Source of the DNA: Candidatus Nanopelagicales bacterium
GTDB lineage: Bacteria; Actinomycetota; Actinomycetes; S36-B12
Direction: 5' to 3'
Assembly: GCA_018609125.1 (NCBI GenBank)
Contig: JABAYF010000028.1
Coordinates: forward strand, 124,001-188,000
Length of the DNA stretch: 64,000 bases
Shown: positions 1 through 64,000 of the stretch, in pieces
Layout of the letters: the number at the start of each line of letters is the position of its first letter
Position numbering within the stretch: the first letter of the stretch is position 1
Notes under the pieces: generated by a model
Told to the model about the DNA's origin: nothing
Seen by the model: only the letters and a program-made list of their open reading frames with translations
Database searches by the model: none
Program-made: the position numbers and the translations under genes

Positions 1-834
1 CCCCGCATCATCGAATTACTCCTCGTCACCACGGTTCCGACGATGATCTTGGCTGCTCAGGGCTGGCCAGATCCCTGGGTCATGATCGCGGTAATCGTTG
101 GCGGTGCGCTTGCTGCAGGCGGGGCCAGCACCTTCAATAACGTCTACGACGCAGACATTGACCGACTCATGGTGCGCACCGCACATCGACCGATGGCCAG
201 TGGCGCCATCTCGCCCCGCGCTGGATGGATTTTCGGGTCGATACTGTCCGTTGCCAGCGTGGTCGTCCTGGCGATGTTCACCAACTGGCTTGCTGCAGCA
301 CTGGGTGCGCTGGCCATCGCCGCTTACGCCCTGGGCTACACGGTGCTCCTCAAACGCCGCACGGCGCAAAACATTGTGTGGGGTGGCGCGGCCGGTTGCA
401 TGCCGGTCCTCATCGGTTGGGCTGCGGTATCCGGGTCCTTATCGTGGACGCCGGTCATTTTATTCTTTGTTGTTTTTTGGTGGACGCCTCCGCATTACTG
501 GCCACTGTCTTTGCGCTATCGAGACGACTACGAAAGCGCCGGCGTACCGATGCTCCCTGTTCTCGCACTTCCGGCCACCGTCATGCGGCACATCGCTGCA
601 TATTCGGCGCTGATGGTGCTGACGTCGTGGGTGCTCATTCCGATTGCACCGATGGGCTGGGTCTATTCTGTGACCGCGATCGTGCTCGGCGTGGCCTTCG
701 GGCTTGAAGTATTCCGACTATGGCGCAGGATAAAACGCGGGGCAGAAGACGTCGCGCCAATGCGGCTGTTCCATGGGTCAATCACATATCTGGCGCTCCT
801 GTTCCTCGCAGTTGCCATCGATCCATTCGTTTAA
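1..834 (+). CDS. ctaB: Protoheme IX farnesyltransferase (heme O synthase), 5'-truncated by window edge
   Basis: Polytopic membrane enzyme of the UbiA prenyltransferase family that adds a farnesyl group to heme b, the first step towards heme A of cytochrome aa3 oxidase. The frame is open from base 1, so the N-terminus lies outside and 277 residues are visible. The prenyl-diphosphate motif N-x3-D-x3-D is seen at about 140-163 (NVYDADID) and a second Asp-rich loop (YRDDYESAGVP) near 517-550. Hydrophobic segments separated by short basic loops run to the stop. It converges on ctaA with 22 bases between the stops, so both heme A steps sit together, as in many actinobacteria. Identity is secure; only the start is missing. 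Confidence 0.95.
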   Translation, partial: PRIIELLLVTTVPTMILAAQGWPDPWVMIAVIVGGALAAGGASTFNNVYDADIDRLMVRTAHRPMASGAISPRAGWIFGSILSVASVVVLAMFTNWLAAALGALAIAAYALGYTVLLKRRTAQNIVWGGAAGCMPVLIGWAAVSGSLSWTPVILFFVVFWWTPPHYWPLSLRYRDDYESAGVPMLPVLALPATVMRHIAAYSALMVLTSWVLIPIAPMGWVYSVTAIVLGVAFGLEVFRLWRRIKRGAEDVAPMRLFHGSITYLALLFLAVAIDPFV

Positions 835-856
835 CAACGACTGAAGTCAGCGGGCG

Positions 857-1852
857 CTATCGAGCCGCCACTGGCTGCGGATCATCTACTGAAGCAGGCA
901 CGCGCCGGACGCCCAGGAAGAGCCACACGGTTATAGCCCACACCAGGCATGCTCCGAGCAAGTGGAGGGCAACCGGTGGCCACGGCACACCGGTGAAGTA
1001 CTGCACGTAGCCAATGGCTCCCTGGGCAAGGCTGACCCCGGTGAGAATCCACACCCTTCTTTGCAGTACGCGGGGCGCACGAACGAGGCCCACAGCCACG
1101 ATCATCCCGATTAGCAGACCCAGGAAAAGCCACACGGAGTCGGCATGCAGCCACGAAATCATTCGGGGGTCAATGGGGAATCGTGAATCGACTCCGGAAT
1201 CACCAGAGTGAGGGCCGCTTCCGGTGACGATGACCCCCAACACCACCACCACGGCTGAGGATGCCACGAGTGCAGCGCACAGCCATCGAACCGCAGCGGG
1301 CATCGCCAGCGTGGGCCGGTAGTGACCGCCGGGGACGAGCTCATGTGACCGCACCACCAGAACAACGCAGCCGGCAATAATGAGCATGGATACGAGGAAG
1401 TGCGCGCCCACGGCGTATGGGCTCAGGCCGGTGAGAACTGTGACGCCACCGAGGACAGCTTGAAGGATCGTGCCCACGAGCGGAATTGCCGCCCAGAGAA
1501 AGAGTCGGCGCGGATAAATACGTCCGAGACGTCGCTGCCGACGCCACCACCTGATCGTGGCAACGATCGCAGCAATCGCAAGCACGGCGAGAACAAAGGT
1601 GAGTAGGCGGTTTCCGAATTCGATCGCCTTTTGGCCGATGCTTTCTTCTTGCGCGGACGTGGGTGTGAGTGATCCATCGACACATTCCGGCCAGGTGGGG
1701 CACCCAAGTCCGGATCCGGTGAGGCGCACAAGACCACCGGTAACGACGATGCCGATCTGGGCTACCAGGTTGGCCTGGTAGATCCGTCGGACGACGCGGC
1801 CTACCCCGCGTGCGCCGGTAGTGGATAGGGCTGGGTCTGCCAACGCGGTCAC
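857..1852 (-). CDS. ctaA: Heme A synthase (COX15/CtaA family)
   Basis: Membrane enzyme that oxidises the C8 methyl of heme O to the formyl group of heme A. The 331-residue product begins with a short basic N-terminus, then the first helix carrying GGLVRLTGSGLGCPTWPEC, the conserved COX15/CtaA segment with cysteines in the first extracellular loop. About eight hydrophobic helices follow, with further conserved loops such as GPHSGD and a heme-ligand-type H in the WLHADSVWLF helix. The GTG start at 1852 is preceded by TAGTGT and a six-base gap, a leaderless promoter pattern shared by many genes here. It is convergent with ctaB and followed upstream by a separate ABC transporter operon. Confidence 0.95.
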   Translation of the reverse strand: MTALADPALSTTGARGVGRVVRRIYQANLVAQIGIVVTGGLVRLTGSGLGCPTWPECVDGSLTPTSAQEESIGQKAIEFGNRLLTFVLAVLAIAAIVATIRWWRRQRRLGRIYPRRLFLWAAIPLVGTILQAVLGGVTVLTGLSPYAVGAHFLVSMLIIAGCVVLVVRSHELVPGGHYRPTLAMPAAVRWLCAALVASSAVVVVLGVIVTGSGPHSGDSGVDSRFPIDPRMISWLHADSVWLFLGLLIGMIVAVGLVRAPRVLQRRVWILTGVSLAQGAIGYVQYFTGVPWPPVALHLLGACLVWAITVWLFLGVRRVPASVDDPQPVAAR

Positions 1853-1858
1853 GTATCC

Positions 1859-1864
1859 ACACTA
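1859..1864 (-). promoter_or_regulatory. Leaderless -10 element of ctaA
   Basis: TAGTGT on the minus strand, six bases before the GTG start of ctaA. It matches the actinobacterial -10 consensus TANNNT at the distance expected when transcription starts on the start codon. No ribosome-binding site is seen in between. Confidence 0.6.
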
Positions 1865-1905
1865 CGACGGAACCTAAAGTTCACCAATCCGAGGTGAGCA
1901 GGTGA

Positions 1906-2709
1906 CTAGTCCCAGCGAAACGTGCGTCGAGCGATCAATGCGGCAAAGAGGCCCCAAGCAAGCAGCACGACCAGCGGAATCCAGGCGCTCGTGTTGAGTG
2001 CACCTTCCAACATGCTGGTGCGCAGCCCTTCACCGAGGGCGCCACTGGGCAGGAATCTTGCTATCCAGGCCAAGACATCGGGCAGCGAGGCTGCTGGCAG
2101 GGCGGTGCCGCCAGCAACAAGCAAAATGAGAAAGAGTCCGTTGGCGATAGCCAGTGTTGCCTCGGCTCTTAGTAGGCCAGCAACCGTGACCGCACAGGCG
2201 GCCAGGCTGATGGCGCCGACCACTAAATAAGCCAAGGATGCCAGCGCCATGCCGTTAGGTCGCCAACCCAGGGTGAGGGAAATCAGGCACAGCACCATCG
2301 TCTGGGCGAGGACGATGACCAGGGTGGACAGGGCGCGCGCGAGGACGAGATCCACCCGTGACAGGGGGGTGGTCGCTAACAGCAAAAGGGCACCGGATCG
2401 TCGATCGAAGCCGGTCGCGATGGCCAGCGAAGCGAAGGCGCTAGAAAGAACCGCCACGGTAAGCACACCTGGCAGGACGAAGTCGATGCGTTGAAAAGCA
2501 GTTGTGTCTTCGATGCCGGCTGTTACGGGAATCCCCGTGGCAAAAACCAGGCCGAAGAGGATGCCAATCGGGATCAAAATGGTCAGCAATAGTTGCTCGC
2601 CATTAGCCATGGTGAGTCGAAAGTCATAGGCCGCTTGGCGCAGAATTCGACGTGACGGTGTTGGTCTTGTCGGCTCGGTGACTAAGCGGGTGCTATCGAA
2701 ATTCCTCAT
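1906..2709 (-). CDS. ABC-2 type transporter permease
   Basis: Membrane subunit (267 residues from ATG 2709) of an ABC exporter whose ATPase is the gene immediately upstream; the ATPase stop and this start share one base (TGATG), so the two are translationally coupled. After a basic N-terminus (residues 1-40) there are about six hydrophobic segments, the first around LLLTILIPIGILFGLVFATG, as in ABC2_membrane family daunorubicin/antibiotic exporters. A TTG three bases further upstream is an alternative start. The location between ctaA and sufR corresponds to a conserved actinobacterial ABC pair (from memory, Rv1457c-Rv1458c in M. tuberculosis). The exported substrate cannot be told from sequence. 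Confidence 0.85.
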   Translation of the reverse strand: MRNFDSTRLVTEPTRPTPSRRILRQAAYDFRLTMANGEQLLLTILIPIGILFGLVFATGIPVTAGIEDTTAFQRIDFVLPGVLTVAVLSSAFASLAIATGFDRRSGALLLLATTPLSRVDLVLARALSTLVIVLAQTMVLCLISLTLGWRPNGMALASLAYLVVGAISLAACAVTVAGLLRAEATLAIANGLFLILLVAGGTALPAASLPDVLAWIARFLPSGALGEGLRTSMLEGALNTSAWIPLVVLLAWGLFAALIARRTFRWD

Positions 2710-3677
2710 CAACGTGGATCCTTAGAAGCGTCGTTCACCATGTCCCAGTACAGATCTTCAAGGCGGGCCGAGCCGATGCGTAGTGCACGAGGGGTCACAC
2801 CGTGTTGACTACACCATGCGGTAACAGTGGCCAGGGTCTGTGGTGACACATCGCCGACAATTCGGTACTGGCCGGGACTGCGTTCTTCAACCTGGCTCCC
2901 GAAGGTAAGCGCGGCTTCGAGGCTGCCGACATCCAGGTGCAGTGGTGCGTCGAAGTCAACTGACTCGTCCACCGTTGCCAACGCCGCGTCCAGGGAGGAG
3001 GAGAGAACGCAGCGACCTTTTTCAATAATGACGATGTCGTCGGCCAGCCGTTCGGCTTCGGCGAGATCGTGGGTGTTCATCACCACGGTCACCCCCTGAT
3101 CGCGCAGCGTGGTCAAGATTTCCCAGACCAGTCGACGCCCGGGTGGATCCAACCCGGCGGTGGGCTCGTCAACGAGCACCATTTGCGGGTGACCTACCAG
3201 CGCACAAGCCAATGCGACTCGCTTTTTCTGGCCACCGGACATGCGCCGGAAAGTGGTGCGTCCCATGGCAGCGATCCCGAGTGTTTCGATCCAGTGCGAC
3301 GCCGTTTGTGGCGCTTCGCGAAGGGCAGCGATGTGCCGTACGACCGCGCTACCCGTTGCGCCGGTGGACACCCCGCCTTCCTGCAGCATGACCCCTAGCC
3401 GGTCGCGCGCACCCGCACTGCCCGGGATGCGGCCCAGCAACTCGGCGCTCCCACTGGTCGGTTGCGCGAGGCCAGCGAGGACGGCAAAGGTTGTCGATTT
3501 GCCGGCGCCGTTTGGCCCCAGCACGCAGGTAAGGCGTCCGGTGTTGATCGAGATGTTCAGCCCATCGAGGGCTCGGGTCTGGCGGTAGGTCACCGTGAGG
3601 TCTCGGGCCCAGGCAGCCGCGGCTGATCGGGGCGCTCCATCGGCAGATTCAGACACGTCGTTGAGTGTAGGGGGCAC
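2709..3677 (-). CDS. ABC transporter ATP-binding protein (exporter type)
   Basis: Cytoplasmic ATPase (322 residues) energising the permease encoded downstream. Walker A GPNGAGKST lies near residues 54-62, the ABC signature MSGGQKKR near 145-152, Walker B MVLVDEPTAGLD directly after, and the H-loop histidine in MNTHDLAEAERLADD. A C-terminal extension of roughly 90 residues after the NBD is typical of drug-exporter ATPases of the DrrA type. The GTG start at 3677 is preceded by GGCGGG, a weak ribosome-binding site. It is divergent from sufR with about 40 bases between starts, so the promoter regions of the two overlap. Substrate unknown. Confidence 0.88.
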   Translation of the reverse strand: MPPTLNDVSESADGAPRSAAAAWARDLTVTYRQTRALDGLNISINTGRLTCVLGPNGAGKSTTFAVLAGLAQPTSGSAELLGRIPGSAGARDRLGVMLQEGGVSTGATGSAVVRHIAALREAPQTASHWIETLGIAAMGRTTFRRMSGGQKKRVALACALVGHPQMVLVDEPTAGLDPPGRRLVWEILTTLRDQGVTVVMNTHDLAEAERLADDIVIIEKGRCVLSSSLDAALATVDESVDFDAPLHLDVGSLEAALTFGSQVEERSPGQYRIVGDVSPQTLATVTAWCSQHGVTPRALRIGSARLEDLYWDMVNDASKDPR

Positions 3678-3706
3678 CCGCCGGTTGCGTATTTTTGTAT
3701 TTCCGA

Positions 3707-3721
3707 CACACTAGGGGTGTG
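3707..3721. promoter_or_regulatory. Perfect inverted repeat CACAC-N5-GTGTG, candidate SufR operator
   Basis: CACAC (3707-3711), TAGGG spacer, GTGTG (3717-3721). The right arm ends in the likely GTG start of sufR (3719), and CACACT-N6-GTG also fits a degenerate leaderless -10. A SufR dimer here would cover the transcription start. SufR proteins are known to bind short palindromes of the ACAC-type and to autoregulate; assignment to SufR in this window is inference. Confidence 0.5.
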
Positions 3722-4501
3722 GAATTCCCCAGCCCCGGTGCCGAGCGGATCGCGCGTGCGATGCACGACGGTGGTCCGACGACGGCGTCAGCCCTTGCCC
3801 AGCGCCTAGGCCTGAGCGGGGCCGTGGTTCGGCGTCACCTTGATTCACTGATCAGCGCAGGTCTTGCTGAATGTTCATTCCGTCCTCCGTACGGACCAAC
3901 ACCAGAACTTCGCCGCGGTCGACCCGCACGGGTTTTCAGCCTCACCGACCAAGGTCAGCATGCTTTCGACGTGGCCTATGACGACCTCGCCGTAAGCGCA
4001 CTGCGTTTCATGGCCACGACTCAGGGCCCGACGGCCGTGTCTGAGTTCGCCGAGTCCCGGGCAGCGGAGTGGGCCGGCACCCATGCAGATACTTTTGCTG
4101 GACTAGGGCAAGACGACATTGATGCCCGAATCGAACTCCTCGCGGAGATCTTGGCTGCGGAAGGCTTCGCGGCGAGCCTGGCCGATCCCTCCGGTGGCTC
4201 AGCCACTCCGCCCACCTTGGTCGGAGCTACTCAAATCTGTCAGCATCACTGCCCGGTGGCCCACGTTGCGGCTGAGTTTCCGCAATTGTGCGAGGCCGAA
4301 ACCCATGCTTTTGAACGACTCCTCGGCACCCACGTGATGCGCATTGCCACCATCGCGCACGGCGACGGGGTGTGCACCACGCTGGTTCCGGGATCAACGC
4401 GCCGCAAGCCAGCCCAACTCACGGAACGCACCGCACTAGCTGTATCCGCACAGTCCGAATCCGCACCATCCGGCACGACTCAACGGAGGTCCCACGCATG
4501 A
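3719..4501 (+). CDS. sufR: Fe-S cluster-binding transcriptional regulator of the suf operon
   Basis: Winged-helix regulator (260 residues from GTG 3719) heading the suf operon. The N-terminal third carries a DeoR/ArsR-like helix-turn-helix ([24 protein letters not shown]) with a following wing rich in Arg/Pro. The C-terminal domain has the SufR cysteine set, here C174, C178 (CQHHC), C191 and C219, which in the family bind a [4Fe-4S] cluster that senses cluster status, oxygen or nitric oxide. A longer frame beginning with TTG at 3695 is possible, but GTG 3719 fits the operator and leaderless signal better. Its stop overlaps the sufB start as ATGA, so regulator and scaffold are co-translated. 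Confidence 0.9.
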
Positions 4502-5910
4502 CCACGACCGCTCACCCCGAACTTGACGGCCTCGGCCGCTACGACTACGGCTGGCGCGACTCTGATTCCGCCGGTGCAAACGCGCGACGCGGCCTGTCCG
4601 AGGACGTGGTACGTGACATCAGCGCATTGAAGAATGAGCCTGACTGGATGCTGCAGATGCGACTGAAGGGTCTGCGTCTGTTCGAACGCAAACCGATGCC
4701 CGTGTGGGGATCAAACCTGGGGGGCATCAACTTTGACTCCATCAAGTACTTCGTGCGTTCCACGGAGAAGCAGGCAACAAGTTGGGAAGAGTTGCCCGAC
4801 GACATCAAGAACACCTATGACAAGCTCGGCATCCCCGAGGCGGAGAAGCAGCGTCTTGTGTCTGGTGTTGCGGCCCAGTACGAATCAGAGGTCGTCTATC
4901 ACCAGATTCGCGAAGACTTAGAAGAGCAGGGTGTGCTCTTTCTCGACACCGACTCGGCTCTGCGCGAACACGAAGACCTGTTCCGCGAATACTTTGGCAC
5001 GATCATTCCCGTGGGTGACAACAAGTTCGCCGCACTCAACACCGCGGTGTGGTCGGGTGGGTCGTTCATCTACGTACCCAAGGGCGTCAAGGTCGATATT
5101 CCCCTGCAAGCCTACTTCCGCATTAACACCGAAAACATGGGCCAGTTTGAGCGCACCCTGATCATCGTTGATGAGGATGCCTATGTGCACTACGTTGAGG
5201 GTTGCACGGCACCGGTTTATTCATCTGATTCGCTGCACTCGGCGGTGGTGGAAATCGTAGTCAAACCCAACGCACGATGCCGTTACACGACGATCCAGAA
5301 CTGGTCCAACAATGTGTACAACCTCGTCACCAAGCGGGCGGTTGCGCAGCGCGGAGCCACCATGGAGTGGATCGATGGAAACCTGGGGTCGAAGGTCACC
5401 ATGAAGTACCCGGCGGTGTGGATGACCGGTGAACATGCCAAGGGTGAGACTCTTTCGGTGGCATTCGCCGGTGAAGGGCAGCATCAAGACGCAGGCTCCA
5501 AGATGGTCCATGCTGCGCCGCACACATCGTCAAACATCGTGTCTAAGTCCGTAGCCCGTGGCGGCGGTCGCACCTCCTATCGTGGTCTTGTTCAGATCCT
5601 CGAAGGATCACACGGCTCGAAGAGCACGGTGAAGTGCGACGCCTTGCTGGTGGACGATATTTCGCGCAGCGATACCTACCCTTATGTGGATGTGCGTGAA
5701 GATGACGTCTCCATCGGCCACGAGGCGACCGTGAGCAAAGTCAGCGATGATCAGTTGTTTTATCTGATGAGTCGAGGAATGACCGAGGATGAGGCGATGG
5801 CCATGATCGTGCGCGGCTTCGTCGAGCCCATCGCCCGAGAGCTGCCCATGGAGTATGCGCTTGAACTTAATCGGCTCATCGAGCTTCAGATGGAAGGGGC
5901 CGTTGGCTGA
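4498..5910 (+). CDS. sufB: Fe-S cluster assembly scaffold SufB
   Basis: Core subunit (470 residues) of the SufBCD scaffold on which Fe-S clusters are built in the cytoplasm. The ATG at 4498 lies four bases inside the sufR stop and has GGAGG about ten bases upstream; the frame is open further upstream, within sufR, but that is out-of-frame coding of sufR and is not used. Conserved SufB segments include the N-terminal region ending in [18 protein letters not shown], the beta-helix with GRTSYRGLV and [10 protein letters not shown], and the C-terminal [15 protein letters not shown] followed by [10 protein letters not shown]. No intein interrupts the gene, unlike some mycobacterial sufB genes. Followed by sufD with a one-base overlap. 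Confidence 0.97.
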
Positions 5911-7094
5911 TGTCACCGGTGATGGTGCCGGCTACCGATCACGCCCCGGTAGTTCGGTCGTTCGACCCTGAGGATTTTGTCGTCCCACACGGTCGCGAGG
6001 AAGAGTGGCGGTTTACGCCGCTCGATCGATTGCACGAATTGCAGTTGTCGCCGGTCGTCACGACGCGCCCGGTAGTGAGTGTGAATGCGGTCGATGCCGT
6101 GACAGCTCAGCGCCTTGCTAACGAGGACGGGGCGCAGAGTTTGGTCCCGACTCCCGTCGACCGAATCGGTGCCAGCGCGTGGTTGCTCTCAGACGAGGTC
6201 ACGGTCATTAGTGTTCCCGCTGAGGAGATCATTAACGAGCTCATTGAAGTCAGTATCCATACCCCGACGGGCACTTCGGTGGGTCACGTGGTTGTCGATG
6301 TGGGCGCGTTCGCGCAAGCCAGTGTTCTCGTGCGCTTCACCGGAGATGGTGTTTTTGCCGGAAGTATTTCCCTCAACGTCGGCGATAGCGCCAAGCTCAC
6401 TGCCGCCACGGTCTACGACACCGACCGGGAATCAGTCTGTGCTGTTCGCCTGCATCTGCGACTCGGTCGTGATGCCTCGGGACGCTCTTCGGTGATCACC
6501 CTGGGCGGTGACGTGACAAGAGTGCATGCCACCGTGGAATACACCGGGCCCGGGGGAGATGCTGAGCTGCTCGGCTTGTTCTTTGCCAACGATGGCCAAC
6601 ACCATGAACACCGGGTATTTGTGGACCACTCTCAGCCGCACTGCCGAAGTTCGGTGACCTATAAGGGTGCGCTGGAAGGCCAAGGCACCCGAACGGTTTG
6701 GATCGGAGATGTGCTCGTTCGCGCCAATGCGATTGGCATTGACACCTATGAGGTCAATCGCAATCTTGTACTCAGCGATGGTGCACGCGCAGACTCCGTT
6801 CCCAATCTGGAGTTGGAAACCGGTGAGATTGTGGGCGCTGGGCACGCAAGCGCGACCGGCCGTTTCGATGACGAGCAAATGTTTTATCTGCAGTCCCGCG
6901 GAATCCCGGCTGATCTTGCCCGCGTCCTCGTGGTTCGCGGGTTCTTCGCTGACATTTTGGGACGAACCATGATCCCGGGGCTGTCCGAGTCGCTGATGCG
7001 ACAGATCGATGATCGGCTCGGCGTGGGCGAATTGTTGGCGAGCGTGTCCGGACTCAGCCATGGCGGTCTCGACGATACTGAGGTGAACGCATGA
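5910..7094 (+). CDS. sufD: Fe-S cluster assembly protein SufD
   Basis: Partner of SufB in the SufBCD scaffold (394 residues). The N-terminal region carries the conserved REEEWRFTP segment, the middle is a parallel beta-helix of the SufBD fold, and the C-terminal region has FDDEQMFYLQSRGIP followed by VRGFFADIL, the SufD equivalent of the SufB terminus. Its ATG shares one base with the sufB stop (TGATG) and its own stop overlaps the next start as ATGA, so translation of the three genes is coupled. No truncation or frameshift is seen. Confidence 0.96.
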   Translation: MSPVMVPATDHAPVVRSFDPEDFVVPHGREEEWRFTPLDRLHELQLSPVVTTRPVVSVNAVDAVTAQRLANEDGAQSLVPTPVDRIGASAWLLSDEVTVISVPAEEIINELIEVSIHTPTGTSVGHVVVDVGAFAQASVLVRFTGDGVFAGSISLNVGDSAKLTAATVYDTDRESVCAVRLHLRLGRDASGRSSVITLGGDVTRVHATVEYTGPGGDAELLGLFFANDGQHHEHRVFVDHSQPHCRSSVTYKGALEGQGTRTVWIGDVLVRANAIGIDTYEVNRNLVLSDGARADSVPNLELETGEIVGAGHASATGRFDDEQMFYLQSRGIPADLARVLVVRGFFADILGRTMIPGLSESLMRQIDDRLGVGELLASVSGLSHGGLDDTEVNA

Positions 7095-7429
7095 GTGCCG
7101 TTGATGTGTGTGCAGTTGCCGATATCCCGAAGGTGGGTGCACTTCAGGTCGATGTCGGTGGCACGGCGGTGGCAGTCGTACGCAGCGACGGTGAAATCTA
7201 TGCGATTTTGGATCGTTGCTCACACGCCGACGTGGCCCTTTCTGAAGGTGAAGTCGAGGACGGCGCTATTGAGTGTTGGCTACATGGCTCGGCTTTTGAT
7301 CTACAAACGGGGGCCGCGCTGTCCCTGCCGGCCACGGAGCCGGTGCCTGTTTACCAGGTCCTCCTTACCGGATCTGGCGACTCTGCGCGCGTGTCCATTG
7401 ACCTCAATAACACCATCCCCACCCGCTAA
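7091..7429 (+). CDS. Rieske [2Fe-2S] ferredoxin of the suf operon
   Basis: Small soluble Rieske-type protein (112 residues). The two cluster-binding boxes are C43-x-H45 (RCSHADV) and C62-x2-H65 (ECWLHGSAFD), with the usual 16-residue spacing, so a full two-Cys, two-His [2Fe-2S] site is present. It resembles the ferredoxin subunit of non-heme iron oxygenases, but no oxygenase gene is near; this position between sufD and sufC is common in actinobacterial suf operons and suggests an electron-transfer role in cluster assembly (inference). It starts in an ATGA overlap with sufD and is followed by an AAGGAG ribosome-binding site for sufC. Confidence 0.9.
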   Translation: MSAVDVCAVADIPKVGALQVDVGGTAVAVVRSDGEIYAILDRCSHADVALSEGEVEDGAIECWLHGSAFDLQTGAALSLPATEPVPVYQVLLTGSGDSARVSIDLNNTIPTR

Positions 7430-7438
7430 GGAGTACTT

Positions 7439-9515
<2,077 letters not shown>

Positions 9516-9516
<1 letters not shown>

Positions 9517-10016
9517 TGGATCTGAATTCGCTCTATCAGCAGATAATCTTGGATCACTACAAGAACCCGGTGGGGAAAGGGCTGCGTGAACCCTTCGATG
9601 TTTCTGTCCACCACGTTAATCCCACCTGTGGGGATGAACTTGATGTGCGCGTGCATTTGGTCGAGAACGACGGGGTCACCACGGTCGACGATATTTCCTA
9701 CGATGGCCAGGGGTGTTCCATCTCCCAGGCGTCAGCGAGTGTGATGTATGAGTTACTTCAAGGGCAAGAACTCACCGAGGCACTGGCAATCGAAGGTGCT
9801 TTTCATGAGATGATCTCCTCTCGCGGAACCATAGAACCCGATGAGGAGGTGCTCGGCGACGCTGTTGCCTTCGCTGGTGTGTCCAAGTACCCGGCCCGGG
9901 TCAAGTGTGCATTGCTGGCGTGGATGGCATTTAAAGATGCTGTTGTGCAGACGCAGTCAGCCAGTTCTCTTTTTTCTTCACATGACGCACCGAATGGCGA
10001 GGAGGCCACGACATGA
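9516..10016 (+). CDS. sufU: Zinc-dependent sulfurtransferase SufU
   Basis: IscU-like protein (166 residues) that accepts persulfide sulfur from SufS and hands it to SufBCD. The three conserved cysteines are C38 (NPTCGDELD), C67 (GQGCSISQASASVM) and C131 (VKCALLAWMAF); the Asp of CGDE completes the zinc site in SufU proteins. The insertion between the second and third cysteines that distinguishes SufU from IscU is present. The GTG start shares its first base with the sufS stop codon TAG. The extra C-terminal tail (about 25 polar residues) varies in the family. Confidence 0.95.
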
Positions 10017-10336
10017 CCGAACAGGCAATGCGCACATCGGAAGATCTGTTTGAGGCAATGAAAGACGTGGTCGACCCTGAGTTGGGAATCAATGTGGTCG
10101 ATTTGGGGCTTGTCTACGACATTCATGTTCACGATGACAACAAGGCGACGGTCGACATGACGCTTACCTCAGCCGCGTGCCCACTCACCGACGTCATCGA
10201 AGATCAGACCCGGGCAGCGCTAGAGAATCTCGTTGACGAGTTCACCATTAACTGGGTGTGGATGCCTCCGTGGGGCCCAGACAAAATCACCGATGATGGT
10301 CGAGAAATGCTACGAGCGCTGGGCTTCAACCTTTAA
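10013..10336 (+). CDS. sufT: Fe-S assembly factor SufT (DUF59/MIP18 family)
   Basis: Small DUF59 protein (107 residues) closing the suf operon. The family is involved in Fe-S protein maturation (SufT, PaaD, Cia2). The conserved DPELGINVVDLGLVYDI block occupies residues ~22-38 and the conserved cysteine lies in SAACPLTDVI; the C-terminal WMPPWGPDKITDDGR matches the family. It starts within the sufU stop as ATGA. After its stop 75 bases separate it from the ABC-F gene; an imperfect CCCCT/AGGGG stem is visible there but without a U-tract, so it is not listed as a terminator. Confidence 0.93.
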   Translation: MTEQAMRTSEDLFEAMKDVVDPELGINVVDLGLVYDIHVHDDNKATVDMTLTSAACPLTDVIEDQTRAALENLVDEFTINWVWMPPWGPDKITDDGREMLRALGFNL

Positions 10337-10411
10337 GCTTCCCCTTCGTCCCGGCACAGGCAGAGGGGCTGGCCACGGTTAGTCTCAGGCAGCGCCTAAA
10401 CTGGAAACACT

Positions 10412-12010
10412 GTGATTACCGCAACCGGGCTTGAATTGCGCGCGGGTGCGCGACTCCTTCTTGGCGACGCATCCTTGCGTGTGGGACCCGGCGACCGTAT
10501 TGGTTTGGTGGGTCGCAACGGAGCCGGGAAAACAACCTTGACCAAGGTGTTGGCCGGTGAAGCTGCGCCTGCTGCCGGAACGATCAACCGCGGCGGCAGT
10601 ATCGGTTACCTTCCCCAGGACCCGCGCTCAGCTGACCCTCAGGTACTGGCCAAGGACCGAATTTTGGATGCGCGAAACCTGTCGAAGGTACTCGCTCGAA
10701 TTGAGCGGACATCGGTTGCCATGGGGGAGGGCACCGGTGAAGAACAAGATCGCGCGATGCGCCAGTACACCAACGCGATGCATGAGTTTGAATCCGTAGG
10801 CGGCTACGCAGTTCAGTCGCAAGCGGCCACGATCGCGGCGAGCCTTTCCCTGCCCCAGCGAGTGCTTGACCAACCGTTGGGAACGTTGTCTGGCGGCCAG
10901 CGTCGCCGCGTTGAGTTAGCCCGAATCCTCTTCGGTGGTCATGAGGTGCTGCTGCTCGATGAACCCACCAACCATCTAGACGCCGATTCCATCCAATGGC
11001 TGCGGCGGTTTTTGTCAACCTTTCCCGGTGGCTACATCGTGATCAGCCACGACACGGAACTTTTAGAAACCACCGTCAACCAGGTGGTGCATTTAGACGC
11101 AAATCGAGCCGTCCTGGATGTGTACTCCATGGGCTGGAATGCCTATTTGCAGCAGCGGGAAACAGATGAACGACGGCGCAAACGTGAACGCTCCAATGCT
11201 GAACGTAAAGCTAGTGATCTTCGAAACCAGGCCGACCGCATGCGAGCAAAGGCCTCCAAGGCGAAGGCGGCCCAGTCGATGCTTAAGCGAGCAGATCGAC
11301 TTGTTGACGACCTAGAGAAATCCCGTGCCGCCGACAAGGTGGCGCGGTTGCGGTTCCCCGAACCAGCGGCCTGTGGCAAGACACCCCTGTGGGGAGATTC
11401 GCTCTCTCGCACGTACGGTTCCCTGGAGGTATTCACCGACGTTAACCTCGCGATTGACCGAGGATCTCGGGTGGTCATTTTGGGGTTGAATGGTGCCGGG
11501 AAGACGACGCTGCTGCGGATTCTGGCAGGGGTTGACGTCGCCGACACCGGTTCGGTACGCCAAGGACACGGAGCGCGGGTCGGCTACTACGCTCAGGAGC
11601 ATGAGACCTTAGATCCGCAGCGATCGGTGCTGGCCAACATGATGTCCGCCGCACCAGATCTACCCGATACCGAAGCGCGTCGGGTTTTGGGTTCGTTTCT
11701 GTTCAGCGGCGACGATGTCGATAAGCCGGCCGCAGTTCTCTCCGGTGGGGAAAAGACGCGACTAGCTTTAGCCACACTGGTCGTATCGGGGGCTAACGTC
11801 TTGCTGCTCGATGAACCGACGAACAACTTAGATCCAGCATCTAGGGAAGAAATTCTGGGTGCCCTGGCCGGCTACAAGGGGGCCGTTGTCCTGGTGACCC
11901 ATGATGAGGGAGCGGTGATGGCCCTGGATCCAGAGCGGGTCGTGATTTTGCCCGAGGGTGATGAGGATCTGTGGAGCGATGACTACGCGGAATTGATTTC
12001 CCTCGCATGA
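10412..12010 (+). CDS. ABC-F family ATPase (ribosome-associated type)
   Basis: Soluble protein of 532 residues with two ABC ATPase domains and no membrane segment, the layout of ABC-F translation factors. Domain 1 has Walker A GRNGAGKTT, signature LSGGQRRRVE and Walker B VLLLDEPTNHLD; domain 2 has LNGAGKTT, LSGGEKTRLA and VLLLDEPTNNLD. The linker between them (about residues 240-310) is highly charged and predicted helical, the P-site-tRNA-interaction motif region. ABC-F proteins act on the ribosome, some giving antibiotic resistance; the subtype cannot be assigned by eye. GTG 10412 has TAAACT ending nine bases upstream, a possible near-leaderless promoter. Confidence 0.9.
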   Translation: MITATGLELRAGARLLLGDASLRVGPGDRIGLVGRNGAGKTTLTKVLAGEAAPAAGTINRGGSIGYLPQDPRSADPQVLAKDRILDARNLSKVLARIERTSVAMGEGTGEEQDRAMRQYTNAMHEFESVGGYAVQSQAATIAASLSLPQRVLDQPLGTLSGGQRRRVELARILFGGHEVLLLDEPTNHLDADSIQWLRRFLSTFPGGYIVISHDTELLETTVNQVVHLDANRAVLDVYSMGWNAYLQQRETDERRRKRERSNAERKASDLRNQADRMRAKASKAKAAQSMLKRADRLVDDLEKSRAADKVARLRFPEPAACGKTPLWGDSLSRTYGSLEVFTDVNLAIDRGSRVVILGLNGAGKTTLLRILAGVDVADTGSVRQGHGARVGYYAQEHETLDPQRSVLANMMSAAPDLPDTEARRVLGSFLFSGDDVDKPAAVLSGGEKTRLALATLVVSGANVLLLDEPTNNLDPASREEILGALAGYKGAVVLVTHDEGAVMALDPERVVILPEGDEDLWSDDYAELISLA

Positions 12011-12068
12011 CCGGGTATTACACCGGCCTTGCGGATGCGTCGGAAGACAGGCAGGGGACACTAGGTAC

Positions 12069-12890
12069 ATGAGTCCGACATCACCAACGATTCCTGGCCT
12101 AACCGCGGCAGAACTTGCCGAGGCTGGTCTGCTGATTTCCTGGAGCGAACCGGTGGCTCGCGTCACCCTAGCCGCACCCGAGCGCCGAAATGCTCAGTCT
12201 CCGCACACGTGGAGCGTGCTGGCGCGGATAGGCCAATGGGCCCAGGCCATGGGTGATCAGTTGTCCATCGTCGTGCTGGATGCGCAGGGCGTTAGCTTCT
12301 CGGCAGGTTTGGACCGACGCATGTTTACCCCGGACGGCATTCCTGGGCAGACGTCGCTGTTAGACGTCGTGCGGGCCGATGACGAGGCGAAGATGCAATT
12401 CATTGCCGCAGCGCAATCGGGCTTTCGGTGGTTGCGTGAAGTTGACGCGGTGACGATGGCCGTGGTCGAGGGTCACGCGATCGGAGCTGGTTTTCAGCTC
12501 GCTCTGGCCGCAGACGTGATTGTGCCATCCCATGATGCGGTTTTCGCGATGAAGGAAACCTCGTGGGGGCTGGTGCCCGATCTGGGTGGTACTGCACCGA
12601 TGGTGCGCGGTGCTGGCTATGGACCTGCCCTCATCGCCTGCGCTACCGGGCGAAATATCAGTGCCGCGGAGTTGGCCACTTGGGGCTTGGCGCTACCGCC
12701 CACCGATGATGCGCAGGTGAGCGTCGATGAGTTGATCAGTGCGCTCAGCGCTACACCCCCCGGTGCGGTGTCGGATTTGAAAGTACTGCTCCGCGGCCTT
12801 GATGATGCCGATCGTGAACAGCAGTGGTTGCGAGAGGCGCAGGTTCAGTCTCGTCGACTGACCACCTGGGCCGCGCAGTTGACGCAGTGA
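12069..12890 (+). CDS. Enoyl-CoA hydratase/isomerase family protein
   Basis: Crotonase-fold protein of 273 residues. The oxyanion-hole strand is seen as VSFSAGLDRRMF and the second conserved block as GHAIGAGFQLALAADVIVPS, followed by ETSWGLVPDLGGT, where one acid residue of the usual pair can be placed (E in KETSWGL). It therefore probably acts on an acyl-CoA thioester, but the substrate is unknown; neighbours (ABC-F and an ABC exporter) do not help. An echA-ABC-F pairing is also found in mycobacteria (from memory echA12-Rv1473). The C-terminal third is less conserved. The start ATG at 12069 follows GGGGACACTAGG, without a clear ribosome-binding site. Confidence 0.85.
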   Translation: MSPTSPTIPGLTAAELAEAGLLISWSEPVARVTLAAPERRNAQSPHTWSVLARIGQWAQAMGDQLSIVVLDAQGVSFSAGLDRRMFTPDGIPGQTSLLDVVRADDEAKMQFIAAAQSGFRWLREVDAVTMAVVEGHAIGAGFQLALAADVIVPSHDAVFAMKETSWGLVPDLGGTAPMVRGAGYGPALIACATGRNISAAELATWGLALPPTDDAQVSVDELISALSATPPGAVSDLKVLLRGLDDADREQQWLREAQVQSRRLTTWAAQLTQ

Positions 12891-12930
12891 CGCGTTCGTC
12901 GTCACTGCCCGTGCAGTCAGACGTTCAGTC

Positions 12931-14787
12931 ATGACGATGCCAGGGCCCTGGGCTGCTTATCGGGCGATGACCCAGGATCGAAGCGCGATCAAGCCGGTGT
13001 CCCGAGGTGTGGTGCGCCGGGTTATCGGCTATGCCAAGCCGTATACGAAGATCGTCATACCGTTCATGGTCACTCTGATCGCAATTTCACTACTCACTGT
13101 CGCCCAGCCGCTGCTCTTTCGCGTCATCGTTGACGACGGCATTAGCGTGGGAAATGCAAGCCTTGTCACGTGGATCGCGGTAGCCATCGCCGGTTTGGCC
13201 ATTGTTGACGCCCTGATCGGTGTTTTGAGTCGTTGGTATTCGGCACGTATCGGCGAGGGTCTCATTTTTGATCTGCGCACGGAGGTTTTCGGGCACGTCC
13301 AACGGCAATCCATCGCCTTCTTTACCCGTGCTCAAACAGGTGCGTTAGTTTCGCGACTGAACAGTGATGTCCTCGGTGCCCAGCAGGCCTTCACCTCGAC
13401 CCTCGGAGGCGTCGTCGGAAACCTGATCACGACGGTAATCGTACTCGTTACCATGCTCATTTTATCCTGGCAGGTAACGGTTTTGGCCTTGCTTCTGGTG
13501 CCCCTCTTCCTGCTTCCCGCCCGGTGGATGGGTCGACGTCTGCAAACCCTCACTCGTCAGCAAATGCAAGACAACGCACGCATGAACGCGCAAATGACGG
13601 AACGATTTAACGTGGCTGGCGCACTACTGGTAACCCTGTTTGGGCGCCCGAAGGACGAGGATGCCGAATTCGGGTTTCGTGCTGCACGAGTGCGTGATGC
13701 TGGCATCTCTATTGCGATGGCCAACCGGTGGTTTTTTACCGCGCTGGCACTGGTGGCGTCCTTGGCCACCGCAATCGCCTACGGTGTAGGCGGAAATTTG
13801 GTCATTTCGGAGTCCATCACGCTTGGCACGCTTTTGGCCCTGGTTGCCCTGCTTGCCCAGTTGTATGGACCTCTCACCGCGTTGAGCAATGTGCGCGTTG
13901 ATGTGATGACAGCATTGGTCAGTTTCGACCGAGTTTTTGAAGTTCTTGATCTGCCACCCTTGGTGAAGGATCTACCCGATGCGAAAAAGTTGCCCGATGG
14001 TCCATTGTCGATCGAGTTTGATGACGTCACTTTTGCCTACCCCACAGCCAAACAGGTGTCACTTGCATCACTGGAATCCATTGCCCGCGATGTGGAAGAG
14101 CGTGACGCTGGCGATGTTTTGCACAACGTCAATGCCACCATCGAGGCTGGACAACTGGTAGCGCTCGTTGGCCCCTCCGGTGCTGGAAAGACGACGTTCA
14201 TCGGACTCGTGGCGCGCTTATACGACACAACCTCCGGTTCTGTGCGCATCGGGGGCATGGATGTTCGTGACGCCACTCTTGAGTCTTTGCACGGTGCCAT
14301 TGGAATGGTGACTCAGGAAGCCCATATGTTCCACGACACAATTCGTGCCAATCTCTTGTACGCCAAACCCGATGCCACCGAGGAACAAATCTATGCAGCG
14401 CTTAGCGGCGCACACATTCGAAATTTAATCGATGCCCTGCCCGAAGGGCTAGACACGGTTGTAGGTGATCGTGGCCACCGGCTTTCTGGCGGTGAGAAGC
14501 AGCGCATCGCGTTGGCACGGCTACTCCTTCGTTCTCCACGCATCGTTGTACTCGACGAGGCAACGGCCCACCTTGATTCGGAAAGCGAAGCTGCTGTTCA
14601 AGCGGCCCTGGACACGGCACTGGTAGGACGCACGTCGTTGGTGATCGCGCATCGGCTATCTACGGTACGCGCCGCCGATGTTATTTTGGTAGTTGAGCAT
14701 GGCCGTGTGGTTGAGCGTGGTACCCACGCTGAACTCGTGGCAGCGGGCGGTGCCTACGCATCGCTTTATCGGACACAGTTTGCTTAA
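12931..14787 (+). CDS. ABC transporter, fused permease and ATPase (exporter)
   Basis: Half-transporter of 618 residues with an N-terminal membrane domain (about six helices, residues ~35-330) and a C-terminal ATPase domain. Walker A GPSGAGKTT, signature LSGGEKQR and Walker B IVVLDEATAHLD are intact, so a homodimer could be fully active; the H-loop is IAHRLSTVR. The ATPase domain contains an insertion of about 25 acidic residues after FAYPTAKQ (SLASLESIARDVEERDAG), before the Walker A strand. The family exports lipids or drugs. The last codon overlaps the stop of the convergent SURF1 gene. Substrate unknown. Confidence 0.9.
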   Translation: MTMPGPWAAYRAMTQDRSAIKPVSRGVVRRVIGYAKPYTKIVIPFMVTLIAISLLTVAQPLLFRVIVDDGISVGNASLVTWIAVAIAGLAIVDALIGVLSRWYSARIGEGLIFDLRTEVFGHVQRQSIAFFTRAQTGALVSRLNSDVLGAQQAFTSTLGGVVGNLITTVIVLVTMLILSWQVTVLALLLVPLFLLPARWMGRRLQTLTRQQMQDNARMNAQMTERFNVAGALLVTLFGRPKDEDAEFGFRAARVRDAGISIAMANRWFFTALALVASLATAIAYGVGGNLVISESITLGTLLALVALLAQLYGPLTALSNVRVDVMTALVSFDRVFEVLDLPPLVKDLPDAKKLPDGPLSIEFDDVTFAYPTAKQVSLASLESIARDVEERDAGDVLHNVNATIEAGQLVALVGPSGAGKTTFIGLVARLYDTTSGSVRIGGMDVRDATLESLHGAIGMVTQEAHMFHDTIRANLLYAKPDATEEQIYAALSGAHIRNLIDALPEGLDTVVGDRGHRLSGGEKQRIALARLLLRSPRIVVLDEATAHLDSESEAAVQAALDTALVGRTSLVIAHRLSTVRAADVILVVEHGRVVERGTHAELVAAGGAYASLYRTQFA

Positions 14788-15548
14788 GAAACTGGCTGTT
14801 TTTCCTGAGCGTTATCGTGTGCTTCACGGCGCAGAAAATAGACCCAACCGATCAGCGCGATGGAAGCAAAGATTAGCCACTGGATGGCATAGGAAACGTT
14901 TTGCGTTTCGTCGATTTCAGGCAGTGGCATCCGCAGCAGGTCAGTCTCGCCAACATCTGAGAGCACGACCTCCAGATAGACCGGCAGCACCTCGCTGTTG
15001 CCCGTGGCGGCGAGCACTTGTGAACTCAGCACCGATGTATCAATCCAACGAATCTGACCCTCGGGGAGGTCGTTGACTACCTCACGTTGTAGCTCCGAGG
15101 GGCGCAGTCGGCCCGTGATGCTGACTTCACCGAGGGGCAGCGTTGGCGGTTCAACGATTTGGGTGGATGCACCGGTCGCCATGATCCACCCTCGATTTGC
15201 CCAGATCGGCGGCCCCTGATCGGGTTGGAACAACGTGACCACCCAAAAGCCGTTACGGCCATCAAGGGGGCGCTGTCGGACGAGGAGGGTTGTGTCGGGG
15301 ACATAGCGACCGATCGTGTCAACCGGCCGATACAGATCTGCCCCACTGGTCAGTGAGGCTGGATCAGCCAGCGCCTGTTCCAGGGGAACAGGGGACCGTT
15401 GGGTTTCGGCAACAAGCAGGTTCAACGCCTGACGTTCCTCTTCGGCCCGTTGCCACTGCCAGCTGCTGAGAACCGCGAAACCCGCCACAGCCACCACCAC
15501 GAGGGCGGTAAAGCCCTGCCAACGTCGGGTGCGTAGCAGCGTCCACAT
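14784..15548 (-). CDS. SURF1 family protein (cytochrome oxidase biogenesis)
   Basis: Membrane protein of 254 residues with the SURF1 layout: a helix near the N-terminus (WQGFTALVVVAVAGFAVLSSWQWQRAEE), a large extracytoplasmic domain, and a second helix near the C-terminus (YAIQWLIFASIALIGWVYFLRR). The conserved SSWQWQRAEEER and the VRQRPLDGRNGFWVVT/ANRGWI elements are present. SURF1 proteins help insert heme A into cytochrome aa3 oxidase, which links this gene to ctaA/ctaB at the left end. The start ATG 15548 is immediately preceded by TAGGCT plus six bases, so it is probably leaderless. Its stop overlaps the stop of the convergent ABC exporter (shared TTAA). Confidence 0.9.
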   Translation of the reverse strand: MWTLLRTRRWQGFTALVVVAVAGFAVLSSWQWQRAEEERQALNLLVAETQRSPVPLEQALADPASLTSGADLYRPVDTIGRYVPDTTLLVRQRPLDGRNGFWVVTLFQPDQGPPIWANRGWIMATGASTQIVEPPTLPLGEVSITGRLRPSELQREVVNDLPEGQIRWIDTSVLSSQVLAATGNSEVLPVYLEVVLSDVGETDLLRMPLPEIDETQNVSYAIQWLIFASIALIGWVYFLRREAHDNAQEKQPVS

Positions 15549-15554
15549 GCCTTC

Positions 15555-15560
15555 AGCCTA
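15555..15560 (-). promoter_or_regulatory. Leaderless -10 element of the SURF1 gene
   Basis: TAGGCT on the minus strand, six bases before ATG 15548. It lies directly downstream of a hairpin after the DUF3099 gene, so SURF1 appears to have its own promoter. Confidence 0.6.
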
Positions 15561-15561
15561 A

Positions 15562-15580
15562 GCCGATACCTTCTATCGGC
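15562..15580 (-). terminator. Perfect 7-bp hairpin after the DUF3099 gene
   Basis: GCCGATA (15562-15568), 5-base loop, TATCGGC (15574-15580); on the minus strand it begins within the DUF3099 stop codon. No run of U follows, so it is at best a weak or Rho-assisted terminator, or an RNA-stabilising 3' hairpin. Confidence 0.4.
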
Positions 15581-15866
15581 GCGGAGCCGGAGGCAGTGCG
15601 CGGCGCTCCTGGGCGGTTACGACGTTGATGGGGGTGTTGTCGGGCCGTTCGCGGCCGGCATTGGCAATCACTACGGCTAGGTAGGGCAACACGACAGCAC
15701 CGGCAAGGAGGATCCAGCGCGGCCAGCCGGGCACAACGATCGCGCCCAAAACGCAGGCTGTCCGAATCGCCATCGAGATGAGGTATTTGCGGGTTCTCGG
15801 TGCCTGGTCATCGCGCAACGCGGGGCGGGCCCCGGTGATGCTGTGAACCTGGTCGTTGGCGCTCAT
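15573..15866 (-). CDS. DUF3099 domain-containing membrane protein
   Basis: Small protein of 97 residues from ATG 15866, which has AAGGAGG directly upstream; a longer open frame reaching 15938 is not used. The family is actinobacterial and uncharacterised. The N-terminal part (HSITGARPAL, arginine-rich stretch) is followed by two closely spaced hydrophobic segments (CVLGAIVVPGWPRWILLAGAVVLPYLAVVIAN), a likely helical hairpin, and a basic cytoplasmic tail ending in PPAPRR. It lies in the same direction upstream of SURF1 but is separated by a hairpin and a new promoter. Function unknown. Confidence 0.85.
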   Translation of the reverse strand: MSANDQVHSITGARPALRDDQAPRTRKYLISMAIRTACVLGAIVVPGWPRWILLAGAVVLPYLAVVIANAGRERPDNTPINVVTAQERRALPPAPRR

Positions 15867-15943
15867 GGGCCTCCTTGTCTCAGCACACGTTAGGCCCATT
15901 CGGTCACCCTCGCTCACTGAGGCCACCCGGTCGGGCAACCGAT

Positions 15944-17365
15944 CTACTGAGCCTCACTTATGCTGTTCAGATTGAAGTCGTCGACGAGCAGCGCGGGCAT
16001 GGCGACGCGTGGGGCATAGTCGCCCATCTCACGGGGCAATGTCCGGCTCGTGTGTGAGGAATCAAGGATAGATGCCAGCATCTTCACGGGGGACTGAAGG
16101 AAGCGGAAATTGTCGACCGCTCCAATAATTTCACCATCACGAACTTCATAAACTCCGTCTCGTGTCAGCCCGGTGATGAGGAGTTGCCCAGGATCAACGA
16201 GCCGGTTGTACCAGAGACAATTGATCAGGTACGCGTGCTCGGTGCGGGCGACCAGATTGCCGAGGGAGCCGTGTCCGGCATCGACGTAAAGGGCGAGCGT
16301 GTCGGCCGCGGGAGTGAACGGGAGATCGTGATCGCGACTAAAGCGACGATCGGACATTAGTGAGGTGAGGACGCCATCGCGGAGCCAATCGACGGACTCG
16401 ATTTGTGCGCCGTTGTCGAAGACGCTGGCCGATGCACTGCTTGTCGACACGAGGTGAAGGTTGCTTGCGGGCACGAGCGGATCCGCCGGATCGCTGGTGA
16501 GCCGCAACCCCTGGGGCCCGAACTGCTCGCCAAGGCGTAGTCTGCCGTCACTTCCGCTGAAGACGCTACGGCCCTCCACCGCGTCCACGGCCAACATGGC
16601 CCACCACAGGTCCACCATGAGATCGCCGACTGCTGAGGGCGACAGGAGAACTCGGTGGTTGCCCGGCGCAAGATGGCGACGTTTCGCCTGATGTCTGAGA
16701 CCGGTCATGAGTAATTCGAAACTTTCGGCGATGGGAATGTCCGCTAGATGTGCCGCGCTACCGCCCCACCAGTTCGAACGCGTAGGTGTGCCATGGCGCG
16801 CGGTGCATTCAAAGCGCGCGGAGCGTTCGTCACTGCGTCCGCGTCGACCTGAGGTTGTCGCCAGCCAATGTGTCTCACTCAGCTGTTCGGCGTAACCAAA
16901 CAGGGCTACCTCGTGGGTTCGGGCCCGATCAAACATCAGTCCTAGATCCGTGAGCGTGTTGTCCTCGTGACTCTCCTCGGGCCAGCCGGAGGGTGCGTTC
17001 CAAAGGTCAACTGAAGCTCGCGGCGATTCTTGCTCAAGGAGGGTTGAGGCATCGGGCGCGGGCGTCGACTGCAGTGCGAGCGCATGCGCACGACGAGCCG
17101 CAGCGGCCAATGCTGGTCTGTTCGGTTTACTAGAAGTTACGTCGTCCACCCAGACGTCTGTCACTGTGGCGCTGGCCACTCCGTGTCCCTCAGGCATCGC
17201 AACGATCGTGACCTGCCAGGAGTCCACGTCACCGTTCGTGGTCAGTTGCGTACGCGCGAACCGGGTATCACGGCGATGAGTGAACGAGGCGATCACAACG
17301 GCAGGGAAATCAACCAGGTCAAGCATTGTGTCGCACACTTGATCCCCGCGCTGGCGACCGCCCAC
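15944..17365 (-). CDS. pmbA: TldD/PmbA family protein, PmbA-like subunit
   Basis: Second member of a TldD/PmbA pair (up to 473 residues). TldD-TldE/PmbA are cytoplasmic heterodimeric metalloproteases that trim unfolded or modified peptides; in the dimer only TldD carries the zinc motif, and this protein lacks HExxxH, as expected for PmbA/TldE. C-terminal conserved stretches include NLHLVSTSSA, LLITGLTRDGVYEVRDGEIIGAVDNFRF, typical of PmbA C-domains. The frame starts at GTG 17365 directly after the tldD stop; ATG 17326 or GTG 17338 are alternatives, and the N-terminal domain looks shorter than usual. Cotranscribed with tldD. Confidence 0.87.
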   Translation of the reverse strand: MGGRQRGDQVCDTMLDLVDFPAVVIASFTHRRDTRFARTQLTTNGDVDSWQVTIVAMPEGHGVASATVTDVWVDDVTSSKPNRPALAAAARRAHALALQSTPAPDASTLLEQESPRASVDLWNAPSGWPEESHEDNTLTDLGLMFDRARTHEVALFGYAEQLSETHWLATTSGRRGRSDERSARFECTARHGTPTRSNWWGGSAAHLADIPIAESFELLMTGLRHQAKRRHLAPGNHRVLLSPSAVGDLMVDLWWAMLAVDAVEGRSVFSGSDGRLRLGEQFGPQGLRLTSDPADPLVPASNLHLVSTSSASASVFDNGAQIESVDWLRDGVLTSLMSDRRFSRDHDLPFTPAADTLALYVDAGHGSLGNLVARTEHAYLINCLWYNRLVDPGQLLITGLTRDGVYEVRDGEIIGAVDNFRFLQSPVKMLASILDSSHTSRTLPREMGDYAPRVAMPALLVDDFNLNSISEAQ

Positions 17366-18847
17366 CTAGTGATCACCCCCGGTGTTGAGGACTCGCACGT
17401 TTTCGAACACCGCAGATGGGCAATCATGGGAAACCGGCGCCACCTGACCGGGTTGGCCTTTGCCACAGTTGACCGCACCGGCAAGCAGCGCCGTGCTCGG
17501 GCCCCCGAGGGCGGTCAAACTGTTCCAAAATTTCGGCGTGCTGGACTGGTAGGCAACATCGGTCAGTTGTCCCTGGAGTTCACCGTTTTTGATGCGGTAG
17601 AAACGCTGCCCGGTGAACTGGAAGTTGTAGCGCTGCATATCGATGGACCAACTTCGGTCACCCACTATGTAGATGCCATCGCAGACGCCAGCGATAAGGT
17701 CTCCGGTGGTGCCTCCCGAGGGATCAGGGAGAAGTGAAACGTTTGGCATCCGTGAAATAGCCATGTGTTCCGCGGCATCGGCATAGGAGCAGCCACGAGA
17801 TCGTGACTCACCGATGAGATGAGCGGTTGTCCTGTCGGTTTGGAACCCGCTGAGGACACCCTCGGTGACCAAGGGCCATCGCTGAGCGGTCACACCCTGG
17901 TCATCCCAGCCGACTGTGGCTAGGCCATGCTCGGTGGTGCGATCTGCCACGATATTCATCAGGGGGCTGCCGTAGCGCAGTCGATCCATATCTGTTGGTG
18001 TAACGAAGGTGGTGCCGGCATAGTTGGCTTCAAACCCCACCGAGCGATCCAGTTCGGTCGCGTGACCAACCGATTCGTGGATGGTCAACCACAGGTTCGT
18101 CGGGTCAAGGACCAGCGTGTAGTTACCTGGCTCCACCGATTTGGCAAGGCAACGTTGAGCGAGCCAGTCGGGCAACTGGGCAAATTCCGCTGCCCAGTCC
18201 CATCTCCGCGCACTGCCCACGCTGACGCAGTCACCGGTCAGGTACTCCCAGCCTCGGGCCACCGGGGGCGCGCAGGTACGCATGGACTCGAATGATCCGC
18301 GGACCGCATCAACAGCAGTGGCTGTCCATTCGGCGTGAATTCGGTATCGCACCTGTTCGGTGCTGGTGCCGGAGGTATCCTCGTAACGCACGTGTTCGCG
18401 CACATAGCCCACCTGAGCATCGACGTGATCGATGCCGGGTGCGGTGAGCAGTTGATGGGACCGCGATCGAATGAGATCAATTTGATCGGACATGCTCACG
18501 GTAAAGGGATCCACCGTGATCTGACCTTCCCAGGTGCCCACGTGTGTCGGCTCAGCGGCGAGGTTGAACTCATGGGGCACTAACGTTCTACTGCGACGTG
18601 CCAGTCGCATCGCCCGCTGCACGAGTGCGCCGGTGTCGACGAAGTCCGTCCCACTGGAAGCAGCGAAGCCCCAGGCACCATCAACTAAAACGGTCAGCCC
18701 GACGCCCACATCGTCGGAGTCGGTAAGGGACTGCACTTCCATATCGCGCAACTCCACACCAGCATCGCGAACATGCATGTGGCGAACGTCTGCGTAATCA
18801 GCGCCGGCATCTACTGCAGCCTCAAGCAATCGCGCCAAGGAATCCAT
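17366..18847 (-). CDS. tldD: TldD family metalloprotease
   Basis: Catalytic subunit (493 residues) of a TldD/TldE peptidase. The zinc motif H257-E258-x3-H262 is seen in TIHESVGHATELD, and a later cysteine/histidine-containing segment (RGCSYADAAEHMAISRMPNVSLLPDPSGG) matches the conserved C-terminal block of TldD. Family members mature RiPP antibiotics such as microcin B17 or act as general peptidases; no RiPP precursor is evident nearby, so a housekeeping role is more likely. The ATG at 18847 lies 31 bases after the stop of the TMEM175-like gene, so the three genes may be cotranscribed. Confidence 0.93.
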   Translation of the reverse strand: MDSLARLLEAAVDAGADYADVRHMHVRDAGVELRDMEVQSLTDSDDVGVGLTVLVDGAWGFAASSGTDFVDTGALVQRAMRLARRSRTLVPHEFNLAAEPTHVGTWEGQITVDPFTVSMSDQIDLIRSRSHQLLTAPGIDHVDAQVGYVREHVRYEDTSGTSTEQVRYRIHAEWTATAVDAVRGSFESMRTCAPPVARGWEYLTGDCVSVGSARRWDWAAEFAQLPDWLAQRCLAKSVEPGNYTLVLDPTNLWLTIHESVGHATELDRSVGFEANYAGTTFVTPTDMDRLRYGSPLMNIVADRTTEHGLATVGWDDQGVTAQRWPLVTEGVLSGFQTDRTTAHLIGESRSRGCSYADAAEHMAISRMPNVSLLPDPSGGTTGDLIAGVCDGIYIVGDRSWSIDMQRYNFQFTGQRFYRIKNGELQGQLTDVAYQSSTPKFWNSLTALGGPSTALLAGAVNCGKGQPGQVAPVSHDCPSAVFENVRVLNTGGDH

Positions 18848-18878
18848 TCAGGGAGATTCAATCACTACAGTTCAATGA

Positions 18879-19559
18879 CTACTGTTCGTGGTCCGCGGCG
18901 TCGGCATGCTCGTTGCGTCGCCTGGCCTTGCGGCCGAGGAAAATCCCGATGGGCAACACCAGGATGGCAAAGTAGCCGCCAACGCCGGGGAAGTACACCG
19001 TGCTGATGCCCACGAGCAGGAATGTGATGGTAAAGAGGATGCTGCGGAAAATCCCCGCGCGCCGCTCCGCTGACCGTTCAGGTTCTAGTTCGCGATCAAT
19101 GAGGGCTGGGCGAGTCACGACATATGCTGAAACTACGCCCACGGCCAGCGACATGACCGCAAGTAGTCCGAAGAAGAACAACCCGGTACCACCGAAACCT
19201 TCACCCGAACTGTCCCACTGGTCAGCTGATCCGTACATCGAGGTGGCCCAGGGCAGCAGAACAATCGCACCCAACCAGATGGCATTGAGCCAGAAGACCG
19301 GCAGATTGAAGGCACGCATCGAACTGAAGACACGGTTATGGACGAGCCAGTTCTGTGCAACGAGTGCGAAGGCAAGAGCAAAGGAAAAAATCTGGCCGAA
19401 GTTGTCGGCCAGAACGTTCCACACCGTCTCACTGCCCTTGGGCCCATCGATATCTAGCAGGGGGAGGACGAGCAACGTGATAGCGATTGCCACGATGGCA
19501 TCGGTAAAGTTGACGAATCGTTCAAAGCTCCGGCCTGAATACTCGCGCATAGCCGCCAT
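18879..19559 (-). CDS. TMEM175-like potassium channel (DUF1211)
   Basis: Membrane protein of 226 residues with about six helices. The first helix holds RFVNFTDAIVAIAITLLVLPL, a variant of the R-x3-F-[ST]-D signature of prokaryotic TMEM175 channels, in which the first helix lines the pore and the protein forms tetramers. The C-terminal end is a short charged tail. Gene order places it ahead of tldD-pmbA on the same strand. CAGACT with a six-base gap precedes the ATG, a degenerate version of the leaderless signal seen elsewhere. Function as a K+ channel is inferred from the family. Confidence 0.85.
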   Translation of the reverse strand: MAAMREYSGRSFERFVNFTDAIVAIAITLLVLPLLDIDGPKGSETVWNVLADNFGQIFSFALAFALVAQNWLVHNRVFSSMRAFNLPVFWLNAIWLGAIVLLPWATSMYGSADQWDSSGEGFGGTGLFFFGLLAVMSLAVGVVSAYVVTRPALIDRELEPERSAERRAGIFRSILFTITFLLVGISTVYFPGVGGYFAILVLPIGIFLGRKARRRNEHADAADHEQ

Positions 19560-19601
19560 GTCACCAGTCTGGCAGAAGCATGTGAATCAAAGGATAGAAG
19601 G

Positions 19602-19607
19602 TAGAGT
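19602..19607 (+). promoter_or_regulatory. Candidate -10 element for fabG-fabI
   Basis: TAGAGT, about 52 bases before the fabG start; together with a proper ribosome-binding site this would give a leadered transcript of roughly 45 bases. No convincing -35 box was identified. Confidence 0.35.
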
Positions 19608-19659
19608 TCGCGGACACTGTGAACATTGACCGTGGTCGCCGTCACTGGGAGGAACCCCC

Positions 19660-20379
19660 ATGGAATTGCCAGCGCCACATGGCGTCGCACTCGTCACCGG
19701 AGGTAACCGCGGCATTGGTCGTGCGACTGCACAGGCTCTTCTTGCGGGCGGTCACCCGACCGTTGTCGGTTCTCGCTCGGGTTCAGCACCCGATGGTGTG
19801 CCTGCCGTCCAGATGGATGTCACATCAACGCAATCTGTGAACGACGCGTTCGATGAGATTGAGCAGAACTACGGCCCGGTGAGTGTGCTTATCGCCAACG
19901 CGGGGATCACTCGGGACACGTTGCTGATGCGAATGAGCGATGACGATCTCGATGCGGTGATCCAGGCGAACCTGATCGGTGCGATTCGGTGTATGCGCCG
20001 CGCTGCTCGCAATATGGTGAAAGCTCGAAATGGTCGGATTGTGTTGGTGTCCAGTGTGGTCTGGGCACTTGGGTCTGCGGGGCAAACCAATTACGCCGCA
20101 GCCAAGGCCGGACTTATCGGCGCGGGTCGGTCCGTTGCACGGGAGTTGGGGGGTCGTGGCATCACGGTCAATATCGTCGCCCCGGGTTTCATCGACACCG
20201 ATATGACACAGGAACTCTCCGCAGCCGACCGTGCGGCGATTCTCGCCGCGATCCCTACCGGTCGATACGGTGAGGTTTCAGAGGTGGCAGATCTCATCGC
20301 ATACCTTTGTTCGCCCCAAGCCGCCTATATCAACGGTGCGGTCATCCCGATTGATGGTGGACTAGGGATGGGACACTGA
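19660..20379 (+). CDS. fabG: 3-oxoacyl-[acyl-carrier-protein] reductase
   Basis: Short-chain dehydrogenase (239 residues) that reduces beta-ketoacyl-ACP in type II fatty acid synthesis using NADPH. The nucleotide motif TGGNRGIG spans residues 13-20, NAG follows in ANAGITRD, and the catalytic pair is Y145-x3-K149 (YAAAKAG) preceded by a serine in VLVSSVVWALG. The C-terminal PIDGGLGMGH is close to the mycobacterial FabG1 ending. A GGGAGGA ribosome-binding site lies six bases before the ATG. The enoyl reductase fabI follows 26 bases later, the same order as fabG1-inhA of mycobacteria. Confidence 0.95.
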   Translation: MELPAPHGVALVTGGNRGIGRATAQALLAGGHPTVVGSRSGSAPDGVPAVQMDVTSTQSVNDAFDEIEQNYGPVSVLIANAGITRDTLLMRMSDDDLDAVIQANLIGAIRCMRRAARNMVKARNGRIVLVSSVVWALGSAGQTNYAAAKAGLIGAGRSVARELGGRGITVNIVAPGFIDTDMTQELSAADRAAILAAIPTGRYGEVSEVADLIAYLCSPQAAYINGAVIPIDGGLGMGH

Positions 20380-20405
20380 CCAGTGCATTACAGAGGAGAA
20401 CGACC

Positions 20406-21197
20406 GTGACTTCATCACCACAGATCAACGCCGGGCTCCTGGCCGGCAAAAACATTTTGGTGACCGGTGTGCTCACCGATCAGTCGATTGCCTTCCACAT
20501 TGCCCGACTTGCCCAGGAGCAGGGTGCCACCGTGGTGTTGACCTCTTTCGGGCGCGCCATGTCGTTGACCCGTCGCACTGCAAGTCGATTGCCAGCGGCG
20601 GCAGAGGTTCTTCAGTTAGACGTTACCGACGATGAGCACCTCAACGGACTCGCTGGGTCACTGTCTGGGCATATGACCGATCTCGACGGGGTCGTGCACT
20701 CCATCGGGTTTGCGCCGGAGGCCGCACTCGGTGGGCGTTTCTTGCACACGGAGTGGCGTGATGTGGCGACAGCCTTGGAGGTCTCAGCATTCTCACTGAA
20801 ATCGCTGGCCATGGCCGTGCGTCCGCTACTTCATGAGGGATCATCCATCGTTGGTTTGGATTTCGATGCCTCGGTGGCCTGGCCGACGTATGACTGGATG
20901 GGTGTTGCTAAGGCGGCGTTGGAGTCAACGTCTCGCTACCTTGCCCGTGATCTTGGTCCTGACGGTATTCGCGTGAATCTCGTGGCCGCGGGGCCGCTGC
21001 GCACCATGGCCGCGAAAAGCATTCCGGGATTTGAGGACTTTGAGAATCTGTGGGTCGATCGGGCGCCGCTGGGTTGGGATCTTAATGATCCGGTGCCCAC
21101 CGCCCGTGCCTGCATCGCGCTCATGTCGGACTGGTTCCCGGCCACGACCGGTGAGATCATTCACGTAGACGGTGGCATGCATTCCCAGGGCGCCTAG
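20406..21197 (+). CDS. fabI: NADH-dependent enoyl-[acyl-carrier-protein] reductase
   Basis: Last reductive enzyme of the fatty acid elongation cycle (263 residues). The N-terminal GKNILVTGVLTDQSIAFHIA is the FabI/InhA nucleotide-binding start, and the catalytic pair is Y162-x6-K169 in YDWMGVAK. The protein resembles mycobacterial InhA more than Escherichia coli FabI overall (LDGVVHSIGF, RVNLVAAGPLRT), but the substrate loop between RTMAAKSIP and RAPLGW is about ten residues shorter than in InhA as recalled, suggesting ordinary chain lengths rather than meromycolates. GTG start with GAGGAG upstream. Cotranscribed with fabG and probably sixA. Confidence 0.93.
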   Translation: MTSSPQINAGLLAGKNILVTGVLTDQSIAFHIARLAQEQGATVVLTSFGRAMSLTRRTASRLPAAAEVLQLDVTDDEHLNGLAGSLSGHMTDLDGVVHSIGFAPEAALGGRFLHTEWRDVATALEVSAFSLKSLAMAVRPLLHEGSSIVGLDFDASVAWPTYDWMGVAKAALESTSRYLARDLGPDGIRVNLVAAGPLRTMAAKSIPGFEDFENLWVDRAPLGWDLNDPVPTARACIALMSDWFPATTGEIIHVDGGMHSQGA

Positions 21198-21212
21198 GAC
21201 GTATCGAACGCG

Positions 21213-21740
21213 ATGTCGGCCACGCTCACCCTGATGCGACACGCAAAGTCTGCGTATCCGCCGAACACACCCGATATTGAACGCCCGCTCAACAAACGCG
21301 GCCAGACGGATGCGATCGCGGCGGGGGATTGGCTGGCCACGCACCTTCCGCCCCCCGACGCTGTCGTCATATCTGTGGCCACCCGAACGCAACAGACCTG
21401 GGAGTTGGTCCGCGGGAGGTGGCCAGCCTTTTCTGGCACTGTCCTTGTTGATCCACTGGTGTACGAAGCTGAGTGCTCAACCTTGGTTGGGTGTCTGAAC
21501 CAGCTACCCGAGGGCAGGAGATCTGTGCTCCTCCTTGGCCATAATCCAGGGCTGGAAGAGTTGCTCTGCCGACTCACCGGCGTTCCAGATATTCATGATG
21601 ACCAAGTGGGGTTGGAAAAGTTCGCGACGAGCGCGATAGCCGTCTTGGATGTGTCCCGACCGTGGCCGCAATTGGCTGATGAAACGCAAGCGACGCTTCG
21701 GGTCGTGCACATTGCGCGCGGGTCGGGGCTATCTGCGTGA
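21213..21740 (+). CDS. SixA-type histidine phosphatase
   Basis: Histidine phosphatase (175 residues) of the small SixA branch. The catalytic LMRHAKSAYP motif is at residues 7-16, R-H-A-K-S being the SixA variant of RHG, and the second histidine is in LLGHNPGLEELLCRL. SixA proteins dephosphorylate phosphohistidine, in some bacteria on phosphotransfer proteins; the target here is unknown. It begins 15 bases after fabI and may be cotranscribed with it. Its 3' end overlaps the convergent serB gene by 12 bases. Confidence 0.88.
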   Translation: MSATLTLMRHAKSAYPPNTPDIERPLNKRGQTDAIAAGDWLATHLPPPDAVVISVATRTQQTWELVRGRWPAFSGTVLVDPLVYEAECSTLVGCLNQLPEGRRSVLLLGHNPGLEELLCRLTGVPDIHDDQVGLEKFATSAIAVLDVSRPWPQLADETQATLRVVHIARGSGLSA

Positions 21741-22934
21741 CACGTCAAGGCCTTGATCGCGGTCGGCCTGTTCGATCTCGGCTCGGGTGATGCCGAGGAG
21801 AAACAGAATCGAATCCAGATACGGGGCGCTCAGTGATGTATCAGCAGCAGCGCGCACAGCGGGCTTTGCGTTGAAAGCGATGCCAAGTCCGGCAGCCGCC
21901 AGCATGTCAAGGTCATTGGCTCCGTCGCCGACAGCCACCGTTTGGCTGAGCGGCACCCCAAAAATTTCGGCGAATTCTAATAGCGCTTCCCGTTTGCCTG
22001 CTCGGTCAATCGTGGGCCCATCGATTCGTCCGGTCAAAATGCCATTCTCGATTTGTAAAACGTTGGCTCGCAGCCGGTCTACTCCCAACTCCGCCGCCAG
22101 GGGTGCTATCACCTGGACGAACCCACCCGATACCAGACAGACGTGAAACCCCAGGGACTGCAACGTTCGCAGCAGTGTTCGGGCACCCGGAGTGAGCCGG
22201 ATCTGTGCTCGAACAGCGTCAATCGCAGCTTCGGGTAGGCCGGCGAGCAGAGCTACCCGTTGATGGAGGGATTCGGTGAAGTCGATGTCCCCGCTCATCG
22301 CGGCTTCGGTGATCTGCGCTACCTCCGCGCCGCGGCCGGCGTGGTCGGCTAAGAGGTCAATGACTTCATCCTGGATGAGAGTTGAGTCGACATCCATCAC
22401 GATGAGTCGCTGTCCGCGCCGATGCAGGCCGGCCCGTTGCACGGCAATGTCAACGCCTAATTCGGCGGCTTTCGGAGTGAGTACGCGGCGAAGTTGTTCT
22501 TCATCGGCCCCGGAGCCTTCCAAAACGATGGCCGTTACCGGATATTCAGCGATGCGCCGGATGCGGTCGATATTGCCACCATGCGCAGCGATCGTTTCGG
22601 CGACGGCGTTGATGGCGGGTGGGCGCAGTGGCGCGCCAAGGAGGGTAATGTCCAGTCGCGGGCCCACCGCTGAAGGGCTTGGTGCCGCGCCCGGTACGGA
22701 TTCGACCTCGAGCCCTAATGCGGTCGCTACTTGATGAACCGAGGTGCGTGCCTGGCTTACGTCAGTGGAGTCCACGCCGAGCAGCACCGCAAGGATGAGT
22801 CGGCCGCGCACGACAAGTTGTTCGATGTCGACAACGGTCACCGGGTGCTGGCTCAGTGCCTGAAAGAGGCTCGCGGTTACCCCGGGCCTATCACGGCCCG
22901 ACAAAATAACCAGCAGGCTTCCGGGTGCGTCCAC
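21729..22934 (-). CDS. serB: Phosphoserine phosphatase with N-terminal ACT domains
   Basis: HAD-superfamily enzyme (401 residues) catalysing the last step of serine synthesis. Residues 1-85 and ~90-165 form two ACT-like regulatory domains (LLVILSGRDRPGVTASLF starts the first), as in mycobacterial SerB2, where serine binding controls activity. The HAD core starts with the nucleophile motif VMDVDSTLIQDEVIDLLA near residue 175; motif III/IV is VAVGDGANDLDML. The GTG start is preceded by TAGGCT with an eight-base gap, suggesting a nearly leaderless transcript. Its end overlaps the convergent sixA gene by 12 bases. Confidence 0.94.
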   Translation of the reverse strand: MDAPGSLLVILSGRDRPGVTASLFQALSQHPVTVVDIEQLVVRGRLILAVLLGVDSTDVSQARTSVHQVATALGLEVESVPGAAPSPSAVGPRLDITLLGAPLRPPAINAVAETIAAHGGNIDRIRRIAEYPVTAIVLEGSGADEEQLRRVLTPKAAELGVDIAVQRAGLHRRGQRLIVMDVDSTLIQDEVIDLLADHAGRGAEVAQITEAAMSGDIDFTESLHQRVALLAGLPEAAIDAVRAQIRLTPGARTLLRTLQSLGFHVCLVSGGFVQVIAPLAAELGVDRLRANVLQIENGILTGRIDGPTIDRAGKREALLEFAEIFGVPLSQTVAVGDGANDLDMLAAAGLGIAFNAKPAVRAAADTSLSAPYLDSILFLLGITRAEIEQADRDQGLDVSRR

Positions 22935-22942
22935 GGCTAGTG

Positions 22943-22948
22943 AGCCTA
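22943..22948 (-). promoter_or_regulatory. -10 element of serB
   Basis: TAGGCT on the minus strand eight bases before the GTG start; consistent with transcription beginning on or within two bases of the start codon. Confidence 0.45.
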
Positions 22949-22966
22949 GATCACTGCGGGTTAAAC

Positions 22967-23791
22967 TCAGCGCACATCGGTGGTGAAGGCAGCTTCAAGG
23001 CCGCGACGACCATGGCGTCCGAGGTCTGTCAAGGCCGATGCCCGAGCGGCCGCGGCGGTGGCTGATAGCGCGGGCCCATCAGATGCCAGCGCGAGTTGAG
23101 TGGCCCAGATGATGGTCATCGCTCGCATCGCCACGTCGATCCGAGAACGAGGATCACCCGCTGGTTGCACCCAACCGGGCCATCGGGTGTCGTCGAACCG
23201 TGCGGCAAGGGCAGCGAGACCATCGCGGGCCGCAGTATCGGTCGGAATGAGTTCCAAATCGTCCAACCGCTCAGCGGCGGCAAGCACGGCCCGCTTCAAT
23301 GTTCGATCAGCTTCATCAAGGGCCGCGCCGATCGGGTGAGGTGATTCACCATGATTATCAACAGGACCAGCCAGTTCATGACTCCACGCCAGCGCATCGG
23401 TATTCGGCTGCGCAATAGCAATGTGCAACGTGGTGGGGTGGGAACGCCGTGCCCAGGTCATCGCAGCACCCACGTCCTGCACGCGTTCTCCCATGGCGGC
23501 GGGCAGCCCGTGCGTATCACCGGCGACGGGCAGGACCAGGGCGATTCGTTTGGGAAGGCCAGCCTTCATCTTGGCGATGAAGTGTGGCCAGGTGAGGATT
23601 TCGGTGGCTTCTTGCACCCAACTGGTAATCGGGGCCGATGATCGCCGCGGTAGGTCACGGGAAATCTGATCGCTGATCTGTTGAGCCGCATCATCGGGAG
23701 AGACTTCATCCAGCACAGCGGCAGCGCACCAGGACGTAACCAGCGCGGTTGCCCAGAGCGAGCGTGGGTCTTCAGCGGTGCAGATGGGCAT
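22967..23791 (-). CDS. Uncharacterised actinobacterial protein
   Basis: Not recognised. The 274-residue soluble protein is rich in Ala, Asp and Trp, mostly helical by eye, without signal peptide, membrane helix or cysteine motif. The N-terminal stretch ICTAEDPRSLWATALVTSWCAAAVLDEVSPDDAA and the C-terminal repeatless helical half (LAALAARFDDTRWPGWVQ onward) give no catalytic signature. It has its own leaderless promoter and is divergent from an ABC ATPase gene, with the two -10 elements about 20 bases apart. Codon use looks like the neighbours and the frame is long and closed by a normal start, so it is a real gene of unknown function. Confidence 0.75.
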   Translation of the reverse strand: MPICTAEDPRSLWATALVTSWCAAAVLDEVSPDDAAQQISDQISRDLPRRSSAPITSWVQEATEILTWPHFIAKMKAGLPKRIALVLPVAGDTHGLPAAMGERVQDVGAAMTWARRSHPTTLHIAIAQPNTDALAWSHELAGPVDNHGESPHPIGAALDEADRTLKRAVLAAAERLDDLELIPTDTAARDGLAALAARFDDTRWPGWVQPAGDPRSRIDVAMRAMTIIWATQLALASDGPALSATAAAARASALTDLGRHGRRGLEAAFTTDVR

Positions 23792-23799
23792 GGAAGGCC

Positions 23800-23805
23800 A
23801 CGCTA
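23800..23805 (-). promoter_or_regulatory. -10 element of the uncharacterised gene at 22967-23791
   Basis: TAGCGT on the minus strand eight bases before ATG 23791. On the opposite strand TACGCT (23816-23821) may serve the divergent ABC ATPase gene. Confidence 0.45.
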
Positions 23806-23855
23806 CCTAGGACGGCTACGCTGTGCTCCTGTGGTCGTCACGCAGGGAGGTGCAC

Positions 23856-24656
23856 GTGGCTGAGGTCGTGCATCTGGCTGATGTCAGCATCCGCCGTGGC
23901 GGGGCCTGGTTGCTCAAGGATGTCACCTGGGTGGTGAATGAGGGGCAGCGCTGGGTCATCATCGGCCCGAATGGGGCGGGCAAGTCCACCCTGTTGCGGA
24001 TTGCTTCGGCGCAAATGCACCCCACCACAGGTATCGCGGTTATTTTGGATGAATTCCTTGGGTTGACCAATGTGTTCGACCTGCGTACCCGGATTGGTTT
24101 GGTGGGTGCCGGTTTCGCCGACACGATCCCGGCGGGTGAAAAAATCTCCGATCTTGTGCTGACCGCTTCCTGGGGGGTTGCCGGTCGCGGCAGCGAACGC
24201 TACGACGCTGCTGATGTAGCACGCGCGGAGTTCATCATTGACTCGGTAGGGCTGGGTACATTCGCTCACCGCACGTACGCGACCCTGTCTGATGGTGAGC
24301 GTAAGCGCGCTCAAATCGCGCGCGCGCTTATGACCGACCCGGAACTTTTACTCCTAGACGAACCTGCGGCCGGCCTTGATCTCGGTGGTCGTGAGCAACT
24401 GCTTGCCACGTTGAGCCAGATGGCCGCAGACCCCGACGCGGGTACTTTGGTCATGGTGACCCACCATGTGGAGGAGATCCCACCGGGCACCACACATGCC
24501 TTGGTGTTGGCCAACGGCCAGGTGCATAGCCAGGGCCCGATCGAGAGGGTGCTGACCAGTCAGGTGCTCAGCGACGTGTACGGAGTGCCATTGGCGATCA
24601 CAGTCAACCAGGGTCGGTGGTCAGCGCGAGCGGCGCAAACGCCGGAAACAATCTAG
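23856..24656 (+). CDS. ABC transporter ATP-binding protein (YlmA-like)
   Basis: ABC ATPase of 266 residues without membrane domain or adjacent permease. Walker A GPNGAGKST, signature LSDGERKR (serine-aspartate instead of SGG), Walker B LLLLDEPAAGLDLGG and H-loop MVTHHVEEIPPG are present; the LSDGE signature and the VTHHVEEIP ending are characteristic of the YlmA/ModF-like group of orphan ABC ATPases. GTG 23856 is chosen because GGGAGG lies six bases upstream; the frame is open to GTG 23823. Its TAG stop doubles as the first half of the -10 element for the NfeD gene. Transport partner, if any, is unknown. Confidence 0.85.
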   Translation: MAEVVHLADVSIRRGGAWLLKDVTWVVNEGQRWVIIGPNGAGKSTLLRIASAQMHPTTGIAVILDEFLGLTNVFDLRTRIGLVGAGFADTIPAGEKISDLVLTASWGVAGRGSERYDAADVARAEFIIDSVGLGTFAHRTYATLSDGERKRAQIARALMTDPELLLLDEPAAGLDLGGREQLLATLSQMAADPDAGTLVMVTHHVEEIPPGTTHALVLANGQVHSQGPIERVLTSQVLSDVYGVPLAITVNQGRWSARAAQTPETI

Positions 24657-24659
24657 ACT
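24654..24659 (+). promoter_or_regulatory. Leaderless -10 element of the NfeD gene, built on a stop codon
   Basis: TAGACT, seven bases before ATG 24667. The TAG is the stop codon of the preceding ABC ATPase gene. Confidence 0.55.
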
Positions 24660-24666
24660 CCACAAC

Positions 24667-25092
24667 ATGGACCCGTGGGTATGGTGGGCGGTCGCTGCGG
24701 CACTGCTCGGGGTCTTAGAGGTTGTCACCGGCGGAACGCTGGTGTTCTTGATGCTGGCGGCGGGTGCGGCGACCGGAGCGGTCGTGGCGGGTGCATCAGG
24801 TTCTGTTTTTCTGGCTGTGTTGGCTTTTGCCGGCGTTTCGGCGGCGTCCCTTTTCGGAGTTCGACCCATCGCGCGTCGCCATATGCGCACGCTTGGTTCG
24901 ACCAGGTCGGGAACCGCGGCTCTGGTAGGAACCGAGGCTGTCGTCCTGGAAACGGTCAGCGGCCACGACGGGCGTATCAAACTCGGCGGTGAAACATGGT
25001 CGGCGCGAGCCATGGATGAGCAAGCCTCTTTCCCACCGGGCGCCACGGTGCACGTGTTAGAGATTGCTGGTGCGACCGCGGTGGTCGCCTAG
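24667..25092 (+). CDS. NfeD family membrane protein
   Basis: Short NfeD protein (141 residues). The N-terminal two-thirds hold two or three hydrophobic helices (VWWAVAAALLGVLEVVTGGTLVFLMLAAGAATGAVVAG and VFLAVLAFAGVSAASLFGV), the rest is a soluble beta-barrel OB-like domain with GTAALVGTEAVVLETVSGHDGRIKLGGETWSARA. NfeD proteins pair with SPFH/stomatin proteins, and the SPFH gene follows 55 bases downstream, the usual arrangement (Rv1487-Rv1488 in mycobacteria, from memory). They probably act together in membrane microdomains and quality control. Confidence 0.92.
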   Translation: MDPWVWWAVAAALLGVLEVVTGGTLVFLMLAAGAATGAVVAGASGSVFLAVLAFAGVSAASLFGVRPIARRHMRTLGSTRSGTAALVGTEAVVLETVSGHDGRIKLGGETWSARAMDEQASFPPGATVHVLEIAGATAVVA

Positions 25093-25103
25093 TCTGGTAA
25101 TCC

Positions 25104-25119
25104 CAGCCTAAACAGGCTG
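25104..25119 (+). other. Perfect 6-bp hairpin between NfeD and SPFH genes
   Basis: CAGCCT, loop AAAC, AGGCTG. It sits 12 bases after the NfeD stop and 29 before the SPFH start, with no U-tract after it, so an RNA-processing or stability element is as likely as a terminator. Confidence 0.35.
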
Positions 25120-25147
25120 CCCGAATCACGACGCTAAGGAGAACATC

Positions 25148-26044
25148 ATGGAAGCACTTATCGTTGCCATCGCTGCCGCCCTGGTCGTGATCGTGTTTGT
25201 TATGGCGTCGGTCAAGGTTGTTCCGCAGGCACACGCAACTCTGGTCGAGCGCTTTGGCAGGTACCAGCGCACGCTCAACGCCGGCATCGCCATCATCATC
25301 CCCTTCGTCGATCGGATAAAACCACGCATCGACCTGCGTGAACAGGTGATCTCTTTCCCACCGCAACCGGTGATCACCGAGGACAACCTCGTTGTGGGGA
25401 TCGACTCCGTCATTTATTTTCAAGTCACCGATCCAAAGGCCGCGAGCTACGAAATAGCCAATTACCTGATGGCCATTGAACAACTCACCGTCACCACGCT
25501 GCGCAATGTAATTGGCTCCATGGATCTGGAGAAAACACTGACCTCGCGCGATGGGATCAACGCAGCACTGCGCGGCGTTCTCGATGACGCCACCGGGCGC
25601 TGGGGGATCCGAGTGAATCGAGTGGAGTTGAAAGCAATTGATCCGCCCAACAGCGTCCAGCAGTCGATGGAGAAGCAGATGCGAGCGGAGCGAGATAAGC
25701 GCGCCACAATTCTCACTGCCGAGGGTGAAAAGCAGTCTGCCATCCTCACCGCAGAGGGCGACCGTTCGGCGGCGATCCTGCGTGCTGAAGGGTCGGCGCG
25801 CGCAGCGGTGCTCACCGCAGAGGGCGAGTCCGAAGCGATTCTGAAAGTTGTAGAGGCGATCAGAAATGCTGATCCAGACTCACGGGTGCTGGCCTACCAA
25901 TACCTGCAGACTCTACCTAAAATCGCCGCAGGAGACTCCAACAAGATTTGGATGCTGCCCACCGAGCTGACCGGACCGATGGCGCATCTGGCTGAGGCCT
26001 TGCGCCCAAGTAGACCGACCAATCCGGGCGTTAATGACTCCTAG
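25148..26044 (+). CDS. SPFH/band 7 (stomatin-like) membrane protein
   Basis: Stomatin-family scaffold protein of 298 residues with one N-terminal membrane helix (residues ~3-20) and a band 7 domain starting at VKVVPQAHATLVERFGRYQRTL. The stretch of about 60 residues after the band 7 domain contains a repeated AEGE-type coiled coil (EGEKQSAILTAEGDRSAAIL and onward), typical of QmcA/stomatin oligomerisation. AAGGAG lies nine bases before the ATG. It pairs with the NfeD gene upstream, and its last 11 bases overlap the start of the photolyase gene, so the three may form an operon. Confidence 0.94.
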   Translation: MEALIVAIAAALVVIVFVMASVKVVPQAHATLVERFGRYQRTLNAGIAIIIPFVDRIKPRIDLREQVISFPPQPVITEDNLVVGIDSVIYFQVTDPKAASYEIANYLMAIEQLTVTTLRNVIGSMDLEKTLTSRDGINAALRGVLDDATGRWGIRVNRVELKAIDPPNSVQQSMEKQMRAERDKRATILTAEGEKQSAILTAEGDRSAAILRAEGSARAAVLTAEGESEAILKVVEAIRNADPDSRVLAYQYLQTLPKIAAGDSNKIWMLPTELTGPMAHLAEALRPSRPTNPGVNDS

Positions 26045-27557
26045 TCCGACCCGGCACACCCGGTGGCTCTTCGCCGATCAGCTAGGCCCCCATTTCACGG
26101 CTGACTTGGACGAACATGATGTCGTCTTGATTATCGTGGCCACGGGAAGTTTTCGCCGGCGCCGCTATCACCGGGCGAAGGCCCATCTTGTACTAAGTGC
26201 GATGTACCACCGGGCTGGCGAACTAGGTGATCGCTGCGTGCTGATCGAAGCTGAAACGTTCACCGAGGGTGTGCAGCGCTACTGCCGAGACTTTGGTGTG
26301 ACACCAGCATCTATCAGTGTGAGCAACCCGACGTCCTACGGTGGTCGACGCCTTGTCCAGCGACTCGGTGTTGAGGTGTTGGATGCCCGAGGATTCGTTT
26401 CCAGCGAACAGGAGTTCGCTCATTGGGCTCAGACGCGGGGACGCAAGCGTCTACTGCAGGAGGACTTCTACCGAAACACGCGGGCACGGACCGGGGTTTT
26501 GATGGAGGACGGAAAACCCGTTCTCGGGCAGTGGAACTTCGATGCCGATAATCGCCAGCCCCCGCCTCGTAAACAGCAGACCCTTGGCTTAGCGCAGCCG
26601 TGGTGGCCCACCGAGGACTCCATCGATGACGAGGTTCGTCATCGTCTGGACTCGTGGGTATCCAGTGGAGAGGTGGAGTTCGTTGGCGAGGATGGGCCAA
26701 GGCTTTTCGCTGCCACCTACGCCGAAACCCAGCAGGTCCTAAATGACTTCATCGTTCATCGGCTGGCTACATTTGGCCCCTTCGAGGATGCCGCGATGAC
26801 TGATGACTGGGTGATGTCACACTCGCTACTGTCGGCACCGCTCAACCTGGGGCTGATCGATCCGCTGGAGTGCATCGCAGCCGTTGAGGACGCCTATGTG
26901 CGCGGCGATGCGCCACTGAACAGCGTCGAGGGTTTCATTCGGCAGATCATGGGGTGGCGCGACTATGTGTGGCACCTGTACTGGCATCTGGGTGAGGACT
27001 ACGTGTCATCGTCCAATGCACTGCATGCTCGAGAGCCGCTGCCCCAGTGGTGGCGCGATTTAGACTATGACTCGGTGGATGCGGCGTGCATTCGCACGAG
27101 TTTGCAGCAGGTGCATGACACGGGCTGGAGCCATCACATCATTCGCCTCATGGTGTTGGGGAACTGGGCATTGCAGCGCGGTTACGATCCGCAAGCCACC
27201 ACAGAGTGGTTCACCGAAGTTTTCATTGACGCCTACCCGTGGGTGATGGCCGCGAACGTGGTGGGAATGGCCTTGTATGCAGACGGTGGAGTCATGGCAA
27301 CCAAGCCTTATGCAGCCGGCGGCGCCTACATCAACCGCATGACCAACTTTTGCCGTCCGTGCGTCTATAAACCCACCCAGCGATTGGGTGACGATGCCTG
27401 CCCGGTCACGGCGGGTTACTGGTGGTTCATTGACCGAAACGCAGCCGCGTTCGAAGGTAACGTCCGCATGGCACAACCTTTGCGCGGCCGCAACCGACTA
27501 GTTGATCTACCGGCGGTCGTAGCGCAAGAGAATGACCGAGGCGCCGTCGCGCCCTAA
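26034..27557 (+). CDS. Fe-S cluster (6-4) photolyase / cryptochrome-like protein (FeS-BCP, PhrB type)
   Basis: Flavoprotein of 507 residues of the cryptochrome/photolyase-related family. Four cysteines that bind a [4Fe-4S] cluster in this group are at C352, C440, C443 and C456 (CRPC ... DDACPVTAGYWWF); the spacing matches the recalled PhrB set C350/C438/C441/C454 exactly with a shift of two. The N-terminal Rossmann domain begins with RWLFADQLGPHF, and the FAD-binding helical domain includes MGWRDYVWHLYW and GNWALQRGYDP. Such enzymes repair UV (6-4) photoproducts using light. ATG 26034 overlaps the SPFH gene by 11 bases; no ribosome-binding site is obvious, so translation may depend on coupling. 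Confidence 0.93.
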   Translation: MTPSPTRHTRWLFADQLGPHFTADLDEHDVVLIIVATGSFRRRRYHRAKAHLVLSAMYHRAGELGDRCVLIEAETFTEGVQRYCRDFGVTPASISVSNPTSYGGRRLVQRLGVEVLDARGFVSSEQEFAHWAQTRGRKRLLQEDFYRNTRARTGVLMEDGKPVLGQWNFDADNRQPPPRKQQTLGLAQPWWPTEDSIDDEVRHRLDSWVSSGEVEFVGEDGPRLFAATYAETQQVLNDFIVHRLATFGPFEDAAMTDDWVMSHSLLSAPLNLGLIDPLECIAAVEDAYVRGDAPLNSVEGFIRQIMGWRDYVWHLYWHLGEDYVSSSNALHAREPLPQWWRDLDYDSVDAACIRTSLQQVHDTGWSHHIIRLMVLGNWALQRGYDPQATTEWFTEVFIDAYPWVMAANVVGMALYADGGVMATKPYAAGGAYINRMTNFCRPCVYKPTQRLGDDACPVTAGYWWFIDRNAAAFEGNVRMAQPLRGRNRLVDLPAVVAQENDRGAVAP

Positions 27558-27581
27558 TTCACACATACGTACCTGACCTGC

Positions 27582-27615
27582 GCGACCGCAGTGAAACCCA
27601 TGTTGGTCGCTGCGG
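27582..27615 (+). other. Two mutually exclusive hairpins before the TSUP gene
   Basis: GCGACC (27582-27587) can pair with GGTCGC (27605-27610), or CCGCAG (27586-27591) with CTGCGG (27610-27615); the arms share bases, so only one can form. The second stem ends four bases before ATG 27620 and could mask translation. Speculative. Confidence 0.25.
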
Positions 27616-27619
27616 CAGG

Positions 27620-28384
27620 ATGCGCCGTGTGGACCCCGTCACTGCCATCACTCTCGTGGCTGCCGGATTAGCCGCCGGTGCGGTCAACGCGGTTGTGGGG
27701 GCCGGAACACTGATCAGCTTTCCCGTCCTCCTCGCCGCGGGCGCCGGCTCGGTGGTCGCTAATGGAACGAACACACTGGCCATGAGTGTCGGGTCTGCTT
27801 CCTCCGCATGGGCCTATCGACGGGAACTGCGTGGCGTCCGCGGGGTGTTAGGCCTCGCAGCGGTAGCCGCAGTGTTGGGAGCGGCTATTGGGGCGGTGTT
27901 GGTCCTAGCGCTACCCGAAGCAATCTTCACCGCATTCGTTCCCTGGCTCATCCTGTCGGCGGCACTACTCGTAGCAATCCAACCGATTGTGATTGCCCGA
28001 TTGCGTAAAACCAACGCGGGAGAACGCGCGTCTCGACCGCGTGCATTGGCCATGGCGATTGGTGGCAGTTCCATTTACGGTGGGTACTTCGGTGCTGGTC
28101 AGGGAGTAGTTCTGATGGCTGTCCTGGGCTGGCTCTATGACCGCGATCCTCAGCGGGCGAATGCTGCGAAAAACATGTTCGCCGGGATCGCAAACATCAC
28201 CGCGGCCGTCGTCTTCATCGGTGCCGGTCGTGTCTGGTGGGGGGCAGCGCTGATGCTGTCGCTTGGTGCCATTGCGGGTGGGACGTTCGGGGCGCGCCTT
28301 GCTCGGCGGCTTCCCGCCTCAGCGATGCGTGCGGCGGTGGTTGTGATCGGCGTCATTGCGGCCGTGGCCGTGTGGTTGGGGTGA
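27620..28384 (+). CDS. TSUP family transporter (TauE/SafE, sulfite or organosulfonate exporter-like)
   Basis: Polytopic membrane protein of 254 residues with seven to eight hydrophobic segments. It begins with the TSUP repeat signature AAGAVNAVVGAGTLISFPVLLAAG, and the second repeat is recognisable as GGSSIYGGYFGAGQGVVLMAVLGWL. Family members move sulfite, taurine-derived sulfonates or other anions; the substrate here is unknown. ATG 27620 is used; GTG 27629 is a possible alternative. A pair of alternative hairpins sits just upstream. It lies in a compact plus-strand run with the following methyltransferase gene (five bases apart). Confidence 0.85.
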   Translation: MRRVDPVTAITLVAAGLAAGAVNAVVGAGTLISFPVLLAAGAGSVVANGTNTLAMSVGSASSAWAYRRELRGVRGVLGLAAVAAVLGAAIGAVLVLALPEAIFTAFVPWLILSAALLVAIQPIVIARLRKTNAGERASRPRALAMAIGGSSIYGGYFGAGQGVVLMAVLGWLYDRDPQRANAAKNMFAGIANITAAVVFIGAGRVWWGAALMLSLGAIAGGTFGARLARRLPASAMRAAVVVIGVIAAVAVWLG

Positions 28385-28389
28385 GGTAA

Positions 28390-29214
28390 ATGGCGACGCT
28401 GCACTACTTAGACGCTGCGGATGATCCCCGACTCATCGACTATCGAGATCTGACCGATATGGACCTGCGTCTGCGCACTGAGGTGGCAAACGGAGTGTTC
28501 ATGGCCGAGGGTTTTTGGGTTCTGGAGCGTGCCCTCGGGGTGGGTATCAGCCCCCGTTCGGTTTTGTGTCTCCCCAAATTCGAATCTCGTGTGATGTCAC
28601 TGTTAGCGGAAAACGGCGTCGATACTGACGTATTCGTCGGCACCGAGGAGGTCTTGAAAACGATCACCGGCTACCGAGTGCACCGCGGTGCCCTCGCTGC
28701 CATGAATCGTCCACCACACGCTGTACTGGACACGGTCGTGGCGAGTGGCGGGGACCTACTCATCCTGGAAAATCTGGTTGATCCCACGAATGTGGGGCTG
28801 GCGATCCGTTCGGCTGCCGCCCTTGGATTTACCGGCGTGGTCATCTCTGCACGCTGCGCAGATCCGCTGTATCGGCGAGCGGTAAAAGCATCCATGGGAG
28901 CGGTGCTGGGGTTGCCGTGGCACCGCTCACTCGACCTAAGGTCCTCGGTGCAGTCGTTGAGTGACGCCGGAATTGACGTTCTCGCACTTACCCCCGATGT
29001 TCATGCACCACAGTTGCACGCGGTCCTGGGTTCCGATGTTCCTCGGGTGGGTCTGTTGGTGGGCACCGAGGGTGTTGGTCTCACGTCCCGATTGCTGGCG
29101 GCGGCGCGCACTCAAGCGCGCATAGAGATGGCTCCGGGGGTCGATTCACTCAACGTGGCCGCTGCCGTGGCCGTGGCCGCCTACGCTGTCCAAACTGCCC
29201 GACGTACCCGATAG
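28390..29214 (+). CDS. SpoU/TrmH family RNA 2'-O-methyltransferase
   Basis: SPOUT-class methyltransferase of 274 residues. The N-terminal part is a substrate-binding L30e-like domain (VFMAEGFWVLERALGVG), and the C-terminal knot domain shows the three SpoU motifs: LENLVDPTNVGLAIRSAAALG, then RVGLLVGTEGVGL, then INVAAAVAVAAYA-type ending (LNVAAAVAVAAYAVQ). The enzyme methylates ribose 2'-OH in tRNA or rRNA using S-adenosylmethionine; the nucleotide target cannot be told. It resembles RNA methyltransferases next to TSUP transporters only by chance of compact packing. Start ATG has GAGG just upstream. Confidence 0.9.
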   Translation: MATLHYLDAADDPRLIDYRDLTDMDLRLRTEVANGVFMAEGFWVLERALGVGISPRSVLCLPKFESRVMSLLAENGVDTDVFVGTEEVLKTITGYRVHRGALAAMNRPPHAVLDTVVASGGDLLILENLVDPTNVGLAIRSAAALGFTGVVISARCADPLYRRAVKASMGAVLGLPWHRSLDLRSSVQSLSDAGIDVLALTPDVHAPQLHAVLGSDVPRVGLLVGTEGVGLTSRLLAAARTQARIEMAPGVDSLNVAAAVAVAAYAVQTARRTR

Positions 29215-29221
29215 GAGTTCC

Positions 29222-29842
29222 GTGTCCCCAGCTGCACCAACACCATGCGCCCGAGGCGAAATTTGGCTCGTTCGCCACGGACAAACAGAGTGGAGCCGTA
29301 CCGGTCGGCACACTGGTCGTACCGACATCGGTCTGACCGTGATCGGTGAGGATGAAGCCAAGGCGTTAGCGGAGCCGCTGGCATCGCATGCGTTTGGGCT
29401 GGCGCTGTCGTCGCCGCTGATCCGGGCCCGGCACACAGCGGAACTGGCCGGTATGACTGAGGTATCGTCCGACGTGCGATTGTTGGAGTGGGATTACGGT
29501 GGCTGGGAGGGTATGACCACCGACGAGATCCGGGCCCAACGTCATGATGAAAAGTGGACGATCTGGTCGTCACCGGTGCCCCCGGGGACGACTATGGGGG
29601 AGCAAGCAACCGAGGTCGCATCGCGCACCGGAGCGTTACTTTCTGAACTTCGGCCGGTTCTATCGTCTGGTAACGATGTCATTTTATTCGCACACGGGCA
29701 CGTTCTGCGTATTTTGACCGCCACCTGGATAGGGCTGCCGGCCGTTGATGCAAGGCTATGGGCGCTGGACCCGGCCAGGGTCAGCATCCTGGGTCATGAA
29801 CACGAGCAGCAGGTTGTTCGTCAGTGGAATGGCCGCCCCTAG
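29222..29842 (+). CDS. Histidine phosphatase family protein (phosphoglycerate mutase-like)
   Basis: Protein of 206 residues of the branch 1 histidine phosphatase superfamily. The catalytic motif is LVRHGQTEWSRTGRHTGRTDIGLT near residues 15-38, the acid residue lies in LEWDYGGWEG, and the second histidine is in ILFAHGHVLRI. The long insertion and WDYGGWEGMTTDEI segment fit broad-specificity phosphatases such as GpgP/PhoE type rather than true mutases. The GTG start has AGGAG eight bases upstream. Seven bases separate it from the methyltransferase gene. Confidence 0.9.
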   Translation: MSPAAPTPCARGEIWLVRHGQTEWSRTGRHTGRTDIGLTVIGEDEAKALAEPLASHAFGLALSSPLIRARHTAELAGMTEVSSDVRLLEWDYGGWEGMTTDEIRAQRHDEKWTIWSSPVPPGTTMGEQATEVASRTGALLSELRPVLSSGNDVILFAHGHVLRILTATWIGLPAVDARLWALDPARVSILGHEHEQQVVRQWNGRP

Positions 29843-29885
29843 TCGCCATCGCAGCGACAAACGGACAAAAGTGCCGCTGGGCCGA

Positions 29886-29891
29886 TACATT
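29886..29891 (+). promoter_or_regulatory. Leaderless -10 element of the copper-monooxygenase-like gene
   Basis: TACATT, seven bases before ATG 29899; this also decides the start, as upstream in-frame codons to 29824 lie before the promoter. Confidence 0.5.
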
Positions 29892-29898
29892 GGGGTCT

Positions 29899-31113
29899 AT
29901 GACAGATGGGGCAACACGCCGTAACCGACGCTTTGCTTTTCTCGGGGTAATCGCAGCAGGCCTAGTTCTGAGTGCCTGCGCCGGCGCTAGCGATGGCCAG
30001 GTGCCCAAAGTTGCCGCCACCCCAGAACCGGTCGCGGGTGCCCTCACGCAGGCCACCCCCACGCCTCGCGGAGCGATGAGCGACGAAGGAATCGTCACCG
30101 TGGGTCTCACCGACCCCTACACCCCCACCTCGACCGGAGCGGCGACTGATGACTACAGATGCTTCCTGCTCGACCTTGGTCTAGAAGATGACCGCATGGT
30201 CACTGGAGTTCGCTTCGTTCCTGGCAATCCGGCGGTGGTGCACCACGCGATCGTGTATCGGGTGCAGCCTTCCCAGGTAGCCGGTGCGCTTACGCGCGAC
30301 GCTGAGGATGCCGAGCAGGGTTGGTCGTGTTTTGGGGGACCCGATCTGCCCGCCCCGACCGCCGACGATGACGCGCTATCAGCGATTCGCGGCGCGGCTT
30401 GGCTCGCGGCATGGGCACCCGGTGGCCGCGAAGCCATGTTCGGTGACGACGTAGGCGTTGCGGTGGCCGCGGGCAGTCATGCGGTGCTTCAGGTCCACTA
30501 CAACCTGCTCGGTGGTCCCGGCCCTGATCTCACCGAGGTGCAGTTACGCACCGAACCCGATGACGGTTCGCGTCAGGCCCTGCAGACCCTGTTGCTGCCA
30601 GCCCCGGTGGAACTTCCCTGCGCTCCTGAAGAGTCAGGTCCCATGTGTGACCGAGAAACATCGGTTGCCGACACCATCGACCGCTTTGGCGGTGAATCCC
30701 TTCGTACCCTGTGGGGTCTGCATTTGATCTGCGGCAACGATCTCACCAAGCCACCGGCCGGTGCCACGCAATCATGTGATCACAAGGCGCAATCGGACAT
30801 GAAGGTGTACTCCAGCGCCGGACACATGCATCTGCTTGGTCGTAGCATTCAAATTGAGATCAACCCCGAGACCGACGATGCTCAGACGCTGTTAGATATT
30901 GAGTTATGGGATTTTGATAACCAGTCCGCGACCCTCATGGGTGAACCTCAACTCGTGCAAAAAGGTGACGTCTTGCGCGTGACTTGCACCCACGACGTGT
31001 CCCTACGTCAGGTACTGCCCGCCCTCGCCGATATCGAACCGCGATACGTGACCTGGGGTGAGGGTACGACCGATGAGATGTGCCTGGGAATCCTGTCGGT
31101 GACGCGCGCCTGA
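29899..31113 (+). CDS. Lipoprotein with a copper type II, ascorbate-dependent monooxygenase (PHM-like) core
   Basis: Predicted exported lipoprotein of 404 residues. Residues 1-27 form a signal peptide ending in the lipobox LSAC (C27), with R10-R11 in NRRFAFLG giving a Tat-like look. The body has the layout of peptidylglycine alpha-hydroxylating monooxygenase: H115-H116 (VVHHAIVY) and H200 (VLQVHYN) match the CuH ligands, H309-x-H311 (GHMHLLG) and M394 (EGTTDEMC) the CuM ligands. Intervening YRCF, GWSC and AWAPGG elements also fit. All six ligands are retained, so the protein is probably active; substrate unknown. No PAL lyase domain is fused. It shares one base with the next gene start (TGATG). 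Confidence 0.85.
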   Translation: MTDGATRRNRRFAFLGVIAAGLVLSACAGASDGQVPKVAATPEPVAGALTQATPTPRGAMSDEGIVTVGLTDPYTPTSTGAATDDYRCFLLDLGLEDDRMVTGVRFVPGNPAVVHHAIVYRVQPSQVAGALTRDAEDAEQGWSCFGGPDLPAPTADDDALSAIRGAAWLAAWAPGGREAMFGDDVGVAVAAGSHAVLQVHYNLLGGPGPDLTEVQLRTEPDDGSRQALQTLLLPAPVELPCAPEESGPMCDRETSVADTIDRFGGESLRTLWGLHLICGNDLTKPPAGATQSCDHKAQSDMKVYSSAGHMHLLGRSIQIEINPETDDAQTLLDIELWDFDNQSATLMGEPQLVQKGDVLRVTCTHDVSLRQVLPALADIEPRYVTWGEGTTDEMCLGILSVTRA

Positions 31114-31748
31114 TGACCCCGCCGATGGGCCCGGGCGAGACATCGGATGAGTCCACAGTGGACACCGATCGGATACTTACCATTCCGAATCTGCTGAGCA
31201 TGCTCAGACTGCTGCTCATTCCGGTTTTCATCTGGTTGCTTTTCGGACCCGAGGCAGACCTTTGGGCTGTTGCCGTCCTGGCGGTTTCCGGGATCACCGA
31301 CTATCTCGATGGAATTGTTGCTCGCCGCACAGGGCAGGTGTCTCGACTCGGACAAGTTTTGGATCCGCTGGTAGATCGCATCACCATCGCGGCAACCCTG
31401 GTCGCGCTGGCTCTACGCGATGTTATTCCCTGGTGGTTCGTGGCAGCCCTCGCCGCACGTGAACTGTTGCTGTTGGGGCTGCTGCCGATGCTGCGCCGCC
31501 GGGGTTTGGTAGCGCTGCCGGTTCACTACCTTGGCAAGGCCGCCACCTTCGCGTTGTTTTGGGGACTGCCCTTTGTGCTGGCTGGAACAGGAACCGCAAC
31601 CTGGCAAAACGTGGTTGATGTTGTGGGCTGGGCTTTCCTTTTATGGGGACTGGCGCTTTACTGGTACGCGGCTGCTCTCTATGTGGATCAGGCCCTTCGT
31701 GTGCGTCGCCACCTGAGCGCCTTGCCCATGTCATCACCGGTTCAGTAG
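31113..31748 (+). CDS. pgsA: CDP-alcohol phosphatidyltransferase (PgsA-like)
   Basis: Integral membrane enzyme (211 residues from ATG 31113) of phospholipid synthesis. The diagnostic motif D-G-x2-A-R-x8-G-x3-D-x3-D is complete in DYLDGIVARRTGQVSRLGQVLDPLVD. About five hydrophobic helices surround it. The N-terminal ~25 residues are polar (PPMGPGETSDES). Candidates are phosphatidylglycerophosphate synthase or cardiolipin/CDP-alcohol enzymes; PgsA is most likely given the conserved neighbourhood with gcvH-garA (pgsA2 in M. tuberculosis, from memory). The start is coupled to the stop of the copper-monooxygenase-like gene by a one-base overlap. Confidence 0.85.
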   Translation: MTPPMGPGETSDESTVDTDRILTIPNLLSMLRLLLIPVFIWLLFGPEADLWAVAVLAVSGITDYLDGIVARRTGQVSRLGQVLDPLVDRITIAATLVALALRDVIPWWFVAALAARELLLLGLLPMLRRRGLVALPVHYLGKAATFALFWGLPFVLAGTGTATWQNVVDVVGWAFLLWGLALYWYAAALYVDQALRVRRHLSALPMSSPVQ

Positions 31749-31812
31749 ATTGGCGTCCTAGCGAGGTAGTGGCGCGCTAAACGAGTTGAAGATCCATCAC
31801 ACAGGAGGCAAC

Positions 31813-32196
31813 GTGATTCCCGCTGAATTGCATTACACCCCAGAGCATGAGTGGGTACGCGTTACCGAAACGGGGACGGTCGTGGTGGGTATCACTCATT
31901 ACGCCCAGGATGCTTTGGGCGACATCGTGTTTGTGGATCTGCCCGCACCCGAAGCCAATGTTGAAGCCGGTGGATCCATGGGCGAGGTCGAGTCGACCAA
32001 AAGCGTGAGTGAGTTGTACGCGCCCATCGCCGGGCGAATCATCGCGCGAAATGTTGATCTTGAGGCGAATCCGGAAACGATTAATGCCGACCCCTATGGA
32101 GATGGCTGGCTGGTAGAAATCGAACCCGATGGCGGGGTGGACGTTTCCGCGTTGCTCTCGGCATCGGCATACGTTGCGTTGACGGCAGCGGGGTAG
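31813..32196 (+). CDS. gcvH: Glycine cleavage system H protein
   Basis: Lipoyl carrier of the glycine cleavage complex (127 residues) that shuttles the aminomethyl group between P, T and L proteins. The lipoylated lysine is K63 in VESTKSVSELYAPI. The conserved N-terminal YTPEHEWVRV and C-terminal DPYGDGWLVEIEP are present. GTG 31813 is chosen because AGGAGG lies a few bases upstream; ATG 31786 in frame is ignored. The P protein is 2.7 kb downstream behind a glycine riboswitch; no gcvT lies in the window. Confidence 0.96.
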   Translation: MIPAELHYTPEHEWVRVTETGTVVVGITHYAQDALGDIVFVDLPAPEANVEAGGSMGEVESTKSVSELYAPIAGRIIARNVDLEANPETINADPYGDGWLVEIEPDGGVDVSALLSASAYVALTAAG

Positions 32197-32201
32197 CGCC
32201 A

Positions 32202-32714
32202 GTGGACGAACAGGTGAACCCGGGCGAGCAGCGCAGTTGTTTTTCGTGCGGTCAGTCTGCTGACGATGGTGATCGGTTTTGCTCCCAGTGCGGGGCGCCC
32301 CTGCCGGTAACGGCGGTTGAGGCACCGGCGGAAACCACCTCGATGGGCACCGCTGGTCCAGCTTCCAGCGGTGCACTGCCTGCGGTGGGTTCTGGTTACG
32401 TTACCGGTGTTGACGCCGGCGCCAGCGTCTTGGTGGTAAGTCGGGGGCCCGGCGCAGGATCGTCTTATTTGCTTACCGGCGACATCGTCACGGCGGGGCG
32501 TTCACCCGAGGCAGACCTTTTCCTCGACGACATCACCGTGAGTCGGCATCATGTTGAGTTTCGCCGCGCGGGTCAGTCGTGGTCGGTCGCCGATCAAGAC
32601 TCGCTCAATGGCACCTACGTGAATCGCCAGCGTGTTGAGCAACACACCCTGCAGCCAGGTGATGAGGTGCAGATCGGCAAGTACCGGTTTGCCTATCTGG
32701 TCGGCGGTGAGTGA
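32202..32714 (+). CDS. garA: FHA-domain protein with N-terminal zinc ribbon (GarA/OdhI-like)
   Basis: Cytoplasmic phosphothreonine-binding protein of 170 residues. GarA and OdhI inhibit 2-oxoglutarate metabolism (KDH, GDH) until phosphorylated by PknB/PknG at an N-terminal ETTS motif. Here residues 13-30 form a CxxC-x10-CxxC zinc ribbon (CFSC...CSQC), E44-T45-T46-S47 keeps the ETTS motif, and the FHA domain spans ~85-165 with GRSPEADLFLDDITVSRHHVEFRR and DSLNGTYVNRQRV. The residues after ETTS do not match the VFRADL tail of mycobacterial GarA. The gene follows gcvH by five bases and overlaps the MerR gene. Confidence 0.88.
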   Translation: MDEQVNPGEQRSCFSCGQSADDGDRFCSQCGAPLPVTAVEAPAETTSMGTAGPASSGALPAVGSGYVTGVDAGASVLVVSRGPGAGSSYLLTGDIVTAGRSPEADLFLDDITVSRHHVEFRRAGQSWSVADQDSLNGTYVNRQRVEQHTLQPGDEVQIGKYRFAYLVGGE

Positions 32715-33363
32715 GCCGGAAGGCTCGGTATCCGTCGGACGGCCACTGTGGCGTATCGGCGAGGTTGTCGGTGCGCTTGCGGAGGAGTTCCCCGATCTGA
32801 CCGTGTCGAAGGTGCGTTACCTTCAGTCTCGTGGATTGATTACTCCGGTGCGCACCCCGGGCGGAACTCGTGTGTATTCCCGGGCTCACGTTGACACATT
32901 GCGGTTTATTCTGCGTAGCCAGCGCGATGATTTTCTGCCCCTGGCCATTATTGCTGAGCGGATCAACGCCTCCGTCGGACAAGCTCTACCGACAGTGACC
33001 GGTCCTATGCTCCTATCGGCACCAGATCGACGGCCACTGTCGAAGGCGGAACTGGCAGAGGGCAGCGGTTTGGGCATCGAAGTGATTAACGAGTGCATCG
33101 AGCAGGGGCTGATTCGCGGCTTAGACGCAGGCGCCCTCACGGTGTGTCAGGCGGTGGCGGCGCTGATGGGCTATGGACTGGATCCTCGCCACCTGCGGTC
33201 AGTGAGGCTGGCCGTGGACCGAGAGGTGGCCCTCATGGAAGCCGTGGCGGCCACCCCCAAGGGCGGAATGGGTGCGGAGCACGGCCTCGATGAACGAGAC
33301 GCCATCACCGCAGCAATTCTACGTTTACACGTGGCTCTCCTCGTTCATTCACCACCTGCCTAG
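32707..33363 (+). CDS. ftsR: MerR-family transcriptional regulator, FtsR-like
   Basis: DNA-binding regulator of 218 residues from GTG 32707, which overlaps the garA stop by eight bases. The N-terminal MerR winged helix-turn-helix (LWRIGEVVGALAEEFPDLTVSKVRYLQSRGLITPVRTPGGTRVYS) is followed by a long helical region and a C-terminal domain without effector cysteines. Orthologous position next to garA (Rv1828 and the corynebacterial FtsR, an activator of ftsZ; from memory) supports the name, although target genes are not visible. Start alternatives exist within garA but would lie before the conserved region. Confidence 0.85.
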   Translation: MSEPEGSVSVGRPLWRIGEVVGALAEEFPDLTVSKVRYLQSRGLITPVRTPGGTRVYSRAHVDTLRFILRSQRDDFLPLAIIAERINASVGQALPTVTGPMLLSAPDRRPLSKAELAEGSGLGIEVINECIEQGLIRGLDAGALTVCQAVAALMGYGLDPRHLRSVRLAVDREVALMEAVAATPKGGMGAEHGLDERDAITAAILRLHVALLVHSPPA

Positions 33364-33392
33364 GAGTGCGATCGGGGTAGACCGATCAGGGT

Positions 33393-33398
33393 TAGAGT
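33393..33398 (+). promoter_or_regulatory. Leaderless -10 element of the DUF151 gene
   Basis: TAGAGT, six bases before ATG 33405; no ribosome-binding site between. Confidence 0.55.
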
Positions 33399-33404
33399 GA
33401 GCCC

Positions 33405-33896
33405 ATGAAGCCGGTAGAGGTGGTGGGTGTGCGCGTTGAGATGCCCTCTAGCCAACCCATAGTTTTGCTCCGCGAAGTCGACGGAGAGCGCTTCCTGCCT
33501 ATCTGGATCGGGGCGGTCGAAGCAACGGCCATTGCTCAAGCACAGCAAGGGCTTTCTCCTGATAGGCCACTCACCCATGAACTGATGCGCAATATCCTCA
33601 CCGCCCATAACCGGGAACTCACCGCGGTAAATATCGTGTCCCTAGAAGACGGGGTCTTCTTTGCGGATCTGGTTTTCCTCGATGGCGTCGAGGTCAGTGC
33701 CCGCCCCTCCGATGCCATTGCTTTGGCGCTGCGCACTGGTACCCCGGTTTTCGTCGCCGACGATGTCCTGGATGAGGCGGCTATTGAACTTCCCGAGGAA
33801 AGCCCGGATGAAAACACCGAGGTGGAAAAGTTTCGTGAATTCCTCGACCAGATCTCTCCCGAAGACTTCGGTTCGGGCCCTGCGGCGGAGCAGTAG
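33405..33896 (+). CDS. Bifunctional nuclease family protein (DUF151)
   Basis: Small protein of 163 residues of the BFN/DUF151 family, described in plants and bacteria as a nuclease acting on DNA and RNA. Conserved features are PIVLLREVDGERFLPIWIGAVEATAI at the N-terminus, DRPLTHELM in the middle and SARPSDAIALALRTGTPVFVADDVL. The C-terminal acidic tail (EESPDENTEVEKF) is variable. It has its own leaderless promoter and keeps the conserved actinobacterial order ftsR - DUF151 - merR. Confidence 0.9.
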   Translation: MKPVEVVGVRVEMPSSQPIVLLREVDGERFLPIWIGAVEATAIAQAQQGLSPDRPLTHELMRNILTAHNRELTAVNIVSLEDGVFFADLVFLDGVEVSARPSDAIALALRTGTPVFVADDVLDEAAIELPEESPDENTEVEKFREFLDQISPEDFGSGPAAEQ

Positions 33897-33996
33897 CGTC
33901 GGACAGCGGCGGGTCGCATTGACCCGATCGCCAGATGTCCATAACCTCAGGTCAGGTACATGCACGGATTTGCACTCGGTCACAGTGAAATACTTG

Positions 33997-34659
33997 ATGA
34001 AAGGGCAGGTGTCTTTGGTGGATTCCACCTCCGATCTTCCCTTGGCTGGGCTTCCTGCATCGGGTCTCGACCTCGCCGACGTGCCCAGCACCGTGGATGT
34101 GACCTTTGACCAGTCCTCGCTCTTCGACGAAGACTCGTTGCGCCCGGCCGCTGTTCATTTGGGCTATCGCGGTCCGGTGGCCTGTTCGGCTGCGGGCATT
34201 ACCTATCGCCAACTTGACTACTGGGCGCGCACCGGACTGGTCGAACCAAGTATTCGACCTGCATCTGGCTCCGGCACTCAGCGCCTCTACAGTTTCCGCG
34301 ATATTTTGGTGCTGCGTATCGTGAAGCGGCTCATCGATACCGGAGTGTCCCTGCCCAATATCCGCATAGCCGTGGAGCATTTAGCTGCTGAAGGCGGCAC
34401 CGATTTGGCACGCATCACCTTGATGAGTGATGGGGCCACGGTGTATGAGTGCCGGAGTTCGGCAGAGGTAATCGATCTCGTTCGTGGCGGTCAAGGCGTG
34501 TTCGGCATTGCTGTGGGGCGCGTGTGGGCAGAGGTGGAAGGCAGCCTGGCCCAGTTACCCGGTGAGCGCAGTATGGACACCGACGACGACGGGGCGACCG
34601 ATTCTGGACTTCCCGATGAACTCAGCGCCCGACGATTGGCGCGTCGCTCGGCGAGTTGA
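33997..34659 (+). CDS. MerR-family transcriptional regulator (Rv1830-like)
   Basis: Second MerR protein of the cluster, 220 residues from ATG 33997. After ~55 acidic residues the helix-turn-helix is seen as GYRGPVACSAAGITYRQLDYWARTGLVEPSIRPASGSGTQRLYSFRDILVLR, with a variant recognition segment distinct from FtsR. Other possible starts are GTG 34009 (AAAGGG upstream) and GTG 34018; the frame remains open upstream but overlaps DUF151 and lacks conservation. The C-terminal tail is acidic. Its role is unknown; in mycobacteria the homologue has been linked to cell division and drug tolerance. Followed by the glycine riboswitch. Confidence 0.85.
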   Translation: MKGQVSLVDSTSDLPLAGLPASGLDLADVPSTVDVTFDQSSLFDEDSLRPAAVHLGYRGPVACSAAGITYRQLDYWARTGLVEPSIRPASGSGTQRLYSFRDILVLRIVKRLIDTGVSLPNIRIAVEHLAAEGGTDLARITLMSDGATVYECRSSAEVIDLVRGGQGVFGIAVGRVWAEVEGSLAQLPGERSMDTDDDGATDSGLPDELSARRLARRSAS

Positions 34660-34675
34660 TTCACTCAAAGCCCGC

Positions 34676-34681
34676 TAGCAT
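34676..34681 (+). promoter_or_regulatory. Candidate -10 element for the riboswitch-gcvP transcript
   Basis: TAGCAT 17 bases after the upstream stop codon and about 35 bases before the first aptamer. No clear -35 box; a nearby TAATAACT (34688) is an alternative. Confidence 0.3.
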
Positions 34682-34711
34682 GTCGCCTAATAACTGAATG
34701 CTCGGCCGTTT

Positions 34712-34918
34712 GATCCCGCGCGGGAGAGAGTTACTCGACACCCTCGCGTAGCCGCCGAAGGAGCAACCTCCCCGGAAACTCTCAGGCACCTGAACCGCGT
34801 GGGAAAGGCAACTCTGGAAAGTGGTGTGCCCGCAGCGGCCCACCCACCGACGGTGCAAGCCCGCTACCTACGGGTGAAGCTCTCAGGTCGTGCCAAGGCA
34901 CGAGGTCAGAGGGGGAGT
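34712..34918 (+). promoter_or_regulatory. Tandem glycine riboswitch upstream of gcvP
   Basis: Two consecutive aptamers. Aptamer 1 (~34717-34820): P1 arms AGAGTT and AACTCT, with the core GCCGCCGAAGGAGCAA and GGAAACTCTCAGGCACC. Aptamer 2 (~34822-34917): CACCGACGGTGCAAGC, GTGAAGCTCTCAGGT and the closing GGTCAGAGGGGGAG. The latter ends in the Shine-Dalgarno GGGGGAG of gcvP, so the second P1 helix sequesters or frees the ribosome-binding site: a translational ON switch that lets GcvP be made when glycine is plentiful (family knowledge). Confidence 0.93.
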
Positions 34919-34922
34919 GGTG

Positions 34923-37910
34923 ATGGCCAGTCGGCCATCGCGATTCCTTACTGGCCACGGCCAGCCAAATGATGTGGATTTTGCCATGACCTCCAGTCAC
35001 CAGCCGTCAGCCGCACCGGGCGAATTCGTTTATCGACACATCGGTCCCACTGCGACCCAGGGGAATGCCATGGCTGCGTCCTTGGGTTACGTCGATGTGG
35101 ATGCGCTCATTAACGCGGTAGTGCCGACAAATATTCGAGTAACGGAAATGCCGGGCCTGCCCGCAGCGATCAGCGAGGCTGCAGTGCTTGGCGAATTGAC
35201 GGAGATCGCTGCTCTCAACGACGTGAAAACCACCATGATCGGGCAGGGATACTACGACACGGTCACGCCCTCGGTCATCGTGCGCAACGTCATCGAAAAC
35301 CCCGCTTGGTACACGGCCTACACTCCCTATCAGCCGGAAATTTCCCAGGGCCGTCTAGAGGCGCTTTTGGCGTTCCAGACCATGATCGAAGACCTCACCG
35401 GGCTACCTGTCGCGGGGGCCTCCCTGCTGGACGAACCCACGGCTGTGGCCGAGGCGATGTCCCTGCTTCGGCGGACGCACCGAGGTGATGGACAGGTGTT
35501 TGTTGTTGATGCCGATATTCATCCGCAAACGTTGGCTGTGCTCACCACTCGCGCTAAGCCTGCCGGCATCCAATTACGTATGCTGGACTTGTCCGCTGCC
35601 GTTTCTGAAGCAGATGCGGTAGAGCTGCTGAGCGGTGCCCTCGCCGGGTGTTTTGGTGTGCTGCTGGGATATCCGGGCACCTCTGGTCACCTTCGCAATA
35701 TCGAACCCCTCATTGCTGCTGCTCAAAACAACAATGTGGGCGTGTGCGTTGCTACCGATCTGTTGGCCCTCACCCTGCTTCGTTCTCCCGGTGCCATGGG
35801 TGCCGATGTAGTCGTGGGCTCTGCGCAGCGCTTCGGGGTGCCGATGGGCTTTGGCGGACCCCACGCCGGGTTCATGAGTGTGCGATCTGGCCTGGAGCGA
35901 AATATGCCCGGGCGCCTGGTGGGTGTGAGCGTGGATGCCGATGGTTACCCGGCTTATCGTTTGGCGTTGCAAACCCGCGAGCAACATATTCGTCGCGAAA
36001 AGGCAACGAGCAATATCTGCACCGCCCAAGTGCTGCTGGCCGTGGTGTCTGCGATGTATGCCGCCTATCATGGAGCTGACGGCCTTAGTGCCATTGCTCG
36101 ACGGGTGCACGCTCATGCCGGTGCGATCGCAGCGGCAGTCGTCGAAGCCGGTTTCGAAGTGCAGTCCTCAACATTTTTCGACACGCTCCGCATTGGCGTA
36201 CCGGGTCGAGCGACTGCGGTGGTTTCGGCGGCCCTCGCGCAGGGCATCAACATTCGTCGCATCGACGACAACGTGGTACAGGTCAGCACAGACGAGGTCA
36301 CCACAACTGATCATGTCAACGATCTGGTGGCGGCGATCATCTCCACTGGCATGCCAGACGCTAGCCAGACAGTGTCGTCTGTGGTGACCGGCCTCCCCGA
36401 AAACCTCTGGCGCACCGAGGTTTTCCTGACCCATCCCATCTTTACCGACCATCAGACTGAAACGTCGATGATGCGCTATCTGCGCACCCTGGCAGATAGG
36501 GATCTTGCCCTCGACCGCACGATGATCCCGCTGGGCTCATGCACGATGAAGCTGAATGCTGCAACGGAAATGGCCGCTATTACCTGGCCTGGCTTTGCAA
36601 AAATCCATCCCTTCGCGCCTGCAGAACAAACGAGAGGTTACCAACGCCTCACCGATGACCTGCAGTCTTGGCTTTGTGCGATCACCGGCTACGATGCCAT
36701 TTCGTTACAGCCCAATGCCGGCTCGCAGGGGGAGTTTGCTGGACTCTTGGCGATCGCGGCCTATCACCACAGTCGTGGTGAGGGCCACCGTGACCTGTGT
36801 TTGATCCCCAGTAGTGCGCACGGAACCAATGCGGCTAGTGCGGTCATGGCGGGTATGCGGGTTCGCGTTGTGCCCTGCGATGAACAGGGCAATGTCGATA
36901 TGGCTGCCCTCGGCGCCCTCGTGCAGGAATTTGGCAGCGAACTAGCCGCTGTCATGATCACGTACCCGTCCACCCACGGTGTCTTCGAGGCATCGGTCAC
37001 TGCGCTGTGTGAATTGGTGCACGATGCTGGCGGGCAGGTGTACGTCGATGGTGCCAACCTCAACGCCTTGGTCGGCGTTGCTGCACCGGGGGCATTCGGC
37101 GCAGATGTGTCACACCTGAACCTGCACAAGACATTTTGCATCCCCCATGGTGGTGGTGGCCCAGGTATTGGTCCGGTTGGGGTGCGGGCACATCTAGCCC
37201 CGTTCCTGCCTGGCCACCCCGTTCGACCCGATGCTGGTCCGGTCGGTATGGGCTTTGCTGATGGAGGCGTGGGTCCGGTGAGCGGGGCGCCGTGGGGGAG
37301 TGCAGGAATCCTACCGATTCCGTGGGCCTACCTACGCATGATGGGCGCCCAGGGAGTGACCCTGGCCACCAAGCAGGCCATCGTTTCAGCCAACTACCTT
37401 GCCCAGCGTCTCAATCAATATTTTCCGGTTCTCTACACCGGAGAGTCGGGGTTGATCGCCCATGAATGCATCATCGACCTGCGTGGGATCACCAAGGCCA
37501 CCGGCGTCACCGTGGACGACGTGGCCAAACGTCTCATCGATTACGGCTTCCATGCCCCCACCATGTCCTTCCCGGTGGCTGGAACGCTCATGATTGAGCC
37601 CACCGAGAGCGAAGATGTGGCCGAACTCGATCGTTTCATCGCAGCGATGGTGGCCATTGCGGGAGAGATAGATCGCGTGGCATCGGGGGAATGGTCGGCG
37701 GAGGACAGTCCGTTGCGCAATGCGCCGCACACCGTTGGCTGCATTGTAGGGGAGTGGGATCGGCCCTATTCGCGTGAATTGGCGGCTTTTCCACTCGCGA
37801 CGTTGCGGCGCGACAGATACTGGGCTCCCGTACGTCGTATCGATGGGGCTTTTGGTGACCGAAACCTGGTCTGCTCGTGCCCGTCACCTGATGCGTTCGC
37901 TGATGCCTGA
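34923..37910 (+). CDS. gcvP: Glycine dehydrogenase (decarboxylating), P protein
   Basis: PLP enzyme of the glycine cleavage system (995 residues, single-chain homodimer type) that decarboxylates glycine and loads the aminomethyl group onto GcvH. The PLP lysine is K736 in [27 protein letters not shown] opens the catalytic part, and GSCTMKLNA the second half. ATG 34923 fits the GGGGGAG site at the end of the riboswitch; ATG 34986 is an alternative and would give a normal 974-residue protein, so about 20 to 40 residues may be an unconserved extension. Glycine-riboswitch control is expected. gcvT and lpd are elsewhere. Confidence 0.96.
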
Positions 37911-37932
37911 CCGATTCTGAGTTGTGGCCCGG

Positions 37933-37938
37933 TAGCCT
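37933..37938 (+). promoter_or_regulatory. Candidate -10 element of the Na+/H+ antiporter gene
   Basis: TAGCCT, nine bases before ATG 37948; would leave a leader of at most three bases. Confidence 0.35.
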
Positions 37939-37947
37939 CACCTCGTT

Positions 37948-39519
37948 ATGGATATCACCGAGGGGTTGCTCGCCGGAACCGTGCTGGCGGTGGCGGTCGC
38001 GGCTTTCGCGCGCACCCGTGGCTGGGGTATCGCGTTGCCCGTGCTAGCCGTGGGTGTCCTGACCGGCCTGCTGCCCTTTGGTCCTGCTGCTCCTAGCAAT
38101 GCGGGAGAAATCTTCCTGATCATTTTGGCACCCCTTATTTTCGGTGAGGCGCTGTCCTCTTCCTATCTGGACCTACGGCGCGTCGGGCGCTTGGTGCTCA
38201 CCCTGGCGATCGGCCTTGTCGTTTTTGTGGCGCTAGCTGTTGGCGCGGTCGCCACGTGGATTGTGCCCCAAATCCCGTGGGCGGTTGCTTTGGCACTTGG
38301 CGCCATTTTAGCGCCGACCGATGCCGTGGCGGTAGCGGCAGTTGCCAAGCGGGCTCGTTTGCCGAGGCGAATCGTTACCGTTTTGGAAGGTGAGAGTCTG
38401 GTTAATGATGGCTCCGGACTCACCCTGCTGCGTGTTGCACTCGTCAGTGCCGCGGCTGGCAGCGTGACGGCGGCTGAGGTGGCCGGTGTGCTCGCTCTGT
38501 CGGTGCTGGGGGGAGTGGGTCTTGGTGCCATTGTTGGCTTGATCTTGGTGTGGGTGATTCGACGAAGCCGGGATCCGCTGGTTGCCAACGCGGTGATCCT
38601 GCTCGCTCCGTTCCCCACCTATTTCCTGGCCGAGGCCATCGAGGGTTCTGGCATCTTGGCCGTGGTTGTGGCAGCTTTGATCACCGCGCATGCGATGTCC
38701 GCTGACTCTGGCTTCCGGGGGAGGCCTCAGTCCATCGCAGCCTGGGGCCAAATTACATTCCTGTTGCAGGCGTTCGCGTTTTTCCTGATCGGCATTGAAC
38801 TGCCATCTAGCCTGAGTAATCTCCGCGAGGAGCAATGGCCGCTACTGCCGTGGCTGGTCCTCGCCGTTTTGGTGACTCTCATTGTGACCCGATTCGCCTT
38901 CGCCGGTGTCATGTGGGCGATCACGCGGCGGATGCCTGATCGCACCCTCGGCGGTCGTGCTTGGATCATTGTGGGCTGGGCGGGTGCGCGGGGTCCCGTC
39001 TCCGGTTTGGCAGCTTTTAGCCTTCCCTTCCTCCTAGACAGCGGTTCAGCACTACCGGATCGCAATCTGCTGCTGGCAACTTCGCTATGCGTCATCGTGG
39101 CCACACTGCTGCTCTCACCCACCCTCGGCCCGCTAGCTCGATGGCTGAAACTCACCGAGGACGATGACGACGCTGCCGTGCGCACTCGACTGAGACACGC
39201 GATGGCCATGGCAGCACTGGAGCGACTAGACGGCCTAGCTGATGATGCAGAAGCCAACGGAACTGCCTACCCTGACTCCTTCATTCAGCGGGTACGCGCC
39301 AGTTATGAAAGTCAACTGACACACGATGTACCGGCAACTGCCAGCAACGTGATGGACCCCACGGCAAGTCGGCGAGTGCTACTTGAATTGCTTAACGCCC
39401 AGTCCACCGAACTCCTCCGCCAGCGTGACCTGAGATCGATTCCTGACTCAACAATCAAGAGCATGCAGCATGACCTTGATTTACAGCAGCAGGCGCTGCG
39501 AGCGCGACCGCCGAGTTAG
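37948..39519 (+). CDS. Cation:proton antiporter (CPA1 family)
   Basis: Membrane protein of 523 residues. About twelve hydrophobic helices fill residues 1-405, with the CPA1 signature GAILAPTDAVAVAAVAKRARLPRRIVTVLEGESLVNDGSGL around the ion-binding aspartates (APTDA and LVNDG). A helical, charged cytoplasmic tail of ~115 residues follows, with little recognisable motif. Likely exports Na+ (or K+) in exchange for protons, for pH and salt homeostasis. Its stop codon forms part of the promoter of the molybdoenzyme gene. Confidence 0.92.
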   Translation: MDITEGLLAGTVLAVAVAAFARTRGWGIALPVLAVGVLTGLLPFGPAAPSNAGEIFLIILAPLIFGEALSSSYLDLRRVGRLVLTLAIGLVVFVALAVGAVATWIVPQIPWAVALALGAILAPTDAVAVAAVAKRARLPRRIVTVLEGESLVNDGSGLTLLRVALVSAAAGSVTAAEVAGVLALSVLGGVGLGAIVGLILVWVIRRSRDPLVANAVILLAPFPTYFLAEAIEGSGILAVVVAALITAHAMSADSGFRGRPQSIAAWGQITFLLQAFAFFLIGIELPSSLSNLREEQWPLLPWLVLAVLVTLIVTRFAFAGVMWAITRRMPDRTLGGRAWIIVGWAGARGPVSGLAAFSLPFLLDSGSALPDRNLLLATSLCVIVATLLLSPTLGPLARWLKLTEDDDDAAVRTRLRHAMAMAALERLDGLADDAEANGTAYPDSFIQRVRASYESQLTHDVPATASNVMDPTASRRVLLELLNAQSTELLRQRDLRSIPDSTIKSMQHDLDLQQQALRARPPS

Positions 39520-39522
39520 GCT
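39517..39522 (+). promoter_or_regulatory. Leaderless -10 element of the molybdoenzyme gene, built on a stop codon
   Basis: TAGGCT, six bases before ATG 39529. The TAG is the stop codon of the antiporter gene. Confidence 0.6.
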
Positions 39523-39528
39523 GATGGC

Positions 39529-41586
39529 ATGAGCAGAATGGCACTGCCAATCGTGACCCGTGGCGTTTGTCCGCATGATTGTCCAGACACGTGCTCGTTC
39601 GACACCACGGTGGTCGACGGCGTCGCAACTCGCCTAACCCCGGTAGCCGACCACCCGGTCACGCGCGGCTTCCTGTGTACCAAGGTGAATCGCTACCTCG
39701 AGCGAACCTATGCTGCCGATCGCGTTGCCACCCCGCTGAAGCGCGTGGGGCCCAAAGGAACCGGGGAGTTTCGTACGGCGACCTGGAACGAGGCATTGGC
39801 TGATATTTCACTTCGACTGAAATCGATCGTTGATTCTCATGGTGCGCAGTCGATTCTGCCGTATTCCTATGCCGGCACCATGGGATTGATTCAACGTGAA
39901 TCCATGTCCGCACGGTTCTTTCATCGCCTGGGCGCATCACTTCTTGATCGCACGATCTGCGCAAGTGCAGGTACGACGGCGTGGATGCATACCTACGGGT
40001 CCTGCGATGGGCCAGGTGCAGAGGAGATCGGCGAAAACGAACTCATTATTTTGTGGGGAACCAATACCCTCACCTCAAACCCGCACCTGTGGCCAGCCAT
40101 TAGGAAGGCTCGAGATTCCGGTGCCACGCTGGTGTGTATCGATCCGTTGCGTACACGCACGGCGCGAGCCGCTGACATTCACATTGCCCTGCGCCCAGGT
40201 TCAGATGCAGCGCTCGCACTCGGTGTGATGCACGTGCTGTTTCGTGATGACCACGCAGATGCAGGTTTCCTCAATGAGCGCGCACACGGCTGGGAAGAAT
40301 TGCGCGACCATGTGCTGACTCAGTGGAGTGTTGAACGGGCCGCTGACCTGTGTGATCTACCACCGCAGGAGATCCACATGCTGGCAAAGCGTTATGGGAG
40401 TACTCAGCGTAGTTTCATCAGGTTTAACTATGGAATGCAGCGGCACCTGGGCGGTGGGTCAGCGGTGCGCGCGGGTGCGCTGCTACCGGCCGTCACGGGA
40501 GCCTGGCGGCATCCAGGTTCTGGCGCGACCCTGTCCACCTCAAGTGCATATCTATTCGACAAGGAGGCTCTTCAACGACCTGATTGGATCCCGGTGGGTA
40601 CCCGCCGGATAAATATGAACCAACTTGATGAGGCGTTGACCAAACCCGATGCCGGAGTTGGCGGGCCAGGCGTGCATGGTCTCGTTGTTTACAATTCAAA
40701 CCCGGCCACGGTGGCACCTAATTCCGTTGCGGTTCGGTCAGGACTTGCCCGGGAAGACCTGTTTACCGTTGTGATTGAACAATTTATGACCGATACAGCC
40801 CACTATGCTGACTGGGTACTGCCCGCTACCACGCAACTTGAGCACCATGACCTGCACGCTGCTTACGGTCATCATTTCGCCAGCTTGAACACTCCAGCAA
40901 TCGCTCCGGTGGGGGAGTCGTTACCGAATTCGGAAATCTTCCGCCGGCTTGCCCGCGCGATGGATTTCGATGACCCGGAGTTTGGCCAGAGCGACGTTGA
41001 ACTTATCGAACTCGCTTTGGCTGGGGCGGATGGACACCTGAGTTGGGAGGTGCTTTCAAAGGTTGGCTATGAGCGGGTACAACCGGCTGGTCAACGACAT
41101 TACACAACCGGGCGGCTAGCAACACCGAGTGGCAAAATCGAGTGCGTCGCAGATACTCTCACCGACTATGGTCTGCCCGCCCTGCCGGACTTCATCGAGC
41201 CACTGACCTGGCAACAGACTACCCCTGGCTCGACGGAACTCACGTTGCTCACGCCACCTCAACATGAGTTTTTGAACTCATCCTTCGCAAACATCCCACG
41301 TCTGAGTAAGGCGGCGGGGGAGCAGACCCTGTTAATGAATCCGGTTGATGCGCAGACCCGAGAGCTTAACGATGGCGATGCGGTGTTGATAGCGAATGAT
41401 CGTGGATCCTTTCCCGCCCGCCTCATCGTGACCCCTGATGCACGACCCGGTACCGTCGCGGCTTTCGGTTTACGGTGGGCCGGTGATGGCTCAACGGGGG
41501 TGAATGCAGTGACCGGGTCTGGCCTAACCGATCTGGGTCGAGGAGCCACCTTCTACGACACGGCCGTCACGGTGGGCCACCGGTAG
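39529..41586 (+). CDS. Molybdopterin-dependent oxidoreductase (DMSO reductase superfamily)
   Basis: Enzyme of 685 residues with a bis-MGD cofactor and one [4Fe-4S] cluster: cysteines C14, C18, C22 (CPHDCPDTC) and C50 (FLCTKVNRY). Other conserved parts are GTMGLIQ..., GTNTLTSNPHLW, FIRFNYGMQRH and the C-terminal MGD-binding barrel (LMNPVDAQTRELNDGDAVLI). No partner electron-transfer subunit, signal peptide or chaperone gene is adjacent, so it is probably cytoplasmic and acts with a soluble partner. The group resembles assimilatory/thiosulfate-reductase-like members of unknown substrate. Three bases separate its stop from the convergent TM2 gene. Confidence 0.9.
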   Translation: MSRMALPIVTRGVCPHDCPDTCSFDTTVVDGVATRLTPVADHPVTRGFLCTKVNRYLERTYAADRVATPLKRVGPKGTGEFRTATWNEALADISLRLKSIVDSHGAQSILPYSYAGTMGLIQRESMSARFFHRLGASLLDRTICASAGTTAWMHTYGSCDGPGAEEIGENELIILWGTNTLTSNPHLWPAIRKARDSGATLVCIDPLRTRTARAADIHIALRPGSDAALALGVMHVLFRDDHADAGFLNERAHGWEELRDHVLTQWSVERAADLCDLPPQEIHMLAKRYGSTQRSFIRFNYGMQRHLGGGSAVRAGALLPAVTGAWRHPGSGATLSTSSAYLFDKEALQRPDWIPVGTRRINMNQLDEALTKPDAGVGGPGVHGLVVYNSNPATVAPNSVAVRSGLAREDLFTVVIEQFMTDTAHYADWVLPATTQLEHHDLHAAYGHHFASLNTPAIAPVGESLPNSEIFRRLARAMDFDDPEFGQSDVELIELALAGADGHLSWEVLSKVGYERVQPAGQRHYTTGRLATPSGKIECVADTLTDYGLPALPDFIEPLTWQQTTPGSTELTLLTPPQHEFLNSSFANIPRLSKAAGEQTLLMNPVDAQTRELNDGDAVLIANDRGSFPARLIVTPDARPGTVAAFGLRWAGDGSTGVNAVTGSGLTDLGRGATFYDTAVTVGHR

Positions 41587-41589
41587 CGC

Positions 41590-41967
41590 CTACGACCAGT
41601 TCAGCAAGCGCCTATTTTCCTTGTCGCGGAAAGATCCCACAGCGATCAAGATGAGGTCGATGAGAACCCAGATGCCCAGACCGCCGAAGGTGAAGAGCAT
41701 GGCCAGTCCGGTACCGATCTTGCCCACGTAGAACCGGTGCACGCCAAAAACTCCAACGATCCAGCACAGCAGGATGGCGACCAGTCGAGACGATGGGCTG
41801 ATCGGTTGGCCCCACTCGTCAACGGTGGGCTTGGGTGCAGCGATAACGCCTGTGCCCGCGGGTGGCCCGGTCTGGTCTGTCCAGGCTGAGCCGTCCCAGT
41901 AGCGGCTACTGGGTAGTCCGGCAGGATCTGGATACCAACCGGGTGGGCTCTGCGTCGGTGAGGTCAT
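41590..41967 (-). CDS. DUF2510/TM2 domain membrane protein
   Basis: Protein of 125 residues with two recognisable modules. Residues ~8-35 carry the DUF2510 motif PPGWYPDPAGLPSSRYWDGSAWTDQ, often found at the N-terminus of actinobacterial membrane proteins. Residues ~58-120 form a TM2 domain: RLVAILLCWIVGVFGVHRFYVGKIGTGLAMLFTFGGLGIWVLIDLILIAVGSFRDKE, two helices joined by the GxxGxHRFYxG loop. Function unknown. TACCTT lies six bases before the ATG. Confidence 0.9.
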   Translation of the reverse strand: MTSPTQSPPGWYPDPAGLPSSRYWDGSAWTDQTGPPAGTGVIAAPKPTVDEWGQPISPSSRLVAILLCWIVGVFGVHRFYVGKIGTGLAMLFTFGGLGIWVLIDLILIAVGSFRDKENRRLLNWS

Positions 41968-41973
41968 GGCGCC

Positions 41974-41979
41974 AAGGTA
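41974..41979 (-). promoter_or_regulatory. Leaderless -10 element of the TM2 gene
   Basis: TACCTT on the minus strand, six bases (GGCGCC) before ATG 41967. Confidence 0.5.
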
Positions 41980-42027
41980 GGACGGATCGTGGCGTAAGGC
42001 AATTGGCCGCGCAAGACAAAAGATGAC

Positions 42028-42041
42028 ATAATGTAGATTAT
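42028..42041. promoter_or_regulatory. Inverted repeat ATAAT-N4-ATTAT in an AT-rich divergent spacer
   Basis: Perfect 5-base arms around GTAG, followed by the AT-rich TTATATATCTAGA. The 119-base spacer between the TM2 and GDPD genes is the most AT-rich patch nearby; the repeat could be an operator or part of a -35/UP-like region of the GDPD promoter. The binding protein is unknown. Confidence 0.3.
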
Positions 42042-42074
42042 CGGCGTTATATATCTAGACGTAGCCGAGCCGCC

Positions 42075-42080
42075 TAGGCT
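42075..42080 (+). promoter_or_regulatory. Leaderless -10 element of the GDPD gene
   Basis: TAGGCT, six bases before GTG 42087; it lies within the palindrome GCCTAGGC. Confidence 0.6.
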
Positions 42081-42086
42081 GAGCCG

Positions 42087-42821
42087 GTGCCCGCAATATT
42101 TCGAGCTTTCGCTCACCGAGGTGGCAGCCTAGAGCGTCCGGAAAATTCACTGGCCGCCTTTACTCATGCGGTTGAACTTGGATATGTAGATCTGGAAACG
42201 GATGTGCGTGGTACGCGTGACGGAGTGGCTGTTGTGCACCACGATGCGACCTTGAACCGGACAACCGATACCGGTGGTCGCCTGATGGATCTGGCGTGGT
42301 CAACAATTCGAGGGGCCCGCATCCACGGCGTGGAGCCGATAGCGCGCATTGAGGAACTTTTCGAGCAGTTTCCCGATCGCCATCTGACCGTTGACGCCAA
42401 GGATGACGCGGCAGCCGATGCTCTGGTTGCCGCCATTGACCGAACGCGACGTCGTCATGCACTTACCCTCACCTCCTTTAGCGGGACACGCTTAGTACGC
42501 CTGCGCCAGCGCACCGGTCTGCCGGTTGCTGCTCATCCGAGTGAGGTGATGCGCCTATGGCGGGGCCACCGGCGAGGCAAGCTCACCACTATTTCGGCCC
42601 GGTCTGCCGCCGTTCCCACACGTGTGGGGCGAGTGCAAATTGCCACCGAAGAGTTCGTGGAGCACGCACACCGCTGTGGAGTGTCGGTGTATTTCTGGAC
42701 CATCAACGACCCCGGTCAAGTCCAACAACTGATTGACCTTGGCGCCGATGGAATCATGACAGACCGTCCGGCAATGCTGCGAGAAGTGTTGCTAGACAAC
42801 AATTTATGGAAAAGCAATTAG
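42087..42821 (+). CDS. Glycerophosphodiester phosphodiesterase family protein
   Basis: TIM-barrel phosphodiesterase of 244 residues that hydrolyses glycerophosphodiesters to glycerol 3-phosphate and an alcohol. The first catalytic histidine is in AHRGGSLERPENSLAAF, the second in VVHHDATLNRTTD, with the Glu/Asp pair ETDVRGTRDG between, and the C-terminal WTINDPGQVQQLIDLGADGIMTDRP. No signal peptide, so it is a cytoplasmic (UgpQ-type) enzyme. GTG start with leaderless promoter. It overlaps the convergent small membrane protein gene by four bases. Confidence 0.92.
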   Translation: MPAIFRAFAHRGGSLERPENSLAAFTHAVELGYVDLETDVRGTRDGVAVVHHDATLNRTTDTGGRLMDLAWSTIRGARIHGVEPIARIEELFEQFPDRHLTVDAKDDAAADALVAAIDRTRRRHALTLTSFSGTRLVRLRQRTGLPVAAHPSEVMRLWRGHRRGKLTTISARSAAVPTRVGRVQIATEEFVEHAHRCGVSVYFWTINDPGQVQQLIDLGADGIMTDRPAMLREVLLDNNLWKSN

Positions 42822-43261
42822 CGCCGCAGTGCTGCAACGGCCAGTGCTTCGCTGATTGAACCAGATGCGGCGAATAGGGCAAGTCCCCAACCGCGCACCG
42901 GGGCTACGTCTCCCCTGGCGGCTGAGGTAGCAAAAGCGACGGCATCGACACCGTCGCTAAATGCCTGCGCAGCGACCCAGCCATCCACCGGATCCCCTCG
43001 ACGCAGCGCCAAAAGCGTGCCAGCACCGATCGCCATCTCGCGAGCCCCTGCCACCCTGGCCATCCAACCAACCTTGCGCGCGGTCACCGCATCAATGCCC
43101 AGTCCACGGGCCAGGCCTACCGGGGAGACGATCAGTCCGGCGCCAATCACGATCCTGGTCATCCCCAGACCCCACACGACGGCGTCGGGCACGGGCTTCG
43201 TTCGGGGCCGTGGCAGGTGCAGGTCGGAGCTGGAATCGGCTGGGATGCGTCCGTGAGTCAT
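42818..43261 (-). CDS. Small membrane protein of unknown function
   Basis: Protein of 147 residues. After ~30 polar residues with proline and arginine there are three or four hydrophobic segments: VWGLGMTRIVIGAGLIVSPVGLARGLG, ARVAGAREMAIGAGTLLALRRG, ADSVDAVAFATSAARG-like and GWGLALFAASGSISEALAVAAL. No motif is recognised beyond similarity to small actinobacterial DUF4267-like membrane proteins. The ATG start has CACAGT six bases upstream, a weak leaderless signal. It is convergent with the GDPD gene and divergent from rbpA. Confidence 0.7.
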   Translation of the reverse strand: MTHGRIPADSSSDLHLPRPRTKPVPDAVVWGLGMTRIVIGAGLIVSPVGLARGLGIDAVTARKVGWMARVAGAREMAIGAGTLLALRRGDPVDGWVAAQAFSDGVDAVAFATSAARGDVAPVRGWGLALFAASGSISEALAVAALRR

Positions 43262-43380
43262 GCCTGCACTGTGTCATGACCGGTCAGGGCGCGGTCAGGG
43301 GAACCAGGGTGATCTGACAGCCGTCCTAGTGACCGTAATCATGTCCAGACGGCATGATCCCCTTGTGAGGAGGGCACGAT

Positions 43381-43734
43381 ATGAGTGAAGGCGCCCTGCG
43401 TGGTACCCGTCTTGGAGCCACCAGTTATGAAAATGACGCCCATGTGAGTTTCGCGGAGCGGACCCTGGTGTCCTATGAATGTCCGCGTGGACATCTCACG
43501 ACCGTCCCCTTCTCCATCGAAGCTGAACAGATACCGGTGCTGTGGGAATGCCGGTGTGGCATAGAGGCCCTGCGGCTAGAGCACGCTCAGCCAGATCCGG
43601 AGCCCACGCGGCACATTCGTACCCACTGGGACATGCTGCTCGAACGACGTTCGATCGCCGATCTTGAAATTCTTCTGAATGAACGCCTGGCACTGTTGCG
43701 GTCGACTACAAAGTCCGCGAAGCGCTCGGCATAG
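43381..43734 (+). CDS. rbpA: RNA polymerase-binding protein RbpA
   Basis: Transcription factor of 117 residues that binds the sigma factor and RNA polymerase and stabilises the open complex in actinobacteria. A zinc-binding core is seen as YECPRGHLTTVPFSIEAEQIPVLWECRCG, with cysteines in ECPRGH and WECRCG, followed by the basic linker and C-terminal sigma-interaction domain (TRTHWDMLLERRSIADLEILLNERL-like, HIRTHWDMLLERR here). A GAGGAGG ribosome-binding site precedes the ATG. The gene abuts fxsA-ppm-lnt on the opposite strand, as in mycobacteria. Confidence 0.96.
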   Translation: MSEGALRGTRLGATSYENDAHVSFAERTLVSYECPRGHLTTVPFSIEAEQIPVLWECRCGIEALRLEHAQPDPEPTRHIRTHWDMLLERRSIADLEILLNERLALLRSTTKSAKRSA

Positions 43735-43738
43735 GAGT

Positions 43739-44167
43739 TTACGGTTGGATTCGCCAAGCCCAGCGTCGCGCCATCATGCGCCGTGACACCGGTAGGAGCA
43801 TGACGAGGCCGACGGCGTCAGTCATGAAGCCGGGTAGGGCAATGAGTAAACCAGCCGGTACGAGTAGCAGGGTTTGAGCCGGTGGTACCGGGAGTGATGC
43901 TGGATTCATGTCGGTGCCACCGGTGATCTCGCCCAATGGCAATGCCGTTCCGGTGTCGGCTTGGCGCTGCTGCATGAGCCGTAGTGCTTGAGCGAATGAG
44001 CGGCCCGAAGTTGCCGCGGCTAAACGTACAATTCCCAACCCCACGGCGAAACTCAACAGAACCCACAGGGCCACCGGCCACCACCCGAACGTGGATGCGG
44101 CCCACAGGAGGAGCAGCAGCTCGACGAAGGGCAGCACCAAAGCCACCAGGCAGCCCCCGCGAATCAT
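43739..44167 (-). CDS. fxsA: FxsA family membrane protein
   Basis: Protein of 142 residues from ATG 44167, which has GGAGAAG upstream and overlaps the ppm stop by four bases; the longer frame to 44278 is not used. It has three to four membrane helices and the conserved FxsA elements LVLPFVELLLLLW and GQALRLMQQRQADTGTALP-type region followed by GLLIALPGFMTDAVGLVMLLP. In E. coli FxsA relieves phage T7 exclusion in F+ cells; its cellular role is not known. It ends the six-gene minus operon that begins with the M24 peptidase. Confidence 0.9.
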   Translation of the reverse strand: MIRGGCLVALVLPFVELLLLLWAASTFGWWPVALWVLLSFAVGLGIVRLAAATSGRSFAQALRLMQQRQADTGTALPLGEITGGTDMNPASLPVPPAQTLLLVPAGLLIALPGFMTDAVGLVMLLPVSRRMMARRWAWRIQP

Positions 44168-44952
44168 TGTGGCTTCTCCTCGGTTGGACCCGTGGCCTCG
44201 TGTGTGTGCCGACGTCGGTGCAGCCATGAGCGCGCTTGGCTCACCCTCGCCTGAGCGCCCCATATGGTCACCCGCCACAGAGCCTCAGCCACGATGCGTT
44301 GGCTCATTTTTGAGGTGCCAACCTCGCGTTCAACGAAAGTGATGGGTACCTCAACCACGCGTAGGCCACGTTGAACTGCACGATAAGCCAGGTCCACTTG
44401 GAAGCAGTAACCCTGTGAGGAAACACCAGCCAGGCCTAGATCGCGCAGTGCGCTCGCGCGAAAGGCCCGGAAACCGCCGGTGGCGTCGCGCATGGGTAAG
44501 CCGAGGGCAACGCGCGTATACAGGTTGCCTCCACGAGAAAGCACCTCCCTACTTTTCGGCCAGTTCACCACCGCTCCCCCGGGAACCCAGCGCGAACCCA
44601 GTACAAGATCAGCATCGTGGAGAGCGGCCAACAGTAGGGGCAGGTCTTCGGCGCGATGTGAGCCATCAGCATCCATCTCTACGATGACCTCGTAGTCGCG
44701 CTCCAGGGCCCAGGCGAAGCCGGCGAGGTACGCCGCACCTAAACCTTCCTTTCCGCGGCGGTGCAACACATGAACCGAACGATCCCCCGCAGCGATCTCG
44801 TCGGCGATGTGACCCGTTCCATCGGGCGAGGCATCGTCGGCCACCAGGATTTCTATCTCGGGAGCCACAGCCCGGACCGCAGAAATGATGCGCGGCAAAC
44901 TCTCCCGCTCGTTGTACGTTGGGATGATGACCAGGGTGCGCTCAGAACTCAC
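44164..44952 (-). CDS. ppm1: Polyprenol monophosphomannose synthase (GT2)
   Basis: Glycosyltransferase of 262 residues that makes polyprenyl-phosphate mannose from GDP-mannose, the donor for glycolipid and protein mannosylation in actinobacteria. GT2 features: IIPTYNERESLPR at the N-terminus, DDASPDGTG for sugar-nucleotide binding and EMDADGSHRAEDLP around the DAD motif; the C-terminus shows SQGYCFQVDLAYRA and TFVEREVGTSKMS. There is no membrane domain, unlike the fused Lnt-Ppm of M. tuberculosis; here lnt is separate, overlapping this gene by 11 bases. GTG start. Confidence 0.92.
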   Translation of the reverse strand: MSSERTLVIIPTYNERESLPRIISAVRAVAPEIEILVADDASPDGTGHIADEIAAGDRSVHVLHRRGKEGLGAAYLAGFAWALERDYEVIVEMDADGSHRAEDLPLLLAALHDADLVLGSRWVPGGAVVNWPKSREVLSRGGNLYTRVALGLPMRDATGGFRAFRASALRDLGLAGVSSQGYCFQVDLAYRAVQRGLRVVEVPITFVEREVGTSKMSQRIVAEALWRVTIWGAQARVSQARSWLHRRRHTHEATGPTEEKPQ

Positions 44953-46507
44953 TATCAGAGCCTACGGGTCTTGTGTTGCGCCGCGTTCGGATGCCCGCCC
45001 AGATAAGCCCACCGAGGACAGCAAGACTTATCGCAATTTCTGGTATCGACCCCAACCGGGCGGCCAGGGTAGGAGAGTCACGTAGCGGAATTCGCGCAAC
45101 GAGAGCCCCGCGTTGTGATTCACCCAATTGAGCCACCACCGCACCGTCGGGTGCGATCACTGCGCTAATGCCTGTCGTTGCTGCCACTAAAACGCTCCGG
45201 CCAAACTCCACCGCCCGCAATCGAGACATGGCCAGTTGCTGCTCGGGCTGGCCGAGCCCGGCGAAAGTAGCGTTATTCGTTTGCACCACTAACACCCGGC
45301 CACCACCGGTGATGGCATCGCGAACGACATCGTCATAGGCCACCTCAAAGCAAATGACATTGCCGATGACCACGTCATTCATGGAGAGCACCCCCGGTGT
45401 ATCCCCGGCAATGAAGTCGCGTGGGACCTGATCAAAACGGCCAATGATGGGTACCAGGAAGGAACGGAAAGGTACGTATTCGCCGAAGGGAACGGGCCGC
45501 TGTTTGGTGTACATCTCACCGGGTCCGGTTCCCGGGTTCCAGACGATCCCCACATTGGCGACTTCGTCGGAATTTAGACTCAGCACGGCACCGACCAGAA
45601 TCGGTGCCGCAATCGTGTCGGCAGCACTTGATATGTCGGTTGCGCTTGCCTCATCTTGGAGTGGGTCGATATCGCTTGAGTTCTCGGGCCAAATAACAAT
45701 GTCTGGTTGTGGTTGTTGCCCATTAGCCACCTCGCTCGCGAGATCTACCGTGACCTGTACGTGCCCAGCCAAAACTGCTCTACGCTGATCTGTGGCGGCA
45801 GAACCCACCACTCCCCCTTGAATGACAGCGGCAGTGGTGTTGGCCGGTCCACCGGCCGTTTCGCCAAGAATCGGTCGCGGAATTGCCAGGCCCGCCAGCG
45901 CCACTGCCACGAGGGCTGCGGACAATGCGGCGAGGGACTTCACCTGTGATTTGCGGGCGGCGAGGTAAATGGCGGCCAGGAGTGCACCGGCTAGTGCGGT
46001 GGCAAAGGTCACCAAAACGGCGCCACCGATCGCAGCCCAGGGGGTCAACGAGGTCGCGGTTTGGGCGAAAGCGAGTCTTCCCCATGGGAAGCCTCCCAGT
46101 GGGATTCGATCACGCAGAGCTTCCTGAGCTACCCATGCGCCAGCGACCCACAGCGGCCACCAGGGTAACCGAGTCAGGTAGGTGATTGCGATACCCATGA
46201 GGGCGAACCACAGAGCGAGGAAGACTGATAAAGCGATCCATGCATCCGCTCCGATGAGTCCGAGCCAGCGCAGTAGGACCATGAAGAATGTGAAGCCGGT
46301 GACCGCGCCCATCACACCGGCAACGACCGGATGTCGATTGCGCAAGATCAAAGTCATGATGGCAACGGCGACCGGAGCCAACAGCGAGGCGCCCACGGGG
46401 GGAAACGCAAGGGCGAGTAGCAGCCCGGCCAACGCAGATGCCACGAGGAGGGCACCCAGACGCAGGGCCCTTGGGGTGAAGGCGGGGACTGTGAGAGAAA
46501 CGGTCAT
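44942..46507 (-). CDS. lnt: Apolipoprotein N-acyltransferase
   Basis: Membrane enzyme (521 residues) that N-acylates the cysteine of lipoproteins after signal peptidase II cleavage. The first ~220 residues hold about six to seven helices; the nitrilase-like domain follows with catalytic triad E275 (IWPENSSD), K335 (TKQRPVPFGEYVPF) and C386 (NVICFEVAYDD), at positions almost identical to E. coli Lnt (E267/K335/C387, from memory). A last helix lies at the C-terminus. It overlaps ppm by 11 bases and starts in an ATGA overlap with the amidohydrolase gene. Its likely clients include the two lipoproteins of this window. Confidence 0.95.
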   Translation of the reverse strand: MTVSLTVPAFTPRALRLGALLVASALAGLLLALAFPPVGASLLAPVAVAIMTLILRNRHPVVAGVMGAVTGFTFFMVLLRWLGLIGADAWIALSVFLALWFALMGIAITYLTRLPWWPLWVAGAWVAQEALRDRIPLGGFPWGRLAFAQTATSLTPWAAIGGAVLVTFATALAGALLAAIYLAARKSQVKSLAALSAALVAVALAGLAIPRPILGETAGGPANTTAAVIQGGVVGSAATDQRRAVLAGHVQVTVDLASEVANGQQPQPDIVIWPENSSDIDPLQDEASATDISSAADTIAAPILVGAVLSLNSDEVANVGIVWNPGTGPGEMYTKQRPVPFGEYVPFRSFLVPIIGRFDQVPRDFIAGDTPGVLSMNDVVIGNVICFEVAYDDVVRDAITGGGRVLVVQTNNATFAGLGQPEQQLAMSRLRAVEFGRSVLVAATTGISAVIAPDGAVVAQLGESQRGALVARIPLRDSPTLAARLGSIPEIAISLAVLGGLIWAGIRTRRNTRPVGSDSEF

Positions 46508-48132
46508 GGTGAAAGTTCTAAAGCCTGGGTATCAAAGATAACTTCGCCATCACGCATGGTCAGCCAACACTGGGGTAAGTCTGCACCCGGACCGACATCG
46601 GGTAAACCCGGTGTGCCCGAACGGGCATCGGTACTCCAGGCTGAAATTCGGCTATCTGGTGCCTGTACGACCAGGGCAGATGGGGCCCAAATCGCCAGCG
46701 TTGCTGGTGCGTCCTCTCGAAGTACTCCGGGCTGGTGCAACTCCTGTCCTGCAGCGCGTCGCCCACCGCGGGTGTGTGCCGCGAACGATGCGCGCACGCT
46801 GATGGCATGTTCTGGAACATGTGGGAAGGCTGCGGCTCGGACGCTGCCCCAGGGGTCCAGTGGTGTTACCGGGGCATCTGATCCCCAGGCGAGACACACT
46901 CCGGCCTGACTCAGTTGTGCGAACGGGTTCAAGGTGTGTGAGCGCGAACGACCGAGACGAGAGGCATACATCCCCGATTCCCCACCCCAGCGCGCATCGA
47001 AAGCCGGTTGCATACTCGCAACAATCCCCCACCGTGCCATCTGAACGATGTGCTCAGGATGCAACATTTCGACGTGCTCGAGTCGGTGGCGCACCTGACG
47101 AAGTCGCTCATCGCCTACATCTTGTGCAGCCATCGCGAAACCCGCCATGGCGATGTCGATGGCGTGGTCGCCAATGACATGGAATCCGGCTTGAAGGCCG
47201 GCCAACGTACATGCCCTGACATGCTGGCCCACCTCTTCGATGCTGATGTAGGCCACACCGGACTCCCCTGGCACATCTGCGTAGGCGGTACGAACAGCAG
47301 CGGTGTGGGAGCCAATCGAACCGTCGATAAACAGGTCTCCGGCACATCCCTGCGCGCCAAGGGCGCGTGCTTGATCGACCTCTAGCAGTTCGCCCCAGTA
47401 GGACACCAATTCCGGGGCGAACGGATCATCCGCGACGAGCGCGCTCAACGACTTTAGGTCCTCCGCGCTGCTGATTTTCGGCCCTGCCATCTCGTGCACG
47501 CTGGCGATGCCGCAAGACGTGGCCCGGCCCAGTGTCCACTGCTGGGCGGCCACCCGCTGCGTCGTGCTCAGACCGTCAAAGGCCACCGAACGCGCGATTG
47601 CATGTGTGTGTTGACTAATCGGTCCTTGGGGGTCAAATCCTGGCCAGGTGTGTATCGGATCCGCAGATGCAGCGGGCAGCAGATTAAGTAGGGCAGAGCT
47701 GACCAGCGCCGAATGGACGTCGGTTCGGGCGAGGTAGACAACACGACCGGGTAGGACTTCGTCAATCTGGGCACGGCTCGGTAGTCGCCCATCTGTCCAC
47801 GATGATTCATCCCAACCATGTCCCCACACCACACCGTGGGCAGGTGCATTCGAGCGGAGAAGCGCCAGTAGATCATCTGAACTGTGGCACTGCGACAGGT
47901 CGAGACCAGTGCCGAGCAAACCGGTTGCTGTTGCATGGATGTGAGCATCAACGAATGCTGGTGTTACGAGCGCGCCAGCCAGGTCAATGACTGTGTTTGC
48001 GGCATCGCGATGTACATCGGCTCCGGTGTCGGAACCAATCCAGCGGATGGTGCCATCGATAATCAACATCGCAGTGGCAAATGGATCTACCGGGGTGTAC
48101 ACGTGGCCACCTCGGAGCATGATCGCCGTCAT
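46504..48132 (-). CDS. Amidohydrolase family protein (YtcJ-like)
   Basis: Metal-dependent hydrolase of 542 residues. The N-terminal strand domain LRGGHVYTPVDPFATAMLIIDGTIRWIG is followed by the metal motif FVDAHIHATATG (HxH), further metal histidines lie in HVIGDHAID and HRLEHVEM, and the last Asp in WGSDAPVTPLDPWGSV. This is the YtcJ/NfdA group of cytosolic amidohydrolases, whose natural substrates are largely unknown (N-substituted formamides for NfdA). It overlaps both neighbours by four bases (ATGA) in the operon with acyl-CoA dehydrogenase and lnt. Confidence 0.88.
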   Translation of the reverse strand: MTAIMLRGGHVYTPVDPFATAMLIIDGTIRWIGSDTGADVHRDAANTVIDLAGALVTPAFVDAHIHATATGLLGTGLDLSQCHSSDDLLALLRSNAPAHGVVWGHGWDESSWTDGRLPSRAQIDEVLPGRVVYLARTDVHSALVSSALLNLLPAASADPIHTWPGFDPQGPISQHTHAIARSVAFDGLSTTQRVAAQQWTLGRATSCGIASVHEMAGPKISSAEDLKSLSALVADDPFAPELVSYWGELLEVDQARALGAQGCAGDLFIDGSIGSHTAAVRTAYADVPGESGVAYISIEEVGQHVRACTLAGLQAGFHVIGDHAIDIAMAGFAMAAQDVGDERLRQVRHRLEHVEMLHPEHIVQMARWGIVASMQPAFDARWGGESGMYASRLGRSRSHTLNPFAQLSQAGVCLAWGSDAPVTPLDPWGSVRAAAFPHVPEHAISVRASFAAHTRGGRRAAGQELHQPGVLREDAPATLAIWAPSALVVQAPDSRISAWSTDARSGTPGLPDVGPGADLPQCWLTMRDGEVIFDTQALELSP

Positions 48133-49280
48133 GAAATATCCGTGAGTGCGCGCCCGATCACCATGCGCTGCACCTGATTTGTTCCCTCAACGATCTGTAG
48201 CATCTTCGCTTCACGAAAATAGCGTTCTAGTGGAAAGTCACGGGTGTAGCCGTACCCGCCGAGCACCTGGAGCGCATCGTTGGCAACTTTCATGGCTGTG
48301 TCCGTGGCGAATAGTTTGGCTTTTGCAGCCGCAACACCAAACTCCACGCCATCGTCCTTACGTCGAGCTGCGTCTAGGTAGAGGGCTCTGGCCGCGCTAA
48401 TGGCGGTGTCCATGTCGGCCAACATGAATGACAGGCCCTGGAACTGCGCGATAGGCCGACCGAACTGACGTCGCTGCTGTGCATACGTCGTCGCCGCGTC
48501 GAGTGCACCCTGCGCGAGGCCTACAGCGCACGCAGCAATGCCCAGACGCCCGGCATCCAAAGCAGCCATAGCGATCCTGAAACCACCGTCCTCAGTGCCG
48601 ATGAGGTGGTCTGGACCCACACGAACATCGTCGAAGATGACTCCGGCGGTGGGAGATGCCCAGGCACCCATCTTGAGTTCACGTGGGGCGAAGGACAAAC
48701 CTGGTGTTCCGGCCGCGACTAGGAGGCAACTGATGCCGTTCGCACCAGATTCACCCGTGCGCACCATGACGTTGTAAAAGTCGGCGAGGTCACCATGGGT
48801 GATCCAGGCCTTTTGGCCGTTGATGATGAACCCGTCCACGTCAATTGCCGCCTGTGTGGAGAGCGCGGAGGCGTCGGAACCGGAATGTGGTTCAGATAGG
48901 CAGTAGGCGCCGATCGTGTCCCCAGCGAGCATCATGGGCAGCCAATGTTGGCGCTGTTCGTCGGTACCGAACTCGGCCACCGGAAAGCAGGCCAGGCTGT
49001 GCACGCTGACCGAGATTCCAACGCTGAGCCAGACGCTGGAAAGTTCCTCCAGCACCTGCAGATAGACCTCGTAAGGCTGTGCGCCTCCTCCGAATTGCTC
49101 AGGGTAGGGAAGGGAGAGGAGGCCGGTCTGCCCGAGTAAATTCATGATGTCCCGCGGGAACTCGCTCTTTTCTTCGGCAGCGTCCACCACGGGTGCTAGT
49201 GACTGCGCACACATGTCGCGAGTCAGATCAAGGAGCGCACGAGCTTCATCGCTGGGCAAACGTCGTTCAATGCAAGTCAT
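48129..49280 (-). CDS. Acyl-CoA dehydrogenase
   Basis: FAD enzyme of 383 residues catalysing alpha,beta-dehydrogenation of an acyl-CoA. The family motifs are visible: CLSEPHSGSDASAL near residues 120-135, WITHGDLADF, the second block with GRLGIAACAVGLAQGALDAA, and the C-terminal signature DALQVLGGYGYTRDFPLERYFREAKMLQIVEGTNQVQ. The catalytic base E sits in that region (EGTNQVQ) as in short-chain types. ATG 49280 is preferred because AGGAGA lies a few bases upstream; GTG 49307 would overlap the M24 gene. Chain-length preference is unknown. Confidence 0.93.
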   Translation of the reverse strand: MTCIERRLPSDEARALLDLTRDMCAQSLAPVVDAAEEKSEFPRDIMNLLGQTGLLSLPYPEQFGGGAQPYEVYLQVLEELSSVWLSVGISVSVHSLACFPVAEFGTDEQRQHWLPMMLAGDTIGAYCLSEPHSGSDASALSTQAAIDVDGFIINGQKAWITHGDLADFYNVMVRTGESGANGISCLLVAAGTPGLSFAPRELKMGAWASPTAGVIFDDVRVGPDHLIGTEDGGFRIAMAALDAGRLGIAACAVGLAQGALDAATTYAQQRRQFGRPIAQFQGLSFMLADMDTAISAARALYLDAARRKDDGVEFGVAAAKAKLFATDTAMKVANDALQVLGGYGYTRDFPLERYFREAKMLQIVEGTNQVQRMVIGRALTDIS

Positions 49281-49294
49281 CAATTCTCCTGCAA

Positions 49295-50413
49295 CTAGTT
49301 CAGGCACATGAGTTCGTGGGGCTGGTTATTCGCTGACACAACTCCATCATTGGTGCACACCACGATGTCTTCAATGCGTGCGCCGTAGCGACCGGGAAGA
49401 TAGAAGCCCGGCTCGACGCTAAACGCCATGCCGGGTTCAACGACCAGATCGCTGCCCATCATGAGGTAGGGCTCTTCGTGTGTCTCTAAACCAATTCCGT
49501 GACCTGTACGATGGATAAAGAATTCGGCCAGTTCTTCCTCTGCGAGGATCTGTCTTGGTAGCGAGTCGAGTTCGCCGATGGTCACCCCGGGACGCACCGC
49601 GGCCACCGTAGCTGCCTGCGCTCGCTGCAGACAGTCATAAGCCTTGCGGTACTGAGCATCTGGTTCGCCGATGCAGTACACGCGGGTGGAGTCGCTGCGA
49701 TAGCCACCTGGCATGGTGCCACCGATGTCAATGACAATCGGCTCGCCAGGGGCGATCACATGATCGCTCACCTCATGGTGTGGGCTAGCGCCGTTTGCAC
49801 CGGCGGCGACAATGACAAAGTCGACGCGCGTGTGCCCTTCGGCCAGGATCAATTCACCGATCAAGGAGCCAGCCTGCGCCTCGGTCATTCCTGCTCGCAA
49901 AATCTGCGGGATACCCGCATGCACTCGGTCAATGGCGGCACCGGCTTGGAGCAGGGCGGTGACTTCGTCGGCATCCTTGCGCATGCGCAAGGGATTGATA
50001 ACGGCTCCGGCAACTACCTGTGGGCGATGAGGCATGGCGCCCCTGAGTCCGAGCACCTTGGCTGCCCACATTCGGTCATCAACACCGTATGCGCCAGAGC
50101 CGGCTGGAAGCGCATCGGCGATGAGACCGTATGGGTCATCGGCTTCGTCCCAGGTCGAGACCTCAATCCCCAGTGCGCCAACCGGACTGGCCTGAGCCGC
50201 GAGGAGTTCCAGTCTTGGCACGATCAGCACGGGTGCGCTCACCGAGGTGAGGACGAGGCAGGTGATGCGTTCGAGGGGAACCGCGTCGTACCCGATCAGG
50301 TACTGCAGGTCTGGGCCGGGAGTGATCAACACCCCATCCACCGATGATTGTTCGAGCGCGGTCCGTGCTCGAAGTAAACGATCAGCGAATCGGGTGACGC
50401 TGGCGGAATTCAT
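49295..50413 (-). CDS. M24 family metallopeptidase (Xaa-Pro dipeptidase-like)
   Basis: Creatinase/prolidase-fold enzyme of 372 residues and first gene of the six-gene minus operon. The N-terminal domain (residues ~10-140) is the creatinase-type substrate domain, and the pita-bread domain shows metal ligands in VIDIGGTMPGGYRSDSTR (Asp), HRTGHGIGLETHEEPYL (His) and FSVEPGFYLPG followed by ARIEDIVV (Glu). Such enzymes cleave Xaa-Pro dipeptides or related peptides. TAACGT lies six bases before the ATG, so it is probably leaderless. Confidence 0.9.
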   Translation of the reverse strand: MNSASVTRFADRLLRARTALEQSSVDGVLITPGPDLQYLIGYDAVPLERITCLVLTSVSAPVLIVPRLELLAAQASPVGALGIEVSTWDEADDPYGLIADALPAGSGAYGVDDRMWAAKVLGLRGAMPHRPQVVAGAVINPLRMRKDADEVTALLQAGAAIDRVHAGIPQILRAGMTEAQAGSLIGELILAEGHTRVDFVIVAAGANGASPHHEVSDHVIAPGEPIVIDIGGTMPGGYRSDSTRVYCIGEPDAQYRKAYDCLQRAQAATVAAVRPGVTIGELDSLPRQILAEEELAEFFIHRTGHGIGLETHEEPYLMMGSDLVVEPGMAFSVEPGFYLPGRYGARIEDIVVCTNDGVVSANNQPHELMCLN

Positions 50414-50419
50414 ATCACC

Positions 50420-50425
50420 ACGTTA
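50420..50425 (-). promoter_or_regulatory. Leaderless -10 element of the M24 peptidase operon
   Basis: TAACGT on the minus strand, six bases before ATG 50413; probable promoter of the operon M24 - ACAD - amidohydrolase - lnt - ppm1 - fxsA. Confidence 0.55.
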
Positions 50426-50468
50426 GACGGTGCCCCACAATTTGGCCGCAATGCGCCACCATGTACCC

Positions 50469-51440
50469 ATGGTTTACCTGCTACTGGACACGGCGTCGCT
50501 GTATTGGCGGTCCTATTTCGCCCTTCCAGGTTCAATTACGGCACCGGATGGCACCCCCATCAATGCCCTCCGCGGGCTTATCGACACATTGAGCACCCTC
50601 GTCGAACGCAGACATCCCCAGCACATCGTGGCCTGCTGGGATAACGACTGGCGCCCACAGTGGCGTGTCGATGCGGTACCGACCTATAAGGCCCACCGGG
50701 CCGATAAGACCCACCGGGCCGATAAGACCCACCAGGCCGACGCTGCGGAGACTGCTGAAGAAGAAGTGGTGCCCGACACGCTGACTCCGCAGATCCCGCT
50801 GATTGCTCAACTCCTACCGCTGCTCGGTGTGTGCGTGCATGGCGTTGATGGGTGGGAGGCTGATGACGTCATCGCCCGCCTCGCTTCCTCCTATGCAACG
50901 GCAGGTTCCACGACGGTTTCCGTTGATATCGCTTCGGGTGACCGAGATCTGCTCCAGTTGGTGACCCAACACGTGAGTGTGCTCTACACCGGTGGAACAG
51001 CGAAAACCCGCGGTGGTGAGCCCTGGCTGGTGATGACACCGGCCGAGGTCGCCGCCAAGTACGGCGTCTCTCCGGACCAATACGCGCTGCTGGCGACACT
51101 GCGGGGTGACCCCTCTGATGGCCTACCGGGAGTACACGGCGTGGGTGAGCGTACCGCGGTGCGCCTGATCGAGGCATTTTCAGATCTCGCGGGGATTCTT
51201 GCCGCTGCTGCCCAGCCCACCCCGCCTCGACCACTCACCCCAAGATTGAGTCAGCTGCTCGTTGCTGGCCAAGCCTCCCTTCGCGCTGCCTATTCCATCA
51301 CTCAGTTGCGAGCCGATACCGCGATCAGCGTGCCCGATCACTTTCCCGTTGCGGATCAGGGGGCAGCCCTGGCCTTCGCCGATACCTGGGGTGTGCGCCG
51401 GTCGGTGGAGCGGTTTTTACATTGTTCAGGGCGCAGATGA
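50469..51440 (+). CDS. 5'-3' exonuclease (PolI-like/FEN domain)
   Basis: Flap-endonuclease-fold nuclease of about 323 residues from ATG 50469 (GTG 50430 and ATG 50451 are alternatives). Metal ligands are in LLLDTASLYWRSYF, DGWEADDVIARLAS and SGDRDLLQLV; the DNA-binding helix-hairpin-helix is GLPGVHGVGERTAVRLIEAF. Between YKAHRAD and the arch it carries three in-frame 18-base repeats encoding KAHRAD-KTHRAD-KTHQAD. Stand-alone FEN proteins process RNA primers and DNA flaps. The 3' end overlaps the convergent helY by 15 bases. Confidence 0.9.
   Translation: MVYLLLDTASLYWRSYFALPGSITAPDGTPINALRGLIDTLSTLVERRHPQHIVACWDNDWRPQWRVDAVPTYKAHRADKTHRADKTHQADAAETAEEEVVPDTLTPQIPLIAQLLPLLGVCVHGVDGWEADDVIARLASSYATAGSTTVSVDIASGDRDLLQLVTQHVSVLYTGGTAKTRGGEPWLVMTPAEVAAKYGVSPDQYALLATLRGDPSDGLPGVHGVGERTAVRLIEAFSDLAGILAAAAQPTPPRPLTPRLSQLLVAGQASLRAAYSITQLRADTAISVPDHFPVADQGAALAFADTWGVRRSVERFLHCSGRR
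50688..50741 (+). repeat. Three tandem 18-bp repeats inside the exonuclease gene
   Basis: AAGGCCCACCGGGCCGAT, AAGACCCACCGGGCCGAT and AAGACCCACCAGGCCGAC, in frame, encoding (K[AT]H[RQ]AD)3. Copies 1 and 2 differ by one base, copy 3 by two more, so the expansion is recent or maintained. Located just after the conserved YKAHR of the helical arch. Confidence 0.9.
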
Positions 51441-54152
51441 GTACCGAATAACACCCCGGTCCATCATGGCGGCCGCTGTCCGAGCGCGTTGGTGCATCTG
51501 TTCATCGCGATCACACACGGCATCAGCGATCTGACCGAGCAGGTCGATGACCTGCTTGCACCAGCGAACGAAATCACCGGCGCTGAGATCAGACTCGCGC
51601 AGCACAGCGTTCAACGAGGCACCCCGGGCCCATCGGTGCACGATCGTGGCCAAACCCCAATCCGGGTCCTTCAGTAGTTTCATGCCAGCGCTTCGTTCGA
51701 GCACCTGTAGTTCGGTACAGATGGAATTCGTTTCGTCGATGGCAGAACGAATAATGCCGCCAGGTATTCCGGGGGCTTCTTCGCGGTGGCGACTTTCAAA
51801 AAGCATTCCACTGGCAACGGCGGCAAGCCCTGCTTCGTCCAGATCAGCCCAAACACCTCGACGCAGGCACTCCGCCACCAGCAGGTCCATCTCGGTGTAC
51901 AGGCTGGATAGCACCCGGCCTGCCGTGGTGACTTCCACGTCCTGGTCCGCTGGACGCAGGTACTCCAACTCCGTGAGGACCGCGCACACGCGGTCAAACT
52001 GTCGGGCCACGGTGTGCGTTCGATCTTGAATCTGGTGCTCCAGATCGTCTATGTGTCGGAGCAGTCGGGCATGTCGCTCGCCCCAGCGCGCGTGTGCCTC
52101 ACGATCTGAACAGCCGTGGCAGGGGTGACCTTTAAGCTTTTGTCGGATTCCAGCGATTGCTTCTTCTCTTTCAGCAGAGCGGCGTTGCTTGGGCTGTGTC
52201 GCCGTTGCCCCCGCATACTCGTTGGCTTTCAGCGCCTGCACGATGTCCTTGCGCGCATGGGCAGATCGGGTACTGAACCCCTTGGGAATACTGACGCGGC
52301 CCACTCTTGCCACGGGGCCATTAAAGTCCGGCACAGATAGTTTTCGTACTCGCTTATCAATCGTCACAACGGTGATACGTGGAGTGATGTGCACATCTTG
52401 CACTCCTGTATCTACAACGACTGCCGAACCGCCCCGTCGACCGGTGGAGATAGCGATGACATCGCCGCGTTTCAACTCGCGAAGACTCTCATCAATACTG
52501 TGTCTCTTCAGGGCCGACACCTCTGTTCGCGCTGCTCGCTCGGCGTCATGAAGTTCTCGTCGTAACCGCGCGTATTCGCTGAAGTCACCGAGATGGCACT
52601 GCATGGAGTCTCGATAGTGAGCAAGGGTGTCGCGTTCCTTGCGAATAGTGGCGGCCAGCCCCACGACCGAACGATCGGCTTGAAATTGCGCGAATGACGT
52701 TTCAAGTAGGTCACGTGTGGCATCGGTTCCGATGCGCGCCACAAGACCCACGGCCATGGTGTACGAGGTGCGAAAACTCGATCGCAGCGGGTAGGTGCGC
52801 GTTGAAGCGAGTCCGGCAAGCATTGACGGGTTGAGATCGCGATGCCAGGCGACCACCGCATGCCCCTCGATGTCGATTCCCCGGCGCCCCGCACGACCGG
52901 TGAGCTGGGTGTATTCACCGGCTGAAATATCGACATGGGCTTCGCCGTTGTATTTCACCAAACGCTCGAGCACGACCGTTCGCGCGGGCATGTTGATGCC
53001 CAGAGCCAAGGTTTCGGTAGCGAACACCATGCGAACAAGACCCTGCTGGAAAAGTTCTTCGACGATTTCCTTAAAGCGCGGGATAAGGCCAGCGTGGTGC
53101 GCTGCGAGTCCTCTCAACAATCCGTCATAGAACTCGTTGAATCCCAAGATGCCGAGATCTTCGTGCGGCAGATCAACAGTTCGCGCTTCGACGATGTGGC
53201 GAATAGCATCGCGCTGGGCTGATGTGGTGAGGGTGATGCCAGCGGCTAGACACTGGCGCACCGCCCCATCACAGCCGGCCCTACTGAAGATAAACGTGAT
53301 GCCCGGCAATAGAGATGCATGCTCCAGAGTTTTCACGATGTCGCTGCGCCATGGCGCATTTTTATCGGCACCGTGGCGCCGATGATGATGATGGGGTCGG
53401 TCGTCGCGTCCCCGATCAGCCTCGCGGGCCAGGCGTACCAGGTGCGGATTGATAACCGTTTGATCATCGTCGACGAAAAGGTCGTAGAGACGGGTTCCCA
53501 CCATGACCTGTTGCCATAGGGGTACGGGGCGGATTTCATCGACAACGACTGTGGTGTCGCCTCGGACGGTTCTGATCCACTCACCAAACTCTTCAGCGTT
53601 ACTCACCGTGGCACTGAGCGCAACGACGGAAATGGACTGCGGGAGTTGAATGATTACCTCCTCCCATACGCCGCCGCGAAACCGATCGGCAAGGTAATGG
53701 ACTTCATCCATGACGACGTAGCCCAGATCGGCGATGGTGGTGGAACCGGAGTACAGCATGTTGCGAAGTACCTCGGTGGTCATGACAACGACTGGCGCAT
53801 CGCCATTAATGCTGTTATCGCCGGTGAGTAGACCCACCTCTGCGCTGCCATGACGTTTCACCAGGTCGTGGTACTTCTGGTTGGACAGCGCCTTAATTGG
53901 AGTGGTGTAGAAGCACTTTTTCCCCTCGGCGAGGGCACGAAAGGCTGCGTACTCCCCCACCACCGTTTTTCCAGCACCGGTGGGTGCCGCGACGAGGACA
54001 CTGCGGCCTTCACCCAGCGCGGCAGTGGCCTGGAGTTGGAATTCATCGAGGGGAAAGTCGTAGTTCCGAGAAAACTCATCCAGTCCCTTGGTGGCCCTGT
54101 TCTGTTGGGACCGAGCCTGTGCCTGGGCATATCGTTGCGCCGGGCTGGTCAT
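51426..54152 (-). CDS. helY: DEAD/DEAH-box RNA helicase (Ski2/Mtr4-like)
   Basis: Superfamily 2 helicase of 908 residues. Walker A APTGAGKT (residues 56-63), DEVH box MDEVHYLAD near 155, VVALSATVSNAEEF (motif III) and the helicase C block with RMVFATETLALGINMPA and QLTGRAGRRGID (motif VI) are complete. The C-terminal third resembles the DSHCT domain of Mtr4/Ski2-type helicases (HelY in mycobacteria). A histidine-rich loop PHHHHRRH occupies residues ~250-257. It lies next to tatC and the exonuclease as in other actinobacteria. ATG with TAGAAT six bases upstream gives a leaderless start. Confidence 0.92.
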   Translation of the reverse strand: MTSPAQRYAQAQARSQQNRATKGLDEFSRNYDFPLDEFQLQATAALGEGRSVLVAAPTGAGKTVVGEYAAFRALAEGKKCFYTTPIKALSNQKYHDLVKRHGSAEVGLLTGDNSINGDAPVVVMTTEVLRNMLYSGSTTIADLGYVVMDEVHYLADRFRGGVWEEVIIQLPQSISVVALSATVSNAEEFGEWIRTVRGDTTVVVDEIRPVPLWQQVMVGTRLYDLFVDDDQTVINPHLVRLAREADRGRDDRPHHHHRRHGADKNAPWRSDIVKTLEHASLLPGITFIFSRAGCDGAVRQCLAAGITLTTSAQRDAIRHIVEARTVDLPHEDLGILGFNEFYDGLLRGLAAHHAGLIPRFKEIVEELFQQGLVRMVFATETLALGINMPARTVVLERLVKYNGEAHVDISAGEYTQLTGRAGRRGIDIEGHAVVAWHRDLNPSMLAGLASTRTYPLRSSFRTSYTMAVGLVARIGTDATRDLLETSFAQFQADRSVVGLAATIRKERDTLAHYRDSMQCHLGDFSEYARLRRELHDAERAARTEVSALKRHSIDESLRELKRGDVIAISTGRRGGSAVVVDTGVQDVHITPRITVVTIDKRVRKLSVPDFNGPVARVGRVSIPKGFSTRSAHARKDIVQALKANEYAGATATQPKQRRSAEREEAIAGIRQKLKGHPCHGCSDREAHARWGERHARLLRHIDDLEHQIQDRTHTVARQFDRVCAVLTELEYLRPADQDVEVTTAGRVLSSLYTEMDLLVAECLRRGVWADLDEAGLAAVASGMLFESRHREEAPGIPGGIIRSAIDETNSICTELQVLERSAGMKLLKDPDWGLATIVHRWARGASLNAVLRESDLSAGDFVRWCKQVIDLLGQIADAVCDRDEQMHQRARTAAAMMDRGVIRYSSAP

Positions 54153-54158
54153 ACCTTC

Positions 54159-54164
54159 ATTCTA
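54159..54164 (-). promoter_or_regulatory. Leaderless -10 element of helY, built on a stop codon
   Basis: TAGAAT on the minus strand, six bases before ATG 54152. The TAG is the stop codon of the diacylglycerol kinase-like gene. Confidence 0.6.
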
Positions 54165-55055
54165 GGGCGCTAGATCGGCATACACGCGCAGCGCGGACGG
54201 ATGGGCATCAATCTGCACCGGAGTGTGGCCCATGGGCTCTCCGTCGGCGAACACCGACGTGCCGATCGCCTCAATATGGATAGACGAACCGGTTAGGGCT
54301 TGCACGTAGGGTTTCTTGATGTGTCCCCCGGTGTACAGGGATGGAAACGATGACACGAATCGTGGGAGCGAGACGTACTCCACGATGGTGACGGCCAGGG
54401 TGGATTCGGTGGGGTTTGCGTGCGGACACACCATCATGCCCCCGCCGTAATAGGCAGTGTTGCCTACCGATGCAAGGAGTGCGTCTCCGCTCCACTCCAC
54501 CCCATCAACGCGCACCCGGTACGCGATGGGCGCGTACTGCTTCAGTTCGATGCCCAGAGCGGCCAGGTAACGCAGGGTGCCGCCAGGCCGACGAATGGTG
54601 TTTGCCCGCTCATTGACGGCGCTGTCAAAACCGCAGGCGAGAACTGAACTAAACCACCGCTGAACTCCCCCGGCCAGTTGCGCGCGCGCAAGCGTGATGG
54701 GTTGTGGCTCGGCGGTCGCAACGCGAAGCGCGAGAGACATCGGACTTTGTCCAGCAATTCCCATTGCTCGAGCGTTGTCGTTGCCCGTGCCTACCGGCAA
54801 CAGTGCCAATGGCGTTTCGGTGTTCGCTAAACCTTGAATGGCGCTGTGCCAGGTTCCGTCGCCGCCGACAATCACCACAGCACGACTCCCCGCGGCGGCG
54901 GCGGCGCATGCGGTCATGTGAGCGCTAGAAGCGGTTACGACGACGCGGGCACGCAAGCCAAGACGATGCAGTGCGGCGTAGAGCTCGGGTACCTGTTTGC
55001 GGGACTTATGTTTCCCGGTGGCGGGATTAACGAGGATTACGACCTCGTTGTTCAC
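54162..55055 (-). CDS. Diacylglycerol kinase catalytic-domain (lipid kinase) protein
   Basis: Lipid kinase of 297 residues of the DagK/YegS family. It begins with VVILVNPATGKHKSRK, the nucleotide-binding GGDGT motif is in VVIVGGDGTWHSAIQGLA, and PLALLPVGTGNDNARAMG completes the catalytic part; the C-terminal SSIHIEAIGTSVFADGE and PVQIDAHPSALRVYA are typical. It could phosphorylate diacylglycerol or a related lipid, recycling lipid products. The GTG start overlaps the tatC stop (four bases). Confidence 0.9.
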   Translation of the reverse strand: MNNEVVILVNPATGKHKSRKQVPELYAALHRLGLRARVVVTASSAHMTACAAAAAGSRAVVIVGGDGTWHSAIQGLANTETPLALLPVGTGNDNARAMGIAGQSPMSLALRVATAEPQPITLARAQLAGGVQRWFSSVLACGFDSAVNERANTIRRPGGTLRYLAALGIELKQYAPIAYRVRVDGVEWSGDALLASVGNTAYYGGGMMVCPHANPTESTLAVTIVEYVSLPRFVSSFPSLYTGGHIKKPYVQALTGSSIHIEAIGTSVFADGEPMGHTPVQIDAHPSALRVYADLAP

Positions 55056-55975
55056 GTCGAAGAATCTCTATCCTTGGTGTCGAGTTCAGATACATCAACC
55101 TCATCGACATCAAGATTCAGCGGTGAAATCTCATCGTCATCCCAAGCGTCGTATTGAGATTCATTGCCTCGACGTCGGGCGCGTCTACGGTCATTGAGGA
55201 GACACACGCCAATTGCGATAACAATCAAGATGAGCATGGGCCCGGCCAGGAGCACCAGGTTGATTGGGTCGCCGGTCGGGGTTGCGACGGCAGCGAAAAT
55301 GAAGACCACGAAAATGATCCAGCGCCACCAACTGATGAGCCGCTGCCCGGTGAGCACTCCGGCAAAGTTCAGCAGGACAAGCATCAGGGGCATCAAGAAA
55401 CCGACACCGAAGACCACAACGGTGCGGATGAAGAAGGACAGATAGCGGTCAACGGAGACGATATTTTCAACATTGTCGGGTGTGAATCCGAACAGAATTT
55501 CCAGACCGTAAGGCAACACCAGATAGGCCAGTGCAACACCGGTAGCAAACAGCGGCACCGCCACGATGACGAAAGCTATGCCCCAGCGGCGCTCATGCTT
55601 ATGCAGGCCGGGAGTAACGAAGCGCCATAGCTGGTAGAGCCAAATGGGGCTGGACAGGAGCAGTCCGGCCAGCGCTGACACCTGCACCTGCAGCACGAAT
55701 GGGTCGGCTACTCCGGTCAAGGCCAGGGTGACATCGCGGCCCTCAGCTTGCGCCGCAGCGACCACATTTTCAAAGGGCTTGGCGAGAAAACTAAATATCT
55801 CGGCGTAATAGATCCAGCCGACCACCATGCCGAGCACGAGGGCTAGACCGACTTTGAGTACGCGCCCGCGCAACTCTCGTAGGTGTTCAACGAGGGGCAT
55901 CGATGCCGACGTTGGCGACCCGGATCGTCCCCGCCGACCACGACCTCGGGAGTCAGCCTCAGGTGGTGCGGCCAC
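55052..55975 (-). CDS. tatC: Sec-independent protein translocase TatC
   Basis: Receptor subunit of the Tat pathway (307 residues) that recognises twin-arginine signal peptides. After ~25 residues rich in Arg/Ser the conserved MPLVEHLRELRGRVLKVGLAL starts the first of six helices; the periplasmic loop motif FxKPFENV-like (LAKPFENVV) and TPGLHKHERRWG, LPFGLxxLFGFTPDNV-type elements (GLEILFGFTPDNV) follow. The C-terminal cytoplasmic tail is acidic. GTG start two bases after the tatA stop. Confidence 0.95.
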   Translation of the reverse strand: MAAPPEADSRGRGRRGRSGSPTSASMPLVEHLRELRGRVLKVGLALVLGMVVGWIYYAEIFSFLAKPFENVVAAAQAEGRDVTLALTGVADPFVLQVQVSALAGLLLSSPIWLYQLWRFVTPGLHKHERRWGIAFVIVAVPLFATGVALAYLVLPYGLEILFGFTPDNVENIVSVDRYLSFFIRTVVVFGVGFLMPLMLVLLNFAGVLTGQRLISWWRWIIFVVFIFAAVATPTGDPINLVLLAGPMLILIVIAIGVCLLNDRRRARRRGNESQYDAWDDDEISPLNLDVDEVDVSELDTKDRDSST

Positions 55976-55978
55976 TGC

Positions 55979-56260
55979 CTAGGACTCTGTGCGCTCCGGC
56001 TGCGTGCGAGACGCAGGCGCGGAAAGGTCTGGCGATGCCACATCATCGGCAATGGAACTGACCTCTTTTTGTGCGCCGGCCGTATCGGTGGTGGCTTCAT
56101 CCGGGCCATCATCATCGTGGAGCGCCTTGGTTTCGGCCTTGAAGATGCGCAGGGAGCGCCCGAGGCCCCTGGCTGCATCAGGAAGACGCTTGGCACCAAA
56201 TAGCAGCAGAATGAGAGCCACAATGATGAGGAACTCCCAGGGCTTCATATTGAACGGCAC
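55979..56260 (-). CDS. tatA: Sec-independent protein translocase TatA
   Basis: Pore-forming Tat subunit (93 residues). A single helix [24 protein letters not shown] is followed by the amphipathic helix [23 protein letters not shown] with the conserved F-G/RLP elements, then an acidic, poorly conserved tail. GTG 56260 has GAGGATC upstream; ATG 56248 is a slightly shorter alternative. Tat components follow pafC here, separated by 95 bases with a possible promoter. Confidence 0.94.
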
Positions 56261-56302
56261 GGGGCAGATCCTCTCGACGTAGCGAACGGTGCGTTAGGCG
56301 CC

Positions 56303-56308
56303 ACTGTA
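56303..56308 (-). promoter_or_regulatory. Candidate -10 element for tatA-tatC
   Basis: TACAGT on the minus strand about 43 bases before the tatA start; a leadered transcript with ribosome-binding site GAGGATC would result. No clear -35. Confidence 0.3.
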
Positions 56309-56355
56309 ACCCGTCTAACCTGATTTTGCTACATCCTGGTGCGCTTAGGGCGGGG

Positions 56356-57336
56356 CTAGGCCAAAGCGCGACGCGCCTGCGTGATCACTTCTTGGCGCCA
56401 GATCACTGGTTCAACGATCTCCAACTCCCCGCCAAGGTCTAGGGCCAGCCGAATGAGCCAGGAGGGTTGCCAGATGGGCCATTTCACCCGCGTTCGTCCA
56501 TCCGGCTCTTGCCCGGCGGCATCAAGTCGATAGGAGTCGATGAGCCAACGAGCCTGTGCGTCCACCAGCACGGTCGCGATCATTGGCTGGGGAGACTCCT
56601 CAGGCTCAGTCTTCGTGCGGGTGACAACTGTGACATCCGGTCGTGGTTGCGCCCAGGCGATGCGGTCGAGACGGAAGCTCCGTAGACCGGCCGACTGGTG
56701 GCACCAGGCCTGCAGATAGGTGTAACCATCGGCGACCACCGTGCGGTGAATGTCAATGACCCGCCGGGAAACCTGGTCGGTAGAAGCAGCAAGGTATTGA
56801 ATTTCCAGGCCGCAATCACCCTCTACCGCCGCATTGATCGCGGCCAAGATGTCCGGGCTGGTATCGGACTCAACCACTACGTGGGCCTCACCGAGGCCAT
56901 CAGCGGCCATGAGTTGTTCCAGCGCGGCAATCGTGTCGTGCAGGACTCCCGGGTCATGATCGCCGGGAACGGTCGCCAACTGACGCAGCCCGAGCAGTAG
57001 CCCGACAGATTCCTGTGGCGTGAGGCGCACTGCATGGGTCAGGGTTTGGGGATCAACAACGAAGATGTGACTATCGGCCAAAACTGCGGCAACGTCGTCA
57101 GTATCTGCATCGTTGCTTGCCGGGTCGCCGGTGTCCCAGAATTGGATATCGATGAGGTCGCCGGGGCCGTGTCCAGGTAGCCCGGACAGCACCAGGAGCC
57201 ACAGGTCGTCTTGCAGTTGCGCAGTCGTAATGCCGAAGTGTTCGGCCGCCTCTGCGATGCTGACGCCAGGGTGCGCCGACAGCCAGGGCACCAGCGCTAG
57301 CAGGCGACCCAGGCGAGATGTGGCGTCTTGACTCAT
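56356..57336 (-). CDS. pafC: WYL-domain transcriptional regulator PafC
   Basis: Second subunit (326 residues) of the PafBC activator. An N-terminal winged helix-turn-helix (HPGVSIAEAAEHFGITTAQLQDDLWLL) is followed by a WYL domain with VADGYTYLQAWCHQSAGLRSFRLDRI and a C-terminal extension (WLCX-type, QPSWLIRLALDLGGELEIVEPVIWRQEV). PafBC is the mycobacterial activator of the LexA-independent DNA damage response and is encoded beside pafA. The ATG overlaps the pafB stop as ATGA. Confidence 0.93.
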   Translation of the reverse strand: MSQDATSRLGRLLALVPWLSAHPGVSIAEAAEHFGITTAQLQDDLWLLVLSGLPGHGPGDLIDIQFWDTGDPASNDADTDDVAAVLADSHIFVVDPQTLTHAVRLTPQESVGLLLGLRQLATVPGDHDPGVLHDTIAALEQLMAADGLGEAHVVVESDTSPDILAAINAAVEGDCGLEIQYLAASTDQVSRRVIDIHRTVVADGYTYLQAWCHQSAGLRSFRLDRIAWAQPRPDVTVVTRTKTEPEESPQPMIATVLVDAQARWLIDSYRLDAAGQEPDGRTRVKWPIWQPSWLIRLALDLGGELEIVEPVIWRQEVITQARRALA

Positions 57337-58379
57337 GCGCTCATTCGGGTATCAGTTGTTGATCCGTGGTCCTCTGTCGGCCTGTGGTCCTCATGGCGGG
57401 CCAAGGCTCGCTGCCAGCGCTCCCTCACGTCGTGTCGCAAACTCAGTGGTGAAACCACGCTCACATCCGCCCCCAACGATGCCACGGCGGACACCAACAT
57501 GGCGTAATCGGAAGCGTTGACGACCAGTCGATCCCAACCTGGGGGCACGTCATCTGCGTCGGGAGCAAACTCTATGGACGCTGCCATCTGGCGCAGGCGA
57601 GCGCCGGTGTTGCCAGCGACGAGCAGTTCCGCCCGACACATCTGCGGTTGCGATTCGGTCGAACCATGGACGGTGACAAGGTCAGATATGGACACGTCCG
57701 GAATGGTGTATGTGTTTGCTGCAGGACAGATAGTGGGGATGCCCTGCATTCGCGAGGTACGAAATACGCGGACATCAGCCCGGTCGAGGTCGTGTCCCAC
57801 GAGGTACCAGCCACCATCTCGGTGGAGCACTCCCCAGGCCTGCACCCTTCGGTTAAGGGCCGTCTGATCGTGAATACCGCGGTAGGCGAAAGAAATTTCC
57901 CGACGCGTGGCTAAGGCCTCCCACAGGACTGGGATTGCGAGGTCACCAGCCGTGGGCCGAGCACGCAGGTCAAGTCGAAGTTCCTGGGCCGGTGGTTGTG
58001 CGGTGTCCCATTGCGACTCGATCTTGCGTAAAGCTGATTGAGCGCCCTGCCCCAGCGTGGCCTGTGACCAGGCGCGCGCCGCGAGGTTGAGGAGCAGAAT
58101 CTGCTCGCTCGTGAAATCCACCGGATCAAGTCGATAGTCCTCACCGGTAATCGTGTAGCCGAGCACTTCACCGCTGGGTAGGGTCACCGTCCGAATGGGA
58201 ATCCCCATCCCCCGCAGATCATCCTTGTCTCTTTCGAACATGCGCTGGAACGCGACATCGGTAGCGTTCTCCGGGTAGCCCTCCACCAGGGTGCGTAAAG
58301 ATTCTCGGGGTAGCGCCTGGGAGGTGGACATCAGGCAGAGAACCAGATTAAGTAAACGTTCGGTTCGCCTGTCAGCCAA
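57333..58379 (-). CDS. pafB: WYL-domain transcriptional regulator PafB
   Basis: First subunit (348 residues) of PafBC. The helix-turn-helix begins with TERLLNLVLCLMSTSQALPRESLRTLVEGYPENATDVAFQRMFERDKDDLRGMGIPI and the WYL domain includes HRDGGWYLVGHDLDRADVRVFRTSRM (an extended W-Y-L signature). It starts with TTG, backed by GGGAGGA seven bases upstream. Regulates DNA-damage genes; whether it controls the pup locus is not visible. Confidence 0.93.
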   Translation of the reverse strand: MADRRTERLLNLVLCLMSTSQALPRESLRTLVEGYPENATDVAFQRMFERDKDDLRGMGIPIRTVTLPSGEVLGYTITGEDYRLDPVDFTSEQILLLNLAARAWSQATLGQGAQSALRKIESQWDTAQPPAQELRLDLRARPTAGDLAIPVLWEALATRREISFAYRGIHDQTALNRRVQAWGVLHRDGGWYLVGHDLDRADVRVFRTSRMQGIPTICPAANTYTIPDVSISDLVTVHGSTESQPQMCRAELLVAGNTGARLRQMAASIEFAPDADDVPPGWDRLVVNASDYAMLVSAVASLGADVSVVSPLSLRHDVRERWQRALARHEDHRPTEDHGSTTDTRMSA

Positions 58380-58408
58380 TGGTCCTCCCTATGACGGTTG
58401 TGCGCGAA

Positions 58409-58780
58409 CTAGCCGACGGACAGTAGGTCGATGATGAAGACCAGGGTGCAACCGGCGAGTCGATGTCCCCCGGACTCACCGTAGGCCAGGGCGGGGGGAA
58501 TCACGAGCTGGCGGCGGCCACCAACTTTCATGCCCGGGATACCCTCCTGCCACCCAGCGATAAGCCCGGCCAGGGGAAAGGTAATGGATTCGCCCCTGTC
58601 CCATGAGGCATCGAATTGCTCGCCGGTGGCGAAATCAACACCCACGTAATGCACCGTCACCTGTGCTCCAGGTACTGCCTGGTCACCATCACCCACGACG
58701 AGGTCGGTGATGAGGAGTTCGGTGGGTGCGGGACCTTCGATGAAGTCAATTTCGGGCTTGCTATTCGTTACGTCACTCAT
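58409..58780 (-). CDS. FKBP-type peptidyl-prolyl isomerase (single domain, cytoplasmic)
   Basis: Soluble FKBP of 123 residues that accelerates proline isomerisation. FKBP core: VTVHYVGVDFATGEQFDASWDRGESITFPLAGLIAGWQEGIPGMKVGGRRQLVIPPALAYGESGG and the last strand LVFIIDLLSVG, complete without insertion. No signal peptide. It lies between the pafB gene and a double-FKBP lipoprotein gene, so three FKBP domains are encoded in tandem. ATG with AAGAAGGG about ten bases upstream. Confidence 0.93.
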   Translation of the reverse strand: MSDVTNSKPEIDFIEGPAPTELLITDLVVGDGDQAVPGAQVTVHYVGVDFATGEQFDASWDRGESITFPLAGLIAGWQEGIPGMKVGGRRQLVIPPALAYGESGGHRLAGCTLVFIIDLLSVG

Positions 58781-58819
58781 GACGGGAGAACCCTTCTTTA
58801 TGTGCAGGGGCGATTGAAT

Positions 58820-59878
58820 TTAGGAGTCGATGGCGAGTAAGTCGACAACGAAGACGAGCGTTTCATCCGGCAGAATTCCCGCACCTGGTGGAGTGGGGCC
58901 GTAGGCCAGGTCCCCTGGGATCACCAGGACTCGGCGACCGCCGACCTGCATTCCAGGGATGCCTTCCTGCCAACCGACGATCACGCCATCAAGTCCAAAG
59001 CTCACCGGCTCTCCGCGTGCCCACGAAGAGTCAAATACGCGACGGGAGGTGAGCCCGAGCCCGCAGTACTGCACTGTGACACTGGCCCCTGCAGCTACCT
59101 CTGGTCCGGAACCCGTGGTCAAGTCAATGGTCTGCAGGGTTGTCGCCGGGGTGGCGTCAGCTTCAATCGACACCGTCGGTGCTTCTTCCATCTGCCCAGC
59201 AACTGCCACCGGGCCTTCGACTGTGGAATCGGGTGCAGGCGCGTTGGCGCCAGTGCCGCCGCCAACTTCGGTGCAGTCACTGATGGCCCACGCCTGGGTC
59301 AGGGGTTTTGGTGTGTCATCGGAGATCAAGGTGACGACGAAGACGAGTGTTTCGTCGGGAAGAATGTCTGCCGATGGCGGATTGGGGCCGTAGGCCAGCG
59401 GGCCGGGGATGATGAGCAGGCGCTCGCCACCGGGTTTCATGCCCGGAATTCCCTCCTGCCATCCCGGAATGACTCCGCTGAGAGGGAAACTTGCTGGCTC
59501 TCCGCGGGACCATGATGAATCGAAGACTTTACGGCTGGATAGCCCGACTCCGCAGTACTCCACGGTGATGTTGGCGCCAGCAGCTACTGGGTCACCAGTA
59601 CCCTCGATGAGGTCAATAGTCTGTAGCGACGTGGCCGGGGTGGCTTCTGCGGCAATGGAAATCGTCGGTGCCGAGTCGTCGGTGCTTGCCACCGCAACGG
59701 CGCCCTCAATCGTGGAACCTGCTGCTGGCTCATCCGCTCCCGTGTAGTCAGCGATGAGCGCACAGTTGTTCACTGCCCACGGCGCACTGTCGGTAGCAGG
59801 ATCTTCATCGGCACCGCCGCAGGCTGACACGAGCAGGGCTAAGGCAGCGAAGGGGGCAAGAAGCCGAAAACTTTTCAC
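58820..59878 (-). CDS. Lipoprotein with two tandem FKBP-type peptidyl-prolyl isomerase domains
   Basis: Exported lipoprotein of 352 residues with lipobox LVSAC (C20). Two ~158-residue units follow, at 31-188 and 194-352, each made of a 60-residue N-terminal stretch (PWAVNNCALIADYTGAD / QAWAISDCTEVGGGTGAN) and an FKBP domain ending in DETLVFVV. Both keep the FxSSWSRGEP/SSWARGEP, GVIPGWQEGIPGM and IPG-LAYG elements, so two active isomerase sites are likely at the cell surface. GTG start, leaderless (TAGTGT six bases upstream). Lies between pafA and pafB. Confidence 0.9.
   Translation of the reverse strand: MKSFRLLAPFAALALLVSACGGADEDPATDSAPWAVNNCALIADYTGADEPAAGSTIEGAVAVASTDDSAPTISIAAEATPATSLQTIDLIEGTGDPVAAGANITVEYCGVGLSSRKVFDSSWSRGEPASFPLSGVIPGWQEGIPGMKPGGERLLIIPGPLAYGPNPPSADILPDETLVFVVTLISDDTPKPLTQAWAISDCTEVGGGTGANAPAPDSTVEGPVAVAGQMEEAPTVSIEADATPATTLQTIDLTTGSGPEVAAGASVTVQYCGLGLTSRRVFDSSWARGEPVSFGLDGVIVGWQEGIPGMQVGGRRVLVIPGDLAYGPTPPGAGILPDETLVFVVDLLAIDS
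58823..59299 (-). repeat. Second unit of the internal FKBP duplication
   Basis: Encodes residues 194-352, aligned end to end with residues 31-188 encoded at 59315-59788. Similarity extends over the whole unit, including the non-FKBP N-terminal part with its cysteine. Confidence 0.85.
59315..59788 (-). repeat. First unit of the internal FKBP duplication
   Basis: Encodes residues 31-188; the two units are adjacent, separated by five residues (TPKPL). Confidence 0.85.
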
Positions 59879-59884
59879 TAGAGC

Positions 59885-59890
59885 ACACTA
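59885..59890 (-). promoter_or_regulatory. Leaderless -10 element of the double-FKBP lipoprotein
   Basis: TAGTGT on the minus strand, six bases before GTG 59878; identical to the ctaA element. Confidence 0.6.
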
Positions 59891-59944
59891 GACGACCAGA
59901 GGGTAAAACCTATGCAGCCGGGGCTGGTTAGCAGTGTTCTCGGC

Positions 59945-61315
59945 TCACATACTCGCGATCAATTTGTCGACTCGTTCGTCGTGGCTGATGAATGGGTCCT
60001 TGCACAGCACCGTGCGCTGTGCTTGATCGTTGAGCTTAAGATGTACCCAGTCGACAGTGAAGTCTCGACGCCGCTCCTGTGCATGCCGAATGAACTCCCC
60101 GCGCAAGCGCGCTCGAGTTGTCTGTGGTGCGGTGTTAATTGAAGCGAATACCTCAGGGTCATGGGTTACCCCACTGACCCGACCGCGACGTTCTAGAAGA
60201 TAGAACAGGCCACGATTTCGCGTAATGTCGTGGTAACTCAAATCTATCTGCGCTATCCGCGCATCGGCAAGTGTCAGGTTGTGCTTCGCCATATATTCAT
60301 CAAGGAGTCGCTTCTTGATCACCCAATCGATGTCACGATCGATGAGGGAGAGGTTCTCTGTCTCAACCGCGTGCAGTACTTGACCCCACAGTTTCATGAC
60401 GCGAGCCACGACCGAACCGGGTTCTGTTGCAAGCTCGCGCCGGTCCACGAAGTCCTTCGCCTTGCCGTAGTACTCACTTTGCAGTTGCAGTGCGGACAAC
60501 TCGCGGCCATTGCTCAGCCGAACCTTGCGCTGCCCCTTCGGATCGTGGCTAATTTCTCGAATCGAGCGGATCGGATTCTCCAGGCTCAGATCGCGCATCA
60601 CCACGCCTTCTTCAAGCATCCGCAGCACAAGATCGGTGGCGCCCACCTTGAGCATGGTTGTGGTGGTACTCATGTTGGAGTCCCCCACAATGACGTGCAG
60701 CCGCCGGTACCGCTCAGCATCAGCATGGGGCTCATCGCGGGTGTTGATGATCGGCCGCGACCGAGTTGTCGCGCTGGAAACGCCTTCCCAGATGTGATCA
60801 GCGCGTTGGCTAATGCAGTAGACCGCTCCTCGTGGCGTTTGCTGAACCTTGCCCGCGCCACAAATGAGTTGGCGCGACACCAGGAAAGGAAGAATCGCAT
60901 CGGCGGTATCAGAAAAGTCACCCTGTCGACCGATGAGGTAATTTTCGTGACAGCCATAGGAGTTGCCGGCGCTGTCGGTGTTGTTCTTAAACAGGTAGAT
61001 GTCGCCTTCGATGCCCTCTTCGCGCAGGCGCCGCTCAGCGTCGACAATGAGCCCTTCCAAGATGCGCTCCCCCGCGCGATCATGATGAACCAATTGCAGG
61101 ATGTCGTCACATTCCGCCGTTGCGTATTCTGGGTGGCTTCCCACATCTAGGTATAGGCGAGAGCCATTGCGCAAAAAGACATTGCTGCTGCGCCCCCAGG
61201 AGACGACCCGACGAAATAGGTATCTGGCTACTTCGTCTGGGCTTAGTCGTCGCTGACCCTTGAAAGAACAGGTAAGACCGTATTCAGTTTCGATGCCAAA
61301 GATGCGTCGTTCCAT
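59945..61315 (-). CDS. pafA: Pup-protein ligase PafA
   Basis: Glutamine-synthetase-fold ligase (456 residues) that attaches the C-terminal glutamate of Pup to lysines of substrate proteins. It begins [18 protein letters not shown] with the ATP/Mg-binding glutamates (GIETEYG), and contains [11 protein letters not shown] and [23 protein letters not shown], the last shared with Dop. The gene shares one base with the prcA stop. It lacks the extra loop of Dop. Followed after 66 bases by the FKBP lipoprotein gene with its own promoter. Confidence 0.96.
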
Positions 61316-62040
61316 CAGGCCCCGTCGGACTCGGCAAGTAGTTCGGTCACTTCGGCCACGCTCAGTCGGCGAAAGAGGCGACGGGTTCGCGTTCGATCAA
61401 GTACAGCTGTCTCAAGGCCCGCTGGCGCCAGCAGTACATCAGGCTCTTCATCGGCGTTTGTCGTGGTTGCTGATGCCGCACTCAGTGCATCGACGGCAAG
61501 GGCCAGCGTCTCGTTCAGATCCATTGAACTGCGCCAACGCTGGGTCAAAATTTCCTGCACAACGTCGGACTGGCCTCCCATAGCGACGAATCCGTGCTCA
61601 TCGGCCACAGATCCGTCAAAACTCAAGCGATATATTTGGTCTGTCTCTGTGGTGGTGCCGGCCTCAGCGACAACGATTTCGACCTCGTAGGGTTTTGGCG
61701 TCTCGGTGAAGATCGTGCCGAGAGTCTGGGCGTAGGCGTTGGCGAGACTGCGCACCGTGACATCGCGCCGGTCATAGGAGTATCCGCGTAGGTCAGCCAA
61801 TCGAACTCCAGCGACCCTGAGGCTTTCGAATTCGTTGTACTTACCCACCGCGGCGAATCCGATGCGATCGTAGATCTCAGAGATCTTGTGCAGCGCTCGC
61901 GAGGGATTCTCTGCGACGAATGCGATTCCGTCGCGATACTGCATCACCACAACTGACCGACCTCTGGCGATGCCTGTCCGTGCATAGTCCGCTTTATCGC
62001 GCATGACCTGTTCAGGTGACACATAAAACGGCATGCTCAT
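61315..62040 (-). CDS. prcA: 20S proteasome alpha subunit PrcA
   Basis: Non-catalytic subunit (241 residues) forming the outer rings of the actinobacterial 20S proteasome. The N-terminal gating segment [34 protein letters not shown] is conserved; the fold lacks the nucleophilic Thr. ASATT-type C-terminal tail and final -DGA residues. It follows prcB by six bases and overlaps pafA by one base, and so is cotranscribed with pup-prcB-prcA-pafA. Confidence 0.96.
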
Positions 62041-62046
62041 CGCGTT

Positions 62047-62928
62047 CTACTCCCCCGGGCTTGGTGTAAGTGGTGCAACAGGACCATCAGGGGCTGACAT
62101 GCGTGCGTTAACGACCGCCTCAACAAGAGCACCCGTTGCTTCGTCGTCCCACATGGACACGCCGCGTTGATCGACAACGCCAATAACCGGATAGATGCGC
62201 CGAGACATGTCGGGACCGCCCGTGGCAGAGTCATCATCGGCCGCGTCGTAGAGCGCTTCAATGGCGGCCAGGACGGCCTGTTCAGCCGACATCCCCGATC
62301 GATACAACTTCTTCAACGATCCACGAGCGAAAGAGGATCCTGAGCCCACGGCATGGTGTTCTCGTTCTTCATAACGACCTCCGGTGACGTCGTAGGAGAA
62401 AATGCGACCGCGTTGCTCGTCAGCATCGAAGCCACCGAAAAGAGGAACAACAGCCAGCCCCTGCATGGCCAAACCAAGGTTGTTTCGCAATAGTCCTGAC
62501 AGGCGATTAGCCTTGCCGTCGAGGGTTAGTGCGGTGCCCTCAATCTTTTCGTAGTGCTCCAACTCAACACAGAACAATCGCACGAGTTCGACCGCAATAC
62601 CCGCCGCCCCGGCGATGCCCACCAGCGAGAAGTCATCAGCGGGGAACACTTTTTCAATGTCTCGCTGTGCGATGACGTTGCCCATGGTGGCCCGGCGGTC
62701 GCCAGCCATGACCACACCATCGGCGTAGGTCAAAGCCACGATGGTGGTGCCGTGTGGAATTTGAAGGCCGGCCTGTCCGCTCAATTGCCCGGCCGCATGG
62801 GTCGGTGCTTCGCGGTCGTGGCCGATCGAGTTCAAGAAGTCGGCAAACGAACTCGACGTTGCTGAGGTGTAGGCGTTGGCAAGGCCGGTGGGACCGCGAT
62901 GGGAGTCTGGAGTTCGAGATGCTGTCAC
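62047..62928 (-). CDS. prcB: 20S proteasome beta subunit PrcB
   Basis: Catalytic subunit (293 residues) of the proteasome. A 60-residue propeptide is cut between G60 and T61 ([10 protein letters not shown]); T61 becomes the N-terminal nucleophile. Conserved D in AGDRRAT and K in [10 protein letters not shown] complete the active site. The propeptide is long and rich in Ser/Gly and is longer than some actinobacterial versions. GTG start with AAAGGGTGG upstream, in an ATGA-type four-base overlap with the pup stop. Confidence 0.96.
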
Positions 62929-63131
62929 TGGCCACCCTTTTGGACGAAGGATCGAACAAAGTCTTCGGCGTTTACCTCGAGCACCCCATCGATCTCGTCG
63001 AGGATTGAGTCAACGTCGGCATCGATGTCGCTGCTGGAACTTTCGCGAGAAACTACCGCTGCCGCAACATCGTCCTCCGCGGCATCCTCGCGGGGAGTAG
63101 GTCGCGTCTGGCCAGAATCCTGGGTCGTCAT
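62925..63131 (-). CDS. pup: Prokaryotic ubiquitin-like protein Pup
   Basis: Small disordered protein of 68 residues. The C-terminus ends in GGQ, the form that must be deamidated to GGE by Dop before ligation. The central helix [36 protein letters not shown] interacts with Mpa and PafA. ATG 63131 has AAGGTGG five bases upstream; the GTG at 63140 is a longer alternative. Its stop overlaps prcB. Confidence 0.96.
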
Positions 63132-63170
63132 GGTGACCACCTTAACCCTGACCGGCGGCCTAGGCGCGGC

Positions 63171-64000
63171 TTAGGAGCCGCGGAGGGCAGCGAGTAGATC
63201 TGCTGCGGTCTCACACCGATCAAGTAACGCCTCTAGTTGGGCACGCGTACCACGCACCGGTTCCAACGTCGGCACGCGCTGGAGGGCTTCATAACCGGGA
63301 ACGTCGAAAATGACTGAATCCCATGAGGCAGCAGCAACAGAACTGGCATAGCGTCGAAGACACTCCCCGCGGAAATACGCGCGCGTGTCGTCTGGCGGAA
63401 ATTCCATCGCGTGTGCGACGCGCTCCGGTTCCACCAGGCGCTTAAGGCGCCCGGAGGATTCCAAGCGTAGGGCCAGCCCACGGGAGGGATTGATGTCTGA
63501 GTACTGAAGATCTACCAGCGCTAGACGTGCTTCATCCCAGCCGAGGCCATCACGGCGCCGGTAGCCATCGAGCAGTCGCAGTTTTGCTACCCAGTCGAGT
63601 TCGTCGGCCAACGCAGTTGGATCGACTTCTAACTGCTCCAGCGTAGCTTCCCAGCGGCTTAAGACGTCCTGTGTTTGCTTGTCCGAACTTGAATCCGGTT
63701 GGGTATTCACCAACTCGCGCGCGGCACGGGCGAAGCGACGTTGCATTTCGATCGCCGTCATTTCGCGCCCATCGGCAAGTTGCAGCACCTGGGTCAAACT
63801 GTGGTCGTGGGACACCGCGTGCATGGCCGCCACGGGGTCGGCCAAACTGAGGTCATCGCCGATCGCGCTATTTTCGATAAGGCTCAAAACAAGTGCGGTG
63901 GTGCCCATTTTTAGGTAGGTCGCGGTTTCGGAAAGGTTGGCATCGCCAACGATGACGTGCAAACGCCGATATCGCTCCGGGTCCGCATGTGGCTCATCAC
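63171..64000 (-). CDS. dop: Pup deamidase/depupylase Dop, C-terminal part (cut by window edge)
   Basis: PafA-like enzyme that deamidates Pup and can remove it. Only the 3' two-thirds are present: the frame continues off the right edge, since codons upstream of base 63962 read DEPHADPERYRR before LHVIVGDANLSETATYLKMGTTALVLSL. This segment with GDANLSE (PafA has GDSNMST) and the absence of the PafA N-terminus identify Dop rather than a second PafA. It is 39 bases upstream of pup on the same strand. Confidence 0.9.
   Translation of the reverse strand, partial: DEPHADPERYRRLHVIVGDANLSETATYLKMGTTALVLSLIENSAIGDDLSLADPVAAMHAVSHDHSLTQVLQLADGREMTAIEMQRRFARAARELVNTQPDSSSDKQTQDVLSRWEATLEQLEVDPTALADELDWVAKLRLLDGYRRRDGLGWDEARLALVDLQYSDINPSRGLALRLESSGRLKRLVEPERVAHAMEFPPDDTRAYFRGECLRRYASSVAAASWDSVIFDVPGYEALQRVPTLEPVRGTRAQLEALLDRCETAADLLAALRGS

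Follow-up and report, generated by a model that had tools for sequence, protein, structure and literature searches.

A conserved bacterial member of the DBH/PHM copper monooxygenase superfamily, predicted to be membrane-anchored, in Candidatus Nanopelagicales

The window, a 64,000-nucleotide stretch of Candidatus Nanopelagicales DNA, encodes a real, conserved bacterial member of the DBH/PHM kind of copper enzyme. Computational analysis of its fold, copper ligands, anchoring signal, conservation and the domain architectures of its relatives makes it likely, in our judgment, that the protein is a functional, exported, membrane-anchored DBH/PHM (copper type II) monooxygenase that would receive electrons from an external donor and act on a substrate other than peptidylglycine. 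DBH and PHM are copper enzymes by which animals produce noradrenaline and amidated peptides. To our knowledge, they have been described almost exclusively in animals and other eukaryotes, and always with ascorbate as the reductant. The initial annotation had described a surface lipoprotein with a PHM-type copper core; that observation was confirmed and its interpretation was supported in part, whereas the PHM-type label and the choice of PHM-like substrates and ascorbate for assay needed correction. The features of the gene are as follows.

29899..31113, + strand: whole gene, 404 aa plus stop, an intact frame from ATG 29899 to TGA 31113
29899..29979, + strand: predicted lipoprotein signal peptide with lipobox L24-S-A-C27, read from the sequence
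29980..30081, + strand: linker rich in Pro, Ala, Thr and Ser, residues 28-61, poorly conserved in the 18-row alignment A1
30082..30606, + strand: N-terminal copper (CuH) domain, residues 62-236, from the Pfam PF01082 match at residues 108-202 and the strands of the model
30241..30246, + strand: predicted CuH ligands H115 and H116, invariant in 18/18 rows of A1 and in the covering rows of the 54-sequence set, aligned with the HH of PHM and DBH
30490..30498, + strand: Q198 and predicted CuH ligand H200 (QVH motif), invariant, aligned with the QVHY of PHM
30610..30789, + strand: Actinobacteria-specific insert, residues 238-297, defined by alignment lengths, with two helices in the model and conserved C241, C250, C278 and C293
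30790..31110, + strand: C-terminal copper (CuM) domain, residues 298-404, with the Pfam PF03712 match at residues 291-396
30823..30831, + strand: predicted CuM ligands H309 and H311 (HMH), invariant, aligned with the HTH of PHM and DBH
31078..31083, + strand: predicted CuM ligand M394 with C395 (EMC motif, as in PHM and DBH), M394 present in every covering row

An alternative GTG start at 29824 lengthens the frame and puts 25 residues ahead of the signal peptide; the ATG at 29899 appears to fit the signal peptide and the LSAC lipobox better. This lipobox, at residues 24-27, was called by eye from the sequence of the 404-aa protein and agrees with the lipoprotein assignment made initially. In the protein's own clade of 22 members, the lipobox cysteine was at the same place in 18/22, and the other 4/22 (L027, L029, L031 and L035) had a hydrophobic N-terminal segment instead. 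Anchoring to the outer face of the membrane is predicted to be general across this clade.

Both Pfam domains named for a search in the initial annotation were matched, Cu2_monooxygen (PF01082) and then Cu2_monoox_C (PF03712), which is the order expected for the superfamily. Cu2_monoox_C was matched at 1.2e-6 and 28.5 bits, exceeding the Pfam cut-off of 23, and Cu2_monooxygen at 1.6e-6 and 28.8 bits, 1.2 bits short of the cut-off of 30. Among the 18 family members, 13/18 matched Cu2_monooxygen and 17/18 matched Cu2_monoox_C at E <= 0.01. Such proteins are already covered by Pfam, so the family is not new. A search of NCBIfam with the window protein found no matching model, and phmmer with the single protein found no match among PDB sequences. 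The family profile matched only DBH (4zel, 1.5e-13) and PHM (1.6e-6) in the PDB.

AlphaFold2 gave an unusable model from the single sequence (pLDDT 33); an alignment of 21 sequences remedied this, with a pLDDT of 88.2 and a pTM of 0.85 for residues 62-404. When the model was compared to the PDB with Foldseek, each of the best 31 matches was a PHM or DBH chain, at probability 1.00 and E-values of 4.6e-14 to 4.1e-11, with modest whole-chain TM scores of 0.48-0.61 and approximately 16% identity. The top match by E-value was DBH 4zel (4.6e-14). Vicilin-like matches came next after these 31 chains and were rejected for low TM, and PNGase F (1pnf) was likewise rejected as a relative, with a TM of only 0.31-0.33. 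The two-domain double-jelly-roll copper core of the DBH/PHM superfamily, the fold that had been anticipated, is therefore well supported by the model. The term "PHM-type" was right about the two-copper core and too narrow as a label; both the profile scores and the leading Foldseek match suggest that DBH is at least as near to the window protein as PHM.

All six PHM copper ligands had been placed at exactly the right positions in the initial annotation, within motifs that start at residues 115 (HHAIVY), 197 (LQVHYN), 308 (GHMHLLG) and 390 (TTDEMC). These ligands, together with Q198, were present in every homologue spanning them, both in the 18-row alignment and in the 54-sequence set, and none was lost in any close relative that covers the positions. 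The conservation spans Actinomycetota, Bacteroidota and Pseudomonadota, with overall identity down to 22-29%. Selection for a functioning two-copper site would be expected to leave just such unbroken conservation of the ligands at low identity. Fold and ligands together argue strongly for the two copper sites.

The actinobacterial proteins differ from the others in the spacer between the copper domains, which is approximately 57-62 residues long compared to 18-21 in Bacteroidota and proteobacterial members. Nothing in the solved DBH and PHM enzymes corresponds to the resulting 6.2 kDa insert; its four cysteines were invariant in actinobacterial members, and none of the Bacteroidota and proteobacterial members examined had it. 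With C88/C144 and C363/C395, the conserved extracytoplasmic cysteines number eight, which would fit four disulfides. C363 and C395 were jointly missing in Bacteroidota members, and because both were lost together, C363 probably pairs with C395. The corresponding disulfide of DBH is Cys466-Cys488 (PMC3197665).

A scan of GTDB species genomes recovered 19 relatives, from Nanopelagicales, other Actinomycetota, a Thermoleophilia MAG, one proteobacterial MAG and two Chitinophagaceae MAGs. Intrasporangium calvum, Tetrasphaera australiensis and Phycicoccus jejuensis, all Intrasporangiaceae isolates, were among them. The gene was present in 16/59 genomes of the wider kin and 16/396 across the phylum, with 1 copy in its own genome, and no relative was found in the viral contigs of IMG/VR. 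The two Chitinophagaceae MAGs each carry a tandem pair of cytochrome c-copper monooxygenase genes (L018:5955-9164 and L019:5953-9164), with Met or Leu in place of the usual EMC cysteine; the one tandem copy scanned (L018:7581-9161) has a Por_Secre_tail, a C-terminal secretion sorting domain of Pfam. In another genome (G416), two adjoining homologues on one contig (L050/L054) are secreted, long-branched and free of heme and lipobox, and form a second heme-less lineage (family f60). No functional studies of bacterial members or of the heme and YceI fusions were found in the open-access literature, in line with the initial remark that bacterial members have hardly been studied; coming from a search of mainly open-access papers, this result is weak evidence.

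Domain fusions in the relatives bear on the source of electrons. An N-terminal heme domain with CxxCH was found in L010, L011, L016, L018, L019, L040-L044, L046, L047, L049 and L052; in L010, L011, L016, L018, L019, L046 and L049 it was accompanied by a later MPPW-type Met. The window protein has no CxxCH heme motif. Four deep actinobacterial members from other classes (L041, L042, L047 and L052) join YceI, a c-type cytochrome and two copper monooxygenase domains in one chain, with YceI (7.8e-13 to 8.4e-22) N-terminal to the cytochrome c. Such a chain could offer a path for electrons from quinol to copper. In a maximum-likelihood tree of the copper domains (45 rows), heme-less proteins were nested within heme-fused lineages, and the heme-less state was a single change in 78% of bootstrap trees. 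The root of this tree, between Actinomycetota and other phyla, is a midpoint root and not an inferred one; given that root, the heme-less form probably arose by a single loss of the heme domain.

Upstream of the gene are genes for a photolyase-related protein, a TauE/SafE permease, a SpoU methylase and a histidine phosphatase; downstream are a CDP-alcohol phosphatidyltransferase, with a 1-bp overlap at 31113, then GcvH and an FHA protein. The photolyase-related protein (DPRP, PF04244, 1.1e-31), at window positions 26034-27557, occupies the same place in related genomes. The gene's stop overlaps the phosphatidyltransferase ATG in the sequence TGATG at 31111-31115, which suggests translational coupling of the two genes in this genus; in other genera of the family, the two are separated by a further ORF for a membrane protein (L001:9203-9952 and L003:9196-9981). 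The gene order was kept within the same family and not in Intrasporangiaceae, and because it is kept only among close relatives, the neighbourhood says little on function. It was rejected as a clue to the substrate, the neighbours being housekeeping genes that differ between families. The protein's own genome (G000, 97% complete) had no match to the copper chaperones PCuAC and SCO1, to YceI or to a b561-type cytochrome (PF01292). Cytochrome_CBB3 had a single match in this genome, one protein with two such domains that is probably the QcrC subunit.

These data leave room for readings other than the one we favour. The enzyme could be a hydroxylase of lipids or isoprenoids, with YceI, a polyisoprenoid-binding domain, presenting the substrate in the deep members that carry it. 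The position of YceI ahead of the cytochrome c and copper domains, the membrane anchoring and the overlap with the phosphatidyltransferase gene would all fit. However, YceI may instead bind quinol as the electron input, and the phosphatidyltransferase neighbour was not kept outside the family. As a partner in trans YceI was not supported either; it is lacking from the protein's own genome and was present in 44/59 relatives, compared to 16/59 for the copper monooxygenase gene, with no obvious pairing. We therefore regard a lipid or isoprenoid substrate as rather unlikely. Of similarly low probability is a protein that has the PHM fold without monooxygenase activity and serves to bind, store or oxidize, for example in periplasmic Cu handling or in peroxide or nitrite chemistry. 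Pathway partner genes were not found, and the residues by which the known enzymes contact their substrates are missing, as such a role would allow. However, the ligands of both coppers, among them the catalytic CuM Met, were kept without exception, as was the Gln of QVH, and the fusion of relatives to electron-transfer heme domains argues for redox catalysis over storage.

The residues of the substrate pocket bear on a narrower question, whether the protein is a true peptidylglycine alpha-hydroxylating monooxygenase. It would then act on glycine-extended peptides or N-acylglycines, and the hemiaminal would decay spontaneously without PAL. The shared fold, the same six ligands and the QVHY motif in common with PHM are compatible with this. 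However, PHM Arg240, Asn316 and Tyr318, which we take to be the binders of the substrate's glycine carboxylate, aligned with Ala307, Leu396 and Ile398 of the window protein in profile alignments. The position equivalent to Arg240, just before the Val/Gly that precedes HxH, was Ala, Ser, Gly, Val or Met in 18/18 family members. As initially stated, the protein has no PAL lyase domain (Pfam); none adjoins it either, and a search of its own genome for a PAL-like protein gave no NHL-repeat match. The profile score was also higher for DBH. Since the pocket residues are replaced and no PAL or NHL protein accompanies the enzyme, hydroxylation of peptidylglycine or acylglycine appears unlikely; the PHM-like substrates proposed for assay at first are thus not favoured, and we consider a true PHM very improbable. 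Four residues past the CuM Met, the position held by Tyr318 in PHM and by Tyr491, an active-site Tyr, in human DBH (PMC3197665) is Ile398 in the window protein. A catecholamine such as dopamine likewise appears an unlikely substrate. The marginal Cu2_monooxygen score might have pointed to a spurious or degenerate match or to a gene in decay; this reading is refuted by the model and the conservation, and also by the profile, the intact frame and the intact relatives, 44-64% identical, in many genomes, and its probability is negligible.

For copper loading, catalysis, the electron donor and the substrate of the monooxygenase, we infer the following course. Once exported, the protein would receive a lipid at Cys27 that anchors it to the membrane's outer face. 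The N domain would bind one copper through H115/H116/H200, and the C domain would bind the other through H309/H311/M394. An external one-electron donor would reduce both coppers, as in PHM and DBH; with O2 bound at CuM, the enzyme would use an electron from CuH to hydroxylate a small organic substrate at a C-H bond. Copper reduction, O2 binding and hydroxylation are proposed here because they are established for the PHM and DBH superfamily. The ancestor of the bacterial branch would have been supplied with electrons by the cytochrome c fused to it, and the window form, its heme domain lost, would have to use a separate donor. Because the nearest bacterial relatives outside the clade are fused to a c-type cytochrome, dependence on ascorbate is doubtful and a protein electron donor is plausible. 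More tentatively, the bacterial DBH/PHM branch may as a whole be fed by the respiratory chain, from quinol via YceI and the fused cytochrome c, rather than by ascorbate, and may hydroxylate substrates of the envelope or the environment, with the window lineage as a descendant that has lost the heme domain and relies on a separate donor; we put this forward as a possibility that is less probable than its opposite.

If active, this compact bacterial enzyme, with its two-copper core, altered pocket residues and heme-fused relatives, would show how the family worked before the ascorbate-based chemistry of neuroendocrine systems. It would also make the electron source testable, and the protein might supply a small, robust enzyme for C-H hydroxylation. 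Should it act on a lipid of the envelope or on a dissolved organic compound, a new oxidative step would be added to abundant freshwater actinobacteria. What deserves attention is the altered pocket, together with the fusions to heme and YceI domains.

Compared to known systems, human DBH (4zel) shares with the window protein the two-domain copper core, the six ligands and the HxH...EMC motifs. DBH has an N-terminal DOMON domain, whereas nothing but a signal peptide and a linker comes before the copper domains here; the window protein differs further in its four-Cys insert, its predicted lipid anchor, Ile398 for Tyr491 and an identity of approximately 16% in the structural alignment. Rat PHM (1phm, 1opm and 1sdw) is alike in fold, in the CuH His triad, in the His/His/Met of CuM and in the QVHY motif, and differs in its three peptide-site residues, in the PAL partner that the window protein lacks and in the weaker profile score. 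PNGase F has a distantly similar double-jelly-roll fold without copper sites, and is in the same Pfam clan as PHM (PMC8812541). The bacterial fusions of cytochrome c, or of YceI and cytochrome c, to Cu2_monooxygenase domains are homologous in the copper core and have the same six ligands, and the actinobacterial ones share the Cys-rich insert; unlike them, the window protein has neither the heme nor the YceI domain and is predicted to be lipid-anchored.
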